Origin: Mycolicibacterium parafortuitum
Lineage (GTDB): Bacteria; Actinomycetota; Actinomycetes; Mycobacteriales; Mycobacteriaceae
Reading direction: 5' to 3'
Assembly (NCBI RefSeq): GCF_010725485.1
Contig: NZ_AP022598.1
Span: forward strand, 5,980,197-6,044,196
Length of the DNA stretch: 64,000 nucleotides
Translations under genes and position numbers: made by a program
The notes under the pieces: model-generated
The model's input: only the letters and a program-made list of their open reading frames with translations
Database searches by the model: none
Told to the model about the DNA's origin: nothing
In this document: positions 1 through 64,000 of the stretch, in pieces
How the letters are laid out: the number at the start of each line of letters is the position of its first letter
Position numbering within the stretch: position 1 is the stretch's first letter

Positions 1-58
1 ATCGGCGGGCCGAAGCGGCGTATGGGATCGTCGCCCGCAGAAGTTAAGGGCTTAGTAA

Positions 59-1744
<1,686 letters not shown>

Positions 1745-1772
1745 TCTGACCTAACGAGAAAGGCTCTCCGTC

Positions 1773-2054
1773 ATGAACCATGACGCCGACATCGTCGAGG
1801 TCTCCGATCCACGGGACATGACCATCGACGACCCGCCCGCCCCCACCCCGCACTTCCAGGTACTCAAGGGCGAACCCACCCTCGAAGAACTCGCCGCACT
1901 CGTCACCGTGCTGGCCGGCGCCGGCGGCGGCGCACCCGCCGACCCCGGACCCCAGGAACTCAACCTCTGGGGCCACCCGGTCGACAAACTGCGCTACGAC
2001 GTCACCAGCTGGCAACGCACCACCCTGTGGGAACGCACCCACATGCGGCACTGA
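1773..2054 (+). CDS. accE5: Acyl-CoA carboxylase epsilon subunit AccE5
   Basis: Small epsilon subunit that stabilises the AccA3-AccD5 complex. The 93-residue protein has an acidic, proline-rich N-terminus and a C-terminal segment ([20 protein letters not shown] and a WGHP motif) typical of the actinobacterial acyl-CoA carboxylase epsilon family. A GAGAAAGG ribosome-binding site lies about 10 nt before the ATG. It is much shorter than M. tuberculosis AccE5 (about 177 residues), which has a longer N-terminal extension. Its position between accD5 and maf is the conserved one. Confidence 0.93.
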
Positions 2055-2062
2055 CCTCGCCG

Positions 2063-2692
2063 ATGACGCGTTTCGTCCTCGGCTCGGCGTCGCAGGGCCG
2101 GCTCAAGGTGCTCAGACAGGCCGGCATCGACCCTGTCGTGGTCGTCTCCGACGTCGACGAGGACGCGCTGATCGGTTCACTCGACCCGGAAACACCACCG
2201 GAAGCCGTGGTCGCGAAACTGGCCAATGCCAAGGCGCTCAGTGTCGCCGCGGCACTCCCCCAAGAGCTGTTGGCCGATTGCGTTGTGCTGGGCTGTGATT
2301 CGATGCTGCACCTGGATGGCCGACTCACGGGTAAGCCCGGCTCGGCGGATGCGGCACGAAGGCAATGGGAGTCGATGGCCGGTACCGTCGGGCATCTGCT
2401 CACCGGACACGCGCTGCTACGGCTGACCGACGGCGTGATCACCCACACCGAGGGCGATACCGGCAGCACCGCCATTCATTTCGGATCGCCGAGCGCAGCC
2501 GACCTCGACCGCTACGTGGACACTGGTGAACCGATCCACGTCGCGGGGGCGTTCACCCTGGACGGCCTCGGCGGCTGGTTTATCGATCGGATCGACGGCG
2601 ACCCGTCGAACGTGATCGGGGTCAGTCTGCCCGTGATCCGACAGCTGCTCGGCCGCGCGGAGCTGTCGGTCACCGACTTCTGGACGCGCTGA
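2063..2692 (+). CDS. maf: Maf-like nucleotide pyrophosphatase (Rv3282-like)
   Basis: Maf/HAM1-fold nucleoside triphosphate pyrophosphatase, thought to clear non-canonical or modified nucleotides from the pool. The 209-residue protein begins [13 protein letters not shown], the family signature (LASxSxxR), and contains the catalytic stretch VVLGCDSML followed by [11 protein letters not shown]. The ATG at 2063 is chosen because it puts this signature at the N-terminus and starts 8 nt after the accE5 stop; an upstream in-frame ATG (2027) would overlap accE5. Its stop codon directly abuts the stop of the convergent secreted-protein gene at 2693, with no spacer. Confidence 0.92.
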
Positions 2693-3049
2693 CTAGCAGC
2701 CCGGGTAACGCCGTTTGAGCGCGAACGTCACGCGCTGAGGCTTCGCACCGACCTTCACCGTCGAGTCGGCGCGCGGCGACTGACCGCACACGACCCAGTT
2801 GGTGTAGTTGTAGACCACCTGGTTGTTGACCGAGTCATAGATGTTGAACCGCACGTTGTCTTCTCCGGCGGCTCCGATGACGCTGTTCACGGCGCGCTCC
2901 AGGACCTCGCCACGCAGCGCCGGCATCGTCCACGTCGACGACTGAGCACCGGCGATCGGCGCAGCCGCGATTCCCGCGGCCACTATTCCGACAGATGCCG
3001 CCAATGCCGCGATGTTCCGCCCTTGCCTCGTGAAACCCTTGCGCTCCAT
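2693..3049 (-). CDS. Secreted PASTA-like protein, copy 1
   Basis: Exported 118-residue protein of unknown role. A signal peptide is clear: a KGFTRQGR basic end, an alanine-rich core and a cleavage-type ending GAQS near residue 36. The mature part (MPALRGEVLERA ... NWVVCGQSPRADSTV ... VTFALKRRYPGC) resembles a single PASTA domain, with the typical 'MPxLxG' opening and a 'V..Q.P..G..V' centre, and has two cysteines that could form a disulfide. It is a tandem paralogue of the next gene (about 70 bp apart). PASTA modules often bind muropeptides; binding here is only inference. Confidence 0.72.
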   Translation of the reverse strand: MERKGFTRQGRNIAALAASVGIVAAGIAAAPIAGAQSSTWTMPALRGEVLERAVNSVIGAAGEDNVRFNIYDSVNNQVVYNYTNWVVCGQSPRADSTVKVGAKPQRVTFALKRRYPGC

Positions 3050-3122
3050 GGCAAGAACCCTAGCGTTGGCTGTGGGTTCACTGCCAACGCTTCGATAACG
3101 ATTTGCTAAAGGCGACCCGCGC

Positions 3123-3491
3123 CTAGGCCCCGCAGTGCTCCGCGCCGGGTCGCTCGACCAGCAGCGTCACCGACTTCGTCTTCTGCGTCAGCTTGCTGCC
3201 CGCCTTCGGCGATTCCCCGCAGACGACCCAGTTCTCCAGGTTGTAGACCGGGGCGTGGTTCGGTGCGACGACCTTGAACGTCAACGGCATCTGCTCGACG
3301 TCGGCCTCGACTTCCTGCTCGGCCGAGAACAGGAGCTTGTCCTTCAGGTCCGGCATCACCCACATCGCGTCGGGTTCCTTGTACTGGATCAGGCCGTCGT
3401 CCGCATGCGCGCCCGCAGGGCCGGCCGCACCGATCGCGCCAACGAACAACGCACCCGCCGCGATAGTTGCTGAGACAAATTTCTTCTGCAC
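3123..3491 (-). CDS. Secreted PASTA-like protein, copy 2
   Basis: Exported 122-residue paralogue of the neighbouring gene at 2693-3049. It starts at GTG 3491 with an AAGGGG ribosome-binding site, then a signal peptide ending near GAHADD. The mature part shares the order of motifs with copy 1: WVMPDLKDKLL, then NLENWVVCGESPKAGSKL, then VTLLVERPGAEHC, again with two cysteines. The two genes are probably co-transcribed leftwards. No enzymatic motif is visible; a cell-wall or periplasmic ligand-binding role is inference from the PASTA-like pattern. Confidence 0.72.
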   Translation of the reverse strand: MQKKFVSATIAAGALFVGAIGAAGPAGAHADDGLIQYKEPDAMWVMPDLKDKLLFSAEQEVEADVEQMPLTFKVVAPNHAPVYNLENWVVCGESPKAGSKLTQKTKSVTLLVERPGAEHCGA

Positions 3492-3817
3492 TGCACACCC
3501 CTTGAGTAGGTATCAGCCAGCCCGATGGAGGCCGACTCCCCAGTGAATGCTCGATAGGGCCGGACACGAAGCGTCGTCGCTCCGCCATGCGCTGCTGTCC
3601 AGGCAACTCTAAGCGAGCCCGCCCCGTGGTGCCGCCGTCCCCAGCAAACTGACAGGAATCCTCAAGCGCCCCTGCAGCCAGCCCGGCCCACACACCGGTC
3701 GACCCAAAAGAAAAACGGGCGGTGATCTGAACCACGTTTCAGTTGCGAGCGCGCATGTACGTGGGTAAATAGCGAAGAAGTGACGGGCATGATCATTCGT
3801 CCGGTGGGGGGCACCGC
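3492..3817. other. Intergenic region between divergent genes
   Basis: About 326 bp separate the leftward secreted-protein gene from the rightward acyltransferase gene, so it should hold both promoters. A run of A residues (AAAAGAAAAA near 3711) and a GGGTAA hexamer at 3763-3768 stand out, but the latter lacks a well-spaced -35. The acyltransferase start at 3818 is preceded by a strong G-run (GGTGGGGGG). No small ORF with a credible ribosome-binding site was seen. Confidence 0.4.
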
Positions 3818-5107
3818 ATGGTTACACGCTTCGATCAATGGCGGGAATCGTCTGCGCGTCGGCGTCGACGTGCAGAACGAGCAAATATCAGGCTGGACGT
3901 CCAAGGGTTGCGCATGGTCGCGGTCCTTGCGGTGCTGGCCCATCATCTGACCGGCTGGCCGCAGGGCGGCTTCGTCGGCATCGACATCTTCTTCGTGATT
4001 GCCGGCTACTTCGCTACTGAGAGTTTGCTGACGACCGCCGCGGACACGGGCAGGCCGGAGCTCCGCAACTTCTACCTCGGGCGGCTGCGCCGCATCGTGC
4101 CCGCCGCGACCGTCGTCCTGATCCTGACGATCGCCGCGTCGGCCCTTGCCTTTTCGGCATCGCGGGCCCGGGACGTCGGCATCGACGCGCTGTACGCGTT
4201 CTTCTTCGTGGCGAACTGGCACTTCGCGGCCGACGGCGTCGATCCCGTCACCACCACCGACACCGCGTCCCCGTTGCTGCACTATTGGCCGCTGGCGGTC
4301 GAGGAGCAGGTCTTCATCGCGTGGCCGCTGCTGATCCTGGCCGTCACCGCGATCGCCGTGCGCAAAGCGTGCAGCGACGAACGGTGGCGCGCCCACCTCG
4401 GCGCCGCGGTCGGCGGCGTCGCCGTCGCGTCCCTGGCCTGGGCGGCCTACCAGACCATGACCTCGCCGACCGTAGCGTTCCTCAGCACCTTCACCCGCGT
4501 CTGGGAACTCGGCGTCGGCGCACTACTGGCGGTGGCCGCCGGCAGCCTTGCGCGTCTCCCCGATCCGCTGCGCCCGATCCTGTCGTGGCTCGGCCTGGCG
4601 CTCATCGGCGCCGCGTTCGTCCTGATCGACGGCACGTCCGGATTCCCGGCACCGTGGGCGCTGCTGCCGGTCGCCGGCGCGGCCCTGGTGATCGGCGCGG
4701 GCATCGGGCGTGAACCCAACCTGCAGGGCTTCCTGCGCAATCGCGCCAGCACCTACCTCGGCGACCTCTCCTACTCGCTGTACCTGGTGCACTGGCCGGT
4801 GATCGTGCTACTGGCGACCGTGATGGACCGCGACGCGTACTACTACGCCAGCGCGGTCACGCTGACCCTCGGGCTCGCCGTCGCGCTGCACCACTTCGTC
4901 GAGAACCCGATGCGCTACGCCGACCGGGGCGCCCTGCGGCAGGCCCGCGAGGACCGCAGGCACGGCCTGCACCACACCAGCCCGGCCACCAAGCTCGCCG
5001 GGGTGGGCGCGCTGATCCTGATCACCCTCAGCGTCATCAGTTACGCGATGAGCCCCGAGGCGATCGACGCACCCGCACCGGTGGCACCCGCGGTCCCCGC
5101 CCCCTGA
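3818..5107 (+). CDS. Acyltransferase-3 family membrane protein (OafA/YrhL-like)
   Basis: Integral membrane O-acyltransferase of 429 residues, of the family that acylates cell-surface sugars or lipids. Family motifs are present in order: RLDVQGLRMVAVLAVLAHHL with the catalytic-type histidine, GGFVGIDIFFVIAGYF, then SPLLHYWPLAVEEQVFIAWP. About ten hydrophobic segments follow, and the protein ends in an Ala/Pro-rich tail, so the periplasmic SGNH esterase domain found in longer relatives is absent. The start is supported by a G-rich ribosome-binding site. The gene stands alone between divergent and same-strand neighbours; its substrate cannot be told from sequence. Confidence 0.88.
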   Translation: MVTRFDQWRESSARRRRRAERANIRLDVQGLRMVAVLAVLAHHLTGWPQGGFVGIDIFFVIAGYFATESLLTTAADTGRPELRNFYLGRLRRIVPAATVVLILTIAASALAFSASRARDVGIDALYAFFFVANWHFAADGVDPVTTTDTASPLLHYWPLAVEEQVFIAWPLLILAVTAIAVRKACSDERWRAHLGAAVGGVAVASLAWAAYQTMTSPTVAFLSTFTRVWELGVGALLAVAAGSLARLPDPLRPILSWLGLALIGAAFVLIDGTSGFPAPWALLPVAGAALVIGAGIGREPNLQGFLRNRASTYLGDLSYSLYLVHWPVIVLLATVMDRDAYYYASAVTLTLGLAVALHHFVENPMRYADRGALRQAREDRRHGLHHTSPATKLAGVGALILITLSVISYAMSPEAIDAPAPVAPAVPAP

Positions 5108-5161
5108 TCTGGACACGATTGAGGCCAGATCCGAGCCGGCCCGCCCGGTAGGCTCTGTGAC

Positions 5162-6058
5162 GTGCCACTACCTGCCGATCCCAGCCCTGCCCTGCAGTCC
5201 TACGCCCACCCCGAGCGACTGGTCACCGCCGACTGGCTGTCCGGCAATCTCGGCAGGCCCGGCCTGGCCATCGTCGAGTCCGACGAGGACGTACTGCTCT
5301 ACGACACCGGCCACATCCCCGGCGCCGTCAAGATCGACTGGCACACCGACCTCAACGACCCGAACGTGCGTGACTACATCACCGGCGAGCAATTCGCCGA
5401 CCTGATGAACCGCAAGGGCATCTCCCGCGACGACACCGTGGTGATCTACGGCGACAAGAGCAACTGGTGGGCCGCCTACGCGCTGTGGGTCTTCACCCTG
5501 TTCGGCCACCCCGATGTGCGACTGCTCGACGGCGGCCGCAACCTGTGGATCTCCGACGGCCGCGACACCACCCTGGACGTGCCGAACAAGCAGACCACCG
5601 GCTACCCCGTCGTCGAGCGCAACGACGCTCCGATCCGCGCGTTCAAGGACGACGTGCTCGCCATTCTCGGCAAGCAGCCGCTGATCGACGTGCGCTCCCC
5701 GCAGGAGTACACCGGCGAGCGCACCCACATGCCGGACTACCCCGAAGAGGGAGCGCTGCGCGGCGGCCACATCCCGACCGCGGTGTCCATCCCGTGGGCG
5801 AAGGCCGCGCTGGACAACGGAAAGTTCCGCAGCAGAGCCGAACTCGACGAGCTCTACGGCTTCCTGACCCCCGACGACGAGACGGTGGTGTACTGCCGCA
5901 TCGGTGAGCGCTCCAGCCACACCTGGTTCGTGCTGACCCACCTGCTCGGCCTGCCCGGCGTGCGCAACTACGACGGCTCCTGGACTGAGTGGGGCAACGC
6001 GGTGCGGGTCCCGGTGGCCGTCGGGGAACAGCCGGGCGAAGCGCCGGGCGCCAAATGA
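5162..6058 (+). CDS. sseA: Thiosulfate sulfurtransferase SseA
   Basis: Two-domain rhodanese (298 residues) that transfers sulfane sulfur. The inactive N-terminal rhodanese domain (residues about 18-135) contains [11 protein letters not shown]; the catalytic domain (about 160-285) carries [14 protein letters not shown] and the active-site loop [10 protein letters not shown] with Cys245. The GTG start gives VPLPADPSP, matching the M. tuberculosis SseA N-terminus. Its stop overlaps the start of the SufE-like gene (ATGA), so the two are translationally coupled. This fits a sulfur-relay pair in which SseA persulfide is passed to the SufE-like protein; that transfer is inference. Confidence 0.95.
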
Positions 6059-6465
6059 CCATGCCGGCCGCGCTGGCCGAGGTGGTGTCGGACTTCAAAG
6101 ACGTTGAGGGACAAGACAAACTGGCCCTGCTGCTGGAGTTCGCCGACGAGCTACCCCCGCTGCCCGCCGAACTCGAAGAGGCGGCGATGGAACCGGTGCC
6201 GGAATGCCAGTCGCCGCTGTTCCTGCACGTCGACGCCGGCGACCGCGACCACGTCCGGCTGTACTTCAGCGCCCCCGCCGAGGCGCCGACCACCCGCGGC
6301 TTCGCCGCGATCCTGGCCACCGGGCTCGACGGGCAGTCCGCCGGCGATATCCTCGCCGTCCCCGACGACTTCTACACCGACCTCGGCCTGGCCAAGCTGA
6401 TCAGCCCGCTACGGCTGCGCGGCATGTCGGCGATGCTGACCCGGATCAAGAACCGCCTCAAGTAA
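6055..6465 (+). CDS. SufE-like sulfur acceptor protein (Rv3284-like)
   Basis: Cytosolic 136-residue protein of the SufE/CsdE fold, which accepts persulfide sulfur on one cysteine for Fe-S cluster or other sulfur metabolism. The conserved cysteine sits in the motif [11 protein letters not shown] (Cys51), matching the 'CxSxVW'-type SufE loop, and the C-terminal helix region ([19 protein letters not shown]) matches the family. It overlaps sseA by 4 nt, pointing to SseA as the sulfur donor rather than a SufS desulfurase, none of which is nearby. The partner assignment is inference from context. Confidence 0.88.
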
Positions 6466-6549
6466 CACCGGCGGCCATCCGCGGCGATAAGACAGTGACC
6501 GCGAACGACCATGCGCATCCCCGGTGGGGATGCCCAGAAGGGGAGACGG

Positions 6550-6867
6550 ATGACGACCACGGGATGGGATCGGGCGCGCAAGATCGCCGCATGGAGCGCG
6601 GTACTGGCCGCACCGACGGCGCTGCTGGTGCTCTCGGCCGGGACCGCGTCGGCAGACCGGATCAGCCCCAACCGGACCGTCAACAGCGGCCAGGGCACCG
6701 TGTCCAAGGACGCGACGTTCGGCGAGGTGCGTGGCGCCGATGACGCGCTGCACGCCCAGGGCGAGATCCGCGACTCGATGATCGCTGTCCCCGGACGCAT
6801 CGACGGCACCCGCGCCCGCGGCTTCCGGCCCAGCTGGTCCGGCGGACCCGCCATGGGTCGCTGGTGA
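6550..6867 (+). CDS. Small secreted protein of unknown function
   Basis: A 105-residue exported protein. The ATG at 6550 has a strong GGGGAG ribosome-binding site about 6 nt upstream; an upstream in-frame ATG at 6511 has none. A signal peptide is visible (basic RARK, hydrophobic AAWSAVLAAPTALLVLSAGTASA, cleavage about residue 34). The mature part is short, polar and ends in FRPSWSGGPAMGRW; no known domain is recognised. It stands between the sseA-sufE-like pair and the convergent sulP gene. Confidence 0.6.
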   Translation: MTTTGWDRARKIAAWSAVLAAPTALLVLSAGTASADRISPNRTVNSGQGTVSKDATFGEVRGADDALHAQGEIRDSMIAVPGRIDGTRARGFRPSWSGGPAMGRW

Positions 6868-6885
6868 GCTGACCCGGCTCCCCTC

Positions 6886-8514
6886 TCAGCCCGCCTCTTG
6901 GCGGACATGGCTGCGGGCATGCGCGATCGCGTCGTCGAGCGAATCGAGTAAGTGGTTCTCGTGGCGCAGCGCGTCGATGACCCCGACGTTGTCCAGCAGC
7001 GCCCGATGTTCGGGCTGCACGCCCTTGATGATCACGGTGATGCCCCGGGACTCGAGATCCTCGACGATCTCGGCCAGCGTGTTGGCGCCGGTGGCATCGA
7101 GCATGCCCAGCTGGGACATCCGGATGATCACCACCGCCACATCGCGGTGATGCTCGTCGACGATCGCCGATGAGATGCGTTCGGCGGCTCCGAAGAACAT
7201 CGCGCCGTCGAGCCGCAGCAGCACGATGCGGTCGTCGCCCGGGCACGGCGGGCCCGGAAGCTCCTCGCGGGTGACGCTGCTGCGCCGGGCCAGCGCCCGC
7301 AACGCGAACACCGCGGCGACGATGACACCGATCTCGACCGCCTCGATCAGATCGAACACGATCGTGATCGACGCCGTGACCACGAACGTCACCGCGTCCG
7401 AGCGCGTCGACGTCACGATCCGCATCACCGTGCGCGCCGAAACCATCCGCACCGACGTCACCATCAGCACCGCCGCCAGCGACGCCAGCGGGATCGCCGC
7501 GACCGGCCCACTGGCCAGATAGACCACCCCGAGCAGCACCAGCGAGTGCACGATCGCCGACAGCCGGGTGCGGGCACCGGAACGCACGTTGACCGCGGTG
7601 CGCGCGATCGCCCCGGTGGCCGGCATGCCGCCGAACAGCCCGGAGGCCACCGACGCCAGCCCCTGCCCGACCAATTCCCGGTTCGGGTCGTAGCTGCCGG
7701 TGCGCGACATCGTCGCCGCGACCCGCGCGGACAACAGCGATTCGATCGCCGCCAGCGCCGCGATCGCCAACGCCGCACCAGAGAGCGCCCGCAACGCGGC
7801 CAGATCCGTATGCGGCAGCACCGGCGCGGGCAGATGCGCGGGCAACTCCCCGATGCGCGCGACCGTCAGCGAGAACGCGATCGCCACCCCGGTCGCGGCC
7901 ACGACCGCGACCAGCGACGCCGGGATCGCGCGGTGCAGCCGCGGCAGCCCGACCATCAGGACCACCACCAGCGCCACGATCGCCAGCGCCGGCGCGGCCG
8001 CCGACCACTCGATCGCGCGCAGCGACTGCCACGCCGCGGCCAGCGGCCGCTCCCCCTGCGGTGTCGACTGGCCGAGGGCGGCCGGGATCTGCTGCAGGAA
8101 GATGATCGCGGCGATCCCGAGGGTGAAGCCCTCGATCACCGGCCACGGGATGAACGTCACCGCCCGGCCCAGACCCGCGACGCCGGCCGCCAGCACGATC
8201 AGCCCGGCCAGCACCGTCACCAACGCCAGGCTCGGCAGTCCGTACTGCGCGACGATCGGCGCCAGCACCACCGCCATCGCACCCGTCGGACCGGACACCT
8301 GGACGTGCGACCCACCGAAGACCGCGGCGACCAGACCGGCCACCACCGCGGTGATCAACCCGGCGGCCGCGCCGGTTCCCGAGCTGATCCCGAACGCCAA
8401 CGCCAGCGGCAGCGCCACCACCCCGACCGTCACCCCGGCCAGCACGTCGCGGCGCCAGCTGCGCGGCACCTCGGCGTAGTCGGCGCGCCGGGGCATCAAC
8501 GATGCGATGTTCAC
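6886..8514 (-). CDS. SulP-family anion transporter with STAS domain
   Basis: SLC26/SulP-type inner-membrane transporter of 542 residues, for sulfate, bicarbonate or a related anion. The transmembrane domain (residues about 20-395) has the family signatures LAGVTVGVVALPLALAFGI, GGSHVQVSGPTGAMAVV and an AIARTAVNVRSGARTRLS loop. A C-terminal STAS domain follows (about 415-535: IVLLRLDGAMFFG ... VVIIRMSQLGMLDATGA). The GTG start overlaps the stop of the upstream arsR-type gene (GTGA), so regulator and transporter form a coupled operon. Unlike M. tuberculosis Rv3273 there is no fused carbonic anhydrase. The substrate is not determined. Confidence 0.9.
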   Translation of the reverse strand: MNIASLMPRRADYAEVPRSWRRDVLAGVTVGVVALPLALAFGISSGTGAAAGLITAVVAGLVAAVFGGSHVQVSGPTGAMAVVLAPIVAQYGLPSLALVTVLAGLIVLAAGVAGLGRAVTFIPWPVIEGFTLGIAAIIFLQQIPAALGQSTPQGERPLAAAWQSLRAIEWSAAAPALAIVALVVVLMVGLPRLHRAIPASLVAVVAATGVAIAFSLTVARIGELPAHLPAPVLPHTDLAALRALSGAALAIAALAAIESLLSARVAATMSRTGSYDPNRELVGQGLASVASGLFGGMPATGAIARTAVNVRSGARTRLSAIVHSLVLLGVVYLASGPVAAIPLASLAAVLMVTSVRMVSARTVMRIVTSTRSDAVTFVVTASITIVFDLIEAVEIGVIVAAVFALRALARRSSVTREELPGPPCPGDDRIVLLRLDGAMFFGAAERISSAIVDEHHRDVAVVIIRMSQLGMLDATGANTLAEIVEDLESRGITVIIKGVQPEHRALLDNVGVIDALRHENHLLDSLDDAIAHARSHVRQEAG

Positions 8515-8888
8515 GATCCGGCCACCGGCGGTAGCGACGACAGCGCGTCGATCTGCTCTCTGTTGGCGGCCAGCGTGTCGGCCAGGAACGCCCGCGCGAT
8601 CACCAGCAACTCGGAGATCTTCGGATGGGCGAGTTGGTAATACACCGCGTTGCCGACCCGCTGGGCCTCGACGACCCGGTGCCGCTTGAGGACGGCCAGA
8701 TGCTGCGACAGCAGCGTCGCCTCCAGCCCGGTCTGCTCCAAGATGTCGCTGACCGGGGCCGGGCCGTCGGCGACCGACAGGATCTCCAGCACCCTGATCC
8801 GGGCCGGATGCGCCAGCGCCTTGAAGAGGTTGGCCTTGATCTCGTACAGCGGCCGCTCACCGCCCGCGAGGAATCCCTGCATACTCAC
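8511..8888 (-). CDS. ArsR/SmtB-family transcriptional regulator
   Basis: Winged-helix repressor of 125 residues. The core (FKALAHPARIRVLEILSVADG ... LEQTGLEATLLSQHLAVLKRHRVVEAQRVGNAVYYQLA) is a canonical ArsR DNA-binding domain. The usual metal-binding cysteine box (CVC) in the recognition helix is absent, so it is probably not an As/Cd/Zn sensor of the classic site type. It starts at GTG 8888 or ATG 8882; neither has a strong ribosome-binding site. It overlaps sulP by 4 nt and likely represses the operon through the palindrome just upstream. The effector is unknown. Confidence 0.9.
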   Translation of the reverse strand: MSMQGFLAGGERPLYEIKANLFKALAHPARIRVLEILSVADGPAPVSDILEQTGLEATLLSQHLAVLKRHRVVEAQRVGNAVYYQLAHPKISELLVIARAFLADTLAANREQIDALSSLPPVAGS

Positions 8889-8902
8889 GCACTCACACTT
8901 GA

Positions 8903-10867
<1,965 letters not shown>

Positions 10868-10878
10868 GCACAGCTCGA

Positions 10879-10916
10879 ACGAACGGGGCGCCACCGCGTT
10901 GTGGCGCCCCGTTCGT
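10879..10916 (+). terminator. Hairpin terminator after accA3
   Basis: A perfect 16-bp inverted repeat (arms 10879-10894 and 10901-10916) closes on a 6-nt loop CGCGTT, starting about 11 nt after the accA3 stop. The T-tract after it is weak (TCATT), as is common in mycobacteria. Confidence 0.85.
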
Positions 10917-10938
10917 CATTCGTGGGGAGGCTGAATCC

Positions 10939-11262
10939 GTGGAGCCCGTCGAGATCAATGCCGGCGCGTGGTACCTGCGGGCGCTGCGTGCCGACGACCG
11001 CGTCGACGACCGGCCCGCGCTCGCCGATCTCGGTGAGCATCGCGCCGACCACGTCGATCGCCGTGCCGCGCAATGGGATTCCGACGAGGTCTATTCGTGG
11101 GCGGTGTGTGAGCCGACGACCGGCGAACTGCTGGCCGAGGTCACGCTGACCCCGGCCACCGGCGAGGTCGCGACGCGCACCCGGCCCGGCCACGAGGACG
11201 CCGCGTATACCGGCGCCGAGGCGGTGCGGCGGTTCGCCGCCGCGATCCTCGACCAGACGTGA
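10939..11262 (+). CDS. Conserved hypothetical protein, GNAT-like N-terminal fragment
   Basis: A 107-residue protein starting at GTG 10939 with a GGGGAGG ribosome-binding site. The sequence WYLRALRADDRVDDRPAL and SWAVCEPTTGELLAEVTLTP resembles the first strands of RimJ-type GNAT acetyltransferases, but the protein ends before an acetyl-CoA loop (QxxGxG/A) would occur, so it is either a stand-alone small family or a degenerate GNAT. It lies directly downstream of the accA3 terminator and may use its own promoter. Function unknown. Confidence 0.6.
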   Translation: MEPVEINAGAWYLRALRADDRVDDRPALADLGEHRADHVDRRAAQWDSDEVYSWAVCEPTTGELLAEVTLTPATGEVATRTRPGHEDAAYTGAEAVRRFAAAILDQT

Positions 11263-11267
11263 CGCGA

Positions 11268-11306
11268 CCCGCCCCGGGCGGAGGTCGGGACTCCGACCGG
11301 GGCGGG
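11268..11306 (+). terminator. Possible terminator hairpin
   Basis: A 9-bp GC-only stem (arms 11268-11276 and 11298-11306) encloses a second 6-bp stem (11283-11288 / 11293-11298), shortly after the stop at 11262 and before a convergent gene. It has no T-run. The two stems share one base and may be alternatives. Confidence 0.5.
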
Positions 11307-11380
11307 CCGACGGCTGCGGAACAGGGATACGCCGCACCTTTCTCGACGGCGTCAGATCCCCCTGACCCAGGCAGCCGGGG

Positions 11381-11560
11381 CTAGAAGCCGTACCGGGATT
11401 CGGTGAGCATCTGGTAGTAGACGCGCGAATGCGTGTCCGGTGCCATGTTGCTCTCGTTGATCCCGGTGGCCGCGGCGGCGGTGCCGGCCATGCCGAGGGT
11501 CGCGCCGAAGATCGCGGCGGACAGCAGCGGGGTGGCGAAGAAGCGGCTTAAGCGGGTCAT
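11381..11560 (-). CDS. Small secreted protein of 59 residues
   Basis: A short exported protein starting at ATG 11560 with an ideal GGAGG ribosome-binding site 6-7 nt upstream. The first about 32 residues form a signal peptide (TRLSRFF, hydrophobic AAIFGATLGMAGTAAAA). The mature peptide is only about 27 residues (TGINESNMAPDTHSRVYYQML and ESRYGF) and has no recognised domain. The open frame continues upstream without a credible start, which is why the ribosome-binding site decides the start. Function unknown. Confidence 0.6.
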   Translation of the reverse strand: MTRLSRFFATPLLSAAIFGATLGMAGTAAAATGINESNMAPDTHSRVYYQMLTESRYGF

Positions 11561-11696
11561 GTCGGGCCTCCGTGAGTCCTGGCCGGTGCCGGTGTGTTCC
11601 GGCGATGGGATAACTCTCGCGCACCGGCGCCGCCCCGTCTGTCGGGTGATCAGCCCCTGGACCGGTGGAATCTGCTGTCCCCTGATCGGAGGACAG

Positions 11697-12242
11697 TCAG
11701 CGGCTGTCGATGTCGCGTCCGGTACCCAGGTCCCCGCACTCGACGGCGACGACGTCGTAGCGGCCCCGCAGGAACGGTCCGGCGCCGTCGTCGCCGGCAA
11801 GGGTGTCGAGCAGCTGCGGCAGGTGGGCGCGGGCGATGACGACCGGGTGGCCGGGCCGTCCGCCGTAGCGCGCCCGGGCCAGCCCCGACGCCGAGTCGCG
11901 CGCGGCGTACAGCACGCGCCGCACGGCGGCGGCCCCGACGTCCGGGGTGTCCACCGTCGTCAGGACGACGAAGTCCGCACCCTCGGCAGCCCGGATGCCG
12001 GCCCGCACGGAGGCACTCAGGCCGTCGCGCCAGTCCTCGGCGACCACCGCGCGGGCCGGCGCGTGCACGTCGACGATCGCCGCGCCGAGCACCACCACGA
12101 CCTCGTCGCACCCCCCGCCGTGCAGCGCGGCGACGCCGCGCCGCAGCCACTCCCCGTCCTCGGCGAGCACCTTCGGCATCCCGAACCGGGTCCCCGCACC
12201 CGCGGCCAGGACCACGCCGGTGGACGAAAGACGCTGTGCCAT
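11697..12242 (-). CDS. MobA/MocA-like nucleotidyltransferase
   Basis: A 181-residue protein of the MobA-like NTP transferase family (molybdenum-cofactor cytidylyl- or guanylyl-transferase). The N-terminal nucleotide loop is VVLAAGAGTRFGMPKVL, followed by the metal-binding aspartate region LTTVDTPDV and the substrate-side motif GRPGHPVVI. ATG 12242 is preferred over GTG 12254 because a GAGAGGTG ribosome-binding site lies about 9 nt before it. No other molybdopterin genes are adjacent, so the exact nucleotide and cofactor are undetermined. Confidence 0.8.
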   Translation of the reverse strand: MAQRLSSTGVVLAAGAGTRFGMPKVLAEDGEWLRRGVAALHGGGCDEVVVVLGAAIVDVHAPARAVVAEDWRDGLSASVRAGIRAAEGADFVVLTTVDTPDVGAAAVRRVLYAARDSASGLARARYGGRPGHPVVIARAHLPQLLDTLAGDDGAGPFLRGRYDVVAVECGDLGTGRDIDSR

Positions 12243-12499
12243 AGTTCTTTTCACCTCTCCACGCCGGGTGGGCGACGTCGCAGCCCGCAGCCAAGCTGAG
12301 CGTTTGTTAACAACCTCTCACAATCGTTGTCCAACATCGCCACCCCGGCGTAGGGTTCGGCACAGGGTTGAGCGCAACAGCCTTCTGGAAACGTCATCGA
12401 CCCGCGGGACGCAGAAGCTCTCGCGCAGGCTTTGAGAATCTAGGGCCACCCTTGACGTGACACCGCAGCACGAATCTCGCACTCTCGATCGGAGTCACC

Positions 12500-12931
12500 G
12501 TGCCTCACGTCCCAGAACATCCCCCGGCCCCGCCGGAGCGCTTCGTGTGCCGAACCGCGCTCTTCGACACCGACTGGCCGCAGCCTGACACCGCCGTCGT
12601 CGCCGGCCGCGGTGAACTCGATGCCGCCAACGGCCATCTGTTCGTCGATTACGCGCTGCGCCACCCCGACAGAACCCGATGGCTCATCGTCGACTTCTCG
12701 GGTCTGTCGTTCTTCTCCACCGCCGGGTTCTCGGCGCTGCACACCCTCAACGTGCGCTGCGCGGGCGACGACATTCGCTGGGTGCTGGTCCCCGGCCGGG
12801 CCGTCACCCGGGTACTGCGGCTGTGCGATCCGGATGCGGCGCTACCGGTGAGCCCCGACGTGCCGAGCGCGCTGGTGGCCGTCCACGACGCGCCGCGTCA
12901 GTCATTCGAGCTGGTCACGGAGCCGCGTTAG
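12500..12931 (+). CDS. STAS-domain protein, candidate SigF-pathway anti-anti-sigma factor
   Basis: A 143-residue single STAS domain protein. The signature loop reads LIVDFSGLSFFSTAGFSALHTL, where SpoIIAA-type antagonists have D-S-S-G; a serine is retained one position off (FFSTAG). Start GTG 12500 has a GGAG site. The gene is convergent with sigF and its last 30 nt overlap the sigF 3' end, so it lies beside the sigma factor and its RsbW/UsfX inhibitor. M. tuberculosis regulates UsfX with STAS proteins (RsfA, RsfB) encoded elsewhere; a matching role here is inference from context. Confidence 0.8.
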   Translation: MPHVPEHPPAPPERFVCRTALFDTDWPQPDTAVVAGRGELDAANGHLFVDYALRHPDRTRWLIVDFSGLSFFSTAGFSALHTLNVRCAGDDIRWVLVPGRAVTRVLRLCDPDAALPVSPDVPSALVAVHDAPRQSFELVTEPR

Positions 12932-13693
12932 CGACTTCGCGAGCAGCCGCGACACGTGCATCTGCGAGATGCCGACGCGTTCGGCGATCTGAGTCTGCGT
13001 CATCGACTCGAAGAAACGCAGCACGAGCACCGTCCGCTCCCGCTCCGGCAGGGCCGCCAGCAGCGGGCGCAGCGCCTCGCGGTTCTCGATCTGATCGAGC
13101 GTCAGGTCGACGTCGCCGAGGGTGTCGGCGATCGCGGGGGCTTCCTCGTTCCCGCTGCCGCCGCCGCTGTCGATCGACAGCGTGTTGTACGAGCTACCGG
13201 CGACCAGGCCTTCGATGACCTCGTCGCGGTCCATCTCCAGCTCGGCGGCCAGCTCGGTCGCGGTCGGGGCGCGGCCCAGGCGTTGGCTCAGTTCGGCCGT
13301 CGCGGCGCCGAGCCGAAGATGCAGTTCCTTGAGGCGTCGCGGCACCTTGACCGACCAGCTGTTGTCGCGGAAGTGCCTGCGGACCTCCCCCATGATCGTC
13401 GGCACCGCGAAGGACACGAAGTCCGACCCGGCGTTGACGTCGAAGCGGATGACGGCGTTGACAAGGCCGACGCGGGCCACCTGGACCAGGTCGTCGCGCG
13501 GCTCACCGCGGCCGTCGAAGCGGCGGGCGATGTGATCGGCGAGCGGCAGGCAGCGCTCGACGATGCGGTCGCGCTGACGCTGAAACTGTGCCGAGCCTTC
13601 CTCGAGTTGGGCCAACTCTCGGAACATGTCGGCAACGTCGGAGTATTCAGAGTTCGACCGCGGTGATGAACCCTTGGGCGACGGCCGGGTCAC
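12902..13693 (-). CDS. sigF: Alternative RNA polymerase sigma factor SigF
   Basis: Group 3 sigma factor (263 residues) for stress and stationary-phase genes. Region 2 (residues about 45-115: LADHIARRFDGRGEPRDDLVQ, FVSFAVPTIMGEVRRHFRD), region 3 (about 120-175) and region 4 with its helix-turn-helix (TQTQIAERVGISQMHVSRLL) are all intact. The GTG start overlaps the rsbW/usfX stop by 4 nt, the conserved coupled arrangement in mycobacteria that keeps sigma and anti-sigma balanced. Its 3' end overlaps the convergent STAS gene by 30 nt, so transcripts of the two are antisense there. Confidence 0.97.
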   Translation of the reverse strand: MTRPSPKGSSPRSNSEYSDVADMFRELAQLEEGSAQFQRQRDRIVERCLPLADHIARRFDGRGEPRDDLVQVARVGLVNAVIRFDVNAGSDFVSFAVPTIMGEVRRHFRDNSWSVKVPRRLKELHLRLGAATAELSQRLGRAPTATELAAELEMDRDEVIEGLVAGSSYNTLSIDSGGGSGNEEAPAIADTLGDVDLTLDQIENREALRPLLAALPERERTVLVLRFFESMTQTQIAERVGISQMHVSRLLAKSLTRLRDQLE

Positions 13694-14121
13694 TGCAACG
13701 AACTCGCTCGCCTCGTCGTCATCGAGATGCCGAATACCTCGGCGTTGTCCACCTGCCCGTCATTGAACGTGGTGACCTCGTCGGTCAGCGAGCTCAGCAC
13801 ATGCCAGCTGAAGCTGCCCGGGGCCAGGATGTCGGTGCTGTCGCACGTCGTCGACGCGTGCACCACCAGCGCGTCGGGCTGCGGATCGACGACGACCAGC
13901 AGCGTCGAGTTCGGCACCGCCGAGCGGATCAGTCGCGTACACGCCTCGTCGACCGCCAGCCGGAGGTCGGCGACGGCGTCGAAATCGAGGTCCTCGAAGG
14001 TGCCGATCGCGGCGACCAGTGTGCGCAGCACCGCCAAATTCTCCAGCGCCGCCGCAACTCGGAGTTCTACCGATTGCGGGCTGAGACGCTGTCCATTGCT
14101 GTGGCTCGCAACATCGGCCAT
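13690..14121 (-). CDS. rsbW: Anti-sigma-F factor RsbW/UsfX
   Basis: HATPase-type anti-sigma factor of 143 residues that holds SigF inactive. The core AIGTFEDLDFDAVADLRLAVDEACTRLIRSA is nearly identical to M. tuberculosis UsfX, and the N-box-like DEACTRLI is present; the C-terminus APGSFSWHVLSSLTDEVTTF also matches. ATG 14121 is chosen because a GGGAGG ribosome-binding site precedes it and the length then matches UsfX; an open frame continues upstream to 14193. A SigF-type promoter lies 29 bp upstream of this start, consistent with autoregulation. Confidence 0.94.
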   Translation of the reverse strand: MADVASHSNGQRLSPQSVELRVAAALENLAVLRTLVAAIGTFEDLDFDAVADLRLAVDEACTRLIRSAVPNSTLLVVVDPQPDALVVHASTTCDSTDILAPGSFSWHVLSSLTDEVTTFNDGQVDNAEVFGISMTTRRASSLQ

Positions 14122-14149
14122 CTGACCTCCCGGAAACTTGCCAGCGAGA

Positions 14150-14176
14150 TTACCCCAGGCTGAAGCGCCGTTATCC
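14150..14176 (-). promoter_or_regulatory. Putative SigF-dependent promoter of rsbW-sigF
   Basis: On the minus strand GGATA, 16 nt, then GGGTAA, close to the mycobacterial SigF consensus (GGWWT-N16/17-GGGTAY). It lies 29-55 bp upstream of the rsbW start, as expected for the known autoregulated usfX-sigF promoter. Confidence 0.72.
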
Positions 14177-14206
14177 ATGGGCGCTCCGGGCATTCACCAG
14201 CGCATC

Positions 14207-14233
14207 GGTTAGCGGCCATCCGGCACCGGGTAT
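14207..14233 (+). promoter_or_regulatory. Near-consensus SigF-type promoter for a 42-residue ORF
   Basis: GGTTA (14207-14211), exactly 16 nt, then GGGTAT (14228-14233): the -10 is perfect and the -35 differs from GGTTT by one base. It is divergent from the rsbW promoter. The next ATG begins 10 nt after the -10 element, so the transcript would be leaderless or nearly so. Confidence 0.75.
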
Positions 14234-14242
14234 CCGGTGCGG

Positions 14243-14371
14243 ATGGACCAGAATGCCAAACCCCTGCGCCGCATCCTGGTGATCGTCGGCACCGTACTGG
14301 CGGTGATCATCCTGATCGGAGTGGCCATCTATGCGGGCGCGTTTCTGATGCTGGCGCCGATGATGCAGTGA
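14243..14371 (+). CDS. 42-residue single-span membrane protein, candidate SigF-regulon member
   Basis: A short ORF reading MDQNAKPLRRILVIVGT, then a strongly hydrophobic stretch of about 25 residues (VLAVIILIGVAIYAGAFLML) and the end APMMQ. The basic LRR before the hydrophobic segment predicts an N-in single-pass membrane protein. There is no ribosome-binding site, but the start codon lies 10 nt after a near-perfect SigF -10 element, fitting leaderless translation, which is common in mycobacteria. It is divergent from rsbW-sigF. I do not recognise a family; a small stress-induced membrane protein is inference. Confidence 0.6.
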   Translation: MDQNAKPLRRILVIVGTVLAVIILIGVAIYAGAFLMLAPMMQ

Positions 14372-14615
14372 TGCGGTTGAGTTCATGGTGGCGCTCCCAT
14401 ACCCGTCGGTCGGTGACAGCCAAACCATGCGTGCGTTCGGCATGACAGCCACTTACCCCGGCGCGCTCGCCACTAATCCAGCAAAACCGTTGCTGCTGAA
14501 TGACGTTCGTTGAGACACCGGTCACCCGTTTAGCCGCCGGAACGCCCGGGAAGCCTCGGAGTGACTCCAGAGGGGCGCGCACCGGCCCCGGTCACCCACG
14601 AACGAAAGGCACACC

Positions 14616-14852
14616 ATGAGCGACAAGAACAGCGGACCCGAAGAGGGCATCAAGGGCGTCGTCGAGGACGTCAAGGGCAAGGCCAAGGAAACCATCGGCA
14701 CCGTCGCCGGCCGTGACGACATGGTCCAAGAGGGCAAGGCCCAGCAGGACAAGGCCGACGCACAGCGCGAGGTCGCGCAGAAGGAAGCCGAAGCCGAGTC
14801 GGCGCGCGCCGGCGCCAAGGCCGCGGAGAAGCGCCAGGAAGCCAACCAGTAA
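14616..14852 (+). CDS. CsbD-like stress protein (UPF0337)
   Basis: A 78-residue hydrophilic protein of the CsbD family, often induced by general-stress sigma factors. The family core EEGIKGVVEDVKGKAKETIG followed by the long charged, alanine-rich helix (KAQQDKADAQREVAQKEAEA) is complete. Start ATG 14616 follows a GAAAGG site. Its place next to the sigF locus agrees with a stress role; a possible upstream promoter (GTTT-N16-GGGAAG) is only a partial SigF match. It ends just before a strong terminator. Confidence 0.85.
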   Translation: MSDKNSGPEEGIKGVVEDVKGKAKETIGTVAGRDDMVQEGKAQQDKADAQREVAQKEAEAESARAGAKAAEKRQEANQ

Positions 14853-14864
14853 TCGTCGGCTCCG

Positions 14865-14902
14865 CGAAAGGGCCCGACCGGGTGACCGGCCGGGCCCTTT
14901 CG
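14865..14902 (+). terminator. Hairpin terminator after the csbD-like gene
   Basis: A perfect 12-bp stem (arms 14865-14876 and 14891-14902), with a further CCGG pairing possible inside the loop, starts 12 nt after the stop codon and is followed by TTTGGG. Confidence 0.8.
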
Positions 14903-14924
14903 TTTGGGCGGTTGGCGCGGTTCA

Positions 14925-14989
14925 GCGCCGAAACTGCGCTCACGGTCGTGCCCGACGGCGTTTCCGCGGCCGTGGCCGCAATCTCGGCG
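14925..14989 (+). repeat. Interspersed palindromic repeat, family A (divergent copy)
   Basis: Begins GCGCCGAAACTGC and ends GCAATCTCGGCG, the two boundary motifs of the family A element better preserved near 34894, 35900, 38571 and 41234. It covers the stop codon and the last about 16 codons of the leftward DUF559-type gene, giving that protein an arginine/proline-rich tail. Confidence 0.55.
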
Positions 14990-15824
14990 GGTAACCGCGA
15001 CGCGCGAACGCCTCTCGGACCCTGGACTTGATGAACTCCGCCGAGTGCTCCTTGACCACCTTGAGCACGATCCAGCCCTGCCGCTCGATGAACTCGCCGC
15101 GGCCGATGTCGTAGACATACGTTCCGCGATCCGCGCTGTGGTGCGCGCCCTCGTATTCCAGGCCGATCATCGGTTCGTCATAGCCGAGGTCCACATGCGC
15201 GGTGCGCCGGCCGTCGCTGACGACAATCTGCGTACTGACCGGGTCCAGCCACTCGTCGATCAACAACAACCGCAGCCAGGTCTCTCGGGGGGACTGCGCG
15301 CCGCCGTCCATCATGTTCAGCGCGGTGACCGCCCGGCGGATGTGACGCGCGGCGGGGTAACGCCGGGCCAGCGCCAGCACGTCCACGGACTTGAGGTCGA
15401 CGGCGTTCGCGAGCGCATCCAGCCGGGCCACCGCCTGGTTGCGCGGGAGGTGCCGGGCCAGGTCGAGTGCCGTCCGCTCCGGCGTCGTCACCAACAGCCC
15501 GCCGATGTCGCAGATTTCGTCGTCGTCGATGCGCTCGTTGCGCACGACGATGCCGGGCGGAGGGCGGCCGTTGCGCCAGATGATCTCGATCGGCACCGAT
15601 GTCGGGACCCAGCGCGCGCCGTGTAAGGCCGATGCCGCCGCGCCGGCGATGATGCCTCGGCCGCCGGTCCACATCGACGCCGCGAGAGCGAGATCGGGCA
15701 CCGACATCTCCGCGTTGGCGGGTGCATAGATGTCGGGGAAAATCCGGCGGTAGTTCCATCGCAGCGCCGAGCGTGTCAGCGCACCGGCCGCCAACGCATC
15801 GCTGCCCACGAACACTCGTCGCAT
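14940..15824 (-). CDS. AbiEi-like / DUF559 (Vsr-fold) protein, paralogue A
   Basis: A 294-residue protein with an N-terminal winged-helix/AbiEi-antitoxin-like region (TRSALRWNYRRIFPDIYAP, IIAGAAASALHGARWV, VTTPERTALDLAR) and a C-terminal DUF559-like, PD-(D/E)xK-related domain: SPRETWLRLLL, then HVDLGYDEPMIGLEYEGAHH with candidate catalytic Asp and Glu-x-Glu. It is one of three paralogues in the window (also 35024-35947 and 48239-49126). Its 3' end lies inside a palindromic repeat that supplies a basic tail. Actinobacteria often carry many copies; function is unknown, with nuclease activity inferred from the fold. Confidence 0.78.
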   Translation of the reverse strand: MRRVFVGSDALAAGALTRSALRWNYRRIFPDIYAPANAEMSVPDLALAASMWTGGRGIIAGAAASALHGARWVPTSVPIEIIWRNGRPPPGIVVRNERIDDDEICDIGGLLVTTPERTALDLARHLPRNQAVARLDALANAVDLKSVDVLALARRYPAARHIRRAVTALNMMDGGAQSPRETWLRLLLIDEWLDPVSTQIVVSDGRRTAHVDLGYDEPMIGLEYEGAHHSADRGTYVYDIGRGEFIERQGWIVLKVVKEHSAEFIKSRVREAFARRGYPPRLRPRPRKRRRARP

Positions 15825-15934
15825 GCGGCGATGCTCGGTCCCGCCGCCGACACATTCGGCCGTTGCACGCCGAGATCGCCGTCAGGGCTGTGGATAACGC
15901 CGTCCCTACAACCCTGAGCGCAGTTTCGGCCTGT

Positions 15935-16243
15935 TCAGCTGTTGGGTCGTTGCCGCCAGGCGCCGGGATGCTCGGCATACCAGCGCTGTTCGAGTCGGCG
16001 GACCCGATGGTGCTCGACCATCAGCCACGCTCCCCCGACCAGGAATCCGGCGAGGGCGATACCGCCCAGCAGGATTCCGGACTCGTGGTGGGCGGTCGCG
16101 AACGCCGAGAGCATCGCGACGAAACTGACCATCGACAACCCGATCACCACCAGCGCGGGCATGATCTTGTTGTCTTTCATCGATTCCCCGGCGTGCGGAC
16201 GCGTGGTGCGCACGTGGTCCACTGGATCGTTGGGACCCTTCAT
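15935..16243 (-). CDS. usfY: UsfY-like membrane protein of the SigF locus
   Basis: A 102-residue protein starting DPVDHVRTTRPHAGES, the N-terminal signature of M. tuberculosis UsfY (Rv3288c), followed by two hydrophobic segments (MPALVVIGLSMVSFVAMLSAF and ILLGGIALAGFLVGGAWLMV) and a basic end EHHRVRRLEQRWYAEHP. ATG 16243 has an AAGGAG ribosome-binding site. It lies 32 nt downstream of the Rv3289c-like gene on the same strand and probably shares its SigF-type promoter. The molecular role of UsfY is not known. Confidence 0.85.
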   Translation of the reverse strand: MKGPNDPVDHVRTTRPHAGESMKDNKIMPALVVIGLSMVSFVAMLSAFATAHHESGILLGGIALAGFLVGGAWLMVEHHRVRRLEQRWYAEHPGAWRQRPNS

Positions 16244-16275
16244 GGGTAACTCCTTAGAACTACCCCTTCAGTGTG

Positions 16276-16641
16276 CTACCGCCCGGGCAGCGACGGAAGA
16301 CTCAAAACGGTGCACACCAGCGCCAGCGCCAACAGGGCGAGCGCGCTCGCCTGCCAGGCCCGCTCGGCGCGCGTCCGGAAGCCACGCACCAATGACCACA
16401 ACGCGCCGGCGAGCATGATCGCCGGCGCGCCCAGCGCCAGCATCGCCTGCTCGGCGGCGCCGCAGCCGAGCGCCTGCGCAAGCGAACCGGTGCACGTGCT
16501 GTTCCACATATCGGCGACGAACAGGAAGACCAGCCCCGTCACCACCACACCGAGCCCGGTGCGGATCGCGTCGCGGACCCCGGGCTGGGCGAGCACGGCA
16601 CCGCGCCGCAGTCCGCGGGTGTGCTGCGAAAGGTCGGCCAT
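16276..16641 (-). CDS. Conserved membrane protein (Rv3289c-like)
   Basis: A 121-residue protein with three or four hydrophobic segments (GLGVVVTGLVFLFVADMW; QAMLALGAPAIMLAGALWSLV; ASALALLALALVCTVL). Two cysteines (STCTGSLAQALGCG) lie in the first extracytoplasmic loop and could pair. Its place between usfY and lat is the one held by Rv3289c in M. tuberculosis. A strong SigF-type promoter is 29 bp upstream of its start, so it likely heads a two-gene SigF-dependent operon with usfY. Function unknown. Confidence 0.78.
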   Translation of the reverse strand: MADLSQHTRGLRRGAVLAQPGVRDAIRTGLGVVVTGLVFLFVADMWNSTCTGSLAQALGCGAAEQAMLALGAPAIMLAGALWSLVRGFRTRAERAWQASALALLALALVCTVLSLPSLPGR

Positions 16642-16669
16642 CTCGGTCTCCGTTCTGGGTTTGCGGGGA

Positions 16670-16696
16670 GTTCCCGTGGCCCGATCGTGATAAACC
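16670..16696 (-). promoter_or_regulatory. Putative SigF-dependent promoter of the Rv3289c-usfY operon
   Basis: Minus strand GGTTT (perfect -35), exactly 16 nt, then GGGAAC (one mismatch to GGGTAC). It lies 29-55 bp upstream of the Rv3289c-like start and 34 bp from the divergent Mrr-like start. Confidence 0.7.
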
Positions 16697-16729
16697 TGTG
16701 ATGTCGTTATCGCCGTTTACGATGCGGCC

Positions 16730-17290
16730 GTGACAACGCTGAGGTGGCGGCTCTATGCGGCCCTGTCGATCGCCGCGGCCGCCACCAGCTGGCTGGCCGG
16801 CGGCGGGTGGCTGCTTACGGTGCTCTGCGGGTTGCTGGCCCCGATGGTCGTGATCGCCGGCCCGAAGTTCGTCACGGCGGTCGTCACCGGGGCGGCCACC
16901 CCGGGGGAACGTGAACGGCCCGAGAACTCGGCAATGTCGGGGACCGAGTTCGAGGACTACGTCGCGCGGATCGCCCGGACGTGTGGGGTGCCGGTGATCA
17001 TGACGTCGCTGTCCGGCGACTGGGGTGTCGACCTGATCGTCGGCCACCGCCCCAATCGGCTGGCCGTGCAGTGCAAGAGGCTGTCCCGTCCGGTCGGCGC
17101 GGGCGCGGTGCAGGAAGTCGTGGCCGGCGCCCCGATGCAGGACTGCACGCAGACGATGGTCGTCACCAACCACGAGTTCACGCCGGCGGCGCGCAAGCTC
17201 GCCGAGCGGCACGGCTGCGTGCTGGTGAGCGGCGCGGAACTGCCGCGGTTGGCGTCGACGATCCGCCGGCTCACCCAGCCGTCGACGTGA
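16730..17290 (+). CDS. Membrane-anchored Mrr-like restriction endonuclease-fold protein
   Basis: A 186-residue protein. Residues about 8-50 form two hydrophobic segments; residues about 72-180 form an Mrr_cat-type PD-(D/E)xK domain: FEDYVARIARTCG, then GDWGVDLIV with the catalytic Asp, then VQCKRLSRPVGAGAVQEVVAG with the Q-x-K motif, and VTNHEFTPAARKLAERHG. Mrr-type enzymes cut methylated or foreign DNA; this single-domain form has no separate DNA-recognition domain. Start GTG 16730. Its last 20 nt overlap the convergent lat gene. M. tuberculosis has no gene at this position that I can recall. The biological target is unknown. Confidence 0.82.
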   Translation: MTTLRWRLYAALSIAAAATSWLAGGGWLLTVLCGLLAPMVVIAGPKFVTAVVTGAATPGERERPENSAMSGTEFEDYVARIARTCGVPVIMTSLSGDWGVDLIVGHRPNRLAVQCKRLSRPVGAGAVQEVVAGAPMQDCTQTMVVTNHEFTPAARKLAERHGCVLVSGAELPRLASTIRRLTQPST

Positions 17291-18614
17291 GCACGGCGCG
17301 CACCGCGGCGAGTGCACGGTCGATCTCGTCGTCGCTGACCGTCAGCGCGGGACGGAACCGCACGCTGTCGGTGCCGCAGCCGAGCATGATCACGCCGCGG
17401 TCCCACAGCCGCGCCAGCAGTTCGTCGCGCTGACCCGCCGTCGGCATGCTGAACGCGCACATCAGGCCGCGGCCGCGGACGTCGCGCACCAACTCGGGGA
17501 ATTCGGCGGCCAGCGCGTCGAGTCCGTCGAGCAGATGCCGTCCGCGCGCGGCGGCGTTGTCGAGGAGTCCGTCGGCCTCGATGACCTCGAGGATGCGGCG
17601 GGCGCGGACCATGTCGGTCAGGTTGCCGCCCCAGGTGGAGTTGATCCGCGAACTGACGTGGAAGACGTTGTCGTCGATCTCGTCGACGCGGCCGCCGGCC
17701 ATCACCCCGCACACCTGGGTCTTCTTGCCGAACGCGACCACATCGGGCCGGACCCCCAATTGCTGGTAGGCCCACGGGGTTCCGGTGATCCCGCAGCCGG
17801 TCTGGACCTCGTCGAAGATCAGCAGCGCGTCGAACTCGTCGCACAGTTCCCGCATCGCGGCGAAGAACTCGGGCCGCATGTGCCGGTCCCCGCCCTCGCC
17901 CTGGATCGGTTCGGCGATGAAGCACGCGATGTCGTGGGGGTCGGCTTCGAACGCCGCACGCGCCTGGCGCAGCGAATCCGCTTCCAGCTCTTGGATATCG
18001 GCGCCGGCACGCAGGTACGGCGCGTCGATGCGCGGCCAGTCGAACTTCGGGAACCGGGCGACCTTGTTCGGGTCGGTGTTGGTCAGCGACATCGTGTATC
18101 CGCTGCGGCCGTGGAACGCGCCCTTGAGGTGCAGCACCTTGGTGCCCAGCCGCGGGTCGCGCCCGTTGGCCTCGTTGAACCGGCTCTTCCAGTCGAAGGC
18201 GACCTTGAGGGCGTTCTCGACCGCCAGCGCGCCGCCGTCGACGAAGAACAGGTGCGGTAGCGCCGGATCGCCGAGGACGCGGGCGAAGGTCGCGACAAAG
18301 CGGGCCATCGGGACCGTGTAGACGTCGGAGTTGCTGGGCTTGTTCAGCGCGGCCGCGGCCAGTTCGGCACGGAACGCTTCGTCGTCGGCCAACGCGGGAT
18401 GGTTCATGCCGAGCGCGGAGGACGCGAAGAACGTGAACATGTCCAGGTAGGCGCGGCCGGTGCGGGCGTCGACGAGGTACGCGCCGCGGGACCGCTCCAG
18501 GTCGAGGACAAGATCAAGACCGTCGGCCAGGATGCTGCGCGCCAGCACGGTGCGCACGTCGGCGGGTGTCAACGCGGTGGCCGAGACACGACTGAACGGA
18601 ATAGTGGCGGTCAT
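17271..18614 (-). CDS. lat: L-lysine epsilon-aminotransferase Lat
   Basis: PLP-dependent class III aminotransferase (447 residues) that transfers the epsilon-amino group of lysine to 2-oxoglutarate, giving 2-aminoadipate semialdehyde (in equilibrium with piperideine-6-carboxylate). Motifs include FFVDGGALAVENALK, the substrate/cofactor loop FIAEPIQGEGGD, LLIFDEVQTGCGITG and the Schiff-base lysine in VVAFGKKTQVCG (Lys297/298). Strongly upregulated in persistence models of M. tuberculosis under LrpA control. The lrpA, HglS-like and pcd genes lie 5 kb away behind ctpI. The gene end overlaps the Mrr-like gene by 20 nt. Confidence 0.96.
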   Translation of the reverse strand: MTATIPFSRVSATALTPADVRTVLARSILADGLDLVLDLERSRGAYLVDARTGRAYLDMFTFFASSALGMNHPALADDEAFRAELAAAALNKPSNSDVYTVPMARFVATFARVLGDPALPHLFFVDGGALAVENALKVAFDWKSRFNEANGRDPRLGTKVLHLKGAFHGRSGYTMSLTNTDPNKVARFPKFDWPRIDAPYLRAGADIQELEADSLRQARAAFEADPHDIACFIAEPIQGEGGDRHMRPEFFAAMRELCDEFDALLIFDEVQTGCGITGTPWAYQQLGVRPDVVAFGKKTQVCGVMAGGRVDEIDDNVFHVSSRINSTWGGNLTDMVRARRILEVIEADGLLDNAAARGRHLLDGLDALAAEFPELVRDVRGRGLMCAFSMPTAGQRDELLARLWDRGVIMLGCGTDSVRFRPALTVSDDEIDRALAAVRAVLTSTAG

Positions 18615-18802
18615 GCGACGATCCTAACGGATTATTTATGGTCTAACCCGAGTGGAGCAGTATTTTTGCCTATCCGGCGGGTGCCTGGCTGATCGGAGCG
18701 CCGACACAGTTCGTTTTGCGCGCCTACTATCGGACTTCTGAAGCCAGACCAACCCGGCAGTGATCCGATCTGGTCTAACGGTGGGGTGGTCGAGATGACG
18801 CG

Positions 18803-21800
18803 ATGCAGGCGGGCGGGGCGGCCGTGATGGGGCTGCTGCGAACCTCCCTCCGAACGTCACTCCGAGCAGCGCAATTGGCAACCGGCGCTGCCCTTTTGGC
18901 CGGCGATGCCGCCGTCGGCACCGGCCGCACCATCGCGGGCGGGGCCGCCTCCATGGTCAGCGACGCCGCCGCGGGCGCGGCCTCGACCGTGCGCGCCGCC
19001 GCCGGCCTCGTCCAGGACGCCGCAGCCGTCGCCCCTGAGGCGGTGCAGGCGGCGGCGGCGATCACCGTCGAGGCCCTCGGTGGCCACCCGGCCAAGCGCT
19101 CGAGTCGGCTCAACTCGCACCACTGGATCGAGATCTGCGGCCTGTCCGGCCCCGACGCCGACGCGATCGCCGACGAGGTCCTCGCCGCGGTGCAGGCCGT
19201 CGAAGGCGTCAAGTCCGCCGAGATCAACCGGTCGGTCGCGCGCATCGTCGTCACCACCGAGCCGGACGGGCCGGCCGAGGATCTGCCCAAGGTGGTCGCC
19301 GCCGCGGAACGACGTGTCCGGACCGTGCCCTGCGGCGACCGGCACAGGCCTCTGACGCTGCCCGGCGACGACGTACTGCTGGCCGCACGCACGCTGGGCG
19401 CGCTCGCCGCCGCGGTCGGATTCGGTCTGTCGGTGTCCGGAAACGCGCTGCACGTACCCAAAGGCCCCGAACTGTTGTCGGTGGTGCCGACGATGGCCGC
19501 CAACGTTCCCCTGCTGCGCCGGCAGCTCGAACGCCGACTCGGCCGCGACAGCACAGATCTGCTGTTGAGTCTGCTCAATGCCGCGGCCTCGGCGTTGACC
19601 GCCTCGCCGACGTCGGCGGCCGCCGAAACCGCGACCCGCACCCTGCTCTGCGCCGAGGCCTGGGATGCCCGGCTGGCCTGGCGCCGCCACGAGCCGCGGC
19701 TGGCCACCCATCCCCCCGACGGCGGCCTCCCCGACCGCGGCACCCTGGAGTGGGATTACGGCCCGGCAGAACGCTATTCGGAGCGCATCGGGGAGGTGGG
19801 CCTGGCCGCGGCGGCGGTCATCGGTGCGCTGACCCGCAACCCCACGATCGCCGGCAGCGCCGCGCTGGTCACCGCGCCGAAGCCGTCTCGCGCGGTCCGT
19901 GAGGCCTTCGGCGCGGCGATGACCCGCGGCCTGACCGGCCGGCACGACGCCGTGGTCGTCCACCCGCGGGCGCTTCGGCACCTGGACCGACTCGACGCGA
20001 TCGTCATCGACCCCCGGGTCCTTCACACCGGCGATCTGACGGTGAGCCGCATTGTCGGAGTAGAGAATTCGCGACGCACCAAGGCCTGGTCGGCGGTGCG
20101 CGCCGCACTGGGCGACGGCGGTCTGAGCGCCGGCTGGCACAAGCTCTCCACCATCCCCGGCGCGGGCAGGACGGGTAGGGCCTTGGTAAGCCCGGTCCGC
20201 GATCCTTTCGCCAGTGCCGTGGTGGCCGAGGCACGGCGCACCAGACCGCGGGTGGTCTCGGTCGCCGACGACGGCCTGCGCTCGCTGGCCCAGGGCTTCG
20301 ATCGGCTTTACCCCGTGGACGGCTCGCTCGACGACGCTCTCGCCGCGGCGGTCGCCGGACTGAAGGCCGACGGAGCCACCGTCGCGCTGGTGACGACCGC
20401 GGACATGTCGGCGAACCAGGACACGGATCTGACCATCGGGTTGGAACGACCCGGATCCGCGCCGCCGTGGGGCGCCGACGTGTTCGTGCCCGACCTGCTG
20501 TCCATCTGGCGCATCCTGCATTCCCTGCCCGCCGCGCGTGCCGTCAGCGCCAAGGGTGTCCGGCTTTCGGTGTCCGCCACCGCACTCGGTGCGCTGATGC
20601 TGGTCCCCGGCGTTCCGGGCAGCGGCCCGGAATCGGTGAACGTCGGCGTGGTCGCGGCGCTGTGGTCGGGGTTCACCACGGGCACCAAGGTGTTCCGAGA
20701 TCCGCCGCCGGAACCGGACGCGACGCACGATTGGCACGCCATGCCGGTCGCGGAGGTGCAGCGCCTGCTACCGCGCCCGCCGGACGAACTACCCTCCACC
20801 ACAACCGGTTTGACCGATATCGCCGCGGTTCGCGCGCTCGGGCACGCGGGCACGTGGACGTGGCAGGTGGCGCGCGACTTCGTCGCCGAGATGCGGGCGA
20901 ATCTGGCCGACCCGATCACCCCGCTGCTGGCCACCGGAGCGGTGGCCAGCGCGCTGCTCGGGTCACCGCTGGACGCCGTATTGGTCGGTGGCGTGTTGCT
21001 GGCCAACGCCGCGCTGTCGGCGGAGCAGCAGCTGCACGCCGAGCGGACTCTGCGGCGACTGATGGCCGTCGACGAGCCGCTCGCGCGACGCCGGATTTGT
21101 CCGTCCGGCCAGGGCGGACGCGAGGAGGTCCCCGCGAACCGACTGCGCCCCGGTGACGTCATCGAGGTCCACGCCGACGAGGTCGTGCCCGCCGATGCGC
21201 GGCTGATCGAGGCCGTCAACATCGAGGTCGACGAATCGACGCTGACCGGCGAGTCCCTGCCGGTGCCCAAGCAGGTCGAACCCACACCGGGCGCTCCGCT
21301 TGCCGAGCGGGCGTGCATGCTCTACGAGGGCACCACTCTGGTTGCCGGGACCGCGATCGCGGTGGTCACCACGGTCGGGCCGCGGACCGAGATGCGCCGT
21401 GCGCTGGCGATGGCCCCGGAGATGTCACGCGAGGTCGGGTTGCAGCGCCAGCTGAGCCGACTCACCAAGCGCGCTCTGCCGTTCAGCGTCGGCAGTGGCG
21501 CGTTGGTGGGACTGCTGAGCCTGGCCCGCGGCACACCGGTGCGGGAGGCGATCGCCAGTGCGGTGGCGTTGACCGTCGCTGCGGTGCCCGAAGGCTTGCC
21601 GCTGGTCGCCACGCTGGCCCAGTTGGCCGCCGCGCGTCGGCTCACCAGCGAGTCGGTGCTGGTGCGCAATGCGAACTCCATCGAAGCGCTGGCCCGCCTC
21701 GACGTGGTGTGCTTCGACAAGACCGGGACACTCAGCGAGAACAGATTGCGGATCAAGGCCGTCGCGCCGGTGGACGGATTCTCCGAGGAGCAGACCCTCG

Positions 21801-23422
21801 ACGCGGCACTGAGCACGATCTTCGTCCAGCCCGGCCATCGCGCCCACCACGCCACCGACGACGCGATCCGCCGCGCCGTCCACCCGGACGAGGACGGCGC
21901 GGACACCACCGCGGTCGAGCGCGACGCATTCCTGCCGTTTCAGGCGGGTCGGCCGTTCGCGGCCGCGATCGTCGGCACCCGACTCACCATCAAGGGCGCA
22001 CCCGAGGTGCTCGCGTCCGCGCTGACCCGGGCCAACGGGCCGGTGGTCGCCGCCATCGACGCGATGGCGGCCAAGGGGCTGCGGGTCATCGCCGTCGCCG
22101 AACGCGACCTCACTCCGAAGCAGGCCGCGGCCGCGGCCGCCGATGCCGCGGCCTTCGAAGAGCTGTGCCGGACCGACCTGACCCTCATCGGCCTGCTCGG
22201 GCTGGCCGACACCGCCCGCGAGAGCGCTCGCCACGTCCTCACCGAACTCGACCGCCGCGGTATCGGGGTCCGGCTGATCACCGGCGACCATCCGCTGACC
22301 GCGACGGTGATCGCCGGCGAGCTCGGCCTCGACGTCTCCGCCGAGCAGGTGATGACCGGCACCGAGTGGGAGAACCTGTCGGCGGAGGAACGCGCCGACG
22401 CGGTGGCCTCGCACATCGTCTACGCCCGGATGTCACCAGAGCACAAGATCGACGTCGTCCAGACCCTGGAGCGCATCGGGTTGGTGACAGCGATGGTGGG
22501 CGACGGCGCCAACGACGCGGCCGCGATCCGGGCGGCCAGCGTCGGCGTCGGGGTCGCCGCCCGGGGCAGCGACCCGGCCCGCACCGCCGCGGACGTGGTG
22601 TTGCTGGACGGGCGGATCGAGGCCTTGCTCGACGCCCTCGACGAAGGAAAACAGTTGTGGCGCCGCGTCCAGTCGGCGGTGTCGCTGCTGCTGGGCGGCA
22701 ATACCGGAGAGATCGCGTTCGCCCTCATCACCAGCGTGCTCACCGGGCGGTCGGTCCTCAACGCCCGGCAGATGCTGTTGGTCAACATGCTCACCGATGC
22801 GTTGCCGGCCGCGGCGCTGGCCGTCAGCCCGCAGACCGACACCACCGGCGAGGTGGATCTCGACGAGGCCGCCATGTGGCGGGCGATCGGTGTCCGCGGC
22901 GCCGCCACCACGGCGGGCGCCAGTGCGGCCTGGGTCATGGCGAGCGTGACCGGCACCCGACAGCGCGCGTCGACCGTCGCGCTCATCGGATTGGTGTCGA
23001 CACAACTGGCCCAGACCCTGGTCGACTCCCGCAGCCCGCTGATCGTCGTCACCGCCGTCGGATCATTCGCCACGTTGGCCGGGATCATCAGCGTCCCCGG
23101 CGTCAGCCAGGTCTTCGGCTGCACCCCGGTGGGTCCCGTCGGATGGGGTCAGGCGTTCGCGGCCACGGCCGGGGCGACGCTGCTGGCGAAAGCGGCTCCG
23201 GAACTGCTCAGCCGCGCCACCGACACGGTGCGGCAACGCCTCGCCGAGTTCGGCGACTCAGCCGTCGAGGACGACGCAGTTTCAGTCGTCGAGGACGACG
23301 CAGTTTCAATCGTCGAGGACGACGCAGTTTCAATCGTCGAGGACGACGAAGCCGGCCTGGACGAGGACGGCATAAACGGAACGGATCGGCGGGGTCAGCA
23401 GCCAGACCCCGGCCGAGATTAA
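18803..23422 (+). CDS. ctpI: Large P-type cation-transporting ATPase, CtpI-like
   Basis: A 1539-residue P-type ATPase, close in size and layout to M. tuberculosis CtpI. Alanine-rich N-terminus (1-85), HMA-like domain (about 105-160), a duplicated upstream part (to about 620), then the ATPase core: actuator loop LTGESLPVPKQ (about 814-824), VPEGLPLVATLAQ resembling P2 (Ca/Na-type) pumps, phosphorylation site DKTGT (Asp972), GDGANDAAAIRAA (about 1233) and C-terminal membrane segments. It ends in an acidic tail of four 8-residue repeats (VEDDAVSI). Start ATG 18803; ATG 18827 is possible. It interrupts the lysine cluster. The ion is unknown. Confidence 0.88.
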   Translation: MQAGGAAVMGLLRTSLRTSLRAAQLATGAALLAGDAAVGTGRTIAGGAASMVSDAAAGAASTVRAAAGLVQDAAAVAPEAVQAAAAITVEALGGHPAKRSSRLNSHHWIEICGLSGPDADAIADEVLAAVQAVEGVKSAEINRSVARIVVTTEPDGPAEDLPKVVAAAERRVRTVPCGDRHRPLTLPGDDVLLAARTLGALAAAVGFGLSVSGNALHVPKGPELLSVVPTMAANVPLLRRQLERRLGRDSTDLLLSLLNAAASALTASPTSAAAETATRTLLCAEAWDARLAWRRHEPRLATHPPDGGLPDRGTLEWDYGPAERYSERIGEVGLAAAAVIGALTRNPTIAGSAALVTAPKPSRAVREAFGAAMTRGLTGRHDAVVVHPRALRHLDRLDAIVIDPRVLHTGDLTVSRIVGVENSRRTKAWSAVRAALGDGGLSAGWHKLSTIPGAGRTGRALVSPVRDPFASAVVAEARRTRPRVVSVADDGLRSLAQGFDRLYPVDGSLDDALAAAVAGLKADGATVALVTTADMSANQDTDLTIGLERPGSAPPWGADVFVPDLLSIWRILHSLPAARAVSAKGVRLSVSATALGALMLVPGVPGSGPESVNVGVVAALWSGFTTGTKVFRDPPPEPDATHDWHAMPVAEVQRLLPRPPDELPSTTTGLTDIAAVRALGHAGTWTWQVARDFVAEMRANLADPITPLLATGAVASALLGSPLDAVLVGGVLLANAALSAEQQLHAERTLRRLMAVDEPLARRRICPSGQGGREEVPANRLRPGDVIEVHADEVVPADARLIEAVNIEVDESTLTGESLPVPKQVEPTPGAPLAERACMLYEGTTLVAGTAIAVVTTVGPRTEMRRALAMAPEMSREVGLQRQLSRLTKRALPFSVGSGALVGLLSLARGTPVREAIASAVALTVAAVPEGLPLVATLAQLAAARRLTSESVLVRNANSIEALARLDVVCFDKTGTLSENRLRIKAVAPVDGFSEEQTLDAALSTIFVQPGHRAHHATDDAIRRAVHPDEDGADTTAVERDAFLPFQAGRPFAAAIVGTRLTIKGAPEVLASALTRANGPVVAAIDAMAAKGLRVIAVAERDLTPKQAAAAAADAAAFEELCRTDLTLIGLLGLADTARESARHVLTELDRRGIGVRLITGDHPLTATVIAGELGLDVSAEQVMTGTEWENLSAEERADAVASHIVYARMSPEHKIDVVQTLERIGLVTAMVGDGANDAAAIRAASVGVGVAARGSDPARTAADVVLLDGRIEALLDALDEGKQLWRRVQSAVSLLLGGNTGEIAFALITSVLTGRSVLNARQMLLVNMLTDALPAAALAVSPQTDTTGEVDLDEAAMWRAIGVRGAATTAGASAAWVMASVTGTRQRASTVALIGLVSTQLAQTLVDSRSPLIVVTAVGSFATLAGIISVPGVSQVFGCTPVGPVGWGQAFAATAGATLLAKAAPELLSRATDTVRQRLAEFGDSAVEDDAVSVVEDDAVSIVEDDAVSIVEDDEAGLDEDGINGTDRRGQQPDPGRD
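23264..23349 (+). repeat. 24-bp tandem repeat in the ctpI 3' end
   Basis: About 3.6 copies of a 24-bp unit starting at 23264, 23288, 23312 and 23336, encoding four VEDDAVSx/VEDDEAGx octapeptides. The unit is a multiple of three, so copy number can change without breaking the frame; the internal copies are almost identical, pointing to recent expansion. Confidence 0.9.
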
Positions 23423-23519
23423 CGCCTCAGGACCGGAGCTGCGAGAAACGTCGGACACACCCGAAAGGTAGCGCCGGAAGTGGGACAATCCGAAGACCTT
23501 CAGTTGAACGGGGTGCGAA

Positions 23520-23924
23520 ATGTTCGATAAGGCACGATCTTTTGCCGCGTCCCATCGGGACGCCTCGGACGCGGTCAAACAGGCGCAGAGATTCGCGGTC
23601 CGGCTCCCGGTGGTGGGGCGAATCGCGGTTCCGCCACCGGACCAGCTCGCGTTCTACGGCGTGCTCGGCGGACTGGCCGTGCTCGGCGCGATCGAGTGGC
23701 CCGTCGCCGCGGCCATCGGCGTCGGGCAGGCGGTGGTTTCGCGCCACTTCGGTGAGAAGCCCGCCGTCGAGGAGCAACGGCCGGCTGTCGAGACGACCCC
23801 GGCGAAGGCCGCGGTCAGCCGGGCCCCGGCGAAGAAGGCCGCCGCGAAGAAGGCGCCGGCCAAGAAAGCTCCCGCCAAGAAATCGGCGGCCAAGAAGGCG
23901 CCGGCCAAAAAAGCATCGAGCTGA
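23520..23924 (+). CDS. Membrane protein with lysine/alanine-rich (PAKKA) tail
   Basis: A 134-residue protein. Residues about 40-65 (LAFYGVLGGLAVLGAIEWPVAAAIGVGQAVV) form one or two hydrophobic segments; residues about 95-134 are a low-complexity tail of repeated AKKAPAKK units like those in histone H1 and mycobacterial HupB. Start ATG 23520 with GGGGTG upstream. It follows ctpI on the same strand and may share its transcript. The tail could bind DNA, polyphosphate or acidic lipid; the acidic VEDD tail of the upstream CtpI is an intriguing opposite charge, but any interaction is speculation. Confidence 0.7.
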   Translation: MFDKARSFAASHRDASDAVKQAQRFAVRLPVVGRIAVPPPDQLAFYGVLGGLAVLGAIEWPVAAAIGVGQAVVSRHFGEKPAVEEQRPAVETTPAKAAVSRAPAKKAAAKKAPAKKAPAKKSAAKKAPAKKASS

Positions 23925-23965
23925 CGGGTCCGCGAACTTTCCGGCCTAGCGCTGTGGCGCAGTAA

Positions 23966-24460
23966 TTAGTCCGGTATGTGGCGTCTGTCGCCGTAAAATT
24001 TCTGTAGGATGATCGTGCTGCGCGTCTTGACGTTCGCGGCGGTGCGGATCTTCTGGAGCAGGTGTTCCAGCGCCCGCGCCGACTCGACGTGGACGAGCAG
24101 CATGTAGTTGTCCTCGCCTGCCACCGAATAGCACGCCTCGATTTCGGGGATCTGTTCCAGCCGCGCGGGGGCATCATCGGGTTGAGAGGGGTCGAGAGGG
24201 GTGATCGCGACGAACGCGGACAGCATGCTGCCGACGGCTTCGGGGTCGATACGCGCCGTGTATCCCCGGACCACTCCCCGCGATTCCAGCCGCCGCACCC
24301 GCGTCTGCACCGCCGACACCGACAGCCCGGCCGTCGCCGCCAGGTGCGCCAGCGTGGCGCGACCGTCGGCGACGAGTTCACGCGCCAGCACGCGGTCGAT
24401 CTCGTCGAGCGGCACGTGCCCGCGGGCGGGCGCGCGTTGGGGGTCGTCCGGAACTGTCAT
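23966..24460 (-). CDS. lrpA: Lrp/AsnC-family regulator LrpA (Rv3291c-like)
   Basis: Feast/famine regulator of 164 residues controlling lysine catabolism, lat in particular. N-terminal helix-turn-helix (LDEIDRVLARELVADGRATLAHLAATAGLSVSAVQTRVRRLESRGVV) and C-terminal RAM ligand domain (AFVAITPLDPSQPDDAPARLEQIPEIEACYSVAGEDNYMLLV) match M. tuberculosis LrpA almost residue for residue. ATG 24460 is chosen to fit that length; the open frame extends to 24520. It is divergent from the HglS-like gene with only 23 bp between start codons, so the promoters overlap coding sequence. Confidence 0.94.
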   Translation of the reverse strand: MTVPDDPQRAPARGHVPLDEIDRVLARELVADGRATLAHLAATAGLSVSAVQTRVRRLESRGVVRGYTARIDPEAVGSMLSAFVAITPLDPSQPDDAPARLEQIPEIEACYSVAGEDNYMLLVHVESARALEHLLQKIRTAANVKTRSTIILQKFYGDRRHIPD

Positions 24461-24483
24461 GGCCGAACTGTATCGGAGCGCCG

Positions 24484-25704
24484 ATGAGTAGCCGCATCGA
24501 AATATGGCAGTTACGCGCACAATTCGCCTCAGGCCTGTCCCAGATGTACGGCGCCGAGGTGCCGGCGTATCACACCCTGGTCGAGGTCAGCTCCGAGGTG
24601 AACCGCGCCCACACCGGCGAGCTGCGGCTCGGTTCGCTGGAGCGGGTGACCGCCGAGCGCCACGGCGCCATCCGCGTCGGCAGCCCCGCCGAACTCGCCC
24701 AGGTCGCCACGCTGTTCTCGGCGTTCGGCATGTACCCCGTCGGCTTCTACGATCTGCGCGAGGCCGCCTCCCCGATCCCGGTGGTGTCCACCGCGTTCCG
24801 CCCCGTCGAGCCGGATGAGCTGGCCCGCAACCCGTTTCGGGTCTTCACCTCGATGCTGACCGCTGCCGACGACCGCTTCTTCAGCGCGGAGCTGCGCGGG
24901 CGGGTCCAGCGCTTCGTCGAGGATCGGCACCTGTTCGATCCGGCACTGATCGCGACGGCCCGCCGGATCGCCGCCACGGGCGAATGCAGGGCCGACGAGG
25001 CCGCAGAGTTCGTCGCCGCCGCGGTATCGGCGTTCGCGTTGTCCCGCGAACCGATCGATCGGGCCTGGTACGACGAGCTCTCGGCGGTGTCAGCGGTCGC
25101 GGCCGACATCGCCGGGGTGACGTCGACGCACATCAACCACCTGACCCCCCGCGTCCTCGACATCGACGAACTGCAACGCGCGATGACCGCGCGCGGGATC
25201 ACGATGATCGACCACATCCAAGGCCCGCCGCCGGTCGATGGTCCGCAGGTGTTGTTGCGGCAGACGTCGTTTCGGGCGCTGGCCGAACCTCGGCGGTTCC
25301 GCTCCCCCACCGGCGAGGTGTCCGACGGCACGCTGCGGGTGCGCTTCGGCGAGGTGGAACAGCGCGGGGTGGCGCTCACCCCCGCCGGGCGGGCCCGCTT
25401 CGACGCGGCGATGGCCGCACCGGACCCGGCCGCGGTGTGGCACGACCACTTCCCGGCGACCGACGCCGAGATGGCCGCCGCCGGGCTGGCCTACTACGTC
25501 GACGACGACCCCGCCAGACCCGTTGTCTACGAGGACTTCCTGCCGGCCTCGGCGGCCGGGATCTTCCGGTCGAATCTCGACTCCGACGCGTCGGCGGTGC
25601 AAGGTGGAGACACCACCGACTACTCCCAGGACTGGATGGCCGGCCAGATCGACCACTACATCCACGACCCTTACGACCTCTACGAGAAAGTCGCGCGCTC
25701 ATGA
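24484..25704 (+). CDS. 2-oxoadipate dioxygenase/decarboxylase HglS-like (DUF1338, Rv3292-like)
   Basis: A 406-residue VOC-fold metalloenzyme of the DUF1338 family. Characterised members (HglS/YdcJ of Pseudomonas putida) convert 2-oxoadipate to D-2-hydroxyglutarate in lysine catabolism. Candidate iron ligands and substrate arginine are in place: HGAIR (His60, Arg64), STHINHL (His216) and RFGEVEQRG (Glu290). The stop overlaps the pcd start (ATGA), so the two are coupled, and lat and lrpA are nearby. This would carry lysine carbon beyond 2-aminoadipate. The reaction is inferred from family and context; the M. tuberculosis homologue Rv3292 is often listed as hypothetical. Confidence 0.85.
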   Translation: MSSRIEIWQLRAQFASGLSQMYGAEVPAYHTLVEVSSEVNRAHTGELRLGSLERVTAERHGAIRVGSPAELAQVATLFSAFGMYPVGFYDLREAASPIPVVSTAFRPVEPDELARNPFRVFTSMLTAADDRFFSAELRGRVQRFVEDRHLFDPALIATARRIAATGECRADEAAEFVAAAVSAFALSREPIDRAWYDELSAVSAVAADIAGVTSTHINHLTPRVLDIDELQRAMTARGITMIDHIQGPPPVDGPQVLLRQTSFRALAEPRRFRSPTGEVSDGTLRVRFGEVEQRGVALTPAGRARFDAAMAAPDPAAVWHDHFPATDAEMAAAGLAYYVDDDPARPVVYEDFLPASAAGIFRSNLDSDASAVQGGDTTDYSQDWMAGQIDHYIHDPYDLYEKVARS

Positions 25705-27251
25705 CCACCGTTGTGTCCGAACTGCCCACCGCCGATGCCCTTCGCGCGCAGGTACGCGACGCACTCGCCGCCGTCGGCTCCACCGTCGCGCTGGGTGAGC
25801 CCGGCGCGGGTGGGTTGGCGGCCAGCACCCCGATCACCGGGGATGTGCTGTTCACCGTCGCGCCGTCGTCGGTCGCGGAGGTGGACGCCGCGATCGGTGA
25901 GGCGGCGCAAGCGTTCTCGCAGTGGCGGGTGACGCCGGCACCGGTGCGCGGAGCACTGGTGGGCCGGCTGGGACAACTGCTCGTCGAGCACAAGGCCGCG
26001 CTGGCGTCGCTGGTGACGATCGAGGCCGGCAAGATCACCTCCGAGGCCCTCGGTGAGGTGCAGGAGATGATCGACATCTGCGAGTTCGCGGTCGGGCTGT
26101 CCCGGCAGCTCTACGGTCGCACCATCGCCTCCGAGCGGCCCGGCCACCGGCTCATGGAGACGTGGCATCCGCTCGGGGTGGTCGGCGTGATCACCGCGTT
26201 CAACTTCCCGGTCGCGGTGTGGGCGTGGAACACCGCGGTGGCGCTGGTGTGCGGGGACACCGTGGTGTGGAAGCCCTCGGAGCTGACTCCGCTGACGGCA
26301 CTGGCGTGCCAGGCGCTGCTGGAGCGCGCGGCCGCGGACGTCGGCGCCCCGGCGGCGGTGGGCCGGCTGGTGCTCGGCGAACGCGAGGTCGGCGAGAAGC
26401 TGGTCGACGATCCCCGGGTCGCGCTGGTGTCGGCGACCGGCTCGGTGCGGATGGGCCGTGAGGTCGGGCCGCGGGTGGCGTCCCGGTTCGGCCGGGTGCT
26501 GCTCGAACTCGGCGGCAACAACGCGGCGATCGTGACACCGGCCGCGGATCTGGATCTCGCGGTGCGCGGCATCGTGTTCTCGGCGGCCGGCACCGCCGGC
26601 CAGCGGTGCACCACGCTGCGGCGGTTGATCGTGCACTCGTCGATCGCCGACGAGCTGGTCTCGCGGATCACCGCGGCCTATCGGCAGTTGCCGGTCGGCG
26701 ACCCGTTCGACGAGCGCACACTGGTCGGGCCGCTCATCCACACCGCGTCCTACCGGGACATGGTCGGCGCGCTGCAGCAGGCCCAAGCCGAAGGCGGAGA
26801 GGTGATCGGCGGTGAGCGCGTCGACGTCGGCCCGGACGTCGAAGAGGGCGCGTTCTACGTGACGCCCGCGGTGGTGCGGATGCCGTCGCAGAGCGCGGTG
26901 GTGCATCAGGAGACGTTCGCGCCGATCCTCTACGTGCTGACCTACGAAACCCTCGACGAGGCGATCGCGTTGAACAACGCGGTGCCGCAGGGTCTTTCGT
27001 CGTCGATCTTCACGCTGGACATGCGGGAAGCCGAGCGCTTCCTGGCCGCCGACGGCTCGGACTGCGGTATCGCCAACGTGAACATCGGGACCTCTGGCGC
27101 CGAGATCGGTGGCGCGTTCGGCGGCGAGAAGGAGACCGGCGGCGGCCGCGAGTCCGGTTCGGATGCGTGGAAGGCCTATATGCGCCGCGCGACCAACACG
27201 GTGAACTACTCGACCGAGCTGCCGCTGGCGCAGGGCGTCCACTTCGGCTGA
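25701..27251 (+). CDS. pcd: Piperideine-6-carboxylate dehydrogenase Pcd
   Basis: NAD-dependent aldehyde dehydrogenase (516 residues) that oxidises 2-aminoadipate semialdehyde/piperideine-6-carboxylate, the product of Lat, to 2-aminoadipate. Motifs: NAD-binding PLGVVGVITAFNFPVAVW and VVWKPSELTPLTA, catalytic Glu269 in LLELGGNN and nucleophile Cys303 in GTAGQRCTTLRR, and a C-terminal GGAFGGEKETGGGRESGSDAW. The ATG overlaps the preceding stop by 4 nt. With lat and the HglS-like gene it forms a lysine to 2-aminoadipate to 2-hydroxyglutarate route, lacking only a 2-aminoadipate aminotransferase in this window. Confidence 0.95.
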   Translation: MTTVVSELPTADALRAQVRDALAAVGSTVALGEPGAGGLAASTPITGDVLFTVAPSSVAEVDAAIGEAAQAFSQWRVTPAPVRGALVGRLGQLLVEHKAALASLVTIEAGKITSEALGEVQEMIDICEFAVGLSRQLYGRTIASERPGHRLMETWHPLGVVGVITAFNFPVAVWAWNTAVALVCGDTVVWKPSELTPLTALACQALLERAAADVGAPAAVGRLVLGEREVGEKLVDDPRVALVSATGSVRMGREVGPRVASRFGRVLLELGGNNAAIVTPAADLDLAVRGIVFSAAGTAGQRCTTLRRLIVHSSIADELVSRITAAYRQLPVGDPFDERTLVGPLIHTASYRDMVGALQQAQAEGGEVIGGERVDVGPDVEEGAFYVTPAVVRMPSQSAVVHQETFAPILYVLTYETLDEAIALNNAVPQGLSSSIFTLDMREAERFLAADGSDCGIANVNIGTSGAEIGGAFGGEKETGGGRESGSDAWKAYMRRATNTVNYSTELPLAQGVHFG

Positions 27252-27266
27252 GCCCGACCCCCGCCT

Positions 27267-27330
27267 CGCGAGCGCGCGCGTCTGCCCGCCGACACGCCGC
27301 CACCCGCGTGCATTCCGCGCACGCTCGCGG
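27267..27330 (+). repeat. Interspersed repeat, family B, copy 1
   Basis: Core GCGAGCGCGCGCGTCTGC, a 5-nt gap, then GACACGCCGC, with a partly complementary right arm (CGCACGCTCGCGG). It lies 16 bp downstream of the pcd stop. Four further cores occur at 28189, 48182, 49244 and 52427. Confidence 0.75.
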
Positions 27331-27344
27331 CCCAGAATCGGGGC

Positions 27345-28154
27345 ATGGACCTAGCCAACAAGACAGCGATCGTCACCGGCGCGGCATCGGGAATCGGGGC
27401 CGCCGTCGCGACCGAGCTCGCATCGCGCGGGGTCAGCGTCGTCGTCGGCGACCTCGACGAAGCCGGCGCCCAGTCGACGGCCGCGGCGATCCGCGATGCC
27501 GGGGGCTCCGCCGCCGCACTGCGTGCCGACGCGTCGGACGTCGCCGACATCGAGGCGCTGATCGCGCTCGCCGACCGCGAGTTCACGCCGGTGGACATCT
27601 ACGTCGCCAACGCCGGGGTGATCGGAAAGCCCGGCCTCGGAACGGAATCCGACTGGGACGTCATCCTCGACGTCAACCTGCGGGCCCATATCAGGGCGGC
27701 GCGGCTGCTGGTACCGGGTTGGCAGGCAAGGGGTTTCGGCTACTTCGTCTCCGTCGCATCGGCGGCCGGACTGCTGACCCAGCTGGGCGCCGCCGGATAC
27801 GCGGTGAGCAAGCATGCCGCGGTCGGCTTTGCCGAGTGGCTGGCGATCACCTACGGCGACGACGGCATCGGTGTCAGCTGCGTATGCCCGCTCGGCGTGG
27901 AAACCCCTCTGCTGCAGACGATCCGGGGTATCGACGAGCCGCAGGCGAAGCTCAGCACCGCCTCGATCGAGCAGTCGGCGAAGGTGATCAGCGCCTCCGA
28001 TGTCGCGACGGTGACCGTCGACGCGATCCGCGACGGCCGGTTCCTGGTGCTGCCGCATGCCGAACTGCTGGAGATGTACCGACGCAAAGGCGGTGACTAC
28101 GACCGCTGGATCGTCGGGATGCGCCGTTACCAGCGGACACTACGGTCACACTGA
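27345..28154 (+). CDS. Short-chain dehydrogenase/reductase
   Basis: Classical SDR (269 residues). The cofactor loop TGAASGIG (11-18) and the acidic residue at the end of strand 2 (VVVGDLDEAG) favour NAD(H). NAGV, the catalytic serine (VSVASAAG) and YAVSK are intact. It lies between pcd and a TetR-family gene on the same strand; that regulator, 125 bp downstream, may control it. The substrate cannot be predicted. Confidence 0.9.
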   Translation: MDLANKTAIVTGAASGIGAAVATELASRGVSVVVGDLDEAGAQSTAAAIRDAGGSAAALRADASDVADIEALIALADREFTPVDIYVANAGVIGKPGLGTESDWDVILDVNLRAHIRAARLLVPGWQARGFGYFVSVASAAGLLTQLGAAGYAVSKHAAVGFAEWLAITYGDDGIGVSCVCPLGVETPLLQTIRGIDEPQAKLSTASIEQSAKVISASDVATVTVDAIRDGRFLVLPHAELLEMYRRKGGDYDRWIVGMRRYQRTLRSH

Positions 28155-28188
28155 GCCGCGGCGAGGGCGCGGCGAGTGCACGGACGAC

Positions 28189-28222
28189 GCGGCGAGTTAC
28201 CGTACAGACACGCGCGCTCGCC
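28189..28222 (-). repeat. Interspersed repeat, family B, copy 2
   Basis: Minus-strand copy of the GCGAGCGCGCGTGTCTG core with the CGCCGC boundary on its other side. It lies 35 bp downstream of the SDR stop and upstream of the TetR start. Confidence 0.7.
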
Positions 28223-28278
28223 AGGTCGACGTCAGGCCCGCGGCCACTGTTGTACATGTGTTGAGTAGAATGCGCAGC

Positions 28279-28926
28279 ATGGCTGAAGCACGTCGGCGCC
28301 TATCCCCCGACGATCGCCGCAACGAACTGCTGGCGCTCGGGGCCGAGGTGTTCGGGCAGCGGCCGTACGACGAGGTCCGCATCGACGAGATCGCCGAGCG
28401 CGCCGGGGTGTCCCGGGCGCTGATGTATCACTACTTCCCGGACAAGCGGGCGTTCTTCGCCGCGGTCGTGCGCGCCGAGGGTGAGCGGCTCTTCGAGGCC
28501 ACAAACACCCCGGCCGTACCCGGCGAGTCGCTGTTCGACCAGGTCCGCGCCGGCGTGCTCGCCTACCTGCACTACGACGAGCAGCACCCGCACGGTGCGT
28601 GGGCGGCCTACATGAGCATGGCCCGGGTCGATCCGGTGTTGCGCGGGATCGAGGACATCGACAACGACCGGCAGGCCAACCGCATCATCGACCGGGTCAC
28701 CGCAGGCATCGACGGACTCGACGGCAAGGTCGAGCGGGATCTGCGTGCTGCCGTGTACGGCTGGCTGGCATTCACGTTCGAGATGTGCCGTCAGCGTCTG
28801 GTCGACACGTCACTGGACGCGGACTTCATCGCCGACCTGTGCGCGCACACGCTGATGGACGCGCTCGGGAGGGTGCCGGGGATTCCGGCGACCCTCGCCG
28901 ACGCGCTGGCCCCGCAGCGGCGCTGA
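28279..28926 (+). CDS. TetR-family transcriptional regulator
   Basis: A 215-residue one-component regulator. The N-terminal helix-turn-helix (GAEVFGQRPYDEVRIDEIAERAGVSRALMYHYFPDKRAFFAAVV) is typical; the C-terminal ligand domain is not assignable to a known effector. Start ATG 28279 (MAEARRR) is used; ATG 28270 is equally possible. A short palindromic stretch, TTGTACATGTG, lies 20-30 bp upstream and may be an operator. It is downstream of the SDR gene and convergent with a haemophore-like gene. Confidence 0.9.
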   Translation: MAEARRRLSPDDRRNELLALGAEVFGQRPYDEVRIDEIAERAGVSRALMYHYFPDKRAFFAAVVRAEGERLFEATNTPAVPGESLFDQVRAGVLAYLHYDEQHPHGAWAAYMSMARVDPVLRGIEDIDNDRQANRIIDRVTAGIDGLDGKVERDLRAAVYGWLAFTFEMCRQRLVDTSLDADFIADLCAHTLMDALGRVPGIPATLADALAPQRR

Positions 28927-28928
28927 GC

Positions 28929-29318
28929 TCAGCTCCCGGGCTCGCGGTGCTCCTGCTGCGGGCCGTGGCCGTAGCCGCAGCGGTGCCGGAAGTCCTTCAT
29001 CGGCTGACGGATGCCGCGCAGTTCGGCCGCGACCTGCGGGTTGGCGTCCATGAACGCGATCACCTCGGCCTTCTTCTGTTCGCGGTCCTTGCCGAACAGG
29101 GATGTGAAGAAGTCGTTGACCGGCGGGTGGGTGAACAGATACGCCGAGGTGGCTGCGGAGACGCCGGTGGCGACGCCGGCCAGGTCGGCGGCCGTGCAGT
29201 TCGGCGCCGTCGGCTGGGCCTGGGCAGGGACGACGGCGGCCAGCAGGACACCCGCGGCACCGACGGCGGCGGCGAGTGCGCGACGCATGGTTGGAGGACG
29301 CATGGTTGGAGTAGGCAC
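28929..29318 (-). CDS. Secreted haemophore-like haem-binding protein
   Basis: A 129-residue exported protein. Signal peptide (MRRALAAAVGAAGVLLAAVVPAQA) then a helical domain bounded by two cysteines: NCTAADLAGVATGVSAATSAYLFTHPPVNDFF, then VIAFMDANPQVAAELRGIRQPMKDFRHRC. This is the mycobacterial haemophore (MHB, Rv0203-like) pattern, a family thought to bind haem for uptake. GTG 29318 has an AGGA ribosome-binding site at suitable distance; ATGs at 29303 and 29288 lie in a 15-bp direct repeat. The tail is Gln/His/Glu-rich (GYGHGPQQEHREPGS). Convergent with the TetR gene. Confidence 0.75.
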   Translation of the reverse strand: MPTPTMRPPTMRRALAAAVGAAGVLLAAVVPAQAQPTAPNCTAADLAGVATGVSAATSAYLFTHPPVNDFFTSLFGKDREQKKAEVIAFMDANPQVAAELRGIRQPMKDFRHRCGYGHGPQQEHREPGS

Positions 29319-29589
29319 CCGCCGATCCTAAGCCGCTCACCGGCGCCGATGCCGAAATTCGGGCTCCCCGCGGCGCCCGGCCGAAACCCCTCGTCAAAAC
29401 TTTGCTGCAAACGGCTTGCGGGGCGCGCGGCGCGAGTAGTGTCGGCCTCGCCTGGGGTCAGGCCGGCCTCGGCTGTCCCTAGCAGCCACGCCGTCCGGCG
29501 TGACCCCAGGCCTCATTCCCGGGTCATCCCCGGATCCCGTTTCTGGCTGCCCCGACCGACTTGTCGGGGGTTGCAGGCACCATGGACAG

Positions 29590-32500
29590 ATGCCCGCGAA
29601 GACCGATCCGCTGTCACGCTTCAGTGCGCTGACGCGTGAATGGTTCGCGGGCACGTTCGTCGAACCGACCCCGGCTCAGGCGCAGGCCTGGAACGCCATC
29701 GCGGCCGCGGAGAACGCGCTGGTCATCGCGCCCACCGGGTCGGGTAAGACGCTCGCGGCGTTCCTGTGGGCGATCGACGGGCTGGCCCGCGAGCCGCGCG
29801 AGAAACCCGCAACCCGGGTGCTGTACGTGTCCCCGCTGAAGGCACTGGCCGTCGACGTGGAGCGCAATCTGCGCACCCCGCTGACCGGGATCTCGCGCAT
29901 CGCCGAACGCAACGGTGAGGCGCCACCGACGATCAGCGTCGGGGTGCGCTCCGGCGACACCACGCCGGCCAAGCGGCGCGAGCTGATCAGCAAGCCGCCC
30001 GACATCCTGATCACCACGCCGGAGTCGCTGTTCCTGATGCTCACCTCGGCCGCGCGCGACAGCCTCGCCGACGTGCAGACGGTGATCGTCGACGAGGTGC
30101 ACGCCGTCGCGGGGACCAAGCGCGGCGCGCACCTGGCGGTGTCGCTGGAACGGCTCGACGCGATGCTGGCCAAACCGGCGCAGCGGATCGGGCTGTCGGC
30201 CACGGTGCGCCCGCCCGAGGAGGTGGCGCGCTTCCTGTCCGGGGCCGCCCCGACCACGATCGTCGCGCCGCCGGCGGCCAAGACGTTCGACCTGACGGTC
30301 CAGGTCCCGGTGCCCGACATGGCCAATCTGGAGAACAACTCGATCTGGCCCGACGTCGAGGAACGCATCGTCGACCTGATCGAGGCGCACAACTCCTCGA
30401 TCGTGTTCGCCAACTCGCGCCGCCTCGCGGAACGGTTGACCGCCCGTATCAACGAGATCCACGCCGAACGCACCGGGATCGAGTTGGGCACCCACAACCC
30501 GGGGGTGGCCGGCGGTGCGCCCGCGCATCTGATGGGCAGCGGTCAGACCTTCGGCGCCGAACCGGTGCTCGCCCGCGCCCACCACGGGTCGGTCAGCAAG
30601 GAGGCTCGCGCCGACGTCGAGGACGCGCTGAAAAGCGGGCGGCTCAAGGCGGTGGTCGCGACCTCCAGCCTGGAACTCGGCATCGACATGGGCGCGGTCG
30701 ATCTGGTCATCCAGGTCGAGACACCGCCCTCGGTGGCCAGCGGCCTGCAGCGGGTGGGCCGGGCGGGTCACCAGGTCGGTGAGATCAGCCAGGGCGTGCT
30801 GTTCCCGAAACACCGCACCGACCTGATCGGGTGCGCGGTGAGTGTGCAGCGCATGCTGGCCGGCCAGATCGAGACGATGCGGGTGCCGGCCAATCCGCTC
30901 GACGTGCTCGCCCAGCACACGGTCGCGGCCGCGGCGCTGGAGCCGATCAACGCCGACGCGTGGTTCGACACGGTGCGCCGCAGCGCACCGTTCGCGACGC
31001 TGCCGCGCAGCGCGTTCGAGGCGACGCTGGATCTGCTGTCGGGCAAGTACCCGTCGACCGAGTTCGCCGAGTTGCGGCCACGCATCGTCTACGACCGCGA
31101 CAACGGTACGCTGACGGCCCGCCCCGGCGCGCAGCGGCTGGCCGTCACCTCCGGCGGCGCGATCCCGGACCGGGGCCTGTTCACGGTGTTCCTGGCGTCC
31201 AGCGCGGATTCCGAAAAGCCCTCGCGGGTCGGCGAACTCGACGAGGAGATGGTCTACGAGTCCCGCCCCGGCGACGTCATCTCCCTCGGGGCGACCAGCT
31301 GGCGGATCACCGAGATCACCCACGACCGGGTGCTGGTGATCCCCGCCCCGGGCGAGCCCGCACGGCTGCCGTTCTGGCGCGGCGACGGGGTCGGGCGTCC
31401 CGCCGAGCTGGGTGCGGCTATCGGCGCGTTCAACGGCGAGCTGGCCCGGCTGGATCGCCCGGCATTCGAATCCCGTTGCAAAGAAGTCGGATTCGACGAC
31501 TTCGCGACCGACAATCTGTGGCAGCTGATCTCCGAACAGCGCGAGGCCACCTCGGCGGTGCCGTCGGACACCACGCTGGTGGTGGAGCGGTTCCGCGACG
31601 AACTCGGCGACTGGCGGGTGATCCTGCACTCCCCGTACGGGCTTCGGGTGCACGGGCCGCTGGCGCTCGCGGTGGGCAAGCGGCTCTACGAGCGCTACGG
31701 CATCGACGAGAAACCGACCGCATCCGACGACGGCATCATCGTGCGGCTGCCCGACACCGACGACGTCGCCCCCGGCGCGGACATCTTCGTGTTCGACGCC
31801 GACGAGATCGAACCGCTGGTTACCACCGAGGTCAGCGGCTCGGCGCTGTTCGCGTCCCGATTCCGCGAGTGCGCGGCCCGCGCGCTGCTGCTGCCCCGCC
31901 GGCATCCGGGCAAACGCTCCCCGCTGTGGCATCAGCGTCAGCGAGCCGCCCAACTGCTCGACGTCGCGCGCAACTATCCCGACTTCCCGATCGTGCTCGA
32001 GGCGGTCCGGGAATGCCTGCAGGACGTCTACGACGTGCCGACGCTGACCGCGTTGATGGGTCGGATCGCCCAGCGCCGGGTACGTCTGCTGGAGGTCGAG
32101 ACCCCGACCCCGTCACCGTTCGCGGCATCGCTGCTGTTCGGCTACGTTGGCGCGTTCATGTACGAGGGTGACAGTCCGCTGGCCGAACGCCGCGCCGCCG
32201 CACTGGCTTTGGACCCGACGCTGCTCGCCGAACTGCTGGGCCGGGTCGAGCTGCGCGAACTGCTCGACGCGGACGTCATCGCGAACACCACCCGCCAGCT
32301 GCAGCATCTGACCCCCGAGCGCGCCGTGCGCGACGCCGAAGGGGTGGCGGACCTGTTGCGGCTGCTCGGTCCGCTGACCGCCGACGAGATCGGCGAGCGC
32401 TGCGCGCAATCCGACGTCGGCGGCTGGCTCGAAGGCCTGTTGACGGCCAAACGGGTGCTCACGGTGTCCTATGCCGGGACGACGTGGTGGGCGGCGATCG

Positions 32501-34134
32501 AGGACATCGGGCGGCTGCGCGACGGGGTCGGGGTGGCGGTGCCGGTCGGGGTGCCGATCGCGTTCCTGGAGCCGGTCGTCGACCCGCTCGGGGAGTTGCT
32601 GTCCCGGTTCGCGCGCACCCGAGGGCCGTTCACCACCGCCGACGCCGCCACCCGGTTCGGGCTGGGGCTGCGGGTCGCCGCAGACGTGCTGGGCCGGCTG
32701 GCCGCCGACGGGAAACTGGTGCGCGGCGAATTCACCGACGTGCCCACCGATTCCGGCGGTGTCGAGCAGTGGTGCGACGCCGAGGTGCTGCGCATTCTGC
32801 GGCGCAGGTCGCTGGCGGCGCTGCGCGCCCAGATCGAGCCCGTCAGCACCGCAGCGTTCGGGCGGTTCCTGCCGTCGTGGCAGATGGTCGGTGCGGATGC
32901 GGTGTCCGGCGTCGACGGACTCGCCGCGGTGATCGACCAGCTGGCCGGTGTGCCGGTGCCCGCCTCGGCGGTCGAGCCGCTGATCTTCGGGCAGCGGGTG
33001 CGCGACTACCAGCCGGGCATGCTCGACGAGCTCCTCGCCTCCGGTGAGGTGCTGTGGTCGGGCGCTGGGTCGTTGTCCGGCGCCGACGGCTGGGTGTCGT
33101 TCCATCCCGCCGACACCGCCGCGCTGTCACTGGCCCCACCTGGTGATCTCGAACTGACCGACGTTCATCACCAGATCCTCGCGGCACTGTCCGGCGGTGG
33201 TGCGTACTTCTTCCGCCAGCTCAGCGTCGACGGGGTGTCCGCCGAGTCGTTGAAAGAGGCTCTGTGGCAGTTGATCTGGGCCGGATACGTCGGCGGCGAC
33301 ACCTTCGCCCCGGTGCGGGCGCTGCTCGCCGGATCGAAGGGCCCTGGCAGCAGGCGCGCGGCCGCGCCGGCGCACCGGCATCGGCGCGCCCCACGGCTGA
33401 GCCGCTACAGCCTGAGCACCACCAGCCTCAGCGCGCACCGCGACACCGATCCCACGGTGGCCGGGCGGTGGGCGGCGCTGCCGGTCGCCGAGGTGGACAC
33501 CACGGTGCGGGCGCACTACCAGGCCGACCAGCTGCTGGCCCGCCACGGCGTGCTGACCAAGGGCGCGGTGGCGGCAGAGAACATCCCGGGCGGGTTCGCG
33601 TCGATGTACAAGGTGCTGACCACGATGGAGGAGGCGGGGCGCTGTCAGCGCGGGTATTTCGTCGAATCCCTCGGCGGCGCTCAGTTCGCGACCGCCAGCA
33701 CCGTCGACCGGTTGCGCAGCCACGCCGACAGCATCGACGACAAGCAGCAGACGCTGCGCGCGCTGGCGTTGGCGGCGACCGACCCCGCGAACCCGTACGG
33801 TGCGGCGCTGCCGTGGCCGTCCCGAGGTGCCGACGGTGACACCGCGCACCGGCCCGGACGCAAGGCAGGTGCGCTGGTGGTGCTCGTCGACGGTGCACTG
33901 GTGTGGTTCGTCGAGCGGGGTGGGCGGTCGCTGCTGAGCTTCACCACCGACCCGGAGACGTCGAACGCCGCCGCGGCTGCGCTGGCCGAAATGGTGCCGC
34001 GGCAACGGGTTCCGGCGCTGCTGGTGGAACGCGTCGACGGCGTCCCGGTGCTGGAGGCGCGGGAGTCGGTGACGGTCGACGCGCTGGTCACGGCCGGGTT
34101 CTCGCGTACGCCGCGCGGGCTGCGGTTGCGCTGA
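29590..34134 (+). CDS. lhr: Giant DNA helicase/translocase Lhr
   Basis: Superfamily 2 ATPase of 1514 residues, a 3'-5' DNA translocase and RNA:DNA helicase. N-terminal helicase core: Walker [13 protein letters not shown] box ([11 protein letters not shown]), SATVRPP, and motifs [20 protein letters not shown] and [10 protein letters not shown]; then the winged-helix and Lhr-specific domains (to about 870) and the long C-terminal domain. It matches M. tuberculosis Lhr (1513 residues) throughout. The stop and the nei start share a base (TGATG), so helicase and glycosylase are translationally coupled, consistent with a shared role in repair. In M. smegmatis lhr is induced by DNA damage. Confidence 0.97.
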
Positions 34135-34886
34135 TGCCCGAGGGCGACACCGTCTACCGGACGGCGGCCAAGCTGCGCGAGGCGCTGGCCGGCCGGGAGC
34201 TGACGCGCTGCGATATCCGCGTCCCGCGCTATGCGGCGGTGGATCTGAGCGGGCAGGTGGTCGACGAGGTGCTCAGCCGCGGTAAGCATCTGTTCATCCG
34301 GGTCGGGCAGGCCAGTATCCATTCGCATCTGAAGATGGACGGTGCGTGGGTGATCGGTCGTGTCCGGGTACCGGCCTACAAGATCCGAATCGTGTTGGAG
34401 ACGGCGACGTCCCGGGCCTCCGGGGTCGACCTGGGCGTGCTGGAGGTCTTGGACCGGGCGACCGATATGGATGCGGTGGCCCACCTCGGTCCGGATCTGC
34501 TCGGCGAGGACTGGTCGGCGGAGGTCGCGGCAGTCAACCTGATGGCCGACCCCGACCGCCCGCTGGCCGAGACGCTGCTCGATCAGCGGGTGATGGCCGG
34601 GGTCGGCAACGTGTTCGCCAACGAGCTGAGCTTCGTGTTCGGGCTGCGACCGGGTACCCCGGTGCGCGAGCTGACCGATCCGCTGCGGGTCGCCCACCGG
34701 GCCCAGCAGATGTTGTGGCTCAACCGGTTACGGGTGAACCGCACCACCACCGGCAACACCCGGCCCGGCCAGGACGTCTGGGTGTACGGCCGCGCAGGAC
34801 TCCCCTGCCGCCGCTGCGGCACCCGGATCGAGACGGACAAGTTCACCGAGCGGGTCACCTACTGGTGCCCGACCTGCCAGCGCTGA
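34134..34886 (+). CDS. nei: Endonuclease VIII-like DNA glycosylase Nei2
   Basis: Fpg/Nei-family base-excision glycosylase/AP lyase (250 residues). The catalytic N-terminus MPEGDTVYR gives Pro1-Glu2 after Met removal, as in Nei. The helix-two-turn-helix ([17 protein letters not shown]) and the C-terminal zinc finger (CRRC ... CPTC) are intact. It matches M. tuberculosis Nei2 (Rv3297) and is translationally coupled to lhr. It removes oxidised pyrimidines; a helicase-glycosylase partnership is inference from gene order. Confidence 0.96.
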
Positions 34887-34893
34887 TCCGTTT

Positions 34894-34957
34894 GGCGCCG
34901 AAATTGCATTCCAGCAGAAGAAGTTCGAGTAGATCTCTGCACAGACGCAATCTCGAC
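34894..34957 (+). repeat. Interspersed palindromic repeat, family A, copy 1
   Basis: Begins GGCGCCGAAATTGCATTCC AGCAG and ends GCAATCTCGAC, 7 bp after the nei stop. The centre AAGAAGTTCGAGTAG is shared with the copy at 38571. The right arm is degenerate compared with the complete copy at 41234. Confidence 0.8.
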
Positions 34958-35023
34958 GGTGGGGTTGGGGATAACTCCTTATCCAGCCGCTGATCCGTCG
35001 GAGCCCGCGCCGACGATTCGGCC

Positions 35024-35947
35024 ATGGGAGACATCATCATCGGCACCGAAGCCGTCGCCAACGGCGTCGTCACGCGCTACGAACTGCAGCGTTTCTACCG
35101 TCCGATCTTCACCAACGTCCACGCGCCACGACTCGCAGCGCCGACATTGCGTGATCGCACCGAGGCAGCCTGGCTCTACTCGAAGCGCGCCGGGATCGTC
35201 ACCGGACTGACGGCCGCGGCACTTCACGGGTCGAAGTGGATCAACGCCGATATCGACATCGAACTGATCTACAACTGTCCGCGCGCGCCGAAGGGCATCA
35301 TCGCCCGCAACGAGCGCATCGCACCCGACGAATGGCAGCACGTGGGCGGAATCCCGGTCACGACGCCGGCGCGCACCGCATTCGATCTCGGCCGATATCG
35401 GCCCGAGCACGACGCGTTGGCACGCCTTGACGCGCTGATGGCGAGTCGTCCCTATTCGATCGAAGACGTGCTGCTGCTGGCCAAGCGCTACAAGGGCGCC
35501 CGAGGTGCCGCCCGGCTCAAGGCCGTCCTGCCGTACGTCGACGGCGGCGCCGAGTCGCCCCGCGAATCCTGGTGGCGCAAGGTGATCCTCGACGCGGGCT
35601 TCCCGACGCCGCGTACCCAGATCCCCGTCGCGGACCATGACGGGCGCCACGTCCGGTTTCTCGATTTCGGCTGGGAGACGTTCAAGGTCGCGCTGGAGTA
35701 CGACGGCGACCAGCACCAGACCGACCGTCGGCAGTACCTCAAGGACCGCCGCGTCATGCCGGTGCTTCGCCGGCTGGGCTGGCATGTCACGGCGGTCGTC
35801 AAGGAGGACGACCCCGTCGCCGTCATCCAGACACTGAGCCAGGCCATGCGAACGCGCGGTTGGCATGGCCCGATTCAGATCCCGCGGTACGCGTTCTCAG
35901 CGAGATTGCGCGCCGCGACTGCAGCCAGGCAGCAAAAGTGCGAGTAG
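35024..35947 (+). CDS. AbiEi-like / DUF559 (Vsr-fold) protein, paralogue B
   Basis: A 307-residue paralogue of the protein at 14940-15824, with the same order of motifs: N-terminal YELQRFYRPIFTNVHAP, TGLTAAALHGSKWI, VTTPARTAFDLGRY, then ESPRESWWRKVIL and the nuclease-like core RFLDFGWETFKVALEYDGDQH, with candidate catalytic Asp and Glu-x-Asp, and a C-terminal LRRLGWHVTAVVKED. The last about 16 codons and the stop lie inside a family A palindrome, giving the tail SARLRAATAARQQKCE. Preceded by another family A copy. Function unknown; nuclease role inferred from the fold. Confidence 0.78.
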   Translation: MGDIIIGTEAVANGVVTRYELQRFYRPIFTNVHAPRLAAPTLRDRTEAAWLYSKRAGIVTGLTAAALHGSKWINADIDIELIYNCPRAPKGIIARNERIAPDEWQHVGGIPVTTPARTAFDLGRYRPEHDALARLDALMASRPYSIEDVLLLAKRYKGARGAARLKAVLPYVDGGAESPRESWWRKVILDAGFPTPRTQIPVADHDGRHVRFLDFGWETFKVALEYDGDQHQTDRRQYLKDRRVMPVLRRLGWHVTAVVKEDDPVAVIQTLSQAMRTRGWHGPIQIPRYAFSARLRAATAARQQKCE

Positions 35948-35974
35948 CGCCCTGCTGGAATGCAATTTCGGCGC
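35900..35974 (-). repeat. Interspersed palindromic repeat, family A, copy 2
   Basis: On the minus strand begins GCGCCGAAATTGCATTCC AGCAG (35974 leftwards) and ends GCAATCTCGC. It overlaps the 3' end of the DUF559-type gene and supplies its final codons. Confidence 0.78.
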
Positions 35975-35991
35975 GGCGCCGCGGCGCCGAA

Positions 35992-36417
35992 CTAGACGGT
36001 GCAGTCCACACCGGCGACGTCACGGGCGATCACGCACGCCGACGGGTTCGACAGCTTCCAGGTGCCGCCCTGGTCGACCCAGTAGATGTTGTGCGTCTTG
36101 GTTCCCCAGATCGGGATGGTCACCGCGATCTGGGCGTCGAGCTGGTCGCCGTTGAGCACCGGGTTCTCCACCCGCCAGTTGATCATGCCGCTGTAGGTGT
36201 TGAGGCGGTTGGCGATGTTGTCCGCGGTCGGCACCGCGGCCTCGCCGCCGGCCAGCTTGGACGCGCGCACCTCGGTGGGGGCCCCGGTGTTGAGGACCTG
36301 TTGCAGCTCGGCGGTCAACTCCGCCGCGCTGGGCACCGGGGGCTGCGCCCACGCCACACCCATCCCACTCAGGGCACCAGCCGCCACCACTGAAATCGCC
36401 GCCAACGCAGCACGCAT
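35992..36417 (-). CDS. Secreted low-molecular-weight antigen, MTB12-like
   Basis: A 141-residue exported protein with a signal peptide (MRAALAAISVVAAGALSGMGVAWA) and a mature domain beginning PPVPSAAELTAELQQVLNTG, then LDAQIAVTIP and the C-terminal YWVDQGGTWKLSNPSACVI. This resembles the fold of the secreted antigen MTB12/CFP-2 (pattern 'F.NQGG.W.LS..SA'). ATG 36417 is set by a GGAAGGA ribosome-binding site; the frame is open to 36465. Two cysteines near the C-terminus could pair. Function unknown. Confidence 0.75.
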   Translation of the reverse strand: MRAALAAISVVAAGALSGMGVAWAQPPVPSAAELTAELQQVLNTGAPTEVRASKLAGGEAAVPTADNIANRLNTYSGMINWRVENPVLNGDQLDAQIAVTIPIWGTKTHNIYWVDQGGTWKLSNPSACVIARDVAGVDCTV

Positions 36418-36499
36418 GAACGCTTTCCTTCCGCACAGAGGTCCCAACCTCGGACACCTCACCATGCGGCGGGTCGCGCCACAAGACCTACGTCCCGGC

Positions 36500-37330
36500 T
36501 CAGGCCACCGATCGCGCCGCGGATTCGATGACGTCCGTCACAGCCTCCGGATGACTGATCAGGGTCAGGTGGGATCCACCGGGGAACTCGGTGACGTGGG
36601 ATCCGGCGCGGTCGGCCATCGCGCGCTCCGACATCGGGGTGATGATCTGGTCGCCGCTGCTGATGAAGTACCACGACGGGATGTCGTGCCAGGCCGCCGC
36701 GGTGGCCGGGGTGTCGAACGCCGCGGTGGCCGCGGCACGCTGCGATGCCCAGAGCTCGGTGGCCTGCTCTGCAGGCAGGTCGTCGGCGAAGTGGTGGACG
36801 AACACGTCCTGGCGCAGATAGAGGTCGGTTCCGCCGTCGGCGGTTCTCACCGTGTCGAACAATGCGCTGTCCGGTAGGTGCTTGAGCACCGAATCCGCGC
36901 CGGACAGCGAGCCGTTGGTCTCCCCGACCTCGGGTGCGGCCGCGTCGACGTACACCAGCGCCTTGACATTGGTCAGGCCGGCGGCGGCCTCGGTGATCAC
37001 CGCCCCGCCGTAGGAATGCCCGACCAGGACGACGGGACCGTCGACGGTGCGGACGAACGACGCCACTTCGGCGGCGTCGGTGGTGAGGTTGCGTAGCGGG
37101 TTGGCGATGGCGCGTACCGGATAGCCGTCCGCCCGCAATGCCGACGCCTCACCGTCCCAGCTCGACGTGCCTGCCCAGGCGCCGTGCACCAGCACGACGG
37201 TGGGCTTGGGCTGCACCCCGGGATCGGCGTGGGACGTGGCACCGTGGGCGATCACTGCGACCGACGCCAGCACCGCGGCCGCCGTCATCGTCGCGATGCC
37301 GGTCGCCATCGGCCTGAACAACACGTGCAT
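36500..37330 (-). CDS. Secreted alpha/beta-hydrolase
   Basis: A 276-residue exported hydrolase. A signal peptide ends near ATSHADP. The fold motifs are VVLVHGAWAGTSSW (oxyanion HG), nucleophile elbow GHSYGG, acid residue in SSGDQIITP and catalytic histidine in GGSHLTLISHP. ATG 37330 has a GGGAGG ribosome-binding site. The enzyme resembles salicylate-esterase/EstC-like small hydrolases, but its substrate is not determined. It shares orientation with the antigen gene downstream (83 bp). Confidence 0.88.
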   Translation of the reverse strand: MHVLFRPMATGIATMTAAAVLASVAVIAHGATSHADPGVQPKPTVVLVHGAWAGTSSWDGEASALRADGYPVRAIANPLRNLTTDAAEVASFVRTVDGPVVLVGHSYGGAVITEAAAGLTNVKALVYVDAAAPEVGETNGSLSGADSVLKHLPDSALFDTVRTADGGTDLYLRQDVFVHHFADDLPAEQATELWASQRAAATAAFDTPATAAAWHDIPSWYFISSGDQIITPMSERAMADRAGSHVTEFPGGSHLTLISHPEAVTDVIESAARSVA

Positions 37331-37449
37331 GACGGTCCTCCCTCGCGCCTGCTGCGATGTCTATCGCCAGGGAGAGCCTTCCGCGCCGGCCCCGGTGGCG
37401 TCATTGCCGATGACGAGAAACCTCGCCTACCGGGTAGCCGGTATCGGCG

Positions 37450-38556
37450 TCAGAACGGCAGCGCGAACTTGAAGATCTTGCGCACCACGGTCGCGAACTG
37501 ATGCGGCAGCGGGCCGGTGTTGTAGGGCACACCGTAGCGCTCGCAGATCTCACGGACCTTCGGTGCGATCTCCGCGTGCCGGAACGCCGGGATGTCCGGG
37601 AACAGGTGGTGTTCGATCTGGAAGGACAGGTTGCCGCTCAGGATGTGGAACAGCTTGCCGCCGTTCAGATTCGCCGATCCGAGCACCTGACGGAAGTACC
37701 ACTGTCCGCGGGTCTCGGCTTTGGTCTCCTCGATCGAGAACTCCTGCACGTCTTCGGGGAAGTGCCCGCAGAAGATGATCATGTACGACCACACGTTGCG
37801 CATCAGGTTCGCGGTCAGGTTGCCGGCGGCCACCCACGGTGCGAACGGCCCGGCCAGCAGCGGGAACGCGACGTAGTCCTTGAGCGTCTGCCGTTTGGTC
37901 TTGGCCCAGATCTCGCGCAGAATCTCGCGCTTGTCGGTGAGTGTGATCTCGCCCGCGGCGATCTTCTCGCTCTCCATCTCGTGCAGCGCGACGCCGTATT
38001 GGAACAGCACCATCAGCAGGAACGCATAGATCGGGTTGCCCAGGTAGTACGGCCGCCATTTCTGGTCGGAGCTCATCCGCAGGATGCCGTAGCCGATGTC
38101 GCGGTCCAGGCCGACGATGTTGGTGTAGGTGTGGTGCATGTAGTTGTGCGAGTGCCGCCACTGGTCGGCCGGGCACGCGGTGTCCCATTCGAAGCCCTTG
38201 CTGGAGATGGCCGGGTCACCCATCCAGTCGTACTGACCGTGCATGACGTTGTGGCCGATCTCCATGTTGTCGATGATCTTCGACAGGCCCAGCATGATGG
38301 TGCCCGCGAGCCAGAACGGCGGGATGATGCCGCCGAAAAGCAGCGCGCGGCCGCCGATCTCGAGTCCGCGCTGCGCCTTGATCATCCGGCGGATGTAGGT
38401 GGCGTCGCGCTCACCGAGATCGGCGATGACGCTGTCCTTCAGCGCGTCGAGTTCACGGCCGAACGCGTCGAGCTGCTCGGCGGCCAGGGTGACGGTCTTT
38501 CCCGCAACGGTCTTCGAGATGCCCTGCTGCGTTGTGGTTTCCAGTACTTGCGTCAT
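37450..38556 (-). CDS. Membrane fatty-acid desaturase, DesA3-like
   Basis: A 368-residue acyl-CoA desaturase of the membrane di-iron family; the M. tuberculosis relative DesA3 (Rv3229c) makes oleoyl-CoA from stearoyl-CoA. Three histidine boxes are present: GHNVMHGQYD, HSHNYMHHTY and QIEHHLFPD. Membrane segments flank them. It lies 88 bp downstream of a ferredoxin/flavin reductase on the same strand, as in the Rv3230c-Rv3229c electron-transfer pair, with a palindromic repeat between them. The divergent FabR-like repressor and its operators suggest control by unsaturated acyl-CoA. Confidence 0.93.
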   Translation of the reverse strand: MTQVLETTTQQGISKTVAGKTVTLAAEQLDAFGRELDALKDSVIADLGERDATYIRRMIKAQRGLEIGGRALLFGGIIPPFWLAGTIMLGLSKIIDNMEIGHNVMHGQYDWMGDPAISSKGFEWDTACPADQWRHSHNYMHHTYTNIVGLDRDIGYGILRMSSDQKWRPYYLGNPIYAFLLMVLFQYGVALHEMESEKIAAGEITLTDKREILREIWAKTKRQTLKDYVAFPLLAGPFAPWVAAGNLTANLMRNVWSYMIIFCGHFPEDVQEFSIEETKAETRGQWYFRQVLGSANLNGGKLFHILSGNLSFQIEHHLFPDIPAFRHAEIAPKVREICERYGVPYNTGPLPHQFATVVRKIFKFALPF

Positions 38557-38570
38557 GGTGTCCTCTCTGT

Positions 38571-38633
38571 GTCGAGATTGCAGCTACTCAGAGTTCTTCT
38601 CGAACTTCCTCTGCTGGAATGCAATTTCGGCGG
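38571..38633 (-). repeat. Interspersed palindromic repeat, family A, copy 3
   Basis: Lies in the 88-bp gap between the reductase stop and the desaturase start. On the minus strand it begins CGCCGAAATTGCATTCC AGCAGA and ends GCAATCTCGAC, with centre GAAGTTCGAGAAG. An intercistronic hairpin here could give unequal expression of the two genes. Confidence 0.8.
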
Positions 38634-38644
38634 GAGTTGAGCGG

Positions 38645-39697
38645 TTACAGGTCGATGTCGACATCACCGACGGGCGCGGACACGCAGATCTGCACGTCCT
38701 CGGCTTCGGTGGACGACACGGCACCGGTGACGACGTTGCGGACGGCGCCACTGGTCTTGCGGCGGGTGCAGGAGAAACAGATGCCCATCCGGCACCCACT
38801 CTCCGGGCTCAGGCCCGCACCCTCGGCCTGTTCGAGCAGTGGCCGCCCGTCGTCGACGACCTCGACGCCGGCGGCGGCGAATCGCACTGTGCCGCCGCTG
38901 GACTCGCCGGCGGTGAACACCGGCGGGACGAAACTTTCGGACTCGGCGTCCGGGCGGACCTCACGCACCGCGTCGACGAGCGACGGCGGTCCGCAGACAT
39001 AGACCGCGTCGGCGGCGGCCGCGAGGTCGCCGGTGAATCGGGCAGGCACGTCGGACCCGCGGGAATCGCGGGTATAGCCGTGCAGCACGGTCACGTTCGG
39101 CATCGTCGCGGCGATCTCGCGCAGTTCGTCGCGATAGCAGGCCTCCTGCTGCGATCGCGCGTAGTGCACGAAGGTGACCTCGCCGGTGTGCCGTCGCGAC
39201 CGCAGGGTCCGCAGCATCGACATGACCGGCGTGATGCCGCTGCCGCCGGAGACCAGCAGGATGCGGCGGGCAGGCTGCTCGGGCAGCGTGAAGTCGCCGG
39301 CCACGGAGTCCAGCCCGACGACCATGCCGCGGCGGGCGTGCTCGAACAGGTAGGTCGACACCAGTCCGCCGTCGTGGCGGCCGACGGTCAGCTCCAGGAG
39401 CCGATCGTCCTCCGCCCCGGCGGGCGAGTACGGCCGGGTGCGACGCCGGCCGTCGATCTCGACGGACAGGTTGATGTGCTGGCCGGCCCGGAAGCCGGTG
39501 AAGGCCCGGTTGGGCGCCAGCGTCAGGGTCACACTGCGCGGCGTCATCCGCCGCACCGCGACGATCTTGGCGCGGGCCTGCGCTCGCGTCCAGGTGGGGT
39601 CGACCAGCTCGGTGTAGCGGTCGACGCCGTGCGGACCGGTCAGCAGGTCCAGCAGCGCCGAGCGCCGCGAGCGCCTGGTCAACGTTTCAGTGAACAT
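38645..39697 (-). CDS. Flavin/[2Fe-2S] oxidoreductase, electron donor to the desaturase (Rv3230c-like)
   Basis: A 350-residue reductase passing electrons from NADPH to the desaturase. FAD-binding FNR domain (about 45-145: RTRPYSPAG), NAD(P)-binding domain (about 150-250: LLVSGGSGITPVMSMLR, YVCGPP) and a C-terminal plant-type [2Fe-2S] domain with GCRMGICFSCTRRKTSG and a later Cys (VQICVSAP). ATG 39697 is chosen; the frame stays open to 39763. The start codon lies inside a palindrome matching FabR/DesT operators, so repressor binding should block initiation directly. Confidence 0.92.
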   Translation of the reverse strand: MFTETLTRRSRRSALLDLLTGPHGVDRYTELVDPTWTRAQARAKIVAVRRMTPRSVTLTLAPNRAFTGFRAGQHINLSVEIDGRRRTRPYSPAGAEDDRLLELTVGRHDGGLVSTYLFEHARRGMVVGLDSVAGDFTLPEQPARRILLVSGGSGITPVMSMLRTLRSRRHTGEVTFVHYARSQQEACYRDELREIAATMPNVTVLHGYTRDSRGSDVPARFTGDLAAAADAVYVCGPPSLVDAVREVRPDAESESFVPPVFTAGESSGGTVRFAAAGVEVVDDGRPLLEQAEGAGLSPESGCRMGICFSCTRRKTSGAVRNVVTGAVSSTEAEDVQICVSAPVGDVDIDL

Positions 39698-39706
39698 GTG
39701 TACACC
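39689..39706. promoter_or_regulatory. FabR/DesT-like operator over the reductase start codon
   Basis: AGTGAACATGTGTACACC is a near-perfect palindrome (half-sites GTGAACA and GTGTACA) closely resembling the known DesT/FabR boxes of Pseudomonas and E. coli. It covers the ATG of the reductase gene. Confidence 0.72.
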
Positions 39707-39765
39707 GTGCGCGCCTCCGGCACGTACCGTCAAGAGATCTCTGCAGCTTGTGGTATGTTTCACAC

Positions 39766-39783
39766 AGTGAACAGTCGTACGCC
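39766..39783. promoter_or_regulatory. Weaker second FabR/DesT-like half-conserved box
   Basis: AGTGAACAGTCGTACGCC repeats the left half of the stronger operator exactly and has a GCGTACG-type right half. It begins at the GTG start of the TetR-type gene and suits autorepression. Confidence 0.45.
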
Positions 39784-40441
39784 GAGCTCACGATCGGGCC
39801 GTTCCAGGTCCCGGGAGAAGGGTCGGGAGACGCTGTCTCGGGAGGAGCGCAAGGAGGCCACCCGGCGCGCGATCGTCGAGGCCGCGCTGCATCTGCTCGC
39901 CGAGCGCGGGTTCAGCGCGCTGAGCCTTCGTGAGGTCACCCGCGAGGCCGGCATCGTGCCCGCAGCGTTCTACCGCCACTTCGATTCGATGGAGGCACTC
40001 GGCCTCGTCCTGATCGACGAGTCGTTCCGCAGCCTCCGCGACATGCTGCGCGGCGCGCGTGCCGGCCGTCTCGACCCCAACCGGGTGATCGAGTCCTCGG
40101 TGGACATCCTCATCGACGGGGTGCAGGAGCGCCGCGAGCACTGGCGGTTCATCGGTCGGGAACGCTCCACCGGCGTCACCGTGCTGCGTTACGCGATCCG
40201 CACCGAAATCCGGTTGATCACCTCGGAATTGGCGATCGACCTGGCCCGCTTCCCGAACCTGAACACCTGGAGCAGCGAGGACCTCAACATCCTGGCCAGC
40301 GTGTTCGTCAACTCGATGATCGCGATCGCCGAGCAGCTCGAAGACGTCACCGATCCGCCTGCGGTCGAGGAGATCCGGCGCGTCGCGGTCAAGCAGCTGC
40401 GAATGATCACCATCGGCGTGGCGGGCTGGCGCAGCGGTTAA
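39767..40441 (+). CDS. TetR-family repressor of unsaturated fatty-acid genes (FabR/DesT-like)
   Basis: A 224-residue regulator. The N-terminal part (EERKEATRRAIVEAALHLLAERGFSALSLREVTREAGIVPAAFYRHFDSMEALGLVLIDESF) is strikingly like E. coli FabR and P. aeruginosa DesT, including the FYRHF...LGL.L.DES run, and the end (RRVAVKQLRMITIG) also fits. Those proteins sense the saturated/unsaturated acyl-CoA balance. Divergent from the reductase-desaturase operon, with matching palindromes in between. Start GTG 39767 or ATG 39755. Confidence 0.88.
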   Translation: MNSRTPSSRSGRSRSREKGRETLSREERKEATRRAIVEAALHLLAERGFSALSLREVTREAGIVPAAFYRHFDSMEALGLVLIDESFRSLRDMLRGARAGRLDPNRVIESSVDILIDGVQERREHWRFIGRERSTGVTVLRYAIRTEIRLITSELAIDLARFPNLNTWSSEDLNILASVFVNSMIAIAEQLEDVTDPPAVEEIRRVAVKQLRMITIGVAGWRSG

Positions 40442-40451
40442 CGTGACGGGC

Positions 40452-41230
40452 ATGTCGCCCGTACTCGAAGTCGCCCGTCCCACGCCCGAGATCGTCGTCC
40501 TGACGATAACCGCCCCGACAAGCTCAACGCGCTGAACTACGAACTGGTCGAGGCGCTGCACACCGAACTCGACGCGCTGGCCGACGACAACGACTGCCGC
40601 GTCGTGGTGCTCACCGGGGCGGGCCGCGGCTTCTGCTCGGGTCTGGACCTCGGCGCCCCGAATCCGAACGAGTCCGGTGGCGGCACCGAGTTTCCGCGGT
40701 CCGGGATGCGCTGGCAGGAACGCATCGCGGACCTGACCGCGAAGATCCACCGGCTGCGCCAGCCCGTGATCGCCGCGGTCAACGGGGTCGCCTACGGCGG
40801 CGGACTCGGCATCGCGGCCGCATGCGACCTCCGCGTCGCGGAGCCGTCGGCGAAGTTCTGCACGCAGTTCATCAAGCTCGGGCTCGGCGGCTGCGACATC
40901 GGGGTCAGCTACACGCTGCCCCGCATCATCGGCGCGGGGCCGGCGTTCGACCTGATCCTGACCGCGCGCGCCGTCGACGCCGAGGAGGCGCTGCGGCTCG
41001 GACTGGTGTCCCGGGTGAACGAGAACTGTCTCTTCGAGGCCACCACCATCGCCGAAACACTGTGCGTCTACGGAAAATTCGGGGTCGAATCGACCAAGCA
41101 GGTGCTGTGGGCGAACCTCGACGCGTCCAGCCTGGAATCCGCGCTGCACCTGGAGAACCGCAGTCAGATCCTCGCCTCGACCAGCGGGGAGATGCGCGAG
41201 GCGGCCTCGAAGATCCTGCGCAAAAACTGA
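40452..41230 (+). pseudogene. Enoyl-CoA hydratase with a one-base frameshift
   Basis: Crotonase-family protein of about 259 residues once the frame is restored. From ATG 40452 it reads SPVLEVARPTPEIVVLTI, then, where relatives have NRPDKLNALN, one base (a C expected in ACGATCAACCGC, at about 40507) is missing and the frame runs to a stop at about 40533. From 40508 the other frame continues NRPDKLNALNYELVEALH, with oxyanion motifs GAGRGFCSGLDL and AAVNGVAYGGGLGIA and catalytic-type Gly-Asp region. Either a real mutation or a base-call error. If it is intact it is an EchA-type beta-oxidation or related enzyme. A family A repeat follows. Confidence 0.82.
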
Positions 41231-41233
41231 CCC

Positions 41234-41294
41234 GGCGAAACTGCATTCCGGCAGAAGAAGTGCGAGTGCGGGCCTGCCGGAATGCAATTTCGCC
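41234..41294 (+). repeat. Interspersed palindromic repeat, family A, copy 4 (complete)
   Basis: The best-formed copy: 21-bp arms (41234-41254 and 41274-41294) pairing at 20 positions around a 19-nt centre AAGAAGTGCGAGTGCGGGC. It starts 3 bp after the hydratase stop and lies between two convergent genes, an ideal place for a two-way terminator. Confidence 0.88.
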
Positions 41295-41310
41295 GTGGAA
41301 GGGAAGACGG

Positions 41311-42081
41311 CTAGCGCGGGGTTCCGCCGCCGTCGGCGATGAGGACCTGACCGGTGATGTAGCTACCCGCATCCGAGGTCAGCAGCAGTGCGGCGCCGAC
41401 CATCTCGTCGGGCGAGGCGAGCCGGCCCATCAGGGTGCCGGCGACCATGCCGTCGATGGCCTCCTTCGGGTTCTTGCGCATCATGTCGGTGTCCACCGGT
41501 CCTGGGGCCAGCGCGTTGACGCGGATGCCGTGGTGGACGAACTCGGCGGCCATCGATCGGGTGAACGACATCATCGCGGCCTTCATCGACGCGTAGATGG
41601 ACAGCATCGGCGCGAAGATGAACGCGCCGACCGACACCATGTTCAGCACCGCGGCGTGCTCACTGGCCTTCAGATGCGGCAACGCCTCCTGGGTCAGCAT
41701 CACCGGGCCCTGCAGGTTCACCTCGAAGGACTTGGTCAGCGCGTCGACGGTCATCGTCCCGAACGGCTGCGCGAGCGGGTTGGCGGCGTTGTTGACCAGC
41801 ACGTCGATGCCACCGAACTCGGCGACCGTGCGTTCGACGAGCGCCCCGAGGCCGTCGACCTCGCCCAGGTGTGTCGGCACGCCGAGGGCCTGCCCGCCCG
41901 ACTCCCGAAGATGCTGGGCCGCCTGCTCACACGCGTCGGCCTTACGGCTGGCCACCACGACATTGGCACCGGCGAGCACATAGCCCTCCGCCAGCGCCAG
42001 ACCGATCCCCCGGGTGCCACCGGTGACGATCACCGTCCGGCCCGTCATGTCGAACAACCGGTCAAAGGCCGCGCGGTCCAT
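41311..42081 (-). CDS. Short-chain dehydrogenase/reductase
   Basis: Classical SDR of 256 residues: TGGTRGIG cofactor loop with ASRKA after strand 2 (favouring NADP(H)), NNAAN, catalytic serine in LNMVSVGAF and YASMK. The C-terminus ITGQVLIADGGGTPR is typical of FabG-like members. It follows the MOSC gene by 9 bp on the same strand, so the two are likely co-transcribed. The substrate is unknown. Confidence 0.9.
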   Translation of the reverse strand: MDRAAFDRLFDMTGRTVIVTGGTRGIGLALAEGYVLAGANVVVASRKADACEQAAQHLRESGGQALGVPTHLGEVDGLGALVERTVAEFGGIDVLVNNAANPLAQPFGTMTVDALTKSFEVNLQGPVMLTQEALPHLKASEHAAVLNMVSVGAFIFAPMLSIYASMKAAMMSFTRSMAAEFVHHGIRVNALAPGPVDTDMMRKNPKEAIDGMVAGTLMGRLASPDEMVGAALLLTSDAGSYITGQVLIADGGGTPR

Positions 42082-42090
42082 CGAACTCCT

Positions 42091-43002
42091 TCAGTCTCCG
42101 GGAGCGGTCGCCCCCGACATCATCGCGATTGTGGCAGCCAGTGCGGTCTCGCGTGGCTCGACGCGCTCAACCGAGACCGCGTCCCCGCACCGGACCACGC
42201 CAGGGGTGACGACCTCGGCGTACGAACCGGCACAGGCGAACTGCCCGAGGGCGCCGATCTGGCGAAGCCCGATCGCGGCGATCGCCTTGAGCACCCGCGG
42301 GTCCCGCGCCAGCCCCGGCTGGGCCACCGTCGTCATCACACACCGCGGCGTCGGGCCCACCACGTGGATCACCGCCTCGGCACCCAGGTGCAGGTCGCAG
42401 CCGAACCAGTCGTCCTCGTCGGCCAGGGCGTCGGCGTCGAGGAGGATGTTGGGCCGCATCCGGCGGGGATCCCACTGCGCCTGCGGGTCGGTCTCCACCA
42501 GGCGCGCCAACGTGCTGGTGGTGAGGATGTGCAGGGCGGCCAGGTCGACCAGCGAGCCGGGCGCGGCCAGACCGATGGGGACCTGCAGGACCTGCTCGGC
42601 GGCCGCGGGATCGCCGTCCACCTCGGGGACGACCTCGTCGATGCAGAGACCGTCCTCGACCGTGGTGATCAGCCGGACCTCGCGCCCGAGCAGCGCGCCG
42701 ACCCGGCGGGCCAACTCGTCGTCGTCATCGGAGACGACCGAACCGTCTGGGAAGGTCACCTCGATCGGCGGGGTCGGCGCACCCGGGGCAGGGTCGTGCA
42801 GGTACCGCGCCGAGCAGCCGAGCAGGGCGCCGAAGCGCTTCGGATGCTTGGCGCTGACCAGGCGCTGCGAGTCGATGTCGAAGAAGCCGTAGCCCCGGTC
42901 GGCGATCACCCCGGACGGTCCCAGCACGATCTCATCTGCTTCCTCGCCCTGCATGGACTTGACGGGGTAGCGCCAGAGGCGAGCCACCTGAATCCCGGCC
43001 AT
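42091..43002 (-). CDS. MOSC-domain protein
   Basis: A 303-residue protein with an N-terminal MOSC beta-barrel (VARLWRYPVKSMQGEEADEI) and a C-terminal MOSC domain ending in the conserved cysteine motif PTPRCVMTTV. The family (YiiM/YcbX/mARC-type) handles molybdenum-sulfur chemistry and reduces N-hydroxylated compounds. No ferredoxin domain is fused here. ATG 43002 marks the family start (MAGIQVARLWRYPVKSM); the frame is open far upstream but without homology. Probably first gene of an operon with the SDR. Confidence 0.88.
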   Translation of the reverse strand: MAGIQVARLWRYPVKSMQGEEADEIVLGPSGVIADRGYGFFDIDSQRLVSAKHPKRFGALLGCSARYLHDPAPGAPTPPIEVTFPDGSVVSDDDDELARRVGALLGREVRLITTVEDGLCIDEVVPEVDGDPAAAEQVLQVPIGLAAPGSLVDLAALHILTTSTLARLVETDPQAQWDPRRMRPNILLDADALADEDDWFGCDLHLGAEAVIHVVGPTPRCVMTTVAQPGLARDPRVLKAIAAIGLRQIGALGQFACAGSYAEVVTPGVVRCGDAVSVERVEPRETALAATIAMMSGATAPGD

Positions 43003-43377
43003 CGAACGATCCTGGACACCTCGGCTGCCGGCGTCAACGGCATTTGCTGGAAGACACTTCGCACCGTGGCTCGGCAAGTCATCTGTACAGCATGTGGGCC
43101 TTTCGGGGTATTTCGTTTTACGGACAAAGTTCGTAGCCGTCACGCGCAAATTTCCCATACATTTGACTTGCCAGCTACATACCACGTCAGAGCACTGATT
43201 GACGTCAGGGGTGAATAACTCAGCGAACTCTGGCTTGGTAAAGTAACCTCGCGGTTGTGCGGCGCCGGAGCTGCGCAGACAGCGGATATGGTCAAGCCGC
43301 ACGACGCGCTTCCGCTGTGCGCTCAGATCGCGGTGAGCGATCATCGAGGGGAATCGCGATCTGAGCGCACACCAGCG
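43003..43377. other. Long intergenic region upstream of the MOSC gene, with a strong inverted repeat
   Basis: About 375 bp, noticeably AT-richer than its neighbours between 43080 and 43250. A 16-bp perfect inverted repeat (43317-43332 and 43355-43370, 22-nt loop) ends 7 bp from the stop of the leftward pseudouridine synthase gene and probably acts as its terminator. TTGACT at 43160 could be a -35. No credible ORF with a ribosome-binding site was seen. Confidence 0.55.
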
Positions 43378-44229
43378 TCAGAGCAATCTGCGCCTGGTGC
43401 TGAACTTCCGGATCCGGCCGGTCAGCGGGTCTGGGAACTCCAGGGTGTGCGCGAGCAGTCGCAGCGGTGTGGAGAAGTCCGCCGGCGCGACGTCGACGAT
43501 GTCCGGGTAGAGCGGATCGCCGGTGATGGGCAATCCCAGGGTCGCCATGTGCAGCCGCAGCTGGTGGGTGCGCCCGGTGCGCGGCCGCAGCCGATAGTGG
43601 CCGTTCCCCAGGTCCTCGATGACCGTCTCGGCATTCGGTTCGCCCGGTTCCTCGACGGCTTGCAGACTCCCCCGCTGCTTGACGATGCGGCTGCGGACCG
43701 TGAGGGGGAACTCGTGGGCGCTCGGCGCCGACGAATGCGCCAGATAGGTCTTGGCGACCTCGCCGCGGGCGAACATCGTCTGATAGGCGCCGCGCACCTG
43801 GCGGCGCACGGTGAACAGCAACACCCCGGCGGTGAGCCGGTCCAGCCGGTGCGCCGGGCTCAACTCGGGAAGGCCCAATTCTCGACGCAGACGCACCAGC
43901 GCCGTCTGTGCGACGTGGCGTCCGCGGGGCATCGTCGCCAGGAAGTGCGGCTTGTCGACCACGACGATGTCGTCGTCGCGGTAGAGGACCGGGATGTCGA
44001 ACGGGACGGGAACCTCGTCGGGCAGTTCGCGATACAGGTAGACGACAGCACCGGCGGGCAGCACGGTCTGCGCGTCGGCGACGGATCCGTCGGCGCAGAA
44101 GACTTCCCCGGCAACGACTTTGGCGCCGGTACCCCAACGGCGTTCGAACTCGTCGACGAGCAGTCCGCCATGCACCCGAACCCGCGCGGGGCCGAGGCCG
44201 TCGCGAACGGGCAACGGGGGCGGTCTCAA
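43378..44229 (-). CDS. RluA-family pseudouridine synthase (Rv3300c-like)
   Basis: RNA pseudouridine synthase of about 283 residues. The catalytic aspartate lies in SPAHRLDRLTAGVLLFT (HRLDR motif), with DIVVVDKPHFLATMPRG before it and RPRTGRTHQLRLHMATLGLPI after it, all canonical RluA/RluD features. No S4 domain is apparent. The start is uncertain: TTG 44229 overlaps the glpD2 stop (TTGA) and gives LRPPPLPVRDGLG; no ATG fits as well. Coupled downstream of glpD2. The target RNA is not known. Confidence 0.88.
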   Translation of the reverse strand: MRPPPLPVRDGLGPARVRVHGGLLVDEFERRWGTGAKVVAGEVFCADGSVADAQTVLPAGAVVYLYRELPDEVPVPFDIPVLYRDDDIVVVDKPHFLATMPRGRHVAQTALVRLRRELGLPELSPAHRLDRLTAGVLLFTVRRQVRGAYQTMFARGEVAKTYLAHSSAPSAHEFPLTVRSRIVKQRGSLQAVEEPGEPNAETVIEDLGNGHYRLRPRTGRTHQLRLHMATLGLPITGDPLYPDIVDVAPADFSTPLRLLAHTLEFPDPLTGRIRKFSTRRRLL

Positions 44230-45971
44230 GTCAGCGGTACCGGCTCGAGGATCTCGGCGCGCGCCTCCGGTGCGGCGGCACGCAGCGCATCGGCGGACTC
44301 GTCGTCGGGCTGGGTCTGCGACAGCACCTCCGCCTCCACCCGGGCCAGATAGGTCGACACCTCGCGGTCGATGTCGTCGGCACTCCAACCCAGAATGGGC
44401 GCAACGACTTCGGCGACCTCGCGGGCGCAGTCGACCCCGCGGTGCGGGTATTCGATGGAGATCCGCATGCGCCGCGCCAGGATGTCCTCCAGGTGCAGGG
44501 CGCCTTCGGCCGCCGCGGCGTAGGCGGCTTCGACCTTCAGGTAGACCGGGGCCTCGGTGATCGGGTTCAGCAACTCGGGGTCGTTCTCGGCGAGCTTGAG
44601 CACCTCACCGATCAGCGAGCCGTAACGGTCGAGCAGGTGCCGCACCCGGTACGGGTGCAATCCGTAATGCGCTCCGACACTGCCGGTTTGGTTGATCAGC
44701 GCGAAGTATCCGTCGGCGCCCATCAGCGGGACCTTCTCGGTGATCGACGGGGCCACCCGCGTCGGGATGAATTCGGCGGCGGCGTCGATGGCGTCCTCGG
44801 CCATCACCCGGTAGGTGGTGTACTTGCCGCCGGCGATGGCCACCAGGCCCGGAGACGGCACCGCGACAGCGTGCTCGCGCGACAGTTTCGACGTCTCCTC
44901 GCTTTCGCCCGCCAGCAGCGGACGCAGTCCGGCATAGACCCCGTCGATGTCGTCGTGAGTCAGTGGTGTGGCCAGCACTTTGTTGACGTGGCCGAGGATG
45001 TAGTCGATGTCGGCTTTCGTCGCGGCCGGGTGGGCGAGATCGAGGTTCCAGTCGGTGTCGGTGGTGCCGATGATCCAGTGGGTGCCCCACGGGATGACGA
45101 ACAGCACCGACTTCTCGGTACGCAGGATGATCGCGACCTCGCTGACGATGCGGTCTCGGGGCACCACGATGTGCACGCCCTTGGACGCGCGCACCCGAAA
45201 ACGGCCGCGTTCCTTGGACAGTGCCTGGATCTCGTCGGTCCACACCCCGGTGGCGTTGACGACGACGTGGCCGTGCACCTCGGTGACCTGGCCGTCCTCG
45301 GAGTCGCGCACCTGCACGCCGGTGACCCGGTCGCCTTCGCGCAGCAGGGCGACGACCTGGGAGGAGGTGCGCACAACGGCGCCGTAGTGCGCGGCGGTGC
45401 GGGCGACGGTCATGGTGTGGCGGGCGTCGTCGACGACGGTGTCGTAGTAGCGGATTCCGCCGATCAGCGAGCTGCGCTTGAGGCCGGGCGACAGCCGCAG
45501 CGCACCGGCGCGGGTCAGATGCTTCTGCGGCGGAACAGATTTGGCGCCACCGAGCTGGTCGTAGAGGAAGATGCCCGCGGCGATGTAGGGCCGCTCCCAC
45601 CACCGGTTGGTCAGCGGGAACAGGAACGGCAGCGGTTTGACCAGGTGCGGCGCCAGCGTCGTCAGGGACAGCTCGCGCTCGTGCAGGGCCTCGCGCACCA
45701 GACCGAACTCCAGCTGTTCGAGGTAGCGCAGCCCGCCGTGGAACATCTTGCTGCTGCGGCTGGAGGTGCCCGAGGCGAAATCACGGGCCTCCACCAGCGC
45801 CACCTTCAGGCCGCGGGTGGCGGCGTCCAGGGCGGCGCCCGCGCCGACGATGCCGCCGCCGATGACGATCACATCGAATTGCTCGCTGCCGAGTTGCTGC
45901 CACGCGCGGACACGCTCGTCGGGGCCCAGGAACGTCTGCCCGTTGCCCGGCGCGAAGATCGGGTCGCTCAC
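44226..45971 (-). CDS. glpD2: Glycerol-3-phosphate dehydrogenase GlpD2
   Basis: FAD-dependent, membrane-associated aerobic glycerol-3-phosphate dehydrogenase (581 residues), oxidising G3P to dihydroxyacetone phosphate and feeding electrons to the quinone pool. The N-terminal FAD motif FDVIVIGGGIVGAGAALDAATRG, the SSRSSKMFHGGLRYLE loop, IPWGTHWIIGTTDTDW and GGKYTTYRVMAEDA are conserved, and the C-terminal DAO_C domain (about 430-560) is complete. Starts at GTG 45971. Its place before lpdA and next to the pseudouridine synthase matches Rv3302c. A 61-bp tandem repeat separates it from lpdA. Confidence 0.96.
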   Translation of the reverse strand: MSDPIFAPGNGQTFLGPDERVRAWQQLGSEQFDVIVIGGGIVGAGAALDAATRGLKVALVEARDFASGTSSRSSKMFHGGLRYLEQLEFGLVREALHERELSLTTLAPHLVKPLPFLFPLTNRWWERPYIAAGIFLYDQLGGAKSVPPQKHLTRAGALRLSPGLKRSSLIGGIRYYDTVVDDARHTMTVARTAAHYGAVVRTSSQVVALLREGDRVTGVQVRDSEDGQVTEVHGHVVVNATGVWTDEIQALSKERGRFRVRASKGVHIVVPRDRIVSEVAIILRTEKSVLFVIPWGTHWIIGTTDTDWNLDLAHPAATKADIDYILGHVNKVLATPLTHDDIDGVYAGLRPLLAGESEETSKLSREHAVAVPSPGLVAIAGGKYTTYRVMAEDAIDAAAEFIPTRVAPSITEKVPLMGADGYFALINQTGSVGAHYGLHPYRVRHLLDRYGSLIGEVLKLAENDPELLNPITEAPVYLKVEAAYAAAAEGALHLEDILARRMRISIEYPHRGVDCAREVAEVVAPILGWSADDIDREVSTYLARVEAEVLSQTQPDDESADALRAAAPEARAEILEPVPLT

Positions 45972-46021
45972 GTGGCCGACTCCTTGGTTACTTGTCAGTA
46001 CGGGTGGTCCCGTCCCAGGTT

Positions 46022-46180
46022 AGCCGGACGACGATCAAGCGGCGAGGAACGAGCCGCGTTGAGAAGTCCGGCCATCGCCCCCAGCCGGACGACGATCAAG
46101 CGGCGAGGAGCGAGCCGCGTTGAGAAGTCCGGCCATCGCCCCCAGCCGGACGACGATCAAGCGGCGAGGAGCGAGCCGCG
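46022..46180. repeat. 61-bp minisatellite (about 2.6 copies), MIRU/VNTR-like
   Basis: Units start at 46022, 46083 and 46144; the first two are full length and differ at a single base (GAGGAAC versus GAGGAGC), the third stops after 37 bp. It lies between lpdA and glpD2, both leftward. Such intergenic tandem repeats in mycobacteria are typically polymorphic between strains. Confidence 0.92.
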
Positions 46181-46205
46181 AGCCTCATACCCGCGGGAGC
46201 CCGGA

Positions 46206-47621
46206 TCAATCCAGGTCGTCGTGCGCCATCAGGCGTCGCGCGGCCTCCACGATCGAGCCCGACAGCGACGGATACACCGACAGCGTCTGCGCCAGGTCGG
46301 TCACCGAGATGCGGTTCTGCACCGCCAGCGCGATCGGCAGGATCAGCTCGGATGCGATCGGCGCGACCACCACCCCGCCGATCACGACGCCGGTGGCGGG
46401 ACGGCAGAAAATCTTCACGAAACCGTGCCGTAGCAGCGACATCTTCGCGCGGGCGTTGGTGTTCAGCGGCAGCATCAGGGTCCGCGCCGGGACGCTGCCG
46501 TCGTCGATGGCGGTCTGCGGGATCCCGACCGCGGCGATCTCGGGCCGGGTGAACGTCGCCGACGCGACGGTGCGCAGCCGGATCGGCGACACGCCTTCGC
46601 CGAGCGCGTGGTACATCGCGATGCGGCCCTGCATCGCCGCGACCGAGGCCAGCGGCAGCAGACCGGTGCAGTCCCCGGCGGCGTAGATGCCTGCGGCGGG
46701 GGTGCGCGACACGCGGTCGACGGGGATGTAGCCGCCCGGGTTGAGTTCGATGCCGACCCGCTCCAGCCCGAGGCCCGCGGTGTTGGGCACCGAGCCGACC
46801 GTCATCAGCGCGTGGCTGCCCTCGACGACGCGCCCGTCGGCGATCTTGACGGTGACGCCGTCGCCGGTGCGGGTGACCGACTCGGCACGCGCGTTCTTGA
46901 CCAGCGTGACGCCGCGTTCGTTGAAGACCTCCTCGAGCACCGCGGCGGCGTCGGAGTCCTCGTGCGGCAAGATCTGGTCGCGGCTCGCGACGACGGTGAC
47001 GGTGACGCCGAGTTCGGTGTAGGCGTTGCAGAACTCCGCACCCGTCACCCCCGATCCGACGATGATCAGGTGTGTCGGCAGTTCCTCGAGTTCGTAGAGC
47101 TGCCGCCAGGTCAGGATGCGTTCGCCGTCGGGCACCGCATTGGGCAGCACCCGCGGGCTCGCGCCGGTTGCGATCAAGACCACGTCGGCCTTGAGTACGC
47201 CGACCTTGCCGTCGTGGGTGGTCACCTTGACGCGGTGGCTGGCCATACCGGCGATGTCGTCGACGAGTTCGCCGCGGCCGCCGATGATGGTGACACCCTG
47301 GTGGAGCAGCTGGCTGCCGATATCGGCCGACTGCGATGCGGCCAGCGTCTTGGCGCGGTTGTTGATCTGCGGCAGCGAGATCTTCGCGTCCTCGATGTCG
47401 ATGTCGAAGCCCATGCCGCCGGCGCGGCGCAGCTCGGTGCGCACCCCGGTGGAGGCGATCAGCGTCTTCGACGGCACGCAGTCGTAGAGCACGCACGCCC
47501 CGCCCAGCCCCTCGTCGTCGACGACGGTGACCTGTGCGACGTCGCGTCCCCGTGCGGCAGCTACCAGTGCCGCTTCGTAGCCCGCCGGTCCTCCCCCGAT
47601 GATCACGATGCGCGTTACCAC
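46206..47621 (-). CDS. lpdA: NAD(P)H quinone reductase / flavoprotein disulfide reductase LpdA
   Basis: A 471-residue FAD protein matching M. tuberculosis LpdA (Rv3303c), a quinone reductase unrelated in role to the pyruvate dehydrogenase E3. FAD-binding IVIIGGGPAGYEAALVA, second dinucleotide motif LIIVGSGVTGAEF, and IYAAGDCTGLLPLASVAAMQG. The active-site stretch GGACVLYDCVPSK keeps two cysteines (Cys43, Cys48) in a Cx4C arrangement, whereas M. tuberculosis LpdA is reported to lack one. The C-terminal His-Glu dyad of E3 (HPTxSE) is replaced by VYPSLSGS, so classical disulfide chemistry is still unlikely. Confidence 0.94.
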   Translation of the reverse strand: MVTRIVIIGGGPAGYEAALVAAARGRDVAQVTVVDDEGLGGACVLYDCVPSKTLIASTGVRTELRRAGGMGFDIDIEDAKISLPQINNRAKTLAASQSADIGSQLLHQGVTIIGGRGELVDDIAGMASHRVKVTTHDGKVGVLKADVVLIATGASPRVLPNAVPDGERILTWRQLYELEELPTHLIIVGSGVTGAEFCNAYTELGVTVTVVASRDQILPHEDSDAAAVLEEVFNERGVTLVKNARAESVTRTGDGVTVKIADGRVVEGSHALMTVGSVPNTAGLGLERVGIELNPGGYIPVDRVSRTPAAGIYAAGDCTGLLPLASVAAMQGRIAMYHALGEGVSPIRLRTVASATFTRPEIAAVGIPQTAIDDGSVPARTLMLPLNTNARAKMSLLRHGFVKIFCRPATGVVIGGVVVAPIASELILPIALAVQNRISVTDLAQTLSVYPSLSGSIVEAARRLMAHDDLD

Positions 47622-47692
47622 GACTCCAACCTAGGGCACCGGCGCGACGGCGGTTGGCAGCCGTCTCAACACGATGCGTTTAAGCTTCTCGC

Positions 47693-48172
47693 GTGCCGAT
47701 CTACGCCGCCTACGGATCGAATATGCATCCGGAGCAGATGCTGCAGCGCGCTCCGCATTCCCCGATGGCCGGGACGGGCTGGTTGCACGGCTGGCGGCTG
47801 ACGTTCGGCGGCGCGGACATCACCTGGGAGGGTGCGCTGGCCACCATCGTCGAGGACCCGACCTCGAAGGTGTTCGTCGTGCTCTACGACGTCACCAAGG
47901 AGGACGAGGAGAACCTCGACCGCTGGGAGGGCTCCGAGCTCGGCTTCCACAAGAAGATCCGGTGCCGGGTGGAGCGCACGTCGTCGGACACCGACACCGA
48001 GCCGGTGCTGGCGTGGCTGTATGTGCTCGACGCATGGGAGGGCGGAATCCCGTCGGCGCGCTACCTCGGGGTGATGGCCGATGCCGCCGAGATCGCCGGT
48101 GCGCCACCGGAATACGTGCACAATCTGCGTACCCGTCCGGCCGGCAACGTAGGCCCGGGCTCCTCGACGTAG
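47693..48172 (+). CDS. Gamma-glutamylcyclotransferase-like protein (Rv3304-like)
   Basis: A 159-residue AIG2/GGCT-fold protein. The opening YAAYGSNMHPEQM is the substrate-binding YGSN loop of the family, and the putative catalytic glutamate lies in LDRWEGSELGFHKK. Starts at GTG 47693. It is divergent from lpdA with about 70 bp between them. The family includes gamma-glutamylamine cyclotransferases and butirosin BtrG; the substrate here is not known. Confidence 0.85.
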   Translation: MPIYAAYGSNMHPEQMLQRAPHSPMAGTGWLHGWRLTFGGADITWEGALATIVEDPTSKVFVVLYDVTKEDEENLDRWEGSELGFHKKIRCRVERTSSDTDTEPVLAWLYVLDAWEGGIPSARYLGVMADAAEIAGAPPEYVHNLRTRPAGNVGPGSST

Positions 48173-48181
48173 CGTCGTCCC

Positions 48182-48215
48182 GCCGAGCGCGCGGGTCTGC
48201 CCGCCGACGCGCCGC
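48182..48215 (+). repeat. Interspersed repeat, family B, copy 3
   Basis: Core CCGAGCGCGCGGGTCTGC, then CCGCCGACGCGCCGC, 10 bp after the stop of the GGCT-like gene. A complementary CGAGCGCGCG arm at 48249-48258 lies in the last codons of the convergent DUF559-type gene. Confidence 0.7.
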
Positions 48216-48238
48216 CGCTACCGGCACGGCACGCACCC

Positions 48239-49126
48239 TCACGCCGCCCGAGCGCGCGTCAACTGCTCGCCGATCCGCGCCACGATCGCGCGGCCGCCGT
48301 CCCTGAGGTCGTCGGCGACGATCGGAATCACCGTCAGCCCGACGGCCATCAGCGCCAGCTGACGCTGCCGGTCGCGGCGCAACGCGTCCGGGTCGGAGTG
48401 CCAGTCGAACCCGTCGTACTCCGCGACCACACCTGCTTCCGGCCAGGCGAAGTCGACGCGCCGCAGGTCCCCGTTACCGTCGACGATCTCGTACTGCAGC
48501 TGCGGCGCCGGCAGGCCGCCGTCGAGCATGGCCAACCGCGCGACGCTCTCGCCGGGTGACTCGGCGCGCCCGTCGGCGACCGGCAGCAGGTTGCGCACCG
48601 CGACGATGCCGCGGCGCCCCTTCTGTTCCAGTGCCGCGCGCCACAGGTCGGCGCGGGTGCAGGTGCCGCTGCGCAGGGCTGCGTCGAGCGTGGCCAGCGC
48701 GCGGGGGCGACGCAGGCTGCGGGCCACCTCGACCGCCGTCCACGCCGGCGAGGTGACCCGTCGCCCGTCGACGACCACCAACGGCGCGCCTTCGCGGCGG
48801 TGCACCACGAGGCCGTCGGCATCCCGCAGTCCGCATCCGGGCGGGTTGAGCACGTGCAGGTCCCGCGGCTGCTCGGTATCGAAGCCGTGCACCGCGGCAG
48901 CGGTCCCGAGACACACCGCGACCCGCGTGCCGGTCGCGAGGTCCAGCCCGTGCAGCCGCAGGCCGTCGTCGGGCTCACCGAGGCAGTAGATGCCCTGCCA
49001 GATCCGTTCCAGCACACCGGTGTTGACGAACTTCTCGAAGCGGCGGCGCGGCAGGTGGGCGAGGATCTGGCCGCTGGTCGCGACGCCGTGCTGTGCGTCG
49101 ATGAGTGCCAGGAGTTCGTCGTTCAT
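48239..49126 (-). CDS. AbiEi-like / DUF559 (Vsr-fold) protein, paralogue C
   Basis: A 295-residue third member of the family at 14940 and 35024. N-terminal AbiEi-like region (IDAQHGVATSGQILAHLPRRRFEKFVNTGVLERIWQGIYCLGE; VTSPAWTAVEVARSLRRP) and C-terminal nuclease-like domain: ESPGESVARLAML, then RRVDFAWPEAGVVAEYDGFDWHSD with candidate Asp and Glu-x-Asp, and a following DALRRDRQRQLALMAVG. The 3' end is formed by an arm of a family B repeat (LTRARAA). The N-terminus is closer to the canonical AbiEi antitoxin-like winged helix than in the other two. Function unknown. Confidence 0.78.
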   Translation of the reverse strand: MNDELLALIDAQHGVATSGQILAHLPRRRFEKFVNTGVLERIWQGIYCLGEPDDGLRLHGLDLATGTRVAVCLGTAAAVHGFDTEQPRDLHVLNPPGCGLRDADGLVVHRREGAPLVVVDGRRVTSPAWTAVEVARSLRRPRALATLDAALRSGTCTRADLWRAALEQKGRRGIVAVRNLLPVADGRAESPGESVARLAMLDGGLPAPQLQYEIVDGNGDLRRVDFAWPEAGVVAEYDGFDWHSDPDALRRDRQRQLALMAVGLTVIPIVADDLRDGGRAIVARIGEQLTRARAA

Positions 49127-49243
49127 GACGCCGATGCTGGGACGTCAACGGTCGGCCGCGACAGCCCTCATCGGCGAACTGGGGATGGGTTCGGGTTTGG
49201 GGATGACGCGCTCAGGACGAGCGCGCGCTCAGCGCCAGCCGGG

Positions 49244-49278
49244 GCGGCGTGTCACTGTTCAGACCCGCGCGCTCGCGG
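49244..49278 (-). repeat. Interspersed repeat, family B, copy 4, within the mmpL 3' end
   Basis: Minus-strand core GCGAGCGCGCGGGTCTGA with ACACGCCGC beyond. It supplies the last about eight codons and the stop of mmpL (ending ARGSEQ). Confidence 0.72.
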
Positions 49279-52140
49279 TGCGACCGCAGCCGGTGCGGCC
49301 GGAGTCGGCCACGGCGACGGGACCGGTCGGGTGCGGATCCGCTGCGGCCACCAGAACCAGCGGCCCAGCAGCGCCGCGATCGACGGCGTCATGAACGACC
49401 GGATCACCAGCGTGTCGAAGATCAGGCCCATGCCGATGGTGGTGCCGACCTGACCGATGATCGTCAGGTCGCTGACCGCCATCGTCATCATCGTCAGCGC
49501 GAACACCATGCCCGCCGCCGTCACCACCGAACCGCTGCCGCCCATGGTGCGGATCAGGCCGGTGTGCACGCCGGCGTGCACCTCTTCCTTCAGGCGCGAC
49601 ACCACCAGCAGGTTGTAGTCCGCCCCGACCGCCAACAGGATGATCACCGCCATCGGCAACACCATCCAGTGCAGCTCGATGCCGACGAGGTGCTGCCACA
49701 CCAGCACCGACAGCCCGAACGACGCGCCCAGGGACAGCACCACGGTGCCGACGATCACCGCCGCGGCGATGATCGCGCGCGTCAGGATCAGCATGATGAT
49801 GAAAATCAGTCCGATGGCGGCGATTCCGGCGATCAGCAGGTCATAGCGGGTGCCGTCGGCCATGTCCTTGAACGTGGCGGCGGTGCCGCCGAGATAGATC
49901 GTCGACCCCTCCAGCGGGGTGCCCTTGATCGCCTCCTTGGCCGCGGTCTTGAGCTTGTCGATCTTGTCCACACCCGCCGGTGACAGCGGGTCGCCCTCGT
50001 GGGCGATGATGAATCGCACCGCCTTGCCGTTGGGTGAGATGAACTGCTCGATGCCGCTTTGGAAGTCGGCGTTGTTGAACGCCTCCGGGGGCAGATAGAA
50101 CGTGTCGGCGTTCCACGCGTCGTTGAAGGCATCGCCCATCGCCCCGGAGTCGACCTGCATCTCGGCGGCGGCGTCGAGCTGACCCTTGTTGGTCTGCATC
50201 TGCGTCAGCATCATGTCGCGCTGCGACTTCATGGTCTCGATCTGCGACGGCATCAGCTTGACCAGCTCCGGCATGATCGCGGCCATCCGCTCCAGGTCCG
50301 GAACCAGCTCCTGGGTGTTCTCGGTGAGCAGGTTCGTGCCGTCGATCAGTTCGAACAGCGAGCGCATCGACCAGCACACCGGGATGTTGTAGCAGTGCGG
50401 TTCCCAGTGGAAGTAGTTGCGGATCGGGCGGATGAAGTCCTCGAGATCGGCGATGTGGTCGCGCAACTCGGTGATGTCGGCCGCCATGATCTTCGTCTTG
50501 GCGACCATGCTGTTGGTGATCTCCGACATCTGACCCATCAGGCTGTGCATCCGCTCCATCACGTTGATGGTGGTCTGCAGTTCCTCGGCCTGGGCCTTCA
50601 TATCGTCCATGCGGTCGAGCATGTACTTCTCGTTGAGCTGTGACGTGGTGCTCTGCCGGCTCATGATGTACGGGATCGACGTGCTCTTGATCGGCTTACC
50701 GTCGGGACGGGTGATCGTCTGCACCCGACCGATGCCCTCGACCGCGAACAGCGCCTTGGCGATCTTCTCGATCACGATGAAGTCGGCCGAGTTGCGCAGG
50801 TCGTGGTCGCTCTCGACCATCAACACCTCGGGGTTGAGCCGCGCGGGTGAGAAATGCCGTTCGGCTGCGGCGTAGCCGACGTTGGACTGGATGTCGTCGG
50901 GCAGGTAGTTCCGGTCGTTGTAGCTGGTCTGGTAGCCGGGCAAGGCCAGGAGCCCGATCAGTGACACGGCGACGCTGGCCACCAGGATGGCGCCGGGCCA
51001 GCGCACCGTGACCGCGCCGATCTTGCGCCAACCCCGCACGCGCATGGCCCGTTTGGGGTCCAGCAGACCGAACTTGCTCGCGACGGTGACCAGGCCCGGA
51101 CCGAACGTCATCGCCACCGCGATGAGCACCAGCATGCCCAGCGCCAGCGGCACCCCGAGGCTCTGGAAGTACGGCAGCCGGGTGAAGCTCAGACAGAACG
51201 TCGCCCCGGCGATGGTCAGGCCCGACCCGACGATGACGTGCGCGGTGCCGCCGAACATCGTGTAGTAGGCCTCTTCGGTGGTCGCGCCGCTGCCTCTGGC
51301 CTCCTGATAGCGGCCGACCAGGAAGATCGCGTAGTCCACCGCGATCGCGATCGCGAGGGTGACCAGCAGGCTGGTCGCGAAGGTGGACAGCCCGATGATG
51401 TCGTGGAAGCCGAGGAACGCGACCGCGCCGCGCACGGTCATCAGGCTCAGCCCGACCATCACCAGGATCAGCAGCGTCGTGACGATCGACCGGAAGAACA
51501 GCACCAGCATGATCGTGATGACCAGGAACGTCAGCGCCTCGACGAACCGCATGCTGGAGTGCCCGGCGTCCTCCTGCTCGGCCGCCAGTGCCGAGGCCCC
51601 GGTGACGTACGCCGCGACGCCGTCTGGCGGTTGGCTCGCGTTGACCAGGTCCTGTACGGCGCGCACCGACTCGTTGGCCAGCGCCTCACCCTGGTTACCC
51701 GCGAGGTAGACCTGGAAGTAGGTGGCCTTGCCGTCCGCGCTCTGGGCGCCGGCTGCGGTCAGCGGATCGCTCCAGAGGTCCTGGACGTGTTCGACGTGCC
51801 TGGTGTCGGCTTCGAGACTTTCGATCAGATCCGCGTAGTAGGCGCGCGCGTCGTCGCCGAGCGTGTCCTGTCCTTCGAGGACGATCATCACCGAGCTGTT
51901 GGACTCGTATTCCTCGAAGACCTTGCCGATGTGCTCCATCGAGATGACGGCGGGCGCTTCGTCCGGGCTCATCGAGACCGAGCGCAGCTTGCCGACCTCT
52001 TCGAGCTGCGGCACCGAGACATTCAGGAATGCGGCGATGGCCACCCAGATCAGGATGATCGGAACCGACGCCCGCCGAATTAATTTGGCGATGCCATAAA
52101 AATGCGGCTTCGCGGGTCCGTCTTCGCGCAAGCGGCTCAT
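49252..52140 (-). CDS. RND-superfamily transporter MmpL (MmpL4/MmpL5-like)
   Basis: A 962-residue inner-membrane lipid/siderophore exporter of the MmpL family. One N-terminal membrane span (about 22-43), a periplasmic porter domain, a first membrane bundle (about 195-370) with the proton-relay motif [13 protein letters not shown], a large second loop with coiled-coil-like [21 protein letters not shown] and many Met/Gln (about 420-750) typical of MmpL4/5, and a second bundle with [13 protein letters not shown]. No mmpS partner is adjacent. The start region is triplicated upstream by a 32-bp tandem repeat, and the 3' end is contributed by a palindromic repeat. Confidence 0.93.
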
Positions 52141-52206
52141 CGGGACTCATGCTCTTCGCGCAAGCGGCTCATCGGGACTCATTCTCTTCGCGCAAGCGGC
52201 TCATCG
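52121..52206 (-). repeat. 32-bp tandem repeat duplicating the mmpL start region
   Basis: Units begin at 52121, 52153 and 52185 (third partial). Each carries, on the minus strand, an ATG followed by codons for Ser-Arg-Leu-Arg-Glu, the first residues of MmpL. Because 32 is not a multiple of three, the two upstream ATGs are out of frame with mmpL. Confidence 0.92.
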
Positions 52207-52286
52207 ACGCCCGTCCACCTACGACTCCTCCACAGCGCTCACACGAAATCGTTACGGCACGGCCGTATTGCGACCCGAAGAATGCG

Positions 52287-52305
52287 ATTAGTAGAGCTAA
52301 CCTAT
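52287..52305 (-). promoter_or_regulatory. Possible half-conserved IdeR iron box upstream of mmpL
   Basis: A 19-bp window with about 12 matches to the mycobacterial iron-box consensus, nearly all in one half-site (TAGGTTAG on the minus strand). It is 147 bp upstream of mmpL. MmpL4/5 export siderophores in M. tuberculosis, which gives the match some plausibility. Confidence 0.3.
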
Positions 52306-52426
52306 CCCACCGGTGGGTGTGTGGCCAACCCTTGCGAACCTCGTGTGGTGCGCCCCGCGATTGGACGCCGACGTGACGTGAGGCACACCTCATCGGCCGA
52401 CGAACGCGCGGCCGCTGCCAGATTAC

Positions 52427-52461
52427 GCGGCGCGTCGGTGCGCAGACGCGCGCGCTCGCGG
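52427..52461 (-). repeat. Interspersed repeat, family B, copy 5
   Basis: Minus-strand core GCGAGCGCGCGCGTCTGC, then GACGCGCCGC, 16 bp beyond the amiA1 stop. Confidence 0.75.
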
Positions 52462-52477
52462 GGCAAGCGAACGTCCC

Positions 52478-53653
52478 CTACTGAACGGCCGCGCTCTGCT
52501 CGACCAGGTTCACCATCAGCCGCACCCCGACGCCGAGCGCGCGCTCGTCGAGATCGAACGTCGGCTGGTGCAGGTCGAGCTGCGGGCCCTGCCCGCTCCA
52601 CACCCCGAGCCGGGCCATGGCGCCCGGGACCTCTTCGAGATACCAGGAGAAGTCCTCGCCGCCGCCGGACTGATGGGTGTCGGCGAGCACGCCCGGCCCG
52701 ATCGCCTCGATCGCGTGGGTCAGGATGCGGGTGGAGACCTCCTCGTTGACCACCGGCGGCACGCCGCGGCGGTACTGCAGCACGTGCTCCACGCCCAGCG
52801 GCGCGAGCAGCGAGGACACGGCGTCGGTGACGATGTCTTCCAAGGTCAACCAGGTCTCGCGGCTGGCCGTGCGGATGGTGCCGGACATGGTCCCGGTCTG
52901 CGGGATCGCGTTGGCCGCGATGCCGGCATGCACCGAGCCCCACACCATCACCGTGCTGTTGCGGGGGTCGATGCGCCGCGACAGGATCCCCGGTACCCCG
53001 GTGATCAGCGTGCCCATCCCGTAGACGAGATCGCCGGTCAGGTGCGGGCGCGAGGTGTGCCCACCGGGCGAATGCAACGTGACCTCGATGTGGTCGGCCG
53101 CCGACGTGATCGGTCCCGGTTTGGTGGCGACCTGCCCGACCGCCAGGTGCGGGTCGCAGTGCAGCGCGAAGATCCGCGACACCCCGTTGAGCGCGCCGGC
53201 CGCGATCGCGTCGAGCGCACCGCCGGGCATCAACTCCTCGGCGGCCTGGAACAGCAGCCGTACCCCGACGGGCAGTTCGGGGGCCGACGCCAGCGCCATC
53301 GCCGCGCCGAGCAGCACCGAGGTGTGCGCGTCGTGTCCGCACGCGTGCGCGACGCCGGCCACCTCCGACGAGAACGGCAGACCGGTGCGCTCGGCCATCG
53401 GCAGTGCGTCCATGTCGGCGCGCAACGCCACCCGCGGGGCGTCGTCGGGCCCGAAATCGCACGTCAGGCCCGTCCCGCCGGGCAGCACCTTCGGGTTCAG
53501 GCCGGCGTCGGCCAGCACCGACGCGACGAACTGCGTCGTCGTGAACTCCTGCCGTCCCAGCTCCGGGTGCCGGTGGATGTGTCGGCGCCACCCGACGAGG
53601 TCGTCGTAGTGGTCGCTCAGCCAGCGGGCGGCGGCGTGCTTCAACACGCTCAT
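52478..53653 (-). CDS. amiA1: M20-family N-acyl-L-amino-acid amidohydrolase AmiA1
   Basis: Zinc-dependent M20 peptidase/amidohydrolase (391 residues; M. tuberculosis AmiA1 about 389). Metal-binding residues are in HPELGRQEF, DMDALPMAE, ACGHDAHTS, FQAAEELMPGGA, HCDPH and SGGGEDFSWYL; the dimerisation domain lies between about 185 and 295. ATG 53653 overlaps the amiB1 stop (ATGA). The pair arose by duplication and probably hydrolyses N-acylated amino acids or hippurate-like compounds in the cytosol. Confidence 0.92.
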   Translation of the reverse strand: MSVLKHAAARWLSDHYDDLVGWRRHIHRHPELGRQEFTTTQFVASVLADAGLNPKVLPGGTGLTCDFGPDDAPRVALRADMDALPMAERTGLPFSSEVAGVAHACGHDAHTSVLLGAAMALASAPELPVGVRLLFQAAEELMPGGALDAIAAGALNGVSRIFALHCDPHLAVGQVATKPGPITSAADHIEVTLHSPGGHTSRPHLTGDLVYGMGTLITGVPGILSRRIDPRNSTVMVWGSVHAGIAANAIPQTGTMSGTIRTASRETWLTLEDIVTDAVSSLLAPLGVEHVLQYRRGVPPVVNEEVSTRILTHAIEAIGPGVLADTHQSGGGEDFSWYLEEVPGAMARLGVWSGQGPQLDLHQPTFDLDERALGVGVRLMVNLVEQSAAVQ

Positions 53654-54828
53654 GACGCCCGCCTCTGCCACAGCTCCAGCACCCTGCCCCTTTCGACATC
53701 CGACTCCGCCAGCGCCACCACCGTGCGCGCCAGCATCGTCGCTCCTTCGATCACCGCGGTGTCCGCGCTGGCGTTGACCGCCGCGGCCGTGAACTGTGGC
53801 TGATGGATCGACGCGCCGCCCGCGTCGATACCGACGACCGGGTGGATGCCCGGCATCACCTGCGTCACGTTGCCCATGTCGGTGCTCCCCAGCGGGAAGG
53901 ACGCCTCCAGCTCGGGCGGCACCGGCGTGCGGCCCAGCCGCACCATCTCGGCGCGGACCGTCTCGGACAGCCACGGGTCCGGCGTCAGTTCGGCGTAGGC
54001 GGGGGCGGTCTCGGTGACGACGTGCTCGCAGCCGGTACCGACCGCACCGGCGGCGAAGCAGCCGGCCATCCGGGTTTCCAACTCCCGCAACGACTCCGAG
54101 TTCGTCGCACGCATCGTGTAGCGCAGTTCGGCGTGCGCCGGGATCACGTTGGAGGCCTGTCCCCCGTCGGTGACGATGCCGTGCACCATCTGCCCGGGTG
54201 CGAGTTGCTGACGCAGCAGCCCGATCGCGACCTGGGTCACGGTGACGGCGTCGGCGGCGTTGACCCCGAGGTGCGGTGCGACCGCGGCGTGCGATTCGCG
54301 GCCGGTGTAGGTGATCGTCGCCTCCGACAGCGCCAGCGACCGGGCCGCCGCGATGTCGATCGGCCCGGGGTGCAGCATCACCGCCGCGGCGATGTCGTCG
54401 AACGCGCCCGCGTCGAGCATCAGGGCCTTGCCGCCGCCGAGTTCCTCGGCCGGCGTCCCGAGCAGCACGACGGTCAGCCCCAGCGAATCGGCGACCTCGG
54501 CCAGCGCGAGCGCGGTGCCGACCGCGGACGCGGCGATGATGTTGTGGCCGCACGCGTGCCCGATCCCGGGCAGCGCGTCGTATTCGGCGCACACCCCGAT
54601 GACCAGCTCGCCGCTGCCGAACACGGCGCGGAACGCGGTGTCCAGGCCTGCGACCTCGGCGATCTCGAATCCGCGCTCGGCGACCAGGGCCTGGGTCTTG
54701 GCGCGGCTGCGGTGTTCGTCGAACGCCAATTCGGGTTCGGCGTGGATGGAATGGGACAGCTCGAGCAGATCACCGCGCCGACGGGTCACCGCGTCCTCGA
54801 CGGATCGCGACGCGGCGGGGCTGGGCAT
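53650..54828 (-). CDS. amiB1: M20-family amidohydrolase AmiB1
   Basis: A 392-residue paralogue of AmiA1 (M. tuberculosis AmiB1, Rv3306c, is about the same length). Motifs: [54 protein letters not shown] and a C-terminal [17 protein letters not shown]. This form (GIGHACGHN) resembles peptidase M20D/PM20D2-like enzymes acting on beta-alanyl or aminobenzoyl conjugates. ATG 54828 is used; the frame is open to 55044. It is coupled to amiA1 by a 4-nt overlap and divergent from deoD. Confidence 0.9.
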
Positions 54829-54874
54829 GCAGGCAAGTATCCCACTGTGCAAAACCCGCACTAAGCTGCCGCCT

Positions 54875-55669
54875 GTGGACGATCCGGCAGCGCACGCCCG
54901 ACAGGCCGCGGACACGCTGGCCCGGCGCACCGGCGTCGACTCCCACGACGTCGCCGTGGTCCTCGGCTCCGGCTGGGCGCCGGCCGCTACGCGGCTCGGC
55001 GAGCCGACGGCGTCGGTCCCGATGGCCGAGCTTCCGGGGTTCACCCCGCCCAGCGCGCAGGGCCACGGCGGGCAGGTGCTGTCGGTGCGGGTCGGTGCGC
55101 ATCGGGTTCTGGTGCTGCTGGGGCGAATTCATGCCTATGAGGGCCACGATCTGCGCCACGTCGTGCATCCGGTGCGCACGGCGTGCGCGGCCGGTGTGCA
55201 CACGGTGGTGCTGACCAACGCCGCGGGCGGATTGCGTCCGGAGTTCACCGTCGGCCAGCCGGTGCTGATCAGCGACCACCTCAACCTGACCGGACGATCG
55301 CCGCTGGTGGGAGCCCAGTTCGTGGACTTGGTCGATGCGTACTCGCCGCGGCTGCGTGACCTGGCCCGCAGCATCGACCCGTCGCTGCCCGAAGGCGTCT
55401 ACGCCGGGTTGCCGGGCCCGCACTACGAGACGCCCGCCGAGATCCGGATGCTGCGGACGCTGGGCGCCGACCTGGTCGGGATGTCGACGGTGCACGAGAC
55501 CATCGCCGCCCGCGCATGCGGCGCGCAGGTGCTCGGGGTGTCGCTGGTAACCAACCTTGCCGCCGGCATGACGGGGCAACCGTTGAACCACGAGGAAGTC
55601 CTGGAGGCCGGCCGTCAATCCGCGACGCGGATGGGTTCGCTGCTGTCCGCGGTGATCGCCGGGCTCTGA
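54875..55669 (+). CDS. deoD: Purine nucleoside phosphorylase (DeoD/PunA, Rv3307-like)
   Basis: Trimeric-type purine nucleoside phosphorylase (264 residues) cleaving inosine and guanosine to base plus (deoxy)ribose-1-phosphate. The N-terminal phosphate motif [57 protein letters not shown] and [14 protein letters not shown] are all conserved; SLVTNLAAG carries the purine-binding Asn. GTG 54875 is the likely start. Followed by pmmB and upp, making a nucleoside-salvage group as in M. tuberculosis. Its last 55 nt overlap the convergent AbrB-type gene. Confidence 0.94.
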
Positions 55670-56739
55670 TCTCGCCGACCGAACCGGCGGCCGGCCCACA
55701 CCACGGCGCGGGCCAGCAGCGGTGCGGCGAAGAGCATCAGCAGGATCCGCACCACCTGCGCGGCGATGATGAAGGTGACGTTGGACCCGGTTTCGGCGGC
55801 GGTGGCCAGTACCGCGTAAACCCCGCCGGGGCTGGTGGCCAGATAACCCTCCAGCAGCGTCAGCCCGGTGACCCGGGACAGCAGGATGCCCAGCCCCGCC
55901 GTCGCGACCCCGATCACGACGATCAGCGCGACCGCGGCGGGCAGCAGACGCCCGACACTGCGCAGCGATTCGCGGGTGAACGCCAGCCCGGCCTGCCACC
56001 CGATCAGCATGTAACCGGCCTGCACCAGCAGCAGCGGCACCGACAGCCCGAACGACAGCCCGCTGAGCTCCAGCACCACGGTCAGCGCGAGCGGACCCAG
56101 CAGTCCCGCACCGGGCAGCCGGATCAGCCTTCCACCGATCGAGCCCACCACGATCAGGGCCATCATCAACGGGATGCTCAAATACCATGGCAACGAATGA
56201 TTTTCGGCCACCTGCGGTGCCGCCTGGGACCGGTCGGCGTGGTAGATCAGCGTCACCACCACAGGCATCGAAGCCGTCACCAGCCCCACCCGCAGGTACT
56301 GCACGACGGCCACCACGCGGTCGTCGCCGCCAAGTTCCCGGGCGATCGCGACCAGCCCGGAGGCGCCCCCGGCGACGAGCGCCAGCGACCCGGTCAGCGG
56401 GGTCACGTCCCGGCGCAGACCGAGCAGCGCACCGGCCACGATGCTGAGACCCAGGGTCGCGACGGCGACCGCGAGGACGATGCCCCAGTCACCTCGGAGG
56501 GTGGCCACCGCGTCCTGCTGCACCATGGTGCCGATGTAGACGCCGAGCACTCCCTGCGCGGTCACCCCGAGCTTGCGCGGGACCCCGCGCGGCCCGGCGG
56601 CGATCAGCGCCCACGCGATGCCCACCACGAGTGCGGCGAACAGCGCCGCCGACGGCACGCCGATCAGCGTCAGCGGGACGGTGACCGCGACCGTCGCCGC
56701 GAGCAGGGTCGTCCAGTTCAGTATCAGCCGCCAATTCAT
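55615..56739 (-). CDS. AbrB-family membrane transporter (two AbrB duplication repeats)
   Basis: A 374-residue membrane protein with about ten hydrophobic segments in two similar halves, matching the 'ammonia monooxygenase/AbrB' transporter family. Landmarks are [16 protein letters not shown] and [31 protein letters not shown] in the first half and [22 protein letters not shown] and [38 protein letters not shown] in the second. The substrate is unknown. Divergent from a MarR-type gene, with one of two matching palindromes 5 bp upstream of its ATG, so it is very probably the regulator's target. Confidence 0.88.
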
Positions 56740-56744
56740 CTTGA

Positions 56745-56764
56745 TGCCAAGTATGCTCTTGGCA
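56745..56764. promoter_or_regulatory. MarR-type operator 1 (transporter side)
   Basis: TGCCAAG, 6 nt, CTTGGCA: a perfect 7-bp inverted repeat 5 bp upstream of the transporter start codon. It shares the pattern TRCCAAG-N6-CTTGGYA with site 2, 65 bp away. Confidence 0.75.
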
Positions 56765-56794
56765 ATTCAAGATCTCAACGAGGAGAAATGTTCC

Positions 56795-56830
56795 ATGAGG
56801 CACAGTCAATACCAAGTTTGGACTTGGTAA
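56795..56830 (+). CDS. Candidate 11-residue leader peptide upstream of marR
   Basis: MRHSQYQVWTW then TAA. An AGGAG ribosome-binding site lies 9 nt before its ATG, better than any site in front of marR itself. The stop codon overlaps the marR ATG (TAATG), so ribosomes ending here could restart on marR. The peptide is rich in Trp/Tyr/Gln. The second operator lies inside it. Translation is inferred from the ribosome-binding site and overlap only. Confidence 0.5.
   Translation: MRHSQYQVWTW
56810..56829. promoter_or_regulatory. MarR-type operator 2 (regulator side)
   Basis: TACCAAG, 6 nt, CTTGGTA: a perfect 7-bp inverted repeat ending at the base before the marR ATG. Same consensus as site 1. 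Confidence 0.75.
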
Positions 56831-57270
56831 TGGAGGGTGAGCCGACTCCAGGCGCGGCCACTGAGCTGCGGGAGTCGCTGATGGCGGTGGCGCGGCAGCT
56901 GCGGCGGCACCGCCCCGACAACGGGCTCACGCTGAGCCAGATGCAACTGCTCGGAGAGATCAACCGCGCCGGGGTGACGACCCCGGCCGAGCTCGCGACG
57001 CGCATGCATGTGCGCGTGCAGTCGCTGACCGATTCACTCAACGAACTGGAGAGCCGAGACCTGATCGCGCGCCGCCCCGACGAGGCGGACCGGCGCAGAC
57101 AGCTCGTCGAGACCACCGATGACGGGGCGGCGCTGCTGGCCGCCGACCGGGCCGAGCGCGACACCTGGCTGCACCAGACCATGCGCGACAACCTGTCCGA
57201 GTTGGAGTGCGACCTGCTGATGCTGGTGGCGCCGATCCTGCGTAAGCTCGCCGAATCCGAACCGCGGTAA
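56830..57270 (+). CDS. MarR-family transcriptional regulator
   Basis: A 146-residue winged-helix regulator: GLTLSQMQLLGEINRAGVTTPAELATRMHVRVQSLTDSLNELESRDLIARRPDEADRRRQLVETTDDG contains the recognition helix and the wing with the usual D.RR pair. ATG 56830 is favoured because it follows both operator 2 and the leader-peptide stop; in-frame ATG 56788 has its ribosome-binding site too close. Divergent from the AbrB-type transporter, which it probably represses along with itself. The ligand is unknown. Confidence 0.9.
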   Translation: MEGEPTPGAATELRESLMAVARQLRRHRPDNGLTLSQMQLLGEINRAGVTTPAELATRMHVRVQSLTDSLNELESRDLIARRPDEADRRRQLVETTDDGAALLAADRAERDTWLHQTMRDNLSELECDLLMLVAPILRKLAESEPR

Positions 57271-57307
57271 CGGTGGGCGCCACCGCCGCGCTGAGTGCCG
57301 CCGCGCT

Positions 57308-57362
57308 GAGTGCACGCATTGTGATCGGTTTCCGGCGGATTTCGGACAACAACCGTGCACTC
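57308..57362. repeat. Inverted repeat between marR and pmmB
   Basis: GAGTGCACG (57308-57316) and CGTGCACTC (57354-57362) with a 37-nt loop, preceded by a tandem duplication of GCCGCGCTGAGTGC (from about 57287). The GCGGCGAGTGCACGG sequence near 28171 is similar, so this may be another dispersed element. Confidence 0.5.
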
Positions 57363-57402
57363 GGTCACCGCCGCGCGCACCCTGGCCGGGCACAATGACG
57401 GG

Positions 57403-59004
57403 ATGAGGTCGCCGTGGTCAACCGCAGTGCAGGAGTGGCTGTCCCACGATCCGGATCCGGCGTCGGCCGCCGAACTGGCCGGATGCGACGACGACGAGCT
57501 CGCCGACCGGTTCGCGCAGCCGTTGACGTTCGGCACCGCCGGCCTGCGCGGGCCACTGCGGGCAGGACCGAACGGAATGAACCTGGCGGTGGTGATGCGG
57601 GCGACGTGGGCGGTGGCCCGGGTGCTCGCCGACCGGTCACTGGCCGGATCACCGGTGGTGGTCGGCTACGACGCGCGACACCGCTCGGCGGAGTTCAGCC
57701 GTGCTGCCGCTGAAGTCTTTGCCGCGCAGGGCTTTTCGGTGATGCTGATGCCCTGTGCGGTGCCGACGCCCGCAGTGGCGTTCGCGGTGCGTAACACGGG
57801 TGCCGCGGCCGGGGTGCAGATCACGGCGTCGCACAATCCGCCGCAGGACAACGGCTACAAGGTGTACTTTGCGGGCGGTCTGCAGATCGCCTCACCCACC
57901 GACCGTGACATCGAGCGGGTGATCGCCTCGGCGCCGCCGGCCGACGAGATTGCGCGCGTGCCCGTCGAACCGTCGGGAGCCGAGGTGTTGCGCGCCTATG
58001 TCGAACGCGCCGCGACGGTGCGCCGAGGCGCCGGAGCGGCCCGGATCGCGTTGACCCCGATGCACGGAGTGGGCGGCGAGTTCGCCCTGGACGCCTTGGC
58101 GCTGGCCGGGTTCGACGACGTGCATGTCGTCGAATCGCAGTTCGCCCCGGACCCCGACTTCCCGACCGTCGCGTTCCCGAACCCGGAGGAGCCCGGCGCA
58201 TCGGATCGGTTGACGGCGCTGGCCGCCGAGGTCGGCGCCGACCTCGCGATCGCGCTGGATCCCGACGCCGACCGCTGCGCCATCGGGGTGCCGACCCCGG
58301 ATGGCTGGCGGATGTTGTCCGGCGACGAAACAGGCTGGCTGCTCGGCGATTATCTGCTGTCGGGGCGGGACTGCAGTGACGCTGTGGTCGCGAGCACCGT
58401 GGTGTCCTCGCGCATGTTGGCCGCGATCGCCGCCGCGCACGGGGCCCGGCACGTCGAAACCCTGACCGGCTTCAAGTGGCTGGCCCGCGCCGACGACGGC
58501 CTCGACGCGACACTGGTGTACGCGTACGAGGAAGCGATCGGGCACTGCGTGGATCCTGACGCGGTTCGGGACAAGGACGGCATCAGCGCGGCGGTACTGG
58601 CCGCGGATCTGGTTGTGGCGCTTGGCCACCGCGGTGTGACGGTGCTCGATGCCCTCGACGAACTGGCACGCCGGCACGGTGTGCACAGCACCACCGCCGT
58701 CACCCGGAGGGTCGGTTCACCGCGCGAGGCCGCGCAGTTGATGGAGCGGTTGCGCAAGACCCCGCCGCGGGAGGTCGCCGGGTTCGCGGTGACCGTCGAG
58801 GATCTGGCGCCGCGCACGGATGCGTTGGTGTTCTCCGGTGACGACGACACCACCACGGTGCGGGTGGTGATCCGGCCGTCGGGGACCGAGCCGAAACTGA
58901 AGTGCTACATCGAGATCCGCTGCTCCGGTGATCTGGCGCCGGCCCGCGACCGCGCCGCCCGAGTCCAGGACGCGGTGGCCGCCGCGGTGCGCGACTGGGC
59001 CTGA
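57403..59004 (+). CDS. pmmB: Phosphoglucomutase/phosphomannomutase PmmB
   Basis: Alpha-D-phosphohexomutase (533 residues). Catalytic phosphoserine motif TASHNPPQDNGYK, metal-binding DPDADRCAIG, sugar loop YEEAIGHCVDP and phosphate-binding RPSGTEPKLKCY are all intact, over four domains. Size and sequence match M. tuberculosis PmmB (Rv3308). Starts at ATG 57403. Its place beside deoD and upp suits a phosphopentomutase-like role (ribose-1-phosphate to ribose-5-phosphate) as well as the annotated hexose role; this is inference from context. Convergent with upp, 2 bp apart. Confidence 0.93.
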   Translation: MRSPWSTAVQEWLSHDPDPASAAELAGCDDDELADRFAQPLTFGTAGLRGPLRAGPNGMNLAVVMRATWAVARVLADRSLAGSPVVVGYDARHRSAEFSRAAAEVFAAQGFSVMLMPCAVPTPAVAFAVRNTGAAAGVQITASHNPPQDNGYKVYFAGGLQIASPTDRDIERVIASAPPADEIARVPVEPSGAEVLRAYVERAATVRRGAGAARIALTPMHGVGGEFALDALALAGFDDVHVVESQFAPDPDFPTVAFPNPEEPGASDRLTALAAEVGADLAIALDPDADRCAIGVPTPDGWRMLSGDETGWLLGDYLLSGRDCSDAVVASTVVSSRMLAAIAAAHGARHVETLTGFKWLARADDGLDATLVYAYEEAIGHCVDPDAVRDKDGISAAVLAADLVVALGHRGVTVLDALDELARRHGVHSTTAVTRRVGSPREAAQLMERLRKTPPREVAGFAVTVEDLAPRTDALVFSGDDDTTTVRVVIRPSGTEPKLKCYIEIRCSGDLAPARDRAARVQDAVAAAVRDWA

Positions 59005-59006
59005 GG

Positions 59007-59630
59007 TCAGCGCGGGCCGAACTGGCGATCGCCGGCGTCGCCGAGGCCGGGGACGATATAAGCGATGTCGTTGAGGCCGGAGTCGATCGCCGCGGTGTAC
59101 AGCCGCAGTTCGGGGGCGACCTTCTCCAGCGTCCTGAGCCCCTCCGGGGCGACCACCACGCAGATCGCCGTGACATCGACCGCGTCGCGCGCATAGAGCA
59201 GCTCCAGCGTGTGCGCCATCGAGCCGCCGGTGGCCAGCATCGGGTCGAGCACGATGACCGGTTGACGACTCAGATCGTCGGGCAGCGACTCCAGGTACGG
59301 CGTCGGCTGGTGGGTCTCCTCGTTACGGGCCACCCCCACGAAGCCGACCCGGGCTTCCGGAATCAGCGCATGTGCCTGGTCGACCATGCCCAGACCGGCC
59401 CGCAGCACGGGGACCAGCAGCGGCGGGGTGGAAAGCTTGGTCCCGGCGGTCTCGCACAGCGGGGTGCGCACGGGGATGGTGTCGATCGCGAGCTCGCGGG
59501 TGGCCTCGTAGACCAGCATCATCGTCAGGTCCCGCAGCGCGGCGCGGAACCCGGAGTTCTCGGTGCGCTCGTCACGCAGGGTCGTCAACCGTGCCGCGGC
59601 CAGCGGGTGATCCACAACGCGCACATCCAT
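59007..59630 (-). CDS. upp: Uracil phosphoribosyltransferase Upp
   Basis: Pyrimidine-salvage enzyme (207 residues, as in M. tuberculosis Upp) making UMP from uracil and PRPP. The PRPP loop [14 protein letters not shown], the N-terminal [32 protein letters not shown] and the C-terminal uracil-binding [15 protein letters not shown] are complete. Starts at ATG 59630. The gene is divergent from the YxxxD protein gene at 59682. Confidence 0.97.
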
Positions 59631-59681
59631 GGCTGTCGACCTTAGTGGGAACCGTCGCGCGGTTCGCGACGTCATAACGAT

Positions 59682-59990
59682 ATGTACGCGCGCCTGTCGG
59701 TCGACACCGATCTGGTCCATGGCTACGGCGATGCCTGCGAGCTGCACGCATCCGCTCTCGACGCGGTCTCCGTGCGGCTGCGTGCAGCCGGCAGCGGCTC
59801 GGTGCAGACGTTCGGTCCGGTGGGGGCGTCGTTCCTGGCATCGCTGGCCCGCGCGACGGCGGCGGAGGCTTCGGCCCTCGCCCGGTTGCGCGGCGTGCTC
59901 GTGGCGGGCACCGCTGCGGCGGCATCCTCGGCTCGGGACTACGACGCGGCCGACGTCTCCGTGGCGGCGCGACTCCCCGGTGGGCGCTGA
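59682..59990 (+). CDS. Small EspC/WXG100-type protein with YxxxD type VII secretion signal
   Basis: A 102-residue, alanine-rich, probably helical-hairpin protein with no signal peptide. Near its C-terminus RDYDAAD contains the YxxxD motif (Tyr87, Asp91) that marks substrates of mycobacterial type VII (ESX) systems. No WxG turn is visible; a glycine-rich turn ([14 protein letters not shown]) sits mid-way. The stop overlaps the start of the NlpC/P60 gene (TGATG), as for heterodimeric ESX substrate pairs. No ESX core genes are in the window. The secretion route is inference. Confidence 0.65.
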
Positions 59991-61102
59991 TGCCGGGGGC
60001 GACGGTCGAGGCGCTGGCCGCACCGATCCGCAGGCTGCAGACATTGGTCGGGCCCGGGTTCGCGGGCGACCCGTCCGCCGATCCGGTATCGGCGCTGCGC
60101 GGGGTGCGCCAGATGCTGGACGACATCGTGGGCTCGTCGGGGCAGGCGTGGCGGACGGTGGAGGCGGGCTGGGCGGGCGCGGGCGCCGACGCGGCCGCGG
60201 ACTTCGCCGCGAGCACCTCGCGGGCGATCGACGACGCCGCGCAGCGGGCGAGCACGCTCGGGGTGGCCGCCGAGGACGCCGCCGCCGCGGTGGCGAGGGC
60301 ACATCAGCGGCTGCAGGCGATCGTCGACGAGTTCGAGGCGAAGGCAACCGCATTGGAGCCGCACCTGGATTCCCCGGGGGTCGCTCGCGAACTGCTGACC
60401 ACGGCCAGGAACGCCTTGAACGACGCGATCAGGGTCGTCGAGGAACTGCAGGGTGAGTTGGACAGGCAGGCTCGGGTCGTCGACGCCACCACGGCGGGGG
60501 CGGCGCCGGCGACGACGGTGCCGGCGTCCTCGGTGCCGGCGTCTGCGGCGGGCTATGGGCCGGGTGGGGCGGCGCCGGGCGCCGGCCTCGGCGGTGCCGG
60601 GATGCCCGCCGGCTTGGGTGGCTTCGGGGATACCGGCGCCGTCGGCGAGATGGCTGCGTTCACCCGTCCGGACGGCACGGAGGTCGCGGATGCGGCGGAG
60701 TTCGGCGAGGGTGTCGCCGTGCGACTCCCGGACGGCACCGTGGTGACCGCGCCCAATCCGGTCGCCGCCGACGCCGTCCGGCACGCACTGACCCAGCTGG
60801 GCGTCCCGTACCAGTGGGGCGGGACGACACCGGGGGTCGGGTTGGACTGCAGCGGTCTGACGCAATGGGCGTATCAGGAAGCGGGACTGGGCCTTCCACG
60901 GCTCGCGCAGGAACAGGATGTCGGCGCCTCGGTGGCCGGGAACGCGGTGTTGCCCGGAGACCTCGCGGTGTGGGACGGACACGTAGCGATGGTCGTGGGC
61001 GACGGACTGATGGTAGAAGCCGGCGATCCGGTCAAATTGTCGCCGATCCGGACGGTCAATGCCGGGCAGGGTTTTCAGGGTTTTTGGCGACCCACGGCGT
61101 GA
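59990..61102 (+). CDS. NlpC/P60 peptidoglycan hydrolase with WXG100-like N-terminus
   Basis: A 370-residue protein. Residues about 1-160 are helical and WXG100-like ([24 protein letters not shown]); a Pro/Ala/Gly-rich linker (about 165-215) follows; residues about 262-370 are an NlpC/P60 domain with catalytic Cys287 ([11 protein letters not shown]) and His331 ([10 protein letters not shown]). There is no signal peptide, so secretion as a pair with the coupled YxxxD protein through a type VII system is the likely route. Such D,L-endopeptidases cut peptidoglycan stem peptides. Confidence 0.85.
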
Positions 61103-61324
61103 GAAGACGGTGCCAGAACACAGTAGGAATTGTTGCCTTGTGAAAGGCATCAGAGCACCTCGCTCACAGCCAACTGCCAGGTTCAATTTCCGTTCGCGCA
61201 CACTACTTTTGCGCACATTCAGAGCGACTCTCTAATTCGTGAGAATGCTGGACTGCGCGTTCGCGGTGCGATAAATTCCGCAGGTAATTGCACGATTGGG
61301 CCTGCACGCGGTCGGGGGCAAGAA

Positions 61325-64000
61325 ATGCCATTTCAGAAGTGCGTGATCGGACCCGACGATGAATCGCATCCGTGGAGATCGGCCGCATCCCTCGCTGTGA
61401 GCACTGCGTGGGCTGCGGCCGGCCTTGTGGGGCTGGGCCTCACCTGGGCGACGATGACGGTGGAGCCGGCGGCTCCGCATGTGGCGCTGATGAGCTACAC
61501 CACCGAGTCTCCCGACGACGACGGAACGGACGGGCAGGACAGCGACCCCATCGACTCCGCTCCGCCTCAGGATGAGGAGGATCCGGAGCCCGAGGAAACC
61601 AACACCGACGACCTCGACGACGAGCTCAACGAAGACGGCGACGCGCCGGGTGACGACCCGCCCGACGATTCCGGCGTCGAGACTCCGGATCAGGACACCG
61701 ACGGCGACGGGTACCCCGACAGCGATGAGGCCGCGGCGGGCAGCGATCCCGGTGACCCGTCGAACTTCCCAGATTCGGGCGCGGGGGACTCCGATGGTGA
61801 CGGGTTCAGCGACGACGACGAGAACGCCGCCGGCACCGACCCCTGGAACTCCGGCAACTACCCCGGCTCAGCCGACTGGTACTACGGCGACTCCGACGGC
61901 GACGGCTACACCGACGGCGACGAGAGCATCGCCGGCACCAACCCCAACGACTCCTCCGACTACCCCGGCTCCGCCAACATCGACTCCGACGGCGACGGCT
62001 ACACCGACGCCGACGAAAACGCCGCCGGCACAAGCCCAAACGACGCATCAAGCTACCCAGGGGCACTCGACTACACCGACAGCGACGGCGACGGCCACAC
62101 CGACGCCGACGAATACGCCAACGGCACCGACCCCTGGAACTCCGGCAACTACCCCGGTTCCGGCGCCAACGACACCGACGGCGACGGCTACACCGACGAC
62201 CAGGAATACCTCGCCGGCACCGACCCCAACAACTCCTGGAACTACCCCGGCTCAGGCGGAGCCAACTACACCGACTCCGACAACGACGGCTACACCGACG
62301 CCGAGGAAAACACCGCCGGCACCAACCCCTACGACAACACCAACTACCCCGGATCCACCCCACCCGACAACGACGGCGACGGCTACAGCGACACCGACGA
62401 GAACCTCGCCGGAACCGACCCCAACGACGCCAACAGCCACCCCGGCACACCCCCCACCGACTCCGATGGTGACGGCTACAGCGACGGCGACGAGAACGCC
62501 GCCGGCACCGACCCCTGGAACTCCGGCAACTACCCCGGCTCCGCCAACGACACCGACGGCGACGGCTACACCGACGACCAGGAATACCTCGCCGGCACCG
62601 ACCCCAACAACTCCTGGAACTACCCCGGCTCAGGCGGACCCAACTACACCGACTCCGACAACGACGGCTACACCGACGCCGAGGAAAACACCGCCGGCAC
62701 CAACCCCTACGACAACACCAACTACCCCGGATCCACCCCACCCGACAACGACGGCGACGGCTACAGCGACACCGACGAAACCCTCGCCGGAACCGACCCC
62801 AACGACGCCAACAGCCACCCCGGCACACCCCCCACCGACTCCGATGGTGACGGCTACAGCGACGGCGACGAAAACGCCAACGGCACCGACCCCTACAACC
62901 CCTCCCACTACCCCGGTTCCGGCGCCAACGACTCCGACGGCGACGGCTACACCGACGACCAGGAATACCTCGCCGGCACCGACCCCAACAACTCCTGGAA
63001 CTACCCCGGCTCAGGCGGACCCAACTACACCGACTCCGACAACGACGGCTACACCGACGCCGAGGAAAACACCGCCGGCACCAACCCCTACGACAACACC
63101 AACTACCCCGGATCCACCCCACCCGACAACGACGGCGACGGCGCGACACCGCCGGAACCGACCCCAACGACGCCAACAGCCACCCCGGCACACCCCCCAC
63201 CGACTCCGATGGTGACGGCTACAGCGACGACGACGAGAACGCCGCCGGCACCGACCCCTGGAACTCCGGCAACTACCCCGGTTCCGGCGCCACCGCCAAC
63301 GACACCGACGGCGACGGCTACACCGACGACCAGGAATACCTCGCCGGCACCGACCCCAACAACTCCTGGAACTACCCCGGCTCAGGCGGAGCCAACTACA
63401 CCGACTCCGACAACGACGGCTACACCGACGCCGAGGAAAACACCGCCGGCACCAACCCCTACGACAACACCAACTACCCCGGATCCACCCCACCCGACAA
63501 CGACGGCGACGGCTACAGCGACACCGACGAAACCCTCGCCGGAACCGACCCCAACGACTCCGGCAGCTATCCGGGCGCTCCCGACTACACGGATACCGAC
63601 GGCGACGGCTACACCGACAGCGACGAGAACGGGACCGGCACCGACCCCACCGACGCGTCCAACTATCCCGGCTCTCCCCCACCCGGAAGTGACGACAACC
63701 CGACCGGCCCGGTGGCGGAAGAGCCATTGCCTGGCCCCGATCCGACGGACGGATCGAGCGATCCACCCCCGCCTGGTCCAGCCGATCCCACCAGTGCGGA
63801 CCCGAGCGATAACGACGGCGTTGACGAGGTCCCGGACGGCCCAGCACCGCAGGATCCGACGGACACCCCGGCCGACCCGTCAGAGGATCCGGTCACGGCG
63901 CCGGAAGACTCCGAGGAGTCCCCGCCCAGCTTCTTCGAAAGCCTTGCCGCCTCGTTCCGGGAGGCCGTGACGCGCACCGTCGCGTGGGTTTCGAGCCTGG
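61325..64000 (+). CDS. Giant TSP3-repeat surface protein, frameshifted and running off the window
   Basis: From ATG 61325 (G-run upstream) the protein has a membrane/signal-anchor segment (about 17-45), an acidic linker rich in Asp/Glu/Pro, then many bacterial TSP3-type calcium-binding repeats of the form DSDGDGYTDxDExxAGTDP. At about 63142-63150 two small gaps totalling 16 nt, relative to other copies, shift the frame: the original frame then runs as low-complexity Thr/Pro to a stop at 63970, while repeats continue in the next frame to the window end (DNDGVDEVPDG, then ESPPSFFESLAASFREAV). An assembly error in the repeats is as likely as a real frameshift. The true C-terminus lies outside. 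Confidence 0.75.
61700..63660 (+). repeat. Nested tandem repeats encoding TSP3 units
   Basis: Basic units of about 80-100 bp encode one calcium-loop repeat each. Four of them form a higher-order block of about 380 bp (the CAGGAATACCTCGCC landmark recurs at 62201, 62579, 62960 and 63331, spacings 378, 381 and 371). The third spacing is not a multiple of three and marks the frameshifted copy. Long stretches are identical between blocks, indicating recent duplication or gene conversion. Confidence 0.9.

Follow-up and report, generated by a model that had tools for sequence, protein, structure and literature searches.

A predicted SigF-transcribed leaderless gene for a membrane microprotein lies antisense within the rsbW-sigF leader of mycobacteria

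Mycobacteria, opportunistic pathogens included, use SigF as their general stress sigma factor. In a 64,000-nucleotide stretch at the end of the Mycolicibacterium parafortuitum genome, which is a single contig (hereafter, the stretch is called the window), a 42-codon ORF with its own SigF-type promoter sits upstream of the operon encoding SigF and its anti-sigma factor. Is this ORF a gene and, if so, might its transcription bear on sigF itself? Note that those parts of the SigF literature that we covered contain no statement of what limits SigF positive feedback at the DNA level.

On the minus strand, sigF (12902 to 13693) follows rsbW, also called usfX (13690 to 14121, with the first base of the ATG at 14121), which encodes the anti-SigF factor and matches HATPase_c_2. 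A plus strand gene for a STAS-domain protein (12500 to 12931) ends convergently within the 3' end of sigF, with a 30-nucleotide overlap; the fold is that of anti-anti-sigma factors. The small gene is also on the plus strand. As the initial annotation had described, the motif GGTTA-N16-GGGTAT precedes it, at 14207 to 14233. Here, the -35 element matches at 14207 to 14211, the -10 element matches at 14228 to 14233 and, after 9 nucleotides, an ATG at 14243 opens a frame of 42 codons (14243 to 14371, ending with TGA). Compared to the published SigF consensus, GGWWT-N16-17-GGGTAY (PMC7693655), the last base of the -35 element is A instead of T. The longest possible ORF has 44 codons, via an in-frame GTG at 14237, and this GTG is just 3 nucleotides from the -10 box.

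The initial annotation had also stated that rsbW-sigF has its own SigF-type promoter, and that the small ORF is divergent from this operon. The first statement is right but incomplete, since there are two candidates. The proximal site, GGATA-N16-GGGTAA, is upstream of rsbW (14176 to 14150, minus strand). The better, distal site, GGTTT-N17-GGGTAT (14426 to 14399, minus strand), begins 27 nucleotides past the stop codon of the small gene. The second statement is too simple; the distal site is 3' of the ORF, points back at rsbW-sigF and is convergent with the small gene's promoter. Because of this, the small gene is predicted to be nested, antisense, in the sigF operon leader and between convergent SigF-type promoters. 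If both transcripts start at the 9-nucleotide offset, they would begin at 14243 (plus strand) and 14389 (minus strand) and overlap by 147 nucleotides. A 71-codon frame antisense to the small gene (14171 to 14386, minus strand) opens with the ATG of an ACC-ATG (14389 to 14384), 3 nucleotides past the putative distal transcript start.

The next plus strand gene (14616 to 14852; NF050175) encodes a CsbD-like microaggregate-binding protein 1, and is a possible second cistron of the small gene's transcript. By eye, a SigF-like GTTTA-N15-GGGAAG is found upstream, at 14528 to 14553 (plus strand), and relatives have a similar stretch. The CsbD-like gene may be another SigF output. The usfY gene (15935 to 16243, minus strand; NF041247, E 2.5e-41) is approximately 1.8 kb from rsbW in the window, separated from it by the small gene, the CsbD-like gene and one more ORF. 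No sigma-70 promoter or intrinsic terminator was found between 14100 and 14700 and, at the gathering score, Rfam had no match between 13900 and 14900.

Conservation across relatives had been named as a check on the ORF, and the outcome is in its favour: the frame and C-terminus are kept, as are the spacing of the start and the location next to sigF, and substitutions are of the coding type. A search with the single window sequence found a family match in 36 of 148 genomes of the genus. With a profile of 19 rows, 64 of 198 sampled Mycobacterium genomes matched at E <= 6e-7 (an automatic tally of 85, at E <= 0.01, takes in chance matches inside long proteins). All 64 lie upstream of rsbW, at a distance of at most 1.3 kb. 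At E <= 1e-80, sigF itself was matched in 189 of the 198 genomes, and regions upstream of rsbW were gathered from 180 of these. At E <= 1e-4, 67 of the 180 loci have a family match, with all 64 profile-positive genomes included. We defined a locus as intact if its family frame is accompanied by a GGGTA-type box that has a start codon 2 to 29 nucleotides past it. So defined, 46 of the 180 loci are intact and 21 family-matching loci, which are broken or have no box-start pair, fall outside the class. Four loci (G076, G109, G036 and G080) are not intact by this definition, yet have long frames. The 113 loci with no family match divide into 35 with a plus strand promoter-like site only, and 78 with neither; they include weaker remnants in G010 (E 2e-4) and, by eye, in G045, G047, G079, G106 and G121. 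Intact ORFs are on the strand opposite rsbW, with the sole exception of genome G077. Here, the ORF is relocated to the same strand as rsbW, approximately 0.6 kb upstream, and GGGTAC is still 9 nucleotides before the ATG.

A scan of named genomes gave 35 loci, all of them beside rsbW-sigF. Carriers include M. vaccae, M. iranicum, M. hippocampi, M. elephantis, M. tusciae, M. simiae, M. genavense, M. persicum, M. gastri, M. scrofulaceum and M. nebraskense, and the protein encoded by the M. parafortuitum locus (L140) is identical to that of the window. M. tuberculosis, M. smegmatis, M. abscessus, M. avium and M. marinum are absent from these 35 loci, which were searched for with one C-terminal pattern. 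Outside the genus we saw nothing convincing: 201 genomes sampled across the family gave 3 matches, all within the same genus, and 200 sampled across the order gave one weak extra-genus match, inside a 542-aa frame (G398, E 4.7e-5). Judged by these samples, the microprotein is genus-restricted.

The predicted product, MDQNAKPLRRILVIVGTVLAVIILIGVAIYAGAFLMLAPMMQ, has the basic N-terminus (K6, R9 and R10) and the single hydrophobic span that the initial annotation had recognised. The hydrophobic stretch is approximately 28 residues long (19-residue Kyte-Doolittle maximum of 3.24, from residue 11), consistent with a single-pass membrane microprotein. In intact loci the length is between 39 and 70 aa. 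For 19 independent pairs of microprotein ORFs, pN/pS is 0.52. In 500 randomisations, the value was 0.93 +/- 0.09, with a minimum of 0.69, and none of the 500 came down to 0.52; the five other frames, in the same comparison, gave 0.73 to 1.69. For the full set of 574 pairs, drawn from 44 genomes and with pS between 0.03 and 0.6, the median dN/dS is 0.38. The pN/pS of 0.52 is a moderate constraint and overlaps with values for decayed copies, which range from 0.41 to 1.17, with a median of 0.74 (15 listed pairs of 36, which are not independent).

Constraint is also evident at individual positions. When 42 distinct sequences from 44 of the intact loci were compared (all but G096 and G112), Y30 and P39 never varied; L19, L37 and M40 differ in one sequence each, F34 differs in two, and M41 in five. 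Of the periods tried, the conservation moment of the alignment peaks at 100 degrees, and permutation tests for the helix period gave uncorrected p values of 0.038, 0.004, 0.003 and 0.051 for four overlapping stretches. Since conservation is strongest at the 100 degree period, this suggests that one helix face of the microprotein packs on a partner. Given the comparative evidence, we have high confidence that the small ORF is a real gene.

We found no match for the family in protein databases that name such groups. At 0.001, the window protein does not match Pfam, and the 19 alignment members have only weak matches to scattered Pfam families (best E 0.011). With NCBIfam, 4 alignment members reached E <= 1, the best of them scoring 16.5 bits where the cut-off is 40. 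Nor does the microprotein match NF041247 (UsfY), and among solved structures it produced one chance-level match (E 0.56). The suggestion that the ORF is too short for routine gene callers proved mistaken. Callers do find the family: from 7991 candidates scored, 765 protein clusters match the profile. The 120 listed clusters carry names such as 'hypothetical protein' and 'uncharacterized', or stray labels like 'predicted exporter', and many are nameless. Among the titles and abstract openings that our literature searches listed, none described the small gene. By these searches, the microproteins are a new, nameless, predicted membrane family that has no Pfam or NCBIfam match and would join SigF regulons.

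Is the promoter conserved with the ORF? In all 46 intact loci the start codon is 9 or 10 nucleotides past the GGGTA box, where 2 to 29 was allowed (44 were scored as such; G000 and G027 were scored at a GTG, with a gap of 3, and have the real ATG at 9). Note that the box belongs to the definition of intact, so its presence is partly definitional, but the narrow gap is not. In the named-genome scan, which searched only gaps of 8 to 11, the gap is 9 or 10 in 33 of 35 loci; L157 and L171 (M. genavense) have no clean promoter-start pair. Mostly, intact loci combine a 16-nucleotide spacer with a gap of 9, or a 15-nucleotide spacer with a gap of 10, so the distance from the -35 element to the start is nearly constant. 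The -35 element itself is loose, being GGTTA in 13 of the 46 loci, GGTTT in 1, GGTTG in 8, CGTGT in 8 and other sequences in 16. The strict motif, GGTTW-N15-17-GGGTAW, occurs 12 times in the whole genome that holds the window (G000, 6.04 Mb), compared to 5 times in the reversed control. This is an enrichment of approximately 2.4-fold and, hence, one match alone is weak evidence. Two of the 12 are within this one 220-bp locus. The small gene's mRNA likely starts at the A of the ATG at 14243, and is probably leaderless and under SigF control.

Most loci also have a facing promoter. With a rule of at least 4 of 5 matches in the -35 element, plus GGGTA, an opposing SigF-type site is present in 44 of 46 intact loci, with the near end 15 to 69 nucleotides from the first base of the stop codon. 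The site is missing by this rule in G077 and in G112, which has a GGGCAT version. All 35 loci of the named-genome scan have an opposing SigF-type site within 300 nucleotides. Among the 113 loci with no family match, the minus strand site (GGGTA form) is present in 73, compared to 4 for the reversed control. If GGGCA is also allowed, 160 of all 180 loci have the distal site. A purine is found 9 nucleotides after the distal -10 element in 143 of these 160 loci, which fits the predicted start sites; an ATG follows at 12 nucleotides in 107, and ACC is just before that ATG position in 98. Frames from this ATG have between 6 and 121 codons, with the start often conserved and the peptide not. A near-leaderless leader ORF of the sigF operon is possible. 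As the true coding frame of the locus, the minus strand was rejected, both on this range of lengths and on the pN/pS of the reverse frames (0.74, 0.73 and 1.69, compared to 0.52 for the sense frame).

The small gene has been lost repeatedly. Counting well-supported branches of the rsbW tree alone gives a minimum of 10 changes in the intact state, and the poorly resolved tree as drawn gives 23. Decay takes two forms: slow growers have lost the ATG, and then the frame, while the promoter and 3' end are kept, and rapid growers have lost the hydrophobic part and kept the promoter and start (slow and rapid grower labels were assigned by resemblance to named loci). The plus strand promoter-like site in 35 of 113 family-negative loci compares with 1 in the reversed control and 3 in the complement control; the CGTGT form of the -35 element was admitted post hoc to the decay scans, and the controls were run under the identical rule. 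In 31 of the 35, an ATG or GTG is at 9 or 10 nucleotides (8 to 11 were looked at) and opens a frame of 9 to 59 codons; since the genomes are related, these are not 31 independent events. The 59-codon frame, in G032, resembles a different gene (a plus strand frame in G155), so its promoter-like site may be unrelated. The same scan, with the same post hoc -35 form, found the plus strand promoter in 10 of the 21 decayed loci. Six slow growers that are related to one another (L113, L116, L121, L125, L127 and L128) share a nearly invariant block of approximately 45 bp around the plus strand promoter, and have a scrambled ORF body. This invariant block includes the spacer; a promoter alone needs no fixed spacer.

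Other features lie near the locus in some relatives. In many rapid growers (L007 and several of L068 to L088) a plus strand gene, with a product beginning MRLRRS, starts directly after the distal promoter. We take this to be a type IB topoisomerase gene. The plus strand transcript could run into it and, in these rapid growers, the plus strand promoter is possibly retained for a downstream gene. Some rapid growers without the ORF (L079 and others) have a strongly conserved GACGTGTG-type block at the position of the plus strand -35 element, and some such blocks contain a near inverted repeat (GACGTGTGCCACACGTC in L079). The block is possibly a regulator site. In several slow growers, a usfY-like frame, identified by eye, adjoins the small gene's locus; the frame is on the plus strand in G115, and in the other orientation in G064, G074, G076 and G007. 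Overall, the microprotein appears dispensable and is often lost, and the promoter tends to outlast the peptide. Since 134 of 180 loci are without an intact ORF plus promoter, an essential role is not expected.

Our preferred reading, to which we assign a probability of roughly 0.72, is of a SigF-transcribed leaderless gene, for a genus-restricted membrane microprotein, nested antisense in the rsbW-sigF leader. In mycobacteria, stress is known to release SigF from RsbW. The sequence and conserved spacing suggest that RNA polymerase with SigF would then initiate at approximately 14243 (plus strand), generating an mRNA that opens with AUG for leaderless translation. By the positive-inside rule, the peptide would enter the membrane with its basic N-terminus inside. 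It may then dock on a membrane partner via its conserved L19-Y30-F34-L37 face and PMM end. The protein's most likely role, we propose, is that of a membrane accessory peptide, induced by SigF and equipped with a single binding face. SigF polymerase would also initiate at approximately 14389 (minus strand), and transcribe into rsbW-sigF, with a transcript overlap of approximately 147 nucleotides. Our estimate extends to this anatomy and stops short of its effect. Collision or antisense pairing within the overlap could conceivably damp the positive loop of SigF, but we consider this improbable on balance. Nevertheless, the small gene's SigF-type promoter faces, head-on, the one from which further SigF is made, so the gene might serve the stress response as a product and, at the same time, restrain the SigF switch; with promoters in this arrangement, sigF could plausibly limit itself. 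A fuller version of this idea, held just as tentatively, is of a built-in brake: the leaderless antisense mRNA would hit, or pair with, the leader, and selection would keep the promoter and +1 start, with the peptide an add-on that is kept, deleted or replaced depending on the species. In any case, a conserved and nameless SigF-type output, together with facing promoters of the same sigma type, offers a testable model for feedback in cis.

The foremost alternative is that the protein alone matters. The gene would then be an ordinary SigF-regulon envelope microprotein, acting as a small accessory subunit, and the facing promoters would be a by-product of a compact intergenic region. We put the chance of this at somewhat under even. 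The coding constraint (pN/pS of 0.52) and conserved helix face fit well, as does the relocated copy in G077, which keeps its own promoter in a place where no opposing SigF site was found. Furthermore, work cited in PMC6448022 holds that most bacterial antisense transcripts may be noise. What a role for the protein alone fails to predict is persistence of the promoter after the peptide has gone, both in the 35 of 113 family-negative loci, 31 with a start at the same spacing, and in the slow growers where the block of approximately 45 bp outlives a scrambled ORF.

Such remnants are better accommodated if the function lies in the transcript, or in promoter firing, through cis-antisense effects or transcriptional interference at the sigF operon, with the peptide secondary or a lineage-specific gain. 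The convergent geometry of 44 of 46 intact loci, and retention of the promoter and start without the ORF, are as expected from this, and SigF-driven antisense RNA that lowers the level of a protein has a precedent in M. smegmatis (AscarD and CarD; PMC8820732). However, the peptide is under purifying selection and has a conserved C-terminus, the copy in G077 has relocated, 78 of 180 loci have neither a family match nor a recognisable plus strand promoter and, by the scan used, only 10 of 21 decayed loci keep that promoter. We consider this reading unlikely.

In type I toxin-antitoxin systems, synthesis of a small hydrophobic peptide is checked by an opposing RNA. The locus could be a unit of this sort, with the rsbW-sigF leader as the opposing, 3'-overlapping, RNA. 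The size (39 to 70 aa), single hydrophobic stretch, patchy distribution and repeated decay are all compatible, as is the position of the opposing promoter, 3' of the gene, from which such an RNA would arise. However, both promoters are of one sigma type and, therefore, the two RNAs would be made together. Moreover, the mRNA is predicted to be leaderless, rather than long-leadered, no family match was obtained, and the conserved helix-face residues suggest a specific partner. We consider a toxin-like unit very unlikely. Finally, open frames are abundant in GC-rich DNA, and the strict motif has 12 genome matches compared to 5 in the control, but that the ORF opposite the sigF leader and its promoter motifs both arose by chance is extremely unlikely, and was ruled out by conservation of the frame, spacing and C-terminus, with a coding-like substitution pattern.

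How does the proposed gene compare with known systems? UsfY is a membrane protein and, like the microprotein, is a small protein encoded near sigF. Unlike UsfY, which has an unrelated sequence, the microprotein is encoded on the plus strand of the window, with usfY on the opposite strand. In mycobacteria, an AUG or GUG at +1 is both required and enough for leaderless translation (Shell et al. 2015, PMC4633059), and the same study reports one small ORF that keeps its leaderless start while the peptide is unconserved. Our ORF resembles those leaderless small proteins in being short, with an ATG predicted at the mRNA 5' end. It differs in that the peptide family is conserved across a good part of the genus and in being tied to SigF-type promoters, antisense in the sigF leader. 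The rsbW-sigF operon is autoregulated from an upstream SigF-dependent promoter (PMC7693655, PMC4694148) and, in M. smegmatis, the SigF promoter sits upstream of chaB (PMC7693655). SigF-type promoters are likewise present here; in the sections of these two papers that we covered, no mention is made of a gene nested behind a SigF promoter that faces the operon. For AscarD, a SigF promoter fires antisense to carD and lowers CarD protein (PMC8820732), and our locus similarly has a SigF-type promoter antisense to another gene. The difference from AscarD is that the antisense RNA would double as an mRNA and would act on the very operon that encodes SigF.
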